Shown here one piece after another: positions 1 through 26,049 of a stretch of DNA of 26,049 nt. The notes under the pieces were generated by a model, which worked only from the letters and a program-made list of their open reading frames with translations, made no database searches and was not told the DNA's origin. This stretch comes from a virus. Location: positions 1-26,049 of IMG/VR virus record IMGVR_UViG_3300027754_000379. One strand, written 5' to 3'. Every line of letters begins with the position of its first letter. The first letter of the stretch is position 1. The translations under genes were made by a program, and so were the position numbers.

Positions 1-33
1 CAAAATTATAAACTCGCTTAATAGGAGAACTAT

Positions 34-264
34 ATGTTTTACGCAAACATGGCTATCGATTCAATTCAAGACGCCAAAATCAACTTCCTCAAACAAACAG
101 TCAAGGAAGATTCCCTTAAAAAACCTTTAGTCGATTTTGTAGAAGCACAACGTGTTTTTACAAAGCAAGTTGCTAAGTCTGCTAACGATGTAATGAACAT
201 TGCTGCAGAAACTTTTGCCAACTCGATTTCTGGTATAGTAAATAAAAAAGGAGAATCAAAATGA
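34..264 (+). CDS. phasin-like small protein
   Basis: A 76-residue acidic/amphipathic helical protein. The stretch FVEAQRVFTKQVAKSA followed by NIAAETFAN resembles the phasin family, which coats polyhydroxyalkanoate granules in the cytoplasm; family phasins are usually 110-190 residues, so this is short. A good ribosome site (TAGGAG at 21-26) precedes the ATG. Its last codons overlap the next start (ATGA at 261-264), so it is translationally coupled to the Hsp20 gene. If it is a true phasin it may act at host storage granules or as a general amphipathic chaperone-like protein; the pairing with Hsp20 fits a stress or granule role. Assignment rests on sequence flavour only and is moderate. Confidence 0.55.
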   Translation: MFYANMAIDSIQDAKINFLKQTVKEDSLKKPLVDFVEAQRVFTKQVAKSANDVMNIAAETFANSISGIVNKKGESK

Positions 265-785
265 CATTTGTTAAAGATGTATTTGGGCGTGATATGTTCA
301 AAGATTTTGATAAACTATATGTAGGCTTTGACGATCAATTTAATAAGATGGCAAAGATTCATGATGATCTAACAAAGAGCATTCCTAACTATCCACCTTA
401 CAATATTAAGAAAACTGGTGATAACACTTATGTTATTGAAATTGCAGTTGCTGGATTTGCAAGACAGGATATTGAGATTGAACTTGATAATGATAAAATG
501 ATTATTAAAGGCAACGTACATAATACAGAAGCAGAAGAAACCTTCTTATTTAAAGGTATTGCTAACAGAGCATTTACCCGTACATTTGCACTTGAAGATC
601 AAATTGAAGTTAAAGATGCTGAAATGTTTAATGGTATGCTTAAAGTATGTTTGGAAAGAATTATTCCAGAACATAAAAAGCCAAAGAAAATTGAAATTAA
701 AGATGCCGAAGCAGGCACAAAGCCTGCAAAGAAATCTAAGCCTCAATTTCTTACAGAAGATCCTGTAGAAGATAGGATGCTATAA
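261..785 (+). CDS. Hsp20/alpha-crystallin small heat-shock protein (IbpA-like)
   Basis: A 174-residue ATP-independent holdase that would bind unfolding proteins in the cytoplasm. The alpha-crystallin domain spans roughly residues 45-150. The hallmark segment NGMLKVCLERIIPE corresponds to the conserved G-x-L of the family and closely resembles IbpA. It is followed by an I-x-I type anchor (KKIEI), here within the domain end, and a Lys/Pro-rich tail ending in DRML. The start overlaps the phasin-like gene by 4 nt and the stop overlaps the next gene (TAATG), so the genes form one operon. T4-like phages infecting cyanobacteria are known to carry Hsp20 genes. Family assignment is secure; its in vivo client is unknown. 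Confidence 0.93.
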   Translation: MTFVKDVFGRDMFKDFDKLYVGFDDQFNKMAKIHDDLTKSIPNYPPYNIKKTGDNTYVIEIAVAGFARQDIEIELDNDKMIIKGNVHNTEAEETFLFKGIANRAFTRTFALEDQIEVKDAEMFNGMLKVCLERIIPEHKKPKKIEIKDAEAGTKPAKKSKPQFLTEDPVEDRML

Positions 786-970
786 TGAATAATGATCTAA
801 AAGAATTTGAAGGAACCCATATGCCTTCAATTAAAGACTTTTGGTCATGGATTGAAAAAGCATTTACCCCCTCATATCAAAAAGAAATTGATATGTATTT
901 GAAAGATTCTGTAGATCATAAAGATCTAGAAGCCAGAATGCAGGTATTAATGCGTAGAGGTTTAATATGA
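785..970 (+). CDS. DUF3563-like small protein
   Basis: A 61-residue protein. The C-terminal half has the pattern Y-L-x5-D-x-x-D-L-E-x-R-M (YLKDSVDHKDLEARMQVL), which matches my memory of DUF3563, a short family common in Burkholderiales and relatives and without known function. It begins inside the stop of the Hsp20 gene and ends overlapping the next ATG (ATGA at 967-970), so expression is coupled through the cluster. The family's host range is one reason to suspect a betaproteobacterial host. Function unknown. Confidence 0.7.
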   Translation: MNNDLKEFEGTHMPSIKDFWSWIEKAFTPSYQKEIDMYLKDSVDHKDLEARMQVLMRRGLI

Positions 971-1059
971 AATTCATTAGAGCTTTTATTAAAATTGTAC
1001 ATGAAGTACGACAACGACTGGCTACCCGCAGGAATAAATATCCTGGAACGGGTTCGTAA
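967..1059 (+). CDS. 30-residue basic protein, unknown function
   Basis: A 30-codon reading frame starting at the ATGA overlap with the preceding gene and ending TAA just before a hairpin. The product starts MKFIRAFIKIVHEVRQRLATR and ends YPGTGS: an amphipathic, Arg-rich helix followed by a short turn-rich tail. Translational coupling and the position directly before a terminator-like hairpin support it as the last gene of the phasin/Hsp20 operon. I do not recognise a family. Confidence 0.55.
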   Translation: MKFIRAFIKIVHEVRQRLATRRNKYPGTGS

Positions 1060-1063
1060 AAAC

Positions 1064-1083
1064 ACTAGGGCTTCGGCCCTAGT
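1064..1083 (+). terminator. UUCG-loop hairpin at operon end
   Basis: Perfect 8-bp stem ACTAGGGC/GCCCTAGT closed by a TTCG tetraloop. T4-like phages often use UUCG-capped hairpins as terminators. No T run follows, so it may be a weak terminator or a 3'-end stabiliser. Confidence 0.6.
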
Positions 1084-1095
1084 TGTCCAATAGTA

Positions 1096-1124
1096 TTGAT
1101 TATAAATACATAAGATGTTATAAT
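1096..1124 (+). promoter_or_regulatory. sigma70-type promoter
   Basis: TTGATT (1096-1101), 17-bp spacer, TATAAT (1119-1124) with an upstream TG (TGTTATAAT). This would start transcription about 14 nt before the gene at 1145. The word AGATGTTATAAT recurs in the promoters at 19354, 19439 and 19913. Confidence 0.75.
1101..1108 (+). promoter_or_regulatory. T4-type late promoter motif TATAAATA
   Basis: Exact match to the T4 late -10 word recognised by phage gp55. It sits inside the spacer of the sigma70-like promoter, so the gene at 1145 may have overlapping early and late promoters. Confidence 0.6.
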
Positions 1125-1144
1125 GTTATTGACATGGAGATTAT

Positions 1145-1474
1145 ATGACTATTAAAATTTTAAAATTAATTACAGGCCAAGAGCTTGTTGCCGATATTAC
1201 GGTCAATGACCCCGTATATAAATTGGTAAAACCGTTTGCATTGCAAATGGCACGCGATCCAAATGACGAAAATGGGCCATTGCAACTTGCATTGTTTCCA
1301 TATGCGCCGTACACGAAAGATCATACCTTACATATTCGAAAAGAAAATGTAGTCTGGTTTGAAGAATTGCCAGAATCAATGATAAAAGACTATAATTCTG
1401 CATTGATTAACTTATCGGATGTTAAACAAAATGCGGCCGATCCTTTAGCGGTAACAGATGTAACGGCTCGATAA
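1145..1474 (+). CDS. conserved phage protein, possible small beta-barrel
   Basis: A 109-residue protein beginning TIKILKLITGQELVADI. That N-terminus resembles short Sm/Lsm-like proteins I recall from T4-like phages of aquatic bacteria; alternating hydrophobic strands occupy residues 1-75 and the last 25 residues look disordered. It has its own promoter and a GGAG ribosome site (1136-1139). Followed 20 nt later by another small phage gene with the same orientation. Function unknown; the Sm-like idea is inference from the pattern of the first 40 residues. Confidence 0.75.
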   Translation: MTIKILKLITGQELVADITVNDPVYKLVKPFALQMARDPNDENGPLQLALFPYAPYTKDHTLHIRKENVVWFEELPESMIKDYNSALINLSDVKQNAADPLAVTDVTAR

Positions 1475-1494
1475 AATATTAAGGAACCAGAATT

Positions 1495-1617
1495 ATGAGT
1501 ACTAAAAAAGTAACAAACTTTAAAAAACGGACTTGCCAAGGTGGCAGAGCAAAAACATCGTCAATGAATAAAACGCAGAAACGATCCTATAAGGCCTATC
1601 GAGGCCAGGGCAAATAA
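1495..1617 (+). CDS. small basic conserved phage protein (40 residues)
   Basis: A 40-codon gene with a ribosome site (AAGGA, 1481-1485). The product is highly basic and ends with KTSSMNKTQKRSYKAYRGQG and a final Lys. This S-S-M-x-K-x-Q-K-R-S-x-K-x-Y-R-G-Q-G pattern recurs in short proteins of many tailed phages, as far as I recall, with no assigned role. The charge suggests nucleic acid binding. It lies directly upstream of a late promoter motif and the tRNA-fMet gene. Confidence 0.75.
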   Translation: MSTKKVTNFKKRTCQGGRAKTSSMNKTQKRSYKAYRGQGK

Positions 1618-1620
1618 GAC

Positions 1621-1628
1621 TATAAATA
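1621..1628 (+). promoter_or_regulatory. T4-type late promoter motif TATAAATA
   Basis: Exact late -10 word, ending 8 nt before the tRNA-fMet gene. Transcription starting about 6-8 nt downstream would begin at or near the tRNA 5' end and read on into the exported-protein genes at 1713-2731. Confidence 0.6.
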
Positions 1629-1636
1629 CTTAATAC

Positions 1637-1710
1637 CGCGGATTAGTGAAATGGTATCACAAAGGACTCATAATCCTTAGTTCCTAGTTCGACTCTGGGG
1701 TCCGCAACCA
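1637..1710 (+). tRNA. initiator tRNA-fMet (CAT)
   Basis: 74 nt with encoded CCA. T arm CCTAG/CTGGG, anticodon loop CTCATAA. Aligning the 3' end as GTCCGCA + A + CCA puts C1 opposite A72, the mismatch that marks bacterial initiator tRNAs, and the 3' end GCAACCA is the same as in E. coli tRNA-fMet. The anticodon stem lacks the usual three G:C pairs (AAGGA/TCCTT). It sits 18 kb from the main tRNA cluster. Confidence 0.88.
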
Positions 1711-1712
1711 TT

Positions 1713-2015
1713 ATGAAAAAAATTATATTATTACTGCTATTAACTTTATCTACAATTGCTTATAGTAAAGAAACAAACAAACCTGTTTTGTGCATGGACG
1801 CAAAGGAAATGTTTGACGCAATATTTGAGGAATATCGTGAGACAATACTTATGGTATTTGACCAAGATTCATTCCCAAATAAAATTGTGTTAACAGTTAA
1901 TCCTGCTACAAAGACATGGTCATTAGTTGAATATAGTACCGAGATAGCTTGTTTGCTAGGCTCAGGAAATAATTATAAGATAATGGGTCGTGTACCAAGT
2001 AAAGATTACTTATGA
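1713..2015 (+). CDS. small exported protein, unknown function
   Basis: A 100-residue protein with a clear Sec signal peptide (MKKIILLLLLTLSTIAYS, cleavage probably after residue 18). The mature part has two cysteines (about 27 and 80) that could form a disulfide, and ends GRVPSKDYL. It begins three bases after the tRNA-fMet CCA and overlaps the next gene by ATGA, so it is coupled to the exported peptidase. I recognise no family; export together with a cell-wall enzyme suggests a periplasmic partner role. Confidence 0.7.
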   Translation: MKKIILLLLLTLSTIAYSKETNKPVLCMDAKEMFDAIFEEYRETILMVFDQDSFPNKIVLTVNPATKTWSLVEYSTEIACLLGSGNNYKIMGRVPSKDYL

Positions 2016-2731
2016 AGTCTATATTATTATTGGCATTACTTATAACAAGTAATGCCTTTTCTATGACAGTAACTGCACATTCGTGGTTAGTTGCTGATAC
2101 GAATGGTAAAATAATTCAAGGCGAGCATATAGAAGAATCTCGTTCAATCGCAAGTATCACAAAACTTATGACTGCAATGGTCATAATAGATGCAGGGCAA
2201 GATCCAAACGAGAAGCTTGGTAAATTTACAAGGGAACAACATATACAGTTAGCTCTTGTTAAATCCAGTAATGAATCTGCTATTTTATTATGCGACAAAT
2301 ATCCAGGTGGCAAACCTAAATGTATCCGAGATATGAATGAAAAGGCAGTTGCAATTAATATGCCAAATACTAAATTTGTTGAGGCTTCTGGATTAAGTCC
2401 AATGAATATTAGTACTGCTAAAGATTTATTAGAATTAGTTTTTGCCGCAAGCTACTATCCTGACATTGTAGAAGCAAGTAAAACATCTCAAGTAAAAATT
2501 CAGATTAAAAAGAAATGGTTCTTCTTTAATAATACTAATCCTATTATCGGAAAGAGACATAATTTTATTGTGAGTAAAACTGGAACAACAAATGCTGCAG
2601 GTGGTTGCATCGTTATGATGCTTGATACCGATATCGGCAGACGTGTCGTAGTTGTTCTTGGAAGTAAAAACGGTAAGACTAGAATTCCCGAAGCAGAATT
2701 TATTGCGATTCAAGAATATCATACAGATTAA
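2012..2731 (+). CDS. exported penicillin-binding-type D,D-peptidase (S11-like)
   Basis: A 239-residue enzyme of the serine D-alanyl-D-alanine carboxypeptidase/endopeptidase superfamily, which trims or cuts peptidoglycan cross-links in the periplasm. A signal peptide covers about residues 1-17. All three active-site motifs are visible: S48-I-T-K51 (S-x-x-K), S85-S-N87 (S-x-N) and K189-T-G191 (K-T-G, continuing TTNAAGG). It is shorter than DacA-type enzymes (about 380-400) and ends soon after the catalytic domain, more like PBP7 without extra domains. It is coupled to the small exported protein upstream and followed by a terminator. A phage could use it to remodel the wall during infection, aid lysis or exclude rivals; that role is inference, the fold assignment is firm. 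Confidence 0.9.
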   Translation: MKSILLLALLITSNAFSMTVTAHSWLVADTNGKIIQGEHIEESRSIASITKLMTAMVIIDAGQDPNEKLGKFTREQHIQLALVKSSNESAILLCDKYPGGKPKCIRDMNEKAVAINMPNTKFVEASGLSPMNISTAKDLLELVFAASYYPDIVEASKTSQVKIQIKKKWFFFNNTNPIIGKRHNFIVSKTGTTNAAGGCIVMMLDTDIGRRVVVVLGSKNGKTRIPEAEFIAIQEYHTD

Positions 2732-2732
2732 A

Positions 2733-2752
2733 AAAGGGCCTTACGGCCCTTT
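2733..2752. terminator. bidirectional intrinsic terminator
   Basis: Stem AAAGGGCC/GGCCCTTT with TTAC loop between converging genes. On the minus strand the stem is followed by TTTTTT, on the plus strand only by the three stem Ts, so it is stronger for the leftward operon. Confidence 0.8.
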
Positions 2753-2833
2753 GTGCTGGTTACGCAAATCCAGCGGCACGCTATTTTGTGCCCGATTTAA
2801 ATAAATTGCCAAACCATTGTTTGATATTTATTA

Positions 2834-3478
2834 TTACTTTCCCATTAAGCTATCAACCTTTGTTTCTACAGTATTTAAACGCTCTTCGATAGCATCTAAT
2901 GCAGGATCTGCTTGTGCTGCAACTGCTGTTGCAATTTCTGCATGTACTTCTGGAGCAACAACTTCACCTGTAGCTGCAGCAATAATTTCAGCAATTGCGG
3001 CACCTGCTTCTGCTGCTACTTCTGGTGCTGGAGCTGGCATTTCAGCAACTGCTTCTGTAATTGCTGCAGTAATTGCTACTGGATCAGTAACAACTTCTGG
3101 GTCTGCAGCAACAACTGCGGCAACGGCTGCAGCTACGATTGCAGCAACTTCTGCATTCTCAATTGCAACTGTTTCAACTTGTGCTGTAACAACATCTGCC
3201 ACAATATCAGCTGCTGCTGGAACATCTGAACTTGCGGATAATGCAACAACTTCTTCAACTGCTACAGGAGCATTATCTGCTGGTGCGGCCACAATAGCTT
3301 GAATTTGTTCTTGCGTTTTAACGGTAACTAAATGATTAACGGTAACTTCTACCAATGTTAATCGCGCATCTAATTCTTCTAACTCTGTAGGGATATCGCT
3401 ATTAGCATGAACACCTGTTAGTGCTGCTAATTTAGCTTCAACGGCTACCAATCTTACTGCTAGGTCTTCGAATCTCAT
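2834..3478 (-). CDS. Ala/Val-rich coiled-coil protein, unknown function
   Basis: A 214-residue protein. Residues 1-60 and the last 25 (residues 190-214, DAIEERLNTVETKVDSLMG) form heptad-like coiled coils; residues 60-190 are a low-complexity Ala/Val/Glu/Pro stretch with blocks such as AAAVAAVVAAD. It has a strong ribosome site (AAGGAG) on the minus strand and a late promoter motif 44 nt upstream. The plus-strand frames across the same bases are translations of this biased composition and are not genes. Late expression and coiled-coil ends suggest a virion or assembly component, but nothing identifies which. Confidence 0.75.
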   Translation of the reverse strand: MRFEDLAVRLVAVEAKLAALTGVHANSDIPTELEELDARLTLVEVTVNHLVTVKTQEQIQAIVAAPADNAPVAVEEVVALSASSDVPAAADIVADVVTAQVETVAIENAEVAAIVAAAVAAVVAADPEVVTDPVAITAAITEAVAEMPAPAPEVAAEAGAAIAEIIAAATGEVVAPEVHAEIATAVAAQADPALDAIEERLNTVETKVDSLMGK

Positions 3479-3521
3479 GTTTGCTCCTTTTTGTTAATGA
3501 TTTGTGCTCTTGGCACACTAT

Positions 3522-3529
3522 TATTTATG
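3522..3529 (-). promoter_or_regulatory. late promoter motif variant CATAAATA (minus strand)
   Basis: Reads CATAAATA on the minus strand, one base off the T4 late word, with an AT-rich upstream region. It lies 44 nt before the start of the Ala-rich protein gene. Confidence 0.5.
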
Positions 3530-3559
3530 AAATAATATATTACAGAAATATTACAGTCT

Positions 3560-4270
3560 TTAATTCCAATATTTGGAAGAGTCTAAGTTATCCCAATATG
3601 CTTTATTATTACGATTAATAAAGTTCTTAATTAGATACCATCCCATACCAAAGTATCCCATCTTTTTAAACCTACGAGAATCTTGTCCGAAGTAGTGATT
3701 TACAATTTTAAACTTTTTAGGGCTGTACATTCTTGATAGAAAATAATCTTCAGACGTTACTGTTTTTTCGGGAAAGCCGCCATATTCTTCAAACTTGTCT
3801 CTGCGAGTTAGCATAAACGCTCCAATTGCAAAAGGGGAAAAGAATTTTAATATATGATTTATAATATTAAAAAGCGCAAACCCAATCACTGCACGTATAT
3901 CTTTGTCGTATGATTTAATATTCAATCCAACAAGATCTAAATTTTTATATTCAATTGCATTGACTGCATCTTGAATAACATTATTTTTAAAGAAACGAAC
4001 ATCAGCATCAATGAATAAAATGTAGGGGGTAGTTACTAATTTAGCCCCGTTGTTCTTAGCAAAGGATACCGGCCCGCCTTCAATAATTTCAATATTTAAT
4101 AAATTGCTATTATTTTGTATTACCTGTCTAGTATTATCTGTAGAACAATCAGCAATAATAATTCTTGTATTGCCTATATTTTGGGAACGCAAAGAATCTA
4201 ACAAGTGATGAATATAATTCTCCTCATTTTTGCAAGGTACAACAATAGTAATTTTATCAGATAATATCAT
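3560..4270 (-). CDS. family 2 glycosyltransferase
   Basis: A 236-residue cytoplasmic or membrane-associated GT-A enzyme that would transfer a sugar from a nucleotide sugar. Visible motifs are the N-terminal VVPCKNEENYI nucleotide-binding strand, D41-C-S-T-D-N for the base/ribose contact, and the metal-binding D88-A-D90 at the end of a hydrophobic strand. A hydrophobic stretch near residues 130-155 could be a membrane contact. It overlaps the upstream LpxH-like phosphoesterase gene by 14 nt, so both are expressed together. Likely targets are a host envelope glycan or a virion protein; neither is shown by sequence. Confidence 0.9.
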   Translation of the reverse strand: MILSDKITIVVPCKNEENYIHHLLDSLRSQNIGNTRIIIADCSTDNTRQVIQNNSNLLNIEIIEGGPVSFAKNNGAKLVTTPYILFIDADVRFFKNNVIQDAVNAIEYKNLDLVGLNIKSYDKDIRAVIGFALFNIINHILKFFSPFAIGAFMLTRRDKFEEYGGFPEKTVTSEDYFLSRMYSPKKFKIVNHYFGQDSRRFKKMGYFGMGWYLIKNFINRNNKAYWDNLDSSKYWN

Positions 4271-5048
4271 CTTTTTCTTTAGTCCAAGTTATAATTTCCC
4301 AACTACCATCATGATGTTCAACCAATGCAGTACATGATTCAACCCAGTCTCCGTCATTCATATAGACTACACCATCTATAGTTTTTATTTCGGCATGGTG
4401 TATATGTCCACATATTACTCCGTCGTATCCACGTTTCTTACAGTATGCAGCTAGATTCTTTTCAAAATGAAATATAAAATCTACTGCTTTCTTTACTCTT
4501 GCCTTGAGATATTTACTAAGACTAAAGTACCCAAAACCCATACGATGGCGTATCCAATTGAATTTACTATTGAGCGATAAAATGAAATCATATGCCTTGT
4601 CTCCTAAAAATGCTAGCCATGGGGCTAGTCTGGTAATGCCATCAAATAAATCACCATGTGTAACCAAGTAGTGTTTACCGTCAGCGCCAATATGTTCGAT
4701 TTGATTGTGTATTTCAACAAGACCAAAACTGAAACCATATGGTATCATTGGTCTTAAAAATTCATCATGGTTGCCTGCTACATAAATTACTTTAGTTCCA
4801 CGTTTTGCGTGACCTAAAACTCTACGAACAACATTGGTATGACTTTGTTTCCATCGCCATTTGTTTTGTTGTATTCGCCATGCGTCAATAATATCACCAA
4901 TCAAATAAAGAGTGTCACATGTATTATGTTTTAAAAAGTTATTTAATTTGCCAGCTTGACTATCTTTTGTGCCAAGATGAACATCACTAATAAAAATGCT
5001 GCGATACTTTTTTTGTTGAGTTACAGAATTATTGGTATCCATAACCAT
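4257..5048 (-). CDS. LpxH-like calcineurin-type phosphoesterase
   Basis: A 263-residue dimetal phosphohydrolase of the UDP-2,3-diacylglucosamine hydrolase-like group (COG2908 type). The metal-ligand motifs are in order: D22-V-H24, G51-D52, G92-N-H-D95, T130-H131-G-D, and G-H-I-H-H near residue 215. The C-terminal GDWVESC signature is typical of this subgroup rather than of generic phosphatases. LpxH itself makes lipid X in lipid A synthesis at the inner membrane. The gene is sandwiched between a DUF4337-like membrane protein (28-nt overlap) and a glycosyltransferase (14-nt overlap), which fits an envelope-modifying cassette. Exact substrate is not deducible. Confidence 0.88.
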   Translation of the reverse strand: MVMDTNNSVTQQKKYRSIFISDVHLGTKDSQAGKLNNFLKHNTCDTLYLIGDIIDAWRIQQNKWRWKQSHTNVVRRVLGHAKRGTKVIYVAGNHDEFLRPMIPYGFSFGLVEIHNQIEHIGADGKHYLVTHGDLFDGITRLAPWLAFLGDKAYDFILSLNSKFNWIRHRMGFGYFSLSKYLKARVKKAVDFIFHFEKNLAAYCKKRGYDGVICGHIHHAEIKTIDGVVYMNDGDWVESCTALVEHHDGSWEIITWTKEKDDII

Positions 5049-5569
5049 ATGCCTTGACTCATTAGTAATGCGGCCAAGGCACCTACTACAATACTTGCAG
5101 TATATAAAGCGGGTGCTACAGCTAAGATACTAGCTGACAATAATACAATAGCAATTTGAAATCCAGATCCGGCAAATGTCATCCATGGGCCAGACTTACG
5201 AACCTCGTCACGTTCAGCTTCAAGCGCACGTGCCTTTGCCATAAGTTCTTTCTTACCTTCACCTGTTGCAGGTTCAGATTCATACCTATTAATTTTAGCA
5301 GTTAACTTATCTGCTTTTTCAAATTGTTTTCTTTCAATAGCATCATCTCTAGCCATTTCAGCAAGAGTCTGTTTAATAGACTTTGCCTGATAAAATGACC
5401 AAGTATCGTTTGCTTTAATTGTATTGTTTAATACCTTAGAGCTATTGCCCGAAGCAATGTAAGTATTAATAGCTAAAAGAGCAGCAAGTACAGTAATTAA
5501 CCAACCGGCTTTATCTTTAATTAATGCTTCACGCTCGGAACGTGATAGGGGTTTCTTTTCTTCTGCCAT
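5021..5569 (-). CDS. DUF4337-like membrane protein
   Basis: A 182-residue protein with three predicted membrane segments: about residues 22-40, 132-150 and 152-180. Between the first and second lies a soluble coiled-coil region (about 50-125) that starts with the pattern NDTWSFYQAKSIKQ, which I recognise from DUF4337. The family occurs in bacteria and some aquatic phages and has no known function. A strong ribosome site (AAGGAG) precedes the start. The last 28 nt overlap the LpxH-like gene. It may anchor or scaffold the following envelope enzymes; that is only a suggestion. Confidence 0.82.
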   Translation of the reverse strand: MAEEKKPLSRSEREALIKDKAGWLITVLAALLAINTYIASGNSSKVLNNTIKANDTWSFYQAKSIKQTLAEMARDDAIERKQFEKADKLTAKINRYESEPATGEGKKELMAKARALEAERDEVRKSGPWMTFAGSGFQIAIVLLSASILAVAPALYTASIVVGALAALLMSQGIWLWIPIIL

Positions 5570-5586
5570 AATAATCTCCTTTTGAT

Positions 5587-6174
5587 TTATTTATTTGCCA
5601 ATGGATTGTCGATAGCTTTTTGGATTTTGTTATCAACTTCCTTTTTCAATACTTCAACTTCTCTGCTAATCTCTCTGCGAGCATCTGCCATTTCTTTACG
5701 TATAGCATTTACTTCGCCTCTAGCTTTATCCAAATCTTCACGCACATCTTTGCGAGCCTGGCGCATTTCTTGCTCCGTCTCTCTTTGTGCTAATTTAACA
5801 CTACGCTCAACCTGTTCTGTAACTGATTCATTACGACGAATGTCGTTCTTTAAATCAGTCTTAATATCGCGAGTATAGTCTGCGCCCTTTTGGCTATTCT
5901 CTTCGATAACAGCTAAACGCTTATCAAATCCGGTTAGATCAGGTGCGGCATATTCGGCAATCTTTTTCTTCATGCCAATGTAATCTTTGTATACTTCAAA
6001 CGCACCATATAATCCGCCGAGTGTAGATGATACAATAGTTGCAGCTATCATTAATTTTGCAGGAGTAAATTCATACCCTCCAATACTAATAACAGTATCT
6101 TTGCTTGCATATTTTTTAGCTGCCGCTTCTAACTCGTCGACTTTTGCGTTTAAGTCTTTACCTTCTTCTGCCAT
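5587..6174 (-). CDS. membrane-anchored coiled-coil phage protein
   Basis: A 195-residue protein. Residues 1-25 are charged and helical, residues about 32-55 contain GGYEFTPAKLMIAAT and a hydrophobic segment (one membrane pass), and residues 75-190 form a long, very charged coiled coil rich in Glu, Lys and Arg. The ribosome site GGAG lies 5 nt before the start. I recall similar proteins in T4-like phages of aquatic bacteria, uncharacterised or listed as structural, but cannot confirm. Gene order inside a probable late operon, between an exported low-complexity protein and a membrane protein, fits an envelope or virion role. Confidence 0.75.
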   Translation of the reverse strand: MAEEGKDLNAKVDELEAAAKKYASKDTVISIGGYEFTPAKLMIAATIVSSTLGGLYGAFEVYKDYIGMKKKIAEYAAPDLTGFDKRLAVIEENSQKGADYTRDIKTDLKNDIRRNESVTEQVERSVKLAQRETEQEMRQARKDVREDLDKARGEVNAIRKEMADARREISREVEVLKKEVDNKIQKAIDNPLANK

Positions 6175-6188
6175 CTTGTCTCCTACTT

Positions 6189-7976
6189 TTATTTGTATTG
6201 TTGATCAACCATTTGTTGATGTAATCTATCAGAACTCATTTGTCTTAATGCTCTAACATTATCTACGGTCTTTTGATTTCTATAAATTTCTTTTGGTGCA
6301 TAGAATGCAACATCCGGTATCATAAAGAAATATTGTGCGTAATTTGCAGGCTGTTTCGCAATTGATTCTATTGTTATATTGCCTGCCAACTCGTTGTTAT
6401 CTACATTTTTTTTAACACCATCATTTTGCTGAGAGTTATCATTCATTTGAGGCATGAACGGTTTAGATTCCATTGCAGAATCAACTGCGTTTTTAACCCC
6501 GAATTTTATTCCTTCAAGCATTGGTATTTCAACTTGTGGTTGAGATGAAGCTCTTGTAGGCGCAACTAAACTATATGATACTTGTGGTGTTACCATTGCA
6601 ACGGTAGTTTCTTGCCTTGTTGTATTCTGATAACTACTTTGTTGAGTAGTTGTTCCTGCAAAGTTTAATATATTTGATTGTGAACTAACACTGCTATTAA
6701 TTGATTGCTGTATTCTTGCAGCATTAGATGAATTACTTGATTGTTGATTGCCTTGTAGCGACACCATTGAACTTGGTGTTTGTGTAAATGAAGATTGTGT
6801 TCCTGCAGTTTGAGCGGTAGTTGTTGATCCGCCGGCAGTACTCATACTTTGAGATTGCATATCTCCTGCAATTTTTTCAGCTTGTTGTTTTGCTGTTTCT
6901 CCCGCAGAAAATGCTTGTGCGTCAGCAGATTGTACTACAGACTTTTCTAAAGATGATGTCTTATCCTGATTAGAACTAATCATACTAAGAACTGACGATA
7001 AAGAAACAGAAGAACTTTTTCCTCCGCCTCCAGAATCAGCTACTTCTCCTGCTTTAGGTTGCTGATTAGTTGCACTTGGTTGTGATGCAGCTTGTTGTGG
7101 TGCAGACCCTGCTGTAGGCGCACCGGGTTGTGCTAGTCCAGGTTGAGCTTGTTGTGGTGCCTCTTGAACTTGAGGAGCACTAGGTGGGGCAATTGCAACC
7201 GCAACTGTTGCAGGCGGTGCCGCTGCTGCAATTTCTGGTGATGCTGCTACAGGAGCAGGCGCTAATTTTGCCAATGCTGCAAGATACCCTGGACAAGAAG
7301 GACTGGATAACGCATTTGTAGTACACGGGTCAATACTATATTTTAAACTAAAATTTACAGCAGTTACTTCTGGGCCATATGGACCTACCCAAAAATTATT
7401 GTCTCTACCTATAAATCCATATACTGCATTTCCTACGTTTGGCGCAGCATACGCATTTTTAAATGTTTCCGAATAACTAAACTGAGTCCAATTATATCTT
7501 CGGTTTAAATCATAATTATATGATTCTAATACTTTTGAATTTGTATTGTTATAGATGTTAACATATGCAGTTAGATAATCCTGCATACCATTATCCCATC
7601 CATTGCCGTTCTTTGCTTGGAAACTAAAATTGAAACCATTAACTTGTAACCCGGTTCCTGCACTGGTCAAAGCATTGTTAACATTAACAATTTGATTTAG
7701 GTTTGTTAAACCATACGAAAAGTTAATTACATTTGACCCTGAACCCCAAGCAGCAACTCTGGGTAACGGTCCACAGTATCCAGGATCACCTCCTTGCCAG
7801 CAAGTCAATGGTTGGCCTATACTACCTGCATTTTGCCAAGTAGATGTAGTTGAGGTAGCCTGATTGGTAAAGTTAACCAGGTTACCTGTTGTGTCTACTG
7901 TCTGTGCTTTACTTAAAAGCGGCGTGAACAAGAATGCCAAGCAAAGAGCCGAAGCCAATGTTTTTAGCAGTTTCAT
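6189..7976 (-). CDS. large exported low-complexity protein
   Basis: A 595-residue protein counted from the ATG at 7976, chosen because a signal peptide (MKLLKTLASALCLAFLFTPLLSKA) follows and AAGAAG lies about 8 nt upstream; a longer frame to 8081 would bury the signal. Residues about 25-220 form a compact domain rich in Asn, Tyr and aromatic residues with two cysteine pairs (CWQGGDPGYC and DPCTTNALSSPSC). Residues about 220-460 are Ala/Gln/Ser/Pro-rich low complexity. The C-terminal 60 residues are well ordered and contain FYAPKEIYRNQKTVDNVRAL. It overlaps the upstream Asn-repeat gene by 68 nt. I cannot name it; an exported, probably virion- or surface-associated protein is the best reading. 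Confidence 0.75.
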   Translation of the reverse strand: MKLLKTLASALCLAFLFTPLLSKAQTVDTTGNLVNFTNQATSTTSTWQNAGSIGQPLTCWQGGDPGYCGPLPRVAAWGSGSNVINFSYGLTNLNQIVNVNNALTSAGTGLQVNGFNFSFQAKNGNGWDNGMQDYLTAYVNIYNNTNSKVLESYNYDLNRRYNWTQFSYSETFKNAYAAPNVGNAVYGFIGRDNNFWVGPYGPEVTAVNFSLKYSIDPCTTNALSSPSCPGYLAALAKLAPAPVAASPEIAAAAPPATVAVAIAPPSAPQVQEAPQQAQPGLAQPGAPTAGSAPQQAASQPSATNQQPKAGEVADSGGGGKSSSVSLSSVLSMISSNQDKTSSLEKSVVQSADAQAFSAGETAKQQAEKIAGDMQSQSMSTAGGSTTTAQTAGTQSSFTQTPSSMVSLQGNQQSSNSSNAARIQQSINSSVSSQSNILNFAGTTTQQSSYQNTTRQETTVAMVTPQVSYSLVAPTRASSQPQVEIPMLEGIKFGVKNAVDSAMESKPFMPQMNDNSQQNDGVKKNVDNNELAGNITIESIAKQPANYAQYFFMIPDVAFYAPKEIYRNQKTVDNVRALRQMSSDRLHQQMVDQQYK

Positions 7977-9132
7977 ATTTGTCTTCTTTTGGTGGTTGTG
8001 GGATTTTATCTTTATTATCTTCCCATGCAAGTTTAGCTTGTTCGCCAATCTTACCCTCAATAGGACAAGGTGTTCCGGCATTTAACATTGCGTTAAACAC
8101 TCGCTCATCCTGACACATGACTGCTACTGCAGCAACTTTCATCCCCATATCATAAAGGGTCTTAGAAAGTTTTAATCTTTCACAATTTAAATCTCTTATT
8201 GTTCCGCCAGATGAAACACCAAATACTTGTGTTTGAACTGAACCAGATGATCCTGTAGTACATAGATCATTGTTTCCTCCGCTCATCATTGTAGGTGCAA
8301 CTGCTGTTGGTGGAGGTTGAATTACTCTTTGTGTAATAACAGTTTCGTTTTTATTAATATTAGTTACTTCGCCAGAATTTATATTCTGATTGATGTTTGC
8401 ATTTTGATTCACATTGTTATTTGTATTGACACTTTGCGATGTAGAAGTACTGATATTACGATTAGTCATGTCTCCAGTATTCACATTGTTATTTGTGTTT
8501 GTGGAAGTATTGACATTGTTATTGGTTGCGGTACTAACATTATTGTTATTGTATGTCATTGTACCAGTATTTTCATTTTTATTAACATTGGTATTGTTTG
8601 ACGTACTTGTACTAACATTATTATTATTAAATGTCTGAGTACCACTATTTACATTGTAATTTGTATTGGTGTTAGTATTATTACTTGTGGATGTTGATGT
8701 ATTCTGATTAATGTTTGTCATTGTACCAGAATTGACGTTGTTATTATTATACGTCATTGTACCAGAATTGACGTTATTGTTATTAAGCGTTTGTGTTCCG
8801 CTATTAACATTATTATTAGTATTAACATTTGTGCTGGTACTTGCACTATTATTGTTATTAGTATTTGTGGATGTACTATTTACAGTAGATGTACTTGTTG
8901 CATTACTGTTACTTGTTGCTGTGCTATTACTATTGACTGTGCTTACACTATTAGAAGTGCTATTGGTGTCGACCAATGTTTTGCCACCGTCATAACTACC
9001 TTGATTGATAAGACTAGTAGTCCCAGTTGTCGTTCCTCCAGTTGTACTAGAGGTTCCACTTGTCGTTTGCGCTAAAGTGCTACCAAACATCATAACAAAA
9101 AGTGCCATTGCGGCAACCTTTTTGTTGAACAT
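7909..9132 (-). CDS. exported Asn/Thr/Ser-repeat protein (adhesin-like)
   Basis: A 407-residue protein with a signal peptide (residues 1-21, cleavage after TLA). Residues about 50-270 are a run of imperfect repeats built on NNNNVNSGTMT and NVSTSTSNN, which could stack as a beta-solenoid like bacterial adhesins. The C-terminal 110 residues are a separate conserved-looking domain with cysteines (LNCERLKLSKTLYDMG, AVMCQDERVFNAML, GTPCPI) and a final hydrophobic stretch (GFGSLLGILVHAAFK). The ribosome site AAGGAG and an exact late promoter motif lie upstream. It is the first gene of the leftward operon. Function unknown; surface or virion adhesion is inferred from composition only. Confidence 0.78.
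   Translation of the reverse strand: MFNKKVAAMALFVMMFGSTLAQTTSGTSSTTGGTTTGTTSLINQGSYDGGKTLVDTNSTSNSVSTVNSNSTATSNSNATSTSTVNSTSTNTNNNNSASTSTNVNTNNNVNSGTQTLNNNNVNSGTMTYNNNNVNSGTMTNINQNTSTSTSNNTNTNTNYNVNSGTQTFNNNNVSTSTSNNTNVNKNENTGTMTYNNNNVSTATNNNVNTSTNTNNNVNTGDMTNRNISTSTSQSVNTNNNVNQNANINQNINSGEVTNINKNETVITQRVIQPPPTAVAPTMMSGGNNDLCTTGSSGSVQTQVFGVSSGGTIRDLNCERLKLSKTLYDMGMKVAAVAVMCQDERVFNAMLNAGTPCPIEGKIGEQAKLAWEDNKDKIPQPPKEDKYETAKNIGFGSLLGILVHAAFK
8340..8990 (-). repeat. imperfect coding repeats for Asn/Thr/Ser-rich units
   Basis: On the minus strand, units encoding NNNNVNSGTxT and related N-x-N/S-T blocks recur many times with synonymous and non-synonymous drift. The spacing of units is irregular (often 27-45 nt), consistent with expansion and contraction by slippage or recombination in the adhesin-like gene. 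Confidence 0.75.
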
Positions 9133-9160
9133 TTTTTCTCCTTTTTAAATGTTACTTATA

Positions 9161-9168
9161 TATTTATA
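9161..9168 (-). promoter_or_regulatory. T4-type late promoter TATAAATA (minus strand)
   Basis: Exact late -10 word on the minus strand, 28 nt before the start of the Asn-repeat gene and divergent from the DNA polymerase promoter. It would drive the leftward operon 9132 to 3560. Confidence 0.7.
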
Positions 9169-9188
9169 CCTTTTGGTTATCTTTTTTA

Positions 9189-9217
9189 TTGACATTTCCT
9201 CATATATACTATATAAT
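9189..9217 (+). promoter_or_regulatory. consensus sigma70 promoter for the polymerase operon
   Basis: TTGACA (9189-9194), 17 bp, TATAAT (9212-9217); start expected near 9224, about 28 nt before the polymerase ATG. Confidence 0.85.
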
Positions 9218-9251
9218 GATATAATTATTTATTGTGTCTAAAAGGTTTTTA

Positions 9252-11741
9252 ATGAAGTTCTATACTAACGTGAATCAGTATGGCAATCGAATTCTAGTTC
9301 GAGGCGTAAATAACGGCAAAACAGTTCAAGATAAAATTGAATTCAAACCAAGTCTGTATACTAAATCGCAAAAACAAACTCAGCATAAGTCGTTATACGG
9401 AGATTTTCTTGAAGAAATTGAATTTGCAGATATTAATGATGCCAAAGATTACGTCAGCAGATATAAAGAAGTAGAAAACTTTCCAATATTCGGTAACACA
9501 AATTACGCCTATCAGTATATCACAAAGACGTTTCCGGGTGAAGTAGAATTTGATATTTCACAAATTAAAATTTGGTCAATTGATATTGAAACATCTGCAG
9601 AGTTTGGATTCCCGGATGTTCGTGATCCAAAAGAAGAATTGTTATTGATTACGATTCAAGATGCAAATACTAAAGAACTTATCACATTTGGAACAAAGCA
9701 TTTTAATGTAACAAAAGAAAATCATAAGTATATTCAATGTAGGGATGAATATGATCTGTTACAGAAGTTTGTTCTTTATACTCAAGATAATTGCCCCAAC
9801 ATCTTAACAGGATGGAATCTAGAGTTTTTTGATATTCCATATTTGTGTTCTCGTATTGCCCGTATTCTCGGTGATGATTCTGTTCGTAAACTATCACCAT
9901 GGGGTGTGGTAAAGGCAAAAGAGTTTACCCGCATGAATCGTACAGAACTTACATACGATATTCTCGGAGTTGCTATTTTAGACTACCTTGATCTGTATAA
10001 GAAGTTTACATATTCTGCGCAGGAATCATATAAGTTGGATCACATTGCCAAAGTAGAATTAGGTAAAGAGAAATTATCGTATGCAGAATATACTTCATTC
10101 AGAGACTTCTATAAAAATGATTGGCAAAAGTTTGTTGAGTATAACGTAGTTGACGTAGAGCTTGTTGACCAGCTTGAAGATAAGATGAAGTTAATTGAAC
10201 TGATCTTGACAATGGCGTATGATGCTAAGTGTAATTATGTTGATGTATTCTCAGCTGTACGTACTTGGGATTGTATCTTATGGAATCACTTGTGGAACAA
10301 GAACATTGTTGTTCATCAGCGAGAAGGATTGCCTAGTAGACCTATTGTGGGTGCGTTTGTTCAAGAACCAAAACCCGGGCAATATGATTGGGTTGTATCT
10401 TTTGATGCCACAAGTCTGTATCCAAGTATTATTATGCAGTATAATTTATCTCCAGAAACACAAGTCAGACGCGAGACAAAGAGTACTACAGTTGAACAAC
10501 TATTGAATCGCAAATCTAATTTGGATGATCTAAAAGAAAAGAATTTGTGTATGTCTGCAAACGGCTTCTGCTATACCAGAGAGAAGCAAGGCCTGTTTCC
10601 TGAGATTGTTCAGAAACTATTTGACGATCGACAACGATATAAAAAGTTGATGTTGGCCGCTCAATCCAAGTATGAAGAAACAAAAGATAAAAAGTGGCAA
10701 AAAGAGATCGCAAAGTATAACAACTTTCAGATGGCTCGTAAAATTCAATTGAATTCGTTATTTGGTGCTTGGGGCAACGAGTTTTTTCGATTCTATGATT
10801 CTAATATTGCTGAAGGTATTACAATGACTGGCCAGTATATTATTCAAACAGTTGGCGCAGCATTAGATGAATATTTAAATAAAGTATGCGGAACAACAGA
10901 TCAGATTTACTCATTCTATTCAGATACAGATGCCTGTTATATTACACTTGATCCATTGGTTCAAAAGTTCTACAAAGACCAACCAAAAGAAAAGATTGTA
11001 GAGATTCTCGATAAGATTTGTAATGAGAAAATTGAAAAGGCAATTAATAAAGCATGCGATGGTCTTGCAGATTATACTAATGCGTTTGAAACAAAGATTT
11101 ATTTTAAGCGTGAGGTTATTGCAGATCGAGGCATTTGGGTTGCTAAGAAACGATATGCTTTGAATGTTTATAATAATGAAGGCGTTCAATATAAAGAGCC
11201 GAAGTTAAAGGTCATGGGATTGGAGATTGTTAGATCTTCTACACCTGAACCTGTACGAGATGCTTTAAAGGCTGCTGTTAAATTGGCATTGATCGGAACA
11301 GAGTCACAACTACAAGATTATATCAGAGAGTTCGAAGCTAAGTATCGTAAGATGACGCCCGAATTAATTGCGTTTCCCAGAGGCGTAAATGGAGTTAATA
11401 AATATACAGACAAAAGTAGCATTTATAAACAAGGTACTCCAATGCATGTCAGAGGAGCATTGTTATATAATTTCTATTTAAAAGAAAAACAGATAGACAA
11501 AAAGTATGAACTTATAAATGAAGGTGATAAGATCAAATTCATTTACTTAAAAGAACCAAACTTGATTAAAGAAAATTGTATTGCTTTTATCAATGTTATT
11601 CCCGAAGAGTTCAATTTGAAGCAGTATGTTGATTATGATATAATGTTTGAGAAATCGTTTCTTGAACCACTAACAACAATTTTAAATGGTGTCGGATGGT
11701 CTGCAAAACCTCAGGCAACATTGGAAGGATTATTCGGATGA
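9252..11741 (+). CDS. 43: DNA polymerase, family B (T4 gp43 type)
   Basis: An 829-residue replicative polymerase with 3'-5' proofreading; T4 gp43 is 898. I chose ATG 9252 because AAAAGG lies 6 nt upstream and the product then begins MKFYTNV like T4 gp43; a GTG at 9234 in frame is less likely. Exonuclease motifs: D111-I-E113, N189-x4-D194 (NLEFFD), Y297-x3-D301. Polymerase motif A is SFDATSLYPS with D385, motif B KIQLNSLFGAWGN around K497-N509, motif C Y556-S-D558-T-D560. The spacing closely follows T4. Its stop overlaps the start of the exported endonuclease gene (ATGA). It would act with clamp, clamp loader and gp41 helicase at the phage fork; clamp genes are not in this window. Confidence 0.97.
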   Translation: MKFYTNVNQYGNRILVRGVNNGKTVQDKIEFKPSLYTKSQKQTQHKSLYGDFLEEIEFADINDAKDYVSRYKEVENFPIFGNTNYAYQYITKTFPGEVEFDISQIKIWSIDIETSAEFGFPDVRDPKEELLLITIQDANTKELITFGTKHFNVTKENHKYIQCRDEYDLLQKFVLYTQDNCPNILTGWNLEFFDIPYLCSRIARILGDDSVRKLSPWGVVKAKEFTRMNRTELTYDILGVAILDYLDLYKKFTYSAQESYKLDHIAKVELGKEKLSYAEYTSFRDFYKNDWQKFVEYNVVDVELVDQLEDKMKLIELILTMAYDAKCNYVDVFSAVRTWDCILWNHLWNKNIVVHQREGLPSRPIVGAFVQEPKPGQYDWVVSFDATSLYPSIIMQYNLSPETQVRRETKSTTVEQLLNRKSNLDDLKEKNLCMSANGFCYTREKQGLFPEIVQKLFDDRQRYKKLMLAAQSKYEETKDKKWQKEIAKYNNFQMARKIQLNSLFGAWGNEFFRFYDSNIAEGITMTGQYIIQTVGAALDEYLNKVCGTTDQIYSFYSDTDACYITLDPLVQKFYKDQPKEKIVEILDKICNEKIEKAINKACDGLADYTNAFETKIYFKREVIADRGIWVAKKRYALNVYNNEGVQYKEPKLKVMGLEIVRSSTPEPVRDALKAAVKLALIGTESQLQDYIREFEAKYRKMTPELIAFPRGVNGVNKYTDKSSIYKQGTPMHVRGALLYNFYLKEKQIDKKYELINEGDKIKFIYLKEPNLIKENCIAFINVIPEEFNLKQYVDYDIMFEKSFLEPLTTILNGVGWSAKPQATLEGLFG

Positions 11742-12556
11742 AAAAATTACTAGTATTATTAGTAGCGTTCTTTGCATTAACAAGTAATGCATGGGAACAG
11801 CGCGAACCATTGCCGCCACAGGCCTGCCAACAGCACAGTCCATATGGATTTGCAGCAACACAACGACCAGCATCTCCCATTTGTCGGGAAGCATTTTTAG
11901 TTGCATATGATGCGCCAGTAAAGATTCCCGCATATGTGGCATATACGTTGTTGCCTCAAAATGCGTTGGGATGTTTTCCTAGAACAAACGCATTTGTTGC
12001 AGATAAATCATTAAATGGAACCGGAGCTAAACCAGATGATTATGCAGGCACAGGATATGATAAAGGGCATGCTGCACCCGACGGAGATCTATCTTGGTCT
12101 CAACAAGTTGAATATGAATCATTTCTAATGACGAATATGTACCCACAACATGGTTCATTAAACAGAGGTATTTGGAAATTACTTGAGACTTCAATTCGAG
12201 GATGGACTGTTCAATTAAATCAACCATTTACAATTTATGTGGGTGCATTCTACGGTGCGGGAGATCCAACAATTGGCAACGGGGTTGTTGTTCCCCACGG
12301 GTATTACAAGATTGTAATAAACAATGCTACAGGACAAGTTGCAGGTTGGAGTTTTCCACATACTAAACCGTATGTTAATTTGGGAAATGATTTAACTAAA
12401 TTCCGTAAACCAATTGCAGAAATAGAAAAGGTAGCAGGGGTTGATTATAAATTTCCTAAGGCAGCAATTGAACTACAACCTGGCCAAGAATGGGCAGTTG
12501 ATTATGGTGCATTGACCAAAGCTAAAAGAGCAAAATGTGGAGCTAATGCCGAATAA
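11738..12556 (+). CDS. exported DNA/RNA non-specific endonuclease (NucA type)
   Basis: A 272-residue beta-beta-alpha-metal nuclease that hydrolyses DNA and RNA. The start at 11738 is chosen because it gives an immediate signal peptide (MKKLLVLLVAFFALTSNA). The active-site motif is D108-K-G-H111, a variant of the family's D-R-G-H, with the catalytic His; the Mg-binding Asn is N142 within LNRGIWKLLE, as in Serratia nuclease. The stop of DNA polymerase overlaps the start by ATGA, so the two are translationally coupled. Export suggests the enzyme works in the periplasm or outside the cell, for instance on incoming rival DNA or on released nucleic acid; that role is inference. Confidence 0.9.
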   Translation: MKKLLVLLVAFFALTSNAWEQREPLPPQACQQHSPYGFAATQRPASPICREAFLVAYDAPVKIPAYVAYTLLPQNALGCFPRTNAFVADKSLNGTGAKPDDYAGTGYDKGHAAPDGDLSWSQQVEYESFLMTNMYPQHGSLNRGIWKLLETSIRGWTVQLNQPFTIYVGAFYGAGDPTIGNGVVVPHGYYKIVINNATGQVAGWSFPHTKPYVNLGNDLTKFRKPIAEIEKVAGVDYKFPKAAIELQPGQEWAVDYGALTKAKRAKCGANAE

Positions 12557-12561
12557 ATCTA

Positions 12562-12590
12562 TTGACAGATGACGGTGTTTATATTATAAT
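12562..12590 (+). promoter_or_regulatory. consensus sigma70 promoter for uvsX
   Basis: TTGACA (12562-12567), 17 bp, TATAAT (12585-12590). Start expected near 12597, before the AAGGAG ribosome site of uvsX. Confidence 0.87.
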
Positions 12591-12614
12591 ATTGATATTA
12601 CTTAAGGAGTTATT

Positions 12615-13694
12615 ATGTCATTACTTGATAAATTGAAGAAAAATTCTACAATTAAAGAAACCGAAATTTTGAATAAATCGAAATTCTTCGCAAAGAAGGA
12701 TATGATTCAGACTTCGGTTCCTATGATGAATGTTGCATTGTCAGGGAGTCTCGAGGGCGGGTTGACTCCGGGACTAACAGTATTTGCAGGTCCATCTAAA
12801 CATTTTAAAACAGCATTTTCATTGTTGCTTGCTAAAGCATATACTGATAAGTATCAAGATGCTGTCGTTTTATTCTATGATTCAGAGTTTGGTTCACCTC
12901 AAGCATACTTTGATAACTTTGGTATTGATACTGGTCGCATTCTTCACACACCTATTACTGACATTGAACAATTAAAATTTGATATTATGTCGCAAGTCAA
13001 TAGCGTAGAGCGGGGCGATCATGTTATTATTATTGTTGACTCCGTAGGTAACTTAGCTTCAAAGAAAGAAGTTGACGATGCACTTGAAGGTAAGTCTGTT
13101 GCAGATATGACTCGTGCTAAACAGATGAAGTCTTTGTTTAGAATGGTAACACCGCACTTAACAATTAAAGACATTCCTATGGTTGTTGTTAATCATACTT
13201 ATTCTGAAATTGGTTTGTTTCCTAAACAAATTGTTTCAGGTGGTACTGGCATTTATTATTCTGCAGATAACATCTTTATTATTGGTCGTCAACAAGAAAA
13301 AGATGGCACAGAAGTTATTGGATATAACTTTATTGTTAATGTTGAGAAGTCTAGATTTGTTCGTGAGAAGTCTAAGATTCCTGTCGAAGTAACATTCGAA
13401 GGTGGTATTAGTAAATGGTCTGGTCTACTCGATGTAGCACTTGAAGGTGGGTTTGTTATTAAACCATCTAATGGTTGGTACTCACGTGTTAATAAAGAAT
13501 CAGGTGAAGTCGAAGATAAAAAATATAGACTTAAAGACACTTACACTAAAGAGTTTTGGTTATCTATATTAACGTCTTTAAGTTTTAGAGAATATATTGA
13601 AGGCAAATATCGCATGGCGGGCGGTGAAATGCTTGGCAGAAGCTTTGATGAAGTTGATCTTGCAGAGGAGTTTGATAATGCTAGTGAAGTATAA
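12615..13694 (+). CDS. uvsX: UvsX RecA-like recombinase
   Basis: A 359-residue strand-exchange ATPase that coats single-stranded DNA and drives recombination-dependent replication and repair. The Walker A segment GPSKHFKT (59-66) is the T4 UvsX variant of the P-loop, and IIIVDSVGNL near residue 140 is the Walker B strand with the following RecA-like loop. Length is close to T4 UvsX (391). It has its own promoter and a strong ribosome site, and is followed by a small overlapping gene and the gp41 helicase, the same order seen in T4-like phages. Confidence 0.95.
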   Translation: MSLLDKLKKNSTIKETEILNKSKFFAKKDMIQTSVPMMNVALSGSLEGGLTPGLTVFAGPSKHFKTAFSLLLAKAYTDKYQDAVVLFYDSEFGSPQAYFDNFGIDTGRILHTPITDIEQLKFDIMSQVNSVERGDHVIIIVDSVGNLASKKEVDDALEGKSVADMTRAKQMKSLFRMVTPHLTIKDIPMVVVNHTYSEIGLFPKQIVSGGTGIYYSADNIFIIGRQQEKDGTEVIGYNFIVNVEKSRFVREKSKIPVEVTFEGGISKWSGLLDVALEGGFVIKPSNGWYSRVNKESGEVEDKKYRLKDTYTKEFWLSILTSLSFREYIEGKYRMAGGEMLGRSFDEVDLAEEFDNASEV

Positions 13695-13983
13695 ACCGTG
13701 GGCACTAAAAAATGAAAATGATGATTTATGGGGTGTCGAACTTTTGGAAGGTGAGTTTGCCGGAACAACCATTAGTATTGCTTCCCTCAAGATGGAAGAT
13801 AATAGTGACGGAACACTCGCACTTGACTTTGCCATTGTTAAAAAAGCAAAAGGAAAAACAGACGTAGACTATCAGTCTGATAAATTTAATGGTACCCTTG
13901 AACGGGTTGTGAATAATATATTAGAAAAGGCAATTGATGAATTCGAAAATCGAGACAGTGATTCTACAGAATCTAGTCAATGA
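13678..13983 (+). CDS. small phage protein between uvsX and gene 41
   Basis: A 101-residue acidic protein starting MLVKYKPWALKNEND. I chose ATG 13678 because GAGGAG lies 7 nt upstream; longer readings run into the uvsX frame. It overlaps the end of uvsX by 17 nt and the beginning of the helicase gene by 47 nt. The N-terminal 65 residues look like beta strands and the C-terminal 35 like a charged helix ending EFENRDSDSTESSQ. The place in the operon equals that of T4 gene 40, but the sequence shows no membrane segment, so I do not call it gp40. Function unknown; a recombination or helicase-loading accessory role would fit. Confidence 0.78.
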   Translation: MLVKYKPWALKNENDDLWGVELLEGEFAGTTISIASLKMEDNSDGTLALDFAIVKKAKGKTDVDYQSDKFNGTLERVVNNILEKAIDEFENRDSDSTESSQ

Positions 13984-15343
13984 CGATGAGTATATGAGAA
14001 AAGTAATCCCGTTTTTAAAGCGGGAGTATTTTATAGATAATAACGAAAAGATTATTTACGATCAGGTTAAGAATTTTATTGACCTATATAATGCAGTACC
14101 CAACAAAGATGCTTTGGTGATTGCTGTTCAAAATGATAAAAGTCTAACAGAAGACCAGTATAAAGAGATTGTAGACATAGTTAATTTACTTGATCCCACA
14201 GAACATAACAGGGATTGGTTATATAAAGAAACTGAAAAATTCTGTAAAGACAAGGCAATATATAATGCTATCCTCTCATCCATTGCTATCATTGATGGTA
14301 GAGACAAAGGAAAATCTGAAGACGGAATTCCTGCATTATTGCAAGATGCACTAGGAGTGTGCTTCGACAACAATGTTGGACATGATTACTTACAGAGTGC
14401 AGACTCTCGATATGAATTTTATCATCGTGTAGAATCTCGCACACCGTTTGATCTTGAGTATTTTAATAAAATTACAAATGGGGGATTGCCTAATAAGACA
14501 TTGAATGTTGTTCTTGCAGGTACCGGTGTTGGTAAGTCTTTGTTTATGTGTCACGTGGCAGCATCTACATTAGCACAAGGTAAGAATGTTTTGTATATTA
14601 CTTTAGAGATGGCTGAAGAAAGAATTGCAGAACGTATTGATGCAAATTTAATGAATATTACAATGGATCAATTAAAAGACTTGCCAAAGGCACTGTTTGA
14701 TTCTCGTATTGAAAAGATTCGTAATAAGACTGAAGGTAATCTTATCATTAAAGAATATCCTACAGCAGGCGCACACGTTGGTCACTTTAAAGCATTATTA
14801 AATGAATTGCAATTGAAAAAACAATTTAAACCAGCAATGATTATTATTGACTATTTAAATATTTGCGCAAGTTCTAGATTCAAAGCAGGGTCAAATATTA
14901 ATTCTTATACGTTAATTAAGTCTATTGCTGAAGAACTTCGTGGATTGGCTGTTGAAGAGAATGTGCCTATTTTATCAGCTACACAGACAACTAGAAGTGG
15001 TTATGGTAATACAGATGTTGAACTAACAGATACTTCTGAATCTTTTGGTTTGCCTGCAACAGTTGACTTTATGTTTGCTTTGATTTCGACTGAGGAACTT
15101 GAACAATTGAATCAGCTTATGGTTAAACAATTGAAGAATCGATATAATGATCCAACCGCAAATAAACGATTTATGATTGGTGTTGATAGAGCAAAGATGA
15201 AACTATATGATTTAGAACAATCTGCTCAAAAGGGTCTTACAGATGCTAATTTGGACATTGATAGGGTTGACACGCAAGCTAAAAGCATATATAATATGAA
15301 TATGAGTAGAAGTAAACGAGACTTTTCGTCTATTAAGGTTTAA
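13937..15343 (+). CDS. 41: replicative DNA helicase, T4 gp41 type (DnaB-like)
   Basis: A 468-residue hexameric 5'-3' helicase of the phage primosome. The start ATG 13937 lies inside the preceding gene; a TTG one codon earlier is possible. The Walker A motif AGTGVGKS is at 194-201, Walker B MIIIDYLN at 301-308 with D305. Several blocks match T4 gp41 closely in my memory (for example the region before Walker A reading NKITNGGLPNKTLNVVLAG, and LYITLEMAEE after it). It follows uvsX in the normal T4-like order. A separate primase gene (gp61 type) is not visible here. Confidence 0.95.
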   Translation: MNSKIETVILQNLVNDDEYMRKVIPFLKREYFIDNNEKIIYDQVKNFIDLYNAVPNKDALVIAVQNDKSLTEDQYKEIVDIVNLLDPTEHNRDWLYKETEKFCKDKAIYNAILSSIAIIDGRDKGKSEDGIPALLQDALGVCFDNNVGHDYLQSADSRYEFYHRVESRTPFDLEYFNKITNGGLPNKTLNVVLAGTGVGKSLFMCHVAASTLAQGKNVLYITLEMAEERIAERIDANLMNITMDQLKDLPKALFDSRIEKIRNKTEGNLIIKEYPTAGAHVGHFKALLNELQLKKQFKPAMIIIDYLNICASSRFKAGSNINSYTLIKSIAEELRGLAVEENVPILSATQTTRSGYGNTDVELTDTSESFGLPATVDFMFALISTEELEQLNQLMVKQLKNRYNDPTANKRFMIGVDRAKMKLYDLEQSAQKGLTDANLDIDRVDTQAKSIYNMNMSRSKRDFSSIKV

Positions 15344-15344
15344 A

Positions 15345-16157
15345 ATGAGAGAATATTGGTCAAACACAAAAATTGCTAATTGGATTCGAGGTACAACCAA
15401 ACCCACATCCGCAACTAGCTCCGGCTGGCATAAATGGGAAAAAGAAGCAAAAGAATCTTATCCTATTCGTTATTGGATTGTGGAAGAAGGCCTTGATAAA
15501 ATACAAACCTTTGTTCGTTTACCAATTGATACTTTATACAATGTAAAATATTATATCAATAATCGTTGGGTTACTCGCACTCATAGCCTCACTGCTCATC
15601 CCCGTGACATTAAACCTGGTCAATGGCAAGATGTAGGTTATCGCTTTTTACCTTGTTTGTTTAACGAGCTAGTTGATTTTGTTGAAGTAGAAACAGCATG
15701 GCTACATATTGCATGGGATGATGATGCTTGTAAAAAATATAATCCTCCATTCTATGCCAAAGGTTGGTTTCGTTGGAGAACATGGCGTAGCCCTCAAGCA
15801 GGTTTAGATCATCTTGATTGGGCAGCAACTCTTATGCACGAAGATGAAAATGGCAAAGAGGAACCCACAAGTCAAGCAACTTCTGCAAAAGAAATTAAAG
15901 AACTTTATTTGTGGTGGACACAAACATATCGTAATCGTCCCGATCCAATGGAAGTAAGCGGGTGGTCTGCATATTGCGAAAAGCGTAGACAAAAAGCTGG
16001 AAGTGATCTATGGGGTCACGAGAATGAGACAGAAGAAGAACGAAAAGAATGCATGGATGCTCTCGATTTATCTCACAAAATTGAAGCAGCTCACATGGAA
16101 GAAGATGAGGCCATGATGATTCGCCTGATCAAAATTAGACAATCACTATGGACTTAA
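15345..16157 (+). CDS. conserved phage protein, unknown function
   Basis: A 270-residue soluble protein with very high Trp content. The central block YAKGWFRWRTWRSPQAGLDHLDW is one I recall from many T4-like and other large phages, where it has no assigned role. The C-terminal 100 residues are charged and helical. It starts two bases after the helicase stop without a strong separate ribosome site, so it is likely cotranscribed with uvsX and gene 41. Nothing in it points to a catalytic site. Confidence 0.78.
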   Translation: MREYWSNTKIANWIRGTTKPTSATSSGWHKWEKEAKESYPIRYWIVEEGLDKIQTFVRLPIDTLYNVKYYINNRWVTRTHSLTAHPRDIKPGQWQDVGYRFLPCLFNELVDFVEVETAWLHIAWDDDACKKYNPPFYAKGWFRWRTWRSPQAGLDHLDWAATLMHEDENGKEEPTSQATSAKEIKELYLWWTQTYRNRPDPMEVSGWSAYCEKRRQKAGSDLWGHENETEEERKECMDALDLSHKIEAAHMEEDEAMMIRLIKIRQSLWT

Positions 16158-16166
16158 GTACACATC

Positions 16167-16637
16167 ATGCTTTTGCGATTGCTTGAAAAACTAAATAGAA
16201 AACGTATTATCCAAGATAGATTTGGCAGAGATTACATGCACAGATACTATCTATGTTTTAAGGAAAAAATAAATGCATTCGACACCGTTAAACCCTACCC
16301 AAACATCTTTATCCACAAGCTCCTCCTCTCCGACGAAGACAGAGACGTTCACGACCACCCCTGGAACTACCTCACCGTTATTCTTGCAGGAGGTTATACA
16401 GAATGGACGCCGGTCTTCGACAGACACGGTATTAAAATCGGAGAACGAGGCACATGGCGCGGCCCTGGATCAATTATATGGCGAAGAGCCACGTCATTTC
16501 ACCGATTAGAAATGTCTGCTCCTACTTGGACATTGTTTATTCATGGTTGGAGAACACGCGAATGGGGATTCCTAACTACACAAGGTTGGGTTGATAGAGT
16601 ACAATATATAAAAGATAAGATAAATTTGGCGGCATAA
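16167..16637 (+). CDS. cupin-like phage protein
   Basis: A 156-residue protein. The core D60-V-H62-D-H64-P-W followed by LTVILAGGYTEW looks like a cupin first motif with two metal-binding His, and FHRLEM near residue 115 supplies a later His. Cupin proteins of this size are common in phages and of unknown substrate. Odd feature: between about 16290 and 16385 the codons are strongly C-ending (for example AAC ATC, CTC CTC CTC TCC GAC), unlike the AT-ending codons before and after, which suggests local recombination. Confidence 0.75.
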   Translation: MLLRLLEKLNRKRIIQDRFGRDYMHRYYLCFKEKINAFDTVKPYPNIFIHKLLLSDEDRDVHDHPWNYLTVILAGGYTEWTPVFDRHGIKIGERGTWRGPGSIIWRRATSFHRLEMSAPTWTLFIHGWRTREWGFLTTQGWVDRVQYIKDKINLAA

Positions 16638-16640
16638 ATA
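16633..16640 (+). promoter_or_regulatory. possible late promoter variant CATAAATA
   Basis: Same one-base variant of the T4 late word as at 3522-3529. It overlaps the stop codon of the cupin-like gene and lies 22 nt before the metallopeptidase start. Confidence 0.35.
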
Positions 16641-16661
16641 AAAGTAGGAGGACAATTAAAA

Positions 16662-17165
16662 ATGAATGTTTCCGTTAGAAATGCAAAAGATAGAATGCTG
16701 GTGTATTTGCTAAAGTTAGCAGCTGATTCATTTGCCAAGAATTTAATGTCCCCGCAATTGTCAAAAAACTTATCTATTAAAATTATTATACGTGAAAAGC
16801 TAGACGCCGGAGGCTTTTGTGATTACGAAATTGATCCAACTGGCAATCCACGAGAATTTAACATTGAGATATTAAGGACACGAAAAAAGATTAATATGTT
16901 CAAGGTTCTCGCACATGAAATGGTTCATGTGAAACAGCATGCCAAAGGTGAAGCTAAGGATAAGTTTAAAAAAGATAAGTATATAACAGTATGGTTTGGT
17001 GAAAAATATGATGATGATACATCCTACTGGGATCAACCCTGGGAAATAGAAGCATATGGTTTAGAAAACAGTCTTGTTGCAAAATTCCTTGTGGAACATG
17101 ACCAGTTTAAAAATCTAAGACAAAAACACGCAGATTGGTTCGCAGAGGAGTCGATAAAAGAATAA
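16662..17165 (+). CDS. SprT-like zinc metallopeptidase
   Basis: A 167-residue protein with the zinc-binding motif H85-E-M-V-H89 on a helix that continues VKQHAKGE, and a downstream segment DQPWEIEAY (E128/E130) that could give the third ligand. This layout matches short SprT/WSS1-like metallopeptidases seen in phages. Cellular relatives degrade DNA-protein crosslinks, and a role in clearing proteins from DNA during replication would fit, but phage members are not characterised as far as I know. A GGAG ribosome site (16648-16651) precedes it. Confidence 0.75.
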   Translation: MNVSVRNAKDRMLVYLLKLAADSFAKNLMSPQLSKNLSIKIIIREKLDAGGFCDYEIDPTGNPREFNIEILRTRKKINMFKVLAHEMVHVKQHAKGEAKDKFKKDKYITVWFGEKYDDDTSYWDQPWEIEAYGLENSLVAKFLVEHDQFKNLRQKHADWFAEESIKE

Positions 17166-17181
17166 TTAAAAGGAGCGATAC

Positions 17182-17337
17182 ATGGAAAATATTACATTCA
17201 CTCTATATGATCTAATACAATTAGGACTAATGTTAGCAGCATGCTTTGCATGCTACAAATGGGGGCACAATCAAGGCGTAGATGATGCGATTGACTTTTT
17301 CGAAGCAGAAGGAATTATCGAAAAAGAAAGTGCTTAA
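17182..17337 (+). CDS. 51-residue membrane protein
   Basis: A 51-codon gene with a good ribosome site (AAGGAG). Residues about 10-27 (LIQLGLMLAACFACYKWG) are a single membrane helix with two Cys; the remaining acidic tail ends FFEAEGIIEKESA. Similar short proteins with a G-x-x-W-G-H-x-x-G-V-x-D-A turn after the helix occur in other large aquatic phages, from memory. It lies just before a strong terminator, closing the run of genes that starts with uvsX. Function unknown. Confidence 0.7.
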   Translation: MENITFTLYDLIQLGLMLAACFACYKWGHNQGVDDAIDFFEAEGIIEKESA

Positions 17338-17356
17338 AAATTAAGCAATTTAACCT

Positions 17357-17372
17357 GTTGTTCTAGAACAAC
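17357..17372. repeat. 16-nt perfect palindrome
   Basis: GTTGTTCTAGAACAAC reads the same on both strands. It sits between the stop of the small membrane protein and the intrinsic terminator. It could be an operator for a dimeric repressor or an extra hairpin. Confidence 0.5.
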
Positions 17373-17377
17373 ACTTA

Positions 17378-17408
17378 GTACCCGAGCATTTGACTCGGGT
17401 ACTTTTTT
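17378..17408 (+). terminator. intrinsic terminator
   Basis: 9-bp stem GTACCCGAG/CTCGGGTAC, loop CATTTGA, followed by TTTTTT. Strong rho-independent terminator that also contains the -35 box of the next promoter. Confidence 0.92.
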
Positions 17409-17418
17409 CTGTTATAAT
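17390..17418 (+). promoter_or_regulatory. sigma70 promoter nested in the terminator
   Basis: TTGACT (17390-17395) lies in the loop and 3' arm of the terminator; 17 bp later is TATAAT (17413-17418) with extended TG (TGTTATAAT). The expected start is at about 17425, the A of the next ATG. Confidence 0.8.
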
Positions 17419-17424
17419 AAGCAT

Positions 17425-17808
17425 ATGATAAAGAACTTTTCAATCGGTGCAGAAGTCGAACTTAAAACTCGATGGAAATCGAATATATTGGGTGAAGAAT
17501 ATCAGGATAATATATTCAAAGGTAAAGTCGTTAATAATCCTAAATGGTTAGATAATGATTATGTCTCTGTATATACAGGTAATCCAGAATATCCTACATC
17601 CCATATTAATAAGCGATTTATCGTTGGATTTGATTTTCCAGATAATCGAATAGAAACTCGAATATTTAAAATCAGATCTAAATCGAAAGGACATGAATAT
17701 AATGTCGTTTCGGATAATGGTATTGTTTCCTGCAGTTGTGTGGGATTTCAATTCCGTAGGACTTGCAAGCATGCAAATAAAGTTAAGGAATTTATCCAAA
17801 ATGCTTGA
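17425..17808 (+). CDS. SWIM zinc-finger protein, possibly leaderless
   Basis: A 127-residue protein whose C-terminus holds a SWIM zinc finger, C103-x-C105-x8-C114-x-H116, a fold that binds DNA or proteins. The first 90 residues form a beta-rich domain without a recognised family. The upstream promoter's -10 box ends 6 nt before the ATG, so the mRNA probably begins at the start codon itself; no ribosome site can be present on such a transcript. An alternative is that read-through from upstream supplies a leader. The stop at 17806-17808 overlaps the -35 box of the next promoter. Role unknown; a nucleic-acid-binding regulator or recombination accessory is plausible. Confidence 0.82.
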   Translation: MIKNFSIGAEVELKTRWKSNILGEEYQDNIFKGKVVNNPKWLDNDYVSVYTGNPEYPTSHINKRFIVGFDFPDNRIETRIFKIRSKSKGHEYNVVSDNGIVSCSCVGFQFRRTCKHANKVKEFIQNA

Positions 17809-17833
17809 CAAGAAGGCCGAAAGGCTATATAAT
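17805..17833 (+). promoter_or_regulatory. consensus sigma70 promoter
   Basis: TTGACA (17805-17810), 17 bp, TATAAT (17828-17833). The -35 box overlaps the last codons of the SWIM gene. The start near 17840 gives a leader of about 42 nt before the gene at 17882. Confidence 0.85.
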
Positions 17834-17881
17834 ATGAATTGTGAAGTTGTTAATTTTTACATTTTTTGAAGGATCTTTATT

Positions 17882-18268
17882 ATGAGTACATTCACAGTAG
17901 CCGGCGTTTCAACACAGTACGGTATCACAAAAGTTCGTTTTGCTAATGACCTGGCATCACGCGTTAAACTCTTGTCTAAAGGTGGTCACTCACCTCTTGA
18001 GTTGATGGAGTTGCCCAAGGCAATGACCAAGGCAGAAGCATGTCAGCATCTTATTGATGTTGGAGGTGTGTTTACGCAATGGGCAGGTGTTATTATTGAG
18101 ACAATGGGCAAGAAACAAGGTACGCCTGTTAAGGCAAAAGCCAAAGCAGTACCTGTAAAGGCGAAAGCAGTTGCTCCTAAGAAAGTAGCAGCACCTAAAG
18201 CAATCAAAGCAAAAGTTGTTGAAGACGACTTAGAACTTGAAGAGCTAAAGCAATTAGCAGCAGCTTAA
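17882..18268 (+). CDS. Lys/Ala-tailed phage protein, unknown function
   Basis: A 128-residue protein in two parts. Residues 1-75 form a compact domain (ITKVRFANDLASRVKLLSKG, then MTKAEACQHLIDVGGVFTQW) that looks helical. Residues 78-112 are a repetitive basic tail of VKAKA/KAVAPKK blocks like histone H1 tails, followed by an acidic end DDLELEELKQL. It has its own strong promoter and a GAAGGA ribosome site. The tail argues for DNA or RNA binding. I recall related genes in T4-like phages of aquatic bacteria but no function. Confidence 0.75.
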   Translation: MSTFTVAGVSTQYGITKVRFANDLASRVKLLSKGGHSPLELMELPKAMTKAEACQHLIDVGGVFTQWAGVIIETMGKKQGTPVKAKAKAVPVKAKAVAPKKVAAPKAIKAKVVEDDLELEELKQLAAA

Positions 18269-18280
18269 TTTTTTAACAAA

Positions 18281-18300
18281 GGCACCATTAGTTTGGTGCC
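18281..18300 (+). terminator. hairpin after the Lys/Ala-tailed protein gene
   Basis: 7-bp stem GGCACCA/TGGTGCC with a six-base loop. No T run on the plus strand, so termination is likely partial and some transcription may reach the dehydrogenase gene at 18312. Confidence 0.5.
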
Positions 18301-18311
18301 GAAATGTATAG

Positions 18312-19115
18312 ATGAGAAACGCATATACTACACCCAAGATAGGTATTGTAGGTAAAGGTATTGTAGGTGGCGCGATTGCAAATGCAACTGCACCCGAAGC
18401 AATTCTTTATATTGTGGATAACGACCCTGAAAAGGGAACGCATACCTATGAAGATTTGTTTGAATGTGATGGAGTGTTTGTTTGTACACCCACACCTCAA
18501 AGTGCAGATGGCAAATGCGATACTAGTATTTTGGTATCTGTATTAGAAAAACTAAAAGATTACAACGGCGTAATCATTAGTAAGTCTACAGCACCCATTG
18601 ATGTATATACCAAATTGGGCGAAGAATATCCTAACCTAGTACATTCGCCAGAGTTTTTAACAGAAGCGAATGCGACACAAGATTATATAGATGGAAAATT
18701 TGCGTTCATTGGTGGTAACATACCTGCATATCAAAGAGAAGCAGAGCGCCTAATTCGTTTAGGTCAACCGTGTCTTAGTGTTGTTGCATATTGTACTATC
18801 GGTGAAGCGGCATTGGCAAAGTATACTATTAATACTTTCCTTGCGACAAAGGTTTCATTCATGAATGAGATATTTGCATTAGCAAATAAAACTAATTGCG
18901 ATTTTGATACTGTAATAGATTTAGTTAAAGTAGATAATCGAATTGGTAGAAGCCATATGCAAGTACCAGGCCCCGATGGCAAAATGGGATTTGGCGGAAT
19001 GTGTTTCCCTAAAGATACTACTGCATTATCTAAATTTGCAGAAGAACAAGGTGTAACATTATCTGTTCTAAATGCTGCAATTAAATCAAATAAATCTTTA
19101 AGAGATGATTTATAA
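18312..19115 (+). CDS. UDP-glucose/GDP-mannose dehydrogenase family protein, short form
   Basis: A 267-residue protein of the family that oxidises nucleotide sugars to uronic acids with NAD. The NAD fold begins KIGIVGKGIVGG (9-20). Catalytic landmarks are S112-P-E-F-L-T-E118, K170 and N174 in ALAKYTINTFLATK, and the nucleophile C231 in GFGGMCFPKD. Normal enzymes are about 390-450 residues with a C-terminal UDP-binding domain; here the protein stops soon after the central dimerisation region, so that domain is missing. No downstream frame in the window restores it. Shortened versions occur in T4-like cyanophages, as I recall, so this may be a functional phage form with a different substrate or partner. 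Start supported by frame; ribosome site weak. Confidence 0.88.
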   Translation: MRNAYTTPKIGIVGKGIVGGAIANATAPEAILYIVDNDPEKGTHTYEDLFECDGVFVCTPTPQSADGKCDTSILVSVLEKLKDYNGVIISKSTAPIDVYTKLGEEYPNLVHSPEFLTEANATQDYIDGKFAFIGGNIPAYQREAERLIRLGQPCLSVVAYCTIGEAALAKYTINTFLATKVSFMNEIFALANKTNCDFDTVIDLVKVDNRIGRSHMQVPGPDGKMGFGGMCFPKDTTALSKFAEEQGVTLSVLNAAIKSNKSLRDDL

Positions 19116-19128
19116 TCACCTTAAGTTG

Positions 19129-19136
19129 TATAAATA
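19129..19136 (+). promoter_or_regulatory. T4-type late promoter motif TATAAATA
   Basis: Exact late word just before a 32-codon frame and a terminator. Start expected near 19143, at the ATG of that frame. Confidence 0.5.
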
Positions 19137-19142
19137 TTTTAT

Positions 19143-19241
19143 ATGTTAAAAATTAATCACCCTATTATATGCGAAACTTCTTATGGCGAACAGCCAGGGG
19201 TTATTGCACGTACAAATTCATGGAGTTTAGACGAGGGTTAA
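19143..19241 (+). CDS. 32-residue frame in a possible attenuator leader
   Basis: ATG to TAA, product starting MLKINHPIICETSYGEQPG and ending SWSLDEG. There is no ribosome site; the late promoter start would fall at the ATG. Its stop overlaps a sequence (CGAGGGTT) that can pair with the 5' arm of the terminator downstream. It may be a leader peptide, a gene remnant or chance; I cannot choose. Confidence 0.3.
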   Translation: MLKINHPIICETSYGEQPGVIARTNSWSLDEG

Positions 19242-19268
19242 AGATTATTACACATTCAAATCTTATGC

Positions 19269-19298
19269 AACCCTCGGTACCCCTAAAGTCCGAGGGTT
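19269..19298 (+). terminator. terminator with possible anti-terminator partner
   Basis: 9-bp stem AACCCTCGG/CCGAGGGTT, 12-base loop, followed by TCCTTTT. The word CGAGGGTT at 19232-19239 can pair instead with AACCCTCG (19269-19276), which would break the terminator. Confidence 0.65.
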
Positions 19299-19316
19299 TC
19301 CTTTTGTGGCATGCTT

Positions 19317-19359
19317 TAGTAACCCTTTATTTGACAAGGGTACTAAAAGATGTTATAAT
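19317..19359 (+). promoter_or_regulatory. tRNA-cluster promoter, copy 1
   Basis: TTGACA (19331-19336), 17 bp, TATAAT (19354-19359), extended TG. First copy of a 43-bp unit repeated at 19402 with only two changes. The -35 box lies in the loop of an inverted repeat ACCCTT/AAGGGT. Confidence 0.88.
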
Positions 19360-19401
19360 TGTTTTTTAGATAATAAAAGTTGTCTGAGAAACAAAAATTT
19401 A

Positions 19402-19444
19402 TAGTAACCCTTTGCTTGACAAGGGTACTAAAAGATGTTATAAT
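19402..19444 (+). promoter_or_regulatory. tRNA-cluster promoter, copy 2
   Basis: Second copy of the 43-bp unit: TTGACA (19416-19421), 17 bp, TATAAT (19439-19444). Start near 19451, about 50 nt before tRNA-Ile. Confidence 0.88.
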
Positions 19445-19502
19445 ATAGTTTAAATAGATCGTTATTTAAGCTAAGTTCTTTAAAAAATTAGCATACCATT
19501 GT

Positions 19503-19576
19503 ATCCAGTTAGCTCAAAAGTAGAGCAATGGCTTGATAAGCCAAAGACAGAGGAGCGTTACCTCTACTGGATACCA
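19503..19576 (+). tRNA. tRNA-Ile (GAT), atypical T loop
   Basis: Acceptor ATCCAGT/ACTGGAT is perfect, D stem GCTC/GAGC, anticodon loop TTGATAA, encoded CCA. The T stem AGAGG/CCTCT encloses AGCGTTA instead of the usual TTCRANN. Also A27:A43 is unpaired. Either a divergent tRNA or a decaying one. Confidence 0.75.
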
Positions 19577-19580
19577 AATT

Positions 19581-19656
19581 GTCCCGTTCATCTAGAGGCC
19601 TAGGATCGTGCCCTTTCACGGCATTCACACCAGTTCGAATCTGGTACGGGACACCA
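19581..19656 (+). tRNA. tRNA-Glu (TTC)
   Basis: Acceptor GTCCCGT/ACGGGAC, anticodon stem GTGCC/GGCAT (closing G:T) with loop CTTTCAC, T arm CCAGT.. TTCGAAT form, A73 and encoded CCA. Confidence 0.93.
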
Positions 19657-19800
19657 TTATAAAGTGTTATCAGGGTATCGTGATCTGATCAATCACTATG
19701 CGGGCCTAACTGTGCGAGGAACAGGTCCTAATATAACCGCTATTCGCTTGTCAGAGGACGCACCTTTGTTGACAAATCGGCAGATAGCACTTTATAATGG
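19654..19800 (+). ncRNA. structured tRNA spacer closed by an 18-bp stem
   Basis: Bases 19654-19671 pair with 19783-19800 (18 bp, one G:T). The 5' arm starts with the CCA of tRNA-Glu and the 3' arm ends 3 nt before tRNA-Cys. Inside are three helices: GTGAT/ATCAC (19680/19692) with a 7-base loop, GCGG/CCGC (19700/19737) extended by GCCT/AGGT, and TTGTCA/TGACAA (19748/19770). This makes a four-helix junction of about 147 nt that is not a tRNA. It recalls the stable RNAs of unknown role in the T4 tRNA cluster. Whether it accumulates is unknown. Confidence 0.6.
19769..19798 (+). promoter_or_regulatory. possible sigma70 promoter before tRNA-Cys
   Basis: TTGACA (19769-19774), 18 bp, TATAAT (19793-19798). 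Start expected at about 19805, the first base or two of tRNA-Cys. It lies in the 3' part of the structured spacer. Confidence 0.5.
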
Positions 19801-19803
19801 TAC

Positions 19804-19881
19804 GCCTAGATGGCAGAGAGGTCAAATGCAACGGATTGCAAATCCGTAAGATCGTCAGTTCGAATCTGACTCTAGGTTCCA
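19804..19881 (+). tRNA. tRNA-Cys (GCA)
   Basis: Acceptor GCCTAGA/TCTAGGT, anticodon stem ACGGA/TCCGT with loop TTGCAAA, T arm GTCAG/CTGAC with TTCGAAT, T73 as expected for Cys, encoded CCA. Confidence 0.92.
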
Positions 19882-19889
19882 AATAATGC

Positions 19890-19918
19890 TTGACACAAGT
19901 GTGTTAAGATGTTATAAT
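19890..19918 (+). promoter_or_regulatory. consensus sigma70 promoter for the large RNA
   Basis: TTGACA (19890-19895), 17 bp, TATAAT (19913-19918), extended TG. The expected start near 19925 is two bases before the first helix of the large RNA. Confidence 0.87.
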
Positions 19919-19924
19919 TAAGTT

Positions 19925-20410
19925 AATTAATTGGGGTTACCCGCACCAGTAGGTAATATAACAAGTGTTCAAGTCGACGGACTAGAGCTTCTATATTACA
20001 CGAAAGATGGAAACGAAGCCGCAAGGTTGATACGGTGGTCACGCTGGAGTATGTAGGTCTGTAATGTTGAGGCAGAAGGCACAAGAGACGGTTTTGTGAG
20101 ATATGCGTAGTCCCCCAATTAAAAAGTTTTTGGTCTGTTAGTGTTAGCGGTAAGCACGCGAGCCTGTCACGCTTGTAGCAGGGATTCGAATTCCCTACAG
20201 ACCGCCAGAACCCGCCGGAGTAACGTCTGGCTAGTATGACCCGTACGAAGCGAAGTGAGTTCGTCACTCAAGGGTGGTAGTCTTTTTACCGAAAGGCCGT
20301 TGGCAACACGATAGCAGTCCTTGCGGGGAGCGGGTGGAGGGTACGAATGAAGAATATGATAGCGTCATGTTTGGATGTACTATAATTACCGCCGGAGGAT
20401 GTAGAGCATT
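19925..20410 (+). ncRNA. large structured RNA with embedded tRNA-Asp (GOLLD/ROOL-like candidate)
   Basis: About 490 nt between a consensus promoter and tRNA-Leu with no credible gene. The 5' domain is closed by 10 bp (19927-19936 with 20113-20122) and contains an 8-bp helix GTAATATA/TATATTAC (19953/19992), a GNRA hairpin AGCC-GCAA-GGTT (20017-20028) and CACAA/TTGTG (20080/20094). Then comes an intact tRNA-Asp (20132-20207). The 3' domain is closed by ACCCGC/GCGGGT (20210/20330) and holds ACCC/GGGT (20239/20272) around AGTGA/TCACT, GGTA/TACC (20276/20287) and TATGA/TCATG (20355/20365). CCGCCGGAG occurs twice (20212-20220 and 20390-20398 region). Large phage RNAs GOLLD and ROOL lie near tRNAs and some GOLLD RNAs contain one; this is shorter than the roughly 800 nt of GOLLD. 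Family name uncertain, structured RNA likely. Confidence 0.65.
20132..20207 (+). tRNA. tRNA-Asp (GTC) inside the large RNA
   Basis: Acceptor GGTCTGT/ACAGACC, anticodon stem CGAGC/GCTTG with loop CTGTCAC, T arm AGGGA/TCCCT with TTCGAAT, G73 as expected for Asp, encoded CCA. Processing by RNase P would split the large RNA into pieces of about 207 and 203 nt. Confidence 0.94.
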
Positions 20411-20487
20411 GCCTAGGTGACGGAATTGGTATACGTGTCAGTCTTAGAAGCTGAATTTTGAGAGTTCGAGTCTCTCCTTAGGCACCA
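20411..20487 (+). tRNA. tRNA-Leu (TAG) without a long variable arm
   Basis: Acceptor GCCTAGG/CTTAGGC, Leu-like D arm (GACGGAATTGGTATACG), anticodon stem TCAGT/GCTGA with loop CTTAGAA, T arm GAGAG/CTCTC with TTCGAGT, A73 and CCA. Only five bases (ATTTT) separate anticodon stem and T stem, whereas bacterial tRNA-Leu has a long variable arm. Confidence 0.85.
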
Positions 20488-20567
20488 TATTGAAACATAT
20501 TAAAGATAGGTCGTAGAGGTTCCAAGAACTTTATACATACCAAGAGTGTTAGTATATTTCAATATGG
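20485..20567 (+). repeat. inverted repeat spanning the tRNA-Leu/tRNA-Ala spacer
   Basis: CCATATTGAAA (20485-20495) pairs perfectly with TTTCAATATGG (20557-20567). The arms include the CCA of tRNA-Leu and the first two G of tRNA-Ala. The 61 nt inside contain a hairpin around GAGGTTC-CAA-GAACTTT. No gene seen here. Confidence 0.7.
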
Positions 20568-20641
20568 GGGTGTAGCTCATTTGGGAGAGCGGTTGCTTTG
20601 CAAGCAATAGGTAGTCAGTTCGATCCTGACCATCTCCACCA
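20566..20641 (+). tRNA. tRNA-Ala (TGC)
   Basis: Acceptor GGGGGTG/CATCTCC with two G:T pairs, D stem GCTC/GAGC, anticodon stem GTTGC/GCAAT with loop TTTGCAA, T arm GTCAG/CTGAC, A73, encoded CCA. Confidence 0.94.
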
Positions 20642-20649
20642 TATAAATA
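20642..20649 (+). promoter_or_regulatory. T4-type late promoter motif TATAAATA
   Basis: Exact late word directly after the tRNA-Ala CCA and 3 nt before tRNA-Pro. Transcription would start inside tRNA-Pro, so if active it serves the HC1-like gene and genes downstream. Confidence 0.4.
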
Positions 20650-20651
20650 AT

Positions 20652-20728
20652 CGGAGTGTAGAACAGCCCGGTAGTTCGCATCGTTTGGGACGATGAGGTC
20701 CAAGGTTCGAATCCTTGTACTCCGACCA
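20652..20728 (+). tRNA. tRNA-Pro (TGG)
   Basis: Acceptor CGGAGTG/TACTCCG (C1:G72 as usual for Pro), anticodon stem CATCG/CGATG with loop TTTGGGA, T arm CAAGG/CCTTG with TTCGAAT, A73, encoded CCA. Confidence 0.94.
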
Positions 20729-20748
20729 TTTTTAACATAAGGAAAATT

Positions 20749-20937
20749 ATGAACTCAACTGAAGACATCAAAACAAATCTCGAGGCATATCTTGCTGAGA
20801 ACGATAAATTCGAAAAAGGTAATAATGCTGCAGGGACTCGCGCCCGTAAGGCATTAGGTGAACTTGCAAAAGCTGTTAAAGCTAGACGCAACGAAATCAC
20901 TGCAGAAAAGAACGCTCGCAAAGAAGCGAAAGCGTAA
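20749..20937 (+). CDS. HC1-like (histone H1-like) small basic protein
   Basis: A 62-residue protein. The segment FEKGNNAAGTRARKALGELAKAVK closely resembles the conserved core of the histone H1-like HC1 family (K-G-N-x-A-A-G-T-R-x-R-K), named after the chlamydial nucleoprotein and common as short open frames in bacteria and phages. The C-terminus is helical and charged (ARRNEITAEKNARKEAKA). Such proteins are presumed to bind DNA, and the phage may use it on its own or host DNA. A ribosome site (AAGGAA) precedes the ATG. It sits between tRNA-Pro and tRNA-Asn and is probably on the same transcript. Confidence 0.8.
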   Translation: MNSTEDIKTNLEAYLAENDKFEKGNNAAGTRARKALGELAKAVKARRNEITAEKNARKEAKA

Positions 20938-20945
20938 TTTTTTAT

Positions 20946-21020
20946 TCCCCGATAGCTCAGCGGTAGAGCAGTAGACTGTTAATCTATTGGTCCCTGGTTC
21001 GATCCCAGGTTGGGGAGCCA
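20946..21020 (+). tRNA. tRNA-Asn (GTT)
   Basis: Acceptor TCCCCGA/TTGGGGA, anticodon stem GTAGA/TCTAT with loop CTGTTAA, T arm CCTGG/CCAGG with TTCGATC, G73 as in Asn, encoded CCA. Confidence 0.95.
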
Positions 21021-21022
21021 TT

Positions 21023-21107
21023 GGAGGTGCCGCCGTAATGGTATGGCAGGAGACTGTAAATCTTCCGACTTATGTCACAACAGGTTCGATCCCTGTCACC
21101 TCCACCA
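21023..21107 (+). tRNA. tRNA-Tyr (GTA)
   Basis: Class II tRNA of 85 nt: acceptor GGAGGTG/CACCTCC, anticodon stem GGAGA/TCTTC with loop CTGTAAA, variable arm with GAC/GTC pairing, T arm ACAGG/CCTGT, A73, encoded CCA. Confidence 0.94.
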
Positions 21108-21110
21108 ATC

Positions 21111-21186
21111 GCATCGTTAGCTCAGTTGGTAGAGCGTCTGCCTTACACGCAGAATGTCGGCAGTTCGAGACTGTCACGATGCACCA
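21111..21186 (+). tRNA. tRNA-Val (TAC)
   Basis: Acceptor GCATCGT/ACGATGC, anticodon stem TCTGC/GCAGA with loop CTTACAC, T arm GGCAG/CTGTC with TTCGAGA, A73, encoded CCA. Confidence 0.95.
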
Positions 21187-21208
21187 AACAAAATTTTAGA
21201 AAGATTAT

Positions 21209-21472
21209 ATGAACTATAAACCTCTGCATGATAAAGTATTAGTAATTGAAAATGAAAAGCCAAACGAAACCGAAAGTGGTATTTTTGTTGGTGAGGCGCG
21301 CATGGATGATAATACCCGAGCAGGTACTGTTCTTGCGATTGGCCCAGAAGTTACTGAGGTTAAAGTCGGAGATATTGTTTACCCAATGTGGACAAAATCT
21401 AAAGTCGTAAAAGAAGGCGACAAGTATATGGGAATTATTTCCCAAGAAGATATTCTTGCAGTAGAAGAATAA
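21209..21472 (+). CDS. GroES-like co-chaperonin
   Basis: An 87-residue Cpn10-fold protein that would cap host GroEL in the cytoplasm. Landmarks are the N-terminal strand LHDKVLVIENE, the mobile loop region ETESGIFVGEA, the strand RAGTVLAIGP, VKVGDIVYP, and the C-terminal ISQEDILAVEE, which parallels SESDILAIVE-type ends of GroES. Length (87) is slightly below host GroES (about 97). In T4 the analogue is gp31, needed to fold the major capsid protein; this one is more GroES-like in sequence. Flanked by tRNA-Val and tRNA-Arg. Together with Hsp20 it makes two phage chaperone genes in the window. Confidence 0.9.
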   Translation: MNYKPLHDKVLVIENEKPNETESGIFVGEARMDDNTRAGTVLAIGPEVTEVKVGDIVYPMWTKSKVVKEGDKYMGIISQEDILAVEE

Positions 21473-21478
21473 AATCAG

Positions 21479-21553
21479 CTGGCGTTAGTATAACGGATAA
21501 TACAGCTGCCTTCTAAGCAGTCAATAGAGGTTCGATTCCTCTACGCCGGACCA
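21479..21553 (+). tRNA. tRNA-Arg (TCT)
   Basis: Acceptor CTGGCGT/ACGCCGG (one T:G), anticodon stem GCTGC/GCAGT with loop CTTCTAA, T arm AGAGG/CCTCT with TTCGATT, A73, encoded CCA. Reads AGA/AGG, codons frequent in AT-rich phage genes. Confidence 0.94.
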
Positions 21554-21568
21554 AACTAAAAGGAAAAA

Positions 21569-22255
21569 ATGTCTGAAATTAACTTAACTATAAATCTAAC
21601 TGGGGATTGGTCTGGCGATGAATCTATTCGGTTAAAAACAGCATTCGACTATGCTATGCAAAATACGTCAAAATTACCAGAAAATATTTTGACTATGGAA
21701 GGCATGAGTGGTCATCGATATCGCCGATTAATTAATAAATATGTTGAATTAACTGCCGATTCTAGATATTTAGAAATTGGCAGTTGGTCAGGAAGTACTG
21801 CGTGTTCTGCTATGTATGGCAATAAATGTAAAATGTTGTGTATCGACAACTGGTCAACAAACGGTAGCCCAAAAGATACATTTTTTCAAAACATTAATAC
21901 ATACAAAAACGATAATGTTGATTTTAATTTTATTGAAAAAAACTTCGAGGACATAGATTATGCTCAAATTGGTAAATTTAATACTTATCTATTTGATGGT
22001 CCACATGAAGAAAATAATCAATACGCCGGCATCGCAAATGTGCAAATGGCATTGGATGACACGTATTTGTTGGTAGTAGATGACTGGAATTGGCCTGGAC
22101 CAAGAAACGGAACATGGCGCGCGTTAGATGATCTAGGTCATAAAATTATATCAAGTATTACTATTCACACAACACAGGATGACACGCATCCTGATGTGTA
22201 TTGGCAAAACAGTGAATGGCATAACGGATATTTTATAGCAGTAATTAAAAAATAA
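21569..22255 (+). CDS. class I SAM-dependent methyltransferase-like protein
   Basis: A 228-residue protein. The motif YLEIGSWSGSTA (about 67-78) is a Rossmann SAM-binding loop, MLCIDNWS the acidic end of the next strand, and LLVVDDWNWP a later core strand. This resembles the Methyltransf_24 group, often found in sugar- or antibiotic-modifying gene sets. The gene has a clear ribosome site (AAGGAAAA) right after tRNA-Arg. Its target is not evident; candidates are a glycan or small molecule linked with the halogenase and dehydrogenase nearby. Confidence 0.82.
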   Translation: MSEINLTINLTGDWSGDESIRLKTAFDYAMQNTSKLPENILTMEGMSGHRYRRLINKYVELTADSRYLEIGSWSGSTACSAMYGNKCKMLCIDNWSTNGSPKDTFFQNINTYKNDNVDFNFIEKNFEDIDYAQIGKFNTYLFDGPHEENNQYAGIANVQMALDDTYLLVVDDWNWPGPRNGTWRALDDLGHKIISSITIHTTQDDTHPDVYWQNSEWHNGYFIAVIKK

Positions 22256-22257
22256 AA

Positions 22258-22276
22258 TGTTGAGCATGTCTCAGCA
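22258..22276 (+). terminator. hairpin between methyltransferase gene and tRNA-Gln
   Basis: 7-bp stem TGTTGAG/CTCAGCA with loop CATGT. No T run, so more likely an RNA processing or stabilising element. Confidence 0.4.
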
Positions 22277-22297
22277 TAATGATCGAATCAAACATAT

Positions 22298-22371
22298 GCG
22301 GGGTTGGAGTAATGGTAACTCAACAGACTTTGACTCTGTCGTTCCTGGTTCGAGCCCAGGGCCCTGTTCCA
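22298..22371 (+). tRNA. tRNA-Gln (TTG)
   Basis: Anticodon stem ACAGA/TCTGT with loop CTTTGAC, T arm CCTGG/CCAGG, encoded CCA. Acceptor GCGGGGT/GCCCTGT has three G:T pairs, including the first pair, which is in keeping with the weak first pair of tRNA-Gln. Confidence 0.9.
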
Positions 22372-22387
22372 TTTTTAGGAGAAAGTA

Positions 22388-22528
22388 ATGAAACTTAAGA
22401 TGATCGTCAAGCAACGTAATCGCTTCGTTGCTTTGGCATTACAACGCAAAGCGGGAGTCCATCGTAAAAGCAATAAAGCTTTGCGAAGGCAACATAATGC
22501 GAGTATAGCTCAGTTGGTAGAGCAGTAG
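22388..22528 (+). CDS. small basic conserved phage protein overlapping tRNA-Lys
   Basis: A 46-codon gene with a ribosome site (TAGGAG). The product contains RNRFVALALQRKAG followed by HRKSNKALRR. This pattern (R-N-x-F/L-V-A ... R-K-A-G-x-H-x-K-S-x-K-A-x-R-R) is shared by short basic proteins of many tailed phages, from memory, with no known role. Its last 10 codons run into tRNA-Lys and the stop lies in the tRNA at 22526-22528, so one transcript can be either translated to the end or cut for the tRNA. Confidence 0.75.
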   Translation: MKLKMIVKQRNRFVALALQRKAGVHRKSNKALRRQHNASIAQLVEQ

Positions 22529-22574
22529 ACTTTTAATCTATTGGTCGTGGGTTCGAATCCCCCTACTCGTACCA
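22499..22574 (+). tRNA. tRNA-Lys (TTT)
   Basis: Acceptor GCGAGTA/TACTCGT, anticodon stem GTAGA/TCTAT with loop CTTTTAA, T loop TTCGAAT with one mismatch in the T stem (GTGGG/CCCCC), A73, encoded CCA. Confidence 0.93.
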
Positions 22575-22582
22575 TATAAAAG

Positions 22583-22652
22583 CACTCTTGTCAGCACTGT
22601 GGGAAGCGCAGATAGACAATACTAGAACAAGGTTCGAATCCAAACAAGAGTG
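22583..22652 (+). pseudogene. tRNA relic in the tRNA-Lys/tRNA-His spacer
   Basis: A 70-nt segment with a 9-bp closing stem CACTCTTGT/ACAAGAGTG and a T-loop-like GGTTCGAATCC, but no normal D or anticodon arm and GTT instead of CCA. An outer inverted repeat CCATATA/TATATGG (22572-22578 and 22657-22663) encloses it. Probably a decayed tRNA kept as a spacer hairpin. Confidence 0.6.
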
Positions 22653-22668
22653 TTTCTATATGGTTTAT

Positions 22669-22744
22669 GCAGTTGTTAGTGTAAAGGTTAACACCACGGA
22701 TTGTGATTCCGTTAATATGGGTTCGATTCCCATACTTCTGCCCA
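22669..22744 (+). tRNA. tRNA-His (GTG)
   Basis: Anticodon stem ACGGA/TCCGT with loop TTGTGAT, T arm ATGGG/CCCAT. The extra G-1 (22669) opposite C73 is the His identity mark. The acceptor CAGTTGT/ACTTCTG has two T:T mismatches in the middle, unusual for a working tRNA. CCA encoded. Confidence 0.88.
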
Positions 22745-22747
22745 ATG

Positions 22748-22826
22748 GGTTGGGATATTTCAATTGGTTAGAAACGGGGATGTATATGCCGCGTAATGTG
22801 AGTTCGACTCTCACTCCCACCCACCA
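22748..22826 (+). tRNA. tRNA of undetermined type with atypical anticodon arm
   Basis: T arm GTGAG/CTCAC with TTCGACT and D arm TTTC/GAAA are normal. The acceptor works best as 8 bp (GGTTGGGA/TCCCACCC, one T:C mismatch) before ACCA. The anticodon region GGGGATGTATATGCCGC gives no clean 5-bp stem and 7-base loop; one reading yields GTA. Could be a decaying tRNA or a special one. Confidence 0.6.
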
Positions 22827-22834
22827 ATAATTTC

Positions 22835-22922
22835 GGAAACGTGGTCGAGTGGTCTATGGCTCTAGTCTTGAAAACTAGCGATCCGAAAGGGTCCGTGAGT
22901 TCGAATCTCACCGTTTCCTCCA
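22835..22922 (+). tRNA. tRNA-Ser (TGA)
   Basis: 88-nt class II tRNA: acceptor GGAAACG/CGTTTCC, anticodon stem CTAGT/ACTAG with loop CTTGAAA, long variable arm, T arm GTGAG/CTCAC, encoded CCA (T at position 73). Confidence 0.93.
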
Positions 22923-22926
22923 GATC

Positions 22927-23015
22927 GGAAAGTGGGCAGGATGGTAATGCAGCAGATTGCTAATCTGTCACTGGATTAAACCGGTGAGTGGGTTCGACTC
23001 CCACACTTTCCACCA
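22927..23015 (+). tRNA. tRNA-Ser (GCT)
   Basis: 89-nt class II tRNA: acceptor GGAAAGT/ACTTTCC, anticodon stem CAGA/TCTG with loop TTGCTAA, long variable arm (CACTGG/CCGGTG pairing), T arm GTGGG/CCCAC, encoded CCA. Confidence 0.94.
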
Positions 23016-23019
23016 TATT

Positions 23020-23094
23020 GGTGATGTAGCATAATGGTAGTGCACCAGCTTCATACGCTGCCCGGTGTAAGTTCGACTCTTACTATCACCACCA
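23020..23094 (+). tRNA. tRNA-Met (CAT), elongator type
   Basis: Acceptor GGTGATG/TATCACC with a normal first pair, so not an initiator. Anticodon stem CAGC/GCTG with loop TTCATAC, T arm GTAAG/CTTAC, encoded CCA. A CAT anticodon could also be the lysidine-modified Ile type; sequence alone does not settle it. Confidence 0.9.
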
Positions 23095-23106
23095 TATATA
23101 TTTTAT

Positions 23107-23184
23107 CCGCCCGTAGCTCAATTGGATTAGAGCACTTGGCTACGAACCAAGAGGTTAGGGATTCGAATTCTCTCGGGCGGCCCA
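23107..23184 (+). tRNA. tRNA-Arg (ACG)
   Basis: Acceptor CCGCCCG/CGGGCGG, anticodon stem CTTGG/CCAAG with loop CTACGAA, T arm AGGGA/TCTCT, C73, encoded CCA. A34 needs deamination to inosine by host TadA to read CGN. Confidence 0.93.
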
Positions 23185-23190
23185 TATTAT

Positions 23191-23264
23191 TTCTCCCTAG
23201 TGTAATGGCAGCACGTCGGTCTCCAAAACCGTTAGTAAGAGTTCGAGTCTCTTGGGGGATGCCA
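23191..23264 (+). tRNA. tRNA-Trp (CCA)
   Basis: Anticodon stem CGGT/ACCG with loop CTCCAAA, T arm AAGAG/CTCTT, G73 as in Trp, encoded CCA. Acceptor TTCTCCC/GGGGGAT has a T:T first position and one T:G pair. Confidence 0.9.
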
Positions 23265-23286
23265 AAAATATTGTACAGGATAATTT

Positions 23287-24741
23287 ATGAAAATTGTTAT
23301 TTTAGGCGGCGGCACCGCAGGATGGTGTTGTGCATTATTTGCTAAAAGTGTTTTTCCGCAAAGCGAAATTACCTTAGTTCAAAATAAAGAAATTGGCATA
23401 ATTGGTGTAGGTGAAGCTACTACACCTCACCTTATTACTTTTTTACGTAATGTTGGAATTAATCCTGTAGATGTTATTAAAGAAACAAATGGCAGTATAA
23501 AAAATGGAATTTGTTTTGAAAATTGGAATGGTGATGGGAAAAAATATTTTCATGGATTTGGAGAAAATCTATCTGATTTTAAAGTAACTAATGTTTTTGG
23601 AACTACTAGTACTGATTTCTTTTTAAAGAAATTAATCTATGAAAATAAAAATATTGATGAGTATCGATATTTACCAGCATTATCATTTAATAATAAAGTA
23701 GACGTTGTTAATACATCCTGGGCTATTCATTTTGATGCTAACAAATTAGCAGACTATATGGAAAGAGTTGGGTGCGTACGGGGTGTTAAGGTAACCGAGG
23801 GTCTATACAAAAATTCTATATTAGATGAGCATGGCAAAATAACAAAAATTTGTTTTGAAGATTCTTCGGAATTAGAATGTGATTTTGTATTTGATTGTTC
23901 TGGATTTGCTAGATTATTAGTTGGTGGATTATATAAAGAAAAATGGAAATCATATTCAAAATATCTACCAATGAAGAAAGCAATTCCATTTTGGTTAGAG
24001 TCTGAAGACGAAATTCGCCCCTATACTAAAGCAATTGCTATGAAATATGGCTGGATGTGGAACATCCCATTACAACACAGAATTGGATCTGGGTATATTT
24101 TTGATTCAGACTATATAAATGAAGAACAAGCATTAGATGAAGCAGAACAATACTATGGAACTAAATTAAAAATTAATAAAATTATTCCATTTAATACCGG
24201 CAGATTAGAAAATTTTTGGGTTAAAAATTGTATGTCGGTGGGACTTGCTTCTAGTTTTATTGAACCATTGGAATCAACTTCATTATGGGTAACCGTGAGT
24301 CAGTTAGATACATTTAGACAATTTCTTAATGAGATAAAAGAAACTGACCAAAAAAGTATAGATTTATTTAATACTATAATGTCTAATACGTTAGATAAAA
24401 CAATGCATTTTATATATTTGCACTACATAACAAAACGTAATGACAGCGATTTTTGGAAAAACTTTAGAAAAGATTATCCGGTACCTAAAGAATTTTCTAA
24501 TTTATTAGAAAAAATTAAATCTGGAAATATTAGATATTTTGATTTTAAAGATTCAAAAGCATCAGCTGTATTTGAATTAAATAATTATTTACAAGTTTCT
24601 GCAGGCATTGATATTTTTGAAAAACAACTTAATATATCTGCATATGAACTAGTAAATCCTACACCGGATTCGTATAAAGAACTTATTAATATGAAAATCA
24701 AACAAGCTATTTCGCATAGAAATTTTTTAAACGGGTTATAA
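23287..24741 (+). CDS. tryptophan-halogenase-like FAD-dependent enzyme
   Basis: A 484-residue flavoprotein of the flavin-dependent halogenase family, which uses FADH2, oxygen and halide to chlorinate or brominate an aromatic substrate. The FAD site is G7-G-G-T-A-G12 followed by GVGEATTP (40-47). The catalytic Lys of the family fits K72 in SIKNGICFENW. The halogenase fingerprint W-x-W-x-I-P is W256-M-W-N-I-P261, and FIEPLESTS (324-332) is the conserved C-terminal FAD/substrate block. Length is slightly below PrnA (538). Halogenase-like genes are known in cyanophages, without a proven substrate. It is flanked by tRNA-Trp and tRNA-Gly; a separate flavin reductase is not in the window. Whether it halogenates free Trp or something else is open. 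Confidence 0.9.
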   Translation: MKIVILGGGTAGWCCALFAKSVFPQSEITLVQNKEIGIIGVGEATTPHLITFLRNVGINPVDVIKETNGSIKNGICFENWNGDGKKYFHGFGENLSDFKVTNVFGTTSTDFFLKKLIYENKNIDEYRYLPALSFNNKVDVVNTSWAIHFDANKLADYMERVGCVRGVKVTEGLYKNSILDEHGKITKICFEDSSELECDFVFDCSGFARLLVGGLYKEKWKSYSKYLPMKKAIPFWLESEDEIRPYTKAIAMKYGWMWNIPLQHRIGSGYIFDSDYINEEQALDEAEQYYGTKLKINKIIPFNTGRLENFWVKNCMSVGLASSFIEPLESTSLWVTVSQLDTFRQFLNEIKETDQKSIDLFNTIMSNTLDKTMHFIYLHYITKRNDSDFWKNFRKDYPVPKEFSNLLEKIKSGNIRYFDFKDSKASAVFELNNYLQVSAGIDIFEKQLNISAYELVNPTPDSYKELINMKIKQAISHRNFLNGL

Positions 24742-24745
24742 CAAT

Positions 24746-24819
24746 GCGGGTGTCGTAAAATGGTATTACCTTAGCCTTCCAAGCTAAAGTTGAGGGTTCG
24801 ATTCCCTTCGCCCGCTCCA
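24746..24819 (+). tRNA. tRNA-Gly (TCC)
   Basis: Acceptor GCGGGTG/CGCCCGC, anticodon stem TTAGC/GCTAA with loop CTTCCAA, T arm GAGGG/CCCTT with TTCGATT, T73, encoded CCA. Begins 4 nt after the halogenase stop. Confidence 0.94.
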
Positions 24820-24837
24820 GTTTTTATAGAGAGTATT

Positions 24838-25320
24838 ATGAGAAAAATTAATATCGAAGAGGTAAAATCTTTTATCCAATCTCAATCTCCTGAGACTAAA
24901 ATCTATATTGGAGCAGATTCTGAAAGATATCGTCGTAATGAAAAATGGTATGCTGATTATACTCTTGCTATTGTAGTGCATATTGATGGTCGACATGGTT
25001 GTAAAATCTTTGGGGAAGTTCAAACTGAATTGGACTACGATGCAAAAAATAGTAAACCGTCAATGCGGTTAATGAATGAGGTTTATAAAGTTGCAGAATT
25101 ATATCAAAAGATTGTGGACTGTATTGAAGATAAAGATGTAGAAATCCATTTGGATATTAACCCTGATATCAAACATAACAGTTCAATAGTAATACAACAA
25201 GCAGTTGGTTACATCAAAGGTACTTGTAATGTTGTACCGATGGTTAAACCTCAAGCGTTTGCAGCTACATATTGTGCTGATAGATTAAAAGAAATTTTAG
25301 CATATCAAGAAGCTGCTTAA
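24838..25320 (+). CDS. DUF458/YkuK-like predicted RNase H-fold nuclease
   Basis: A 160-residue protein. The start ATG 24838 is chosen over longer readings that run through tRNA-Gly. The N-terminal strand IYIGADSERYRR carries the first acidic residue of an RNase H-like fold, followed by a Gly-rich hairpin strand FGEVQTELDYDA, and HLDINPD (about 109-115) supplies later acidic residues; GYIKGT follows. This is the pattern of the YkuK/DUF458 family, predicted as RNase H-like nucleases without tested function. Located between tRNA-Gly and tRNA-Thr, so an RNA-related job is possible but unproven. Confidence 0.8.
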   Translation: MRKINIEEVKSFIQSQSPETKIYIGADSERYRRNEKWYADYTLAIVVHIDGRHGCKIFGEVQTELDYDAKNSKPSMRLMNEVYKVAELYQKIVDCIEDKDVEIHLDINPDIKHNSSIVIQQAVGYIKGTCNVVPMVKPQAFAATYCADRLKEILAYQEAA

Positions 25321-25324
25321 AATT

Positions 25325-25399
25325 GCCCGATTAGCTCAGTGGTAGAGCACTCGCCTTGTAAGCGATAGGTCGTCAGTTCGAATCCGACATTGGGCACCA
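25325..25399 (+). tRNA. tRNA-Thr (TGT)
   Basis: Acceptor GCCCGAT/ATTGGGC, anticodon loop CTTGTAA on stem TCGC/GCGA, T loop TTCGAAT with one A:C mismatch in the T stem, A73, encoded CCA. Confidence 0.93.
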
Positions 25400-25423
25400 A
25401 AAATATTTTATAACATACAAATT

Positions 25424-26049
25424 ATGATTACTAATAAACCATTTATTGTGAATAACGTTACCTATCCATACATTTTTTGGGATGGTTTTTTCTCAGAACT
25501 TGAACTTAATACTATTGAAGAATTCTGTAAAAATACAGGATTGGGGGAATTAACAAACGTCGGAGTTTCTATAAATGGTAGTGAAGCCGAGAATGATGTG
25601 CGAAAATCAGAAGTCAAATTTATTCATTCTGGTCCCGATAATGCATGGTTGTTTGATAAATTAAATATGATTACAACTTATGTTAATAATAATTTCTTCA
25701 ATTATGAATTGCTTGGGTATGAAGGTATACAATATACCGAGTACAATAAAAAAGGTGACAAATATGGATGGCATATTGATATGATTTTGGGGGATAATGA
25801 CTTTAAAGACAGCAGATCAAATGGCGGGGGATTTATTATTCCTCGAAAATTAAGTTTTAGTTTAATTCTTTCAGACTCCACCGAATTTAAAGGCGGTGAT
25901 TTTGAATTTGATATTGGTTCTATACAGAAAGCAGAACAAAAACGAGGACGTGTTATTGCATTTCCTTCATTCATTAAACACCAAGTAACTCCTATTAAAA
26001 GCGGTAGTCGTAAATCTATCGTATGGTGGGTGTTAGGCCCTAAATTTAA
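25424..26049 (+). CDS. 2-oxoglutarate/Fe(II)-dependent oxygenase (prolyl-hydroxylase-like), 3' end cut by window
   Basis: At least 208 residues of a 2OG-Fe(II) dioxygenase, which hydroxylates a substrate using oxygen and 2-oxoglutarate. The Fe ligands are H117-x-D119 (GWHIDM) and H186 (IKHQVTP), and R196 in SGSRKSIVWW is positioned to bind 2-oxoglutarate. GGDFEF near 165 is the strand typical of the PKHD-type group found in T4-like phages. The reading frame is still open at the last base of the window (…GPKF), so the final residues are missing; related proteins usually stop soon after this motif. No strong ribosome site precedes ATG 25424. Confidence 0.9.
   Translation, partial: MITNKPFIVNNVTYPYIFWDGFFSELELNTIEEFCKNTGLGELTNVGVSINGSEAENDVRKSEVKFIHSGPDNAWLFDKLNMITTYVNNNFFNYELLGYEGIQYTEYNKKGDKYGWHIDMILGDNDFKDSRSNGGGFIIPRKLSFSLILSDSTEFKGGDFEFDIGSIQKAEQKRGRVIAFPSFIKHQVTPIKSGSRKSIVWWVLGPKF

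Follow-up and report, generated by a model that had tools for sequence, protein, structure and literature searches.

The region between 19890 and 20410 of the phage DNA analysed here is a true structured non-coding RNA region, and it consists of two independent RNA families, called d5 and d3, that flank an ordinary tRNA-Asp. The original prediction was of one elaborately structured RNA of about 490 nt, possibly of a new class, located in a phage tRNA island and made of two domains with an embedded tRNA. Covariation and the lack of a conserved frame support the structured, non-coding character of the region, but the single-RNA part of the prediction is not supported, since each of the two families can be found without the other. 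The best explanation, with a probability of roughly three in four, is that d3 and d5, along with the linker elements lGC and lLA, are separate, stable, trans-acting putative phage non-coding RNAs carried as cassettes in the tRNA array. This reading is based on covariation (in d3, d5, lGC and d5L3, an element that can replace d5), the absence of a conserved frame, the independence of the modules, their adjacency to tRNAs, the near-universal single copy of d3, and the precedent of RNAC/RNAD, GOLLD and ROOL.

The stretch of DNA analysed (the window) is a 26 kb virus fragment from IMG/VR. On sequence grounds it belongs to a T4-like phage, with predicted genes for a UvsX-type recombinase, a DnaB-type helicase and a family B DNA polymerase whose nearest relatives are those of Synechococcus myoviruses (about 50% identity). 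A tRNA array runs from 19503 onward and contains more than 20 tRNAs. Just 5' of the array, two tandem perfect consensus promoters (19331-19444) lie inside a partly duplicated 43-bp block. A 62-aa basic, histone-H1-like protein (20749-20937) has relatives in hundreds of viral contigs, and many of the loci scanned for it have no tRNA nearby. A tryptophan-halogenase-family protein (23287-24741; Pfam E 2e-111) is encoded within the array, and inspection by eye reveals a very short, strongly basic open frame with the start MKLKMIVKQRNRFVALALQRKAG between tRNA-Gln and tRNA-Lys (22388-22500), in linker DNA that is conserved in 40 loci.

Relatives were collected from IMG/VR using one exact word, the neighbouring histone-like protein and motifs for each element, which yielded about 360 loci, and the elements were then counted in these loci by blastn and iterated nhmmer. 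About 135 loci carry d3, with a few overlapping or repeating a contig and 92 copies distinct in sequence; the corresponding numbers are 76 for lGC, 52 for d5L3, 46 for d5 and 39 for lLA. The contigs that bear d3 reach 524 kb and include very large phages. Fourteen of the 15 records with a match have a single d3, one of the 15 being a partial match whose full extent was recovered with the covariance model, and the 524-kb record has two copies. The model scores 202.7 bits on the window (20210..20407) and has no match in T4, Synechococcus phage S-SRM01 or Vibrio phage D479. The d3 family is widespread in uncultured phages, yet at blastn sensitivity it has no match in 50,697 isolate phage records, and blastn of each element and of the distant subfamily against isolate phages likewise returned nothing meaningful. 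The single genome_contigs match (L366) fails the d3 model and is not counted as d3. A search for a spaced nonamer, CCGCCGGAG-N-CCGCCGGAG, gave mostly chance matches in GC-rich contigs.

Folding energy is unremarkable for d3, which has no excess stability over shuffles (z +0.56), and only modest for d5 (z -2.2), and so comparative evidence is needed and decisive. The best supported of the elements is d3 (about 20210..20407, + strand; about 200 nt). When an alignment of 72 distinct sequences was tested with a tree-based null, 13 covarying pairs emerged at E<0.05, each of them canonical in 94-100% of the sequences. The E-values are coarse, since the null was generated by a script of our own, patterned on R-scape, and comprised 40-60 alignments. 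In an independent MAFFT alignment of 42 d3 sequences, the proposed structure pairs 97.5% of the cells and has two-sided changes at 23 of 45 pairs. Controls with slid partners gave at most 49% of cells paired and at most 8 pairs with two-sided changes, and the shuffle control gave 0 of 500.

The hairpins of d3, all on the + strand, are 20234-20237/20243-20246, 20256-20259/20267-20270, 20280-20284/20293-20297, 20298-20300/20308-20310, 20341-20344/20377-20380 and 20353-20359/20365-20371. The loop sequence ACCC (20239-20242) forms a pseudoknot, PK1 (20239..20275, + strand), with GGGU (20272-20275). All 72 of the 72 sequences can pair here, and the changes are compensatory, from A-U to G-C (three sequences) and from C-G to A-U (one sequence). 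A further position (column 77), the third, varies with the A-U to G-C change, going from AUA to GCG in the manner of a base triple. Two long-range helices on the same strand close the molecule in our structural model (span 20276..20399): GGUA 20276-20279 with UACC 20387-20390 is nearly invariant, and UCCU/CGG 20318-20326 with 20392-20399 is kept by a compensatory change from C-G to U-A. Helix H1 is 83-86% paired, a count that is understated because the H1 alignment is off by one column between two subfamilies. The 3' helix that had been expected between ACCCGC and GCGGGT (20210/20330) does not hold up, as the four pairs tested are paired in 59.7% of cells, no better than shuffles, and most relatives have A opposite G. 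The nonamer CCGCCGGAG does occur in both flanks of the 3' domain (20212-20220 and 20389-20397), as had been noted, but the repeat is incidental, since the two copies differ in their partners and the main subfamily lacks the 5' one.

The first element behind the promoter is d5 (about 19927..20122, + strand). The predicted consensus promoter is a perfect sigma-70 sequence, TTGACA-17-TATAAT at 19890-19918, agreeing with the consensus at 12 of 12 positions. Its extended form, TGCTTGACA-N17-TATAAT (19887..19918, + strand), lies immediately 5' of d5 and overlaps an inverted repeat; the extended motif has three exact copies in the window against 0 expected, and never appears in shuffles. A 34-nt promoter block is conserved both in relatives with d5 and in those where the unrelated d5L3 replaces it, arguing that the position after this promoter is a slot for RNA cassettes. 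The replacement element, seen outside the window (L003:377-594), is a structured RNA of about 200 nt behind the same promoter, and two of its canonical pairs covary significantly (E<0.05).

Within d5, three canonical pairs covary at E<0.05 (19972/19983, 20083/20095 and 20085/20093). Two of the helices proposed earlier are present in the sequence and show compensatory changes in distant d5 relatives, namely the 8-bp helix 19953-19960/19992-19999 (89% of cells paired) and the GCAA hairpin 20017-20028 (83%). The proposed 10-bp closing helix (19927-19936/20113-20122) is also in the sequence, and close relatives change T-A to C-G within it, but distant ones do not keep it. No open reading frame is conserved across the d3 or the d5 family, in agreement with the earlier view of the region as lacking a gene, and a protein-coding reading was rejected on this basis.

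The d3 copies are closely associated with tRNAs. All but one of the 92 distinct copies have a tRNA within 500 nt; in 49 of 84 cases no more than 10 nt separate the start of d3 from the tRNA upstream, and its end is equally close to the tRNA downstream in 39 of 82. With the ends so commonly placed, tRNA-maturing enzymes would release d3 as well. Transcription from the promoter at 19887-19918 would generate a d5-tRNA-Asp-d3-tRNA-Leu precursor, from which, to judge by position, the RNAs would be released by RNase P at tRNA 5' ends and by host nucleases acting at tRNA 3' ends. Once freed, d3 would fold up as a compact particle with a pseudoknot and act in the course of infection. The exceptional copy, in L239, is flanked by protein genes, and the nearest 500 nt contain no tRNA, and so tRNAs are not strictly required by d3.

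Other linkers of the array also hold conserved elements, all of those in the window being on the + strand. The tRNA-Glu/tRNA-Cys linker contains the structured RNA lGC (19655..19801), in which six canonical pairs, among them the outer stem 19661-19662/19792-19793, covary at E<0.05. The tRNA-Leu/tRNA-Ala linker contains a long hairpin element, lLA (20486..20566), for which the covariation test gave no significant pairs. Both linkers are far more stable in folding than their shuffles (z -4.8 for 19654-19803 and z -4.3 for 20485-20565). In most of its loci lLA adjoins d3, often directly 3' of it, and with such close linkage some elements could be pieces of one longer RNA. Another conserved linker element is lKH (22572..22664), which is closed by a long stem and contains a T-arm-like GGTTCGAATCC. 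It is 98-100% identical over its 17 loci, all of them close relatives, and is possibly a decayed or modified tRNA. A further element of 76 nt (L003:671-746, about 20 loci) sits between tRNA-Asp and d3. It is absent from the window and from L001 and present in most close relatives, where it is 96-100% identical though their d3 copies differ more.

Because the elements sit flush between tRNAs, and because the long closing stems of lGC and lLA bring neighbouring tRNA ends together, one might regard all of them as cis-acting linkers whose folds present or protect cleavage sites for the correct maturation of the tRNA precursor. We consider this improbable as a general account, although it is the strongest of the alternatives. 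The 200-nt tertiary-type fold of d3 and its invariant unpaired bases are kept whichever tRNA adjoins; d3 is found about once per genome while tens of tRNA linkers have none; and one d3 occurs without tRNAs. A linker role is a better fit for lLA and lKH than it is for d3 or d5. A second alternative, that d3 is a ribozyme or a ligand-sensing RNA switch, draws on its pseudoknots, the co-varying AUA/GCG triple and the long invariant unpaired runs, which are typical of RNAs with active or binding sites. We judge it less likely still, since d3 has no constant downstream gene to regulate and matches no known ribozyme or riboswitch family.

The preferred reading, of separate trans-acting RNAs, draws on the independence of the modules, which is evident from how they are arranged. 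The tRNA-Asp (GUC) that separates d5 from d3 is intact, as had been claimed (20132-20207, + strand; ARAGORN; 55.6 bits with Rfam RF00005), and is an ordinary tRNA. In L003, L202, L211 and others, d3 stays while the unrelated d5L3 occupies the d5 slot or its equivalent. Of the 35 d3 loci flanked by 3 kb or more on each side, 14 have neither d5 nor d5L3. Where a pairing occurs, d5 or d5L3 is upstream of d3 in 76 of 86 cases and downstream in the other 10, and d5 may be separated from d3 by as many as ten tRNAs and more than 2 kb. Replacement by d5L3, missing 5' elements, reversed order and intervening tRNAs together exclude, as a general layout, one continuous RNA of the GOLLD type in which a tRNA is embedded. 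One multimer-forming, GOLLD-like RNA with d3 as its conserved 3' domain, d5 or d5L3 as its variable 5' domain and the tRNA as linker would fit the layout of known GOLLD and the prevailing order of the pairings, but is very unlikely given these arrangements, the lack of an Rfam GOLLD match and the presence of true GOLLD as a separate gene in L256.

Few phage non-coding RNAs have been described (21 were counted in a 2021 paper, PMC8545117), and here one tRNA array has led to several new RNA families with independent covariation support. This suggests that phage RNA machines are generally housed in tRNA islands, and the presence of d3 in more than 100 uncultured phage sequences and in no isolate points to a hidden repertoire of functional RNAs that infecting phages produce. 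The company that d3 keeps (tRNAs, permuted tmRNAs and, once, GOLLD) makes translation, or the tRNA machinery that these phages remodel, its most likely target, though we offer this tentatively. It is conceivable, on a similarly speculative footing, that the tRNA arrays of freshwater and large phages carry an interchangeable set of RNA machines with at least five families (d3, d5, d5L3, lGC and lLA), in which d3, as a pseudoknotted RNA of 200 nt with a putative active or binding site, would be catalytic or ribosome-directed and play a novel role in infection. The d3 covariance model can be used to find further members, and the old question of the role of the extra stable RNAs in T4-type tRNA clusters becomes testable by comparison.

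The element families are previously uncatalogued, as judged by Rfam and the open-licence literature, and a description elsewhere is possible. A permissive Rfam search (E up to 10) of the window at 19882-20410 and of segments from L003 and L223 returned only tRNAs and sub-threshold chance matches. One such match, to the permuted tmRNA family (RF04321), overlaps d3 but starts in the T-arm of the neighbouring tRNA-Tyr and scores 22.7 bits against a cut-off of 47. Genuine permuted tmRNA genes occupy the same tRNA regions in five relatives (L224, L227, L245, L256 and L318) but are separate genes; the tag peptide is ANDEQFALAA in L224 and L227.

The GOLLD- or ROOL-like identity first suggested for the region was not upheld, since the Rfam search returned neither family. 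For GOLLD (RF02032, gathering threshold 150 bits) the segments of the window, L003 and L223 all lack a match, and the same library detects GOLLD at 160 bits in L256. This GOLLD RNA (L256:10928-11336) belongs to a phage contig of 286 kb that also carries a d3 copy, about 1.9 kb upstream of it. Like d3 and d5, GOLLD is a large structured phage RNA known from tRNA islands and lake metagenomes, and it sometimes contains a tRNA. It differs from d3 in its length, often more than 800 nt compared with about 200, in having no sequence or structure match, and in being a separate gene from d3 in L256. Its single-transcript layout, in which the 3' region is conserved, the 5' region is less so and the linker at times holds a tRNA (PMC12286853), is not that of d5 and d3, which are independent and vary in order. 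ROOL is likewise a structured phage RNA found by tRNA islands, and pull-downs show binding of GOLLD to ribosomes (PMC12286853). In no search do d5, d3 or lGC match the Rfam ROOL model.

T4 RNAC and RNAD are late RNAs of unknown function, seen on Northern blots (PMC9697503). They are 119-139 nt long and resemble d3 and d5 in being non-coding and in lying beside tRNA genes in a T4-type phage (PMC9697503, PMC3014915), and d3 is of the same functional kind insofar as it, too, is non-coding and comes from the tRNA cluster of a phage. A tRNA-like T-arm is present in T4 RNAC but not in d3 or d5. Homology was not detected: covariance model R1 scores at best 0.9 bits over the T4 RNAC/RNAD segment with filters off, HMMs of the five families found nothing convincing there, and a GAACGTTC block common to T4 RNAC is a coincidence according to the covariance model. 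The best reading by analogy is that d3 and d5 resemble the RNAs of tRNA islands, RNAC/RNAD, GOLLD and ROOL, in their putative role and not in family membership.
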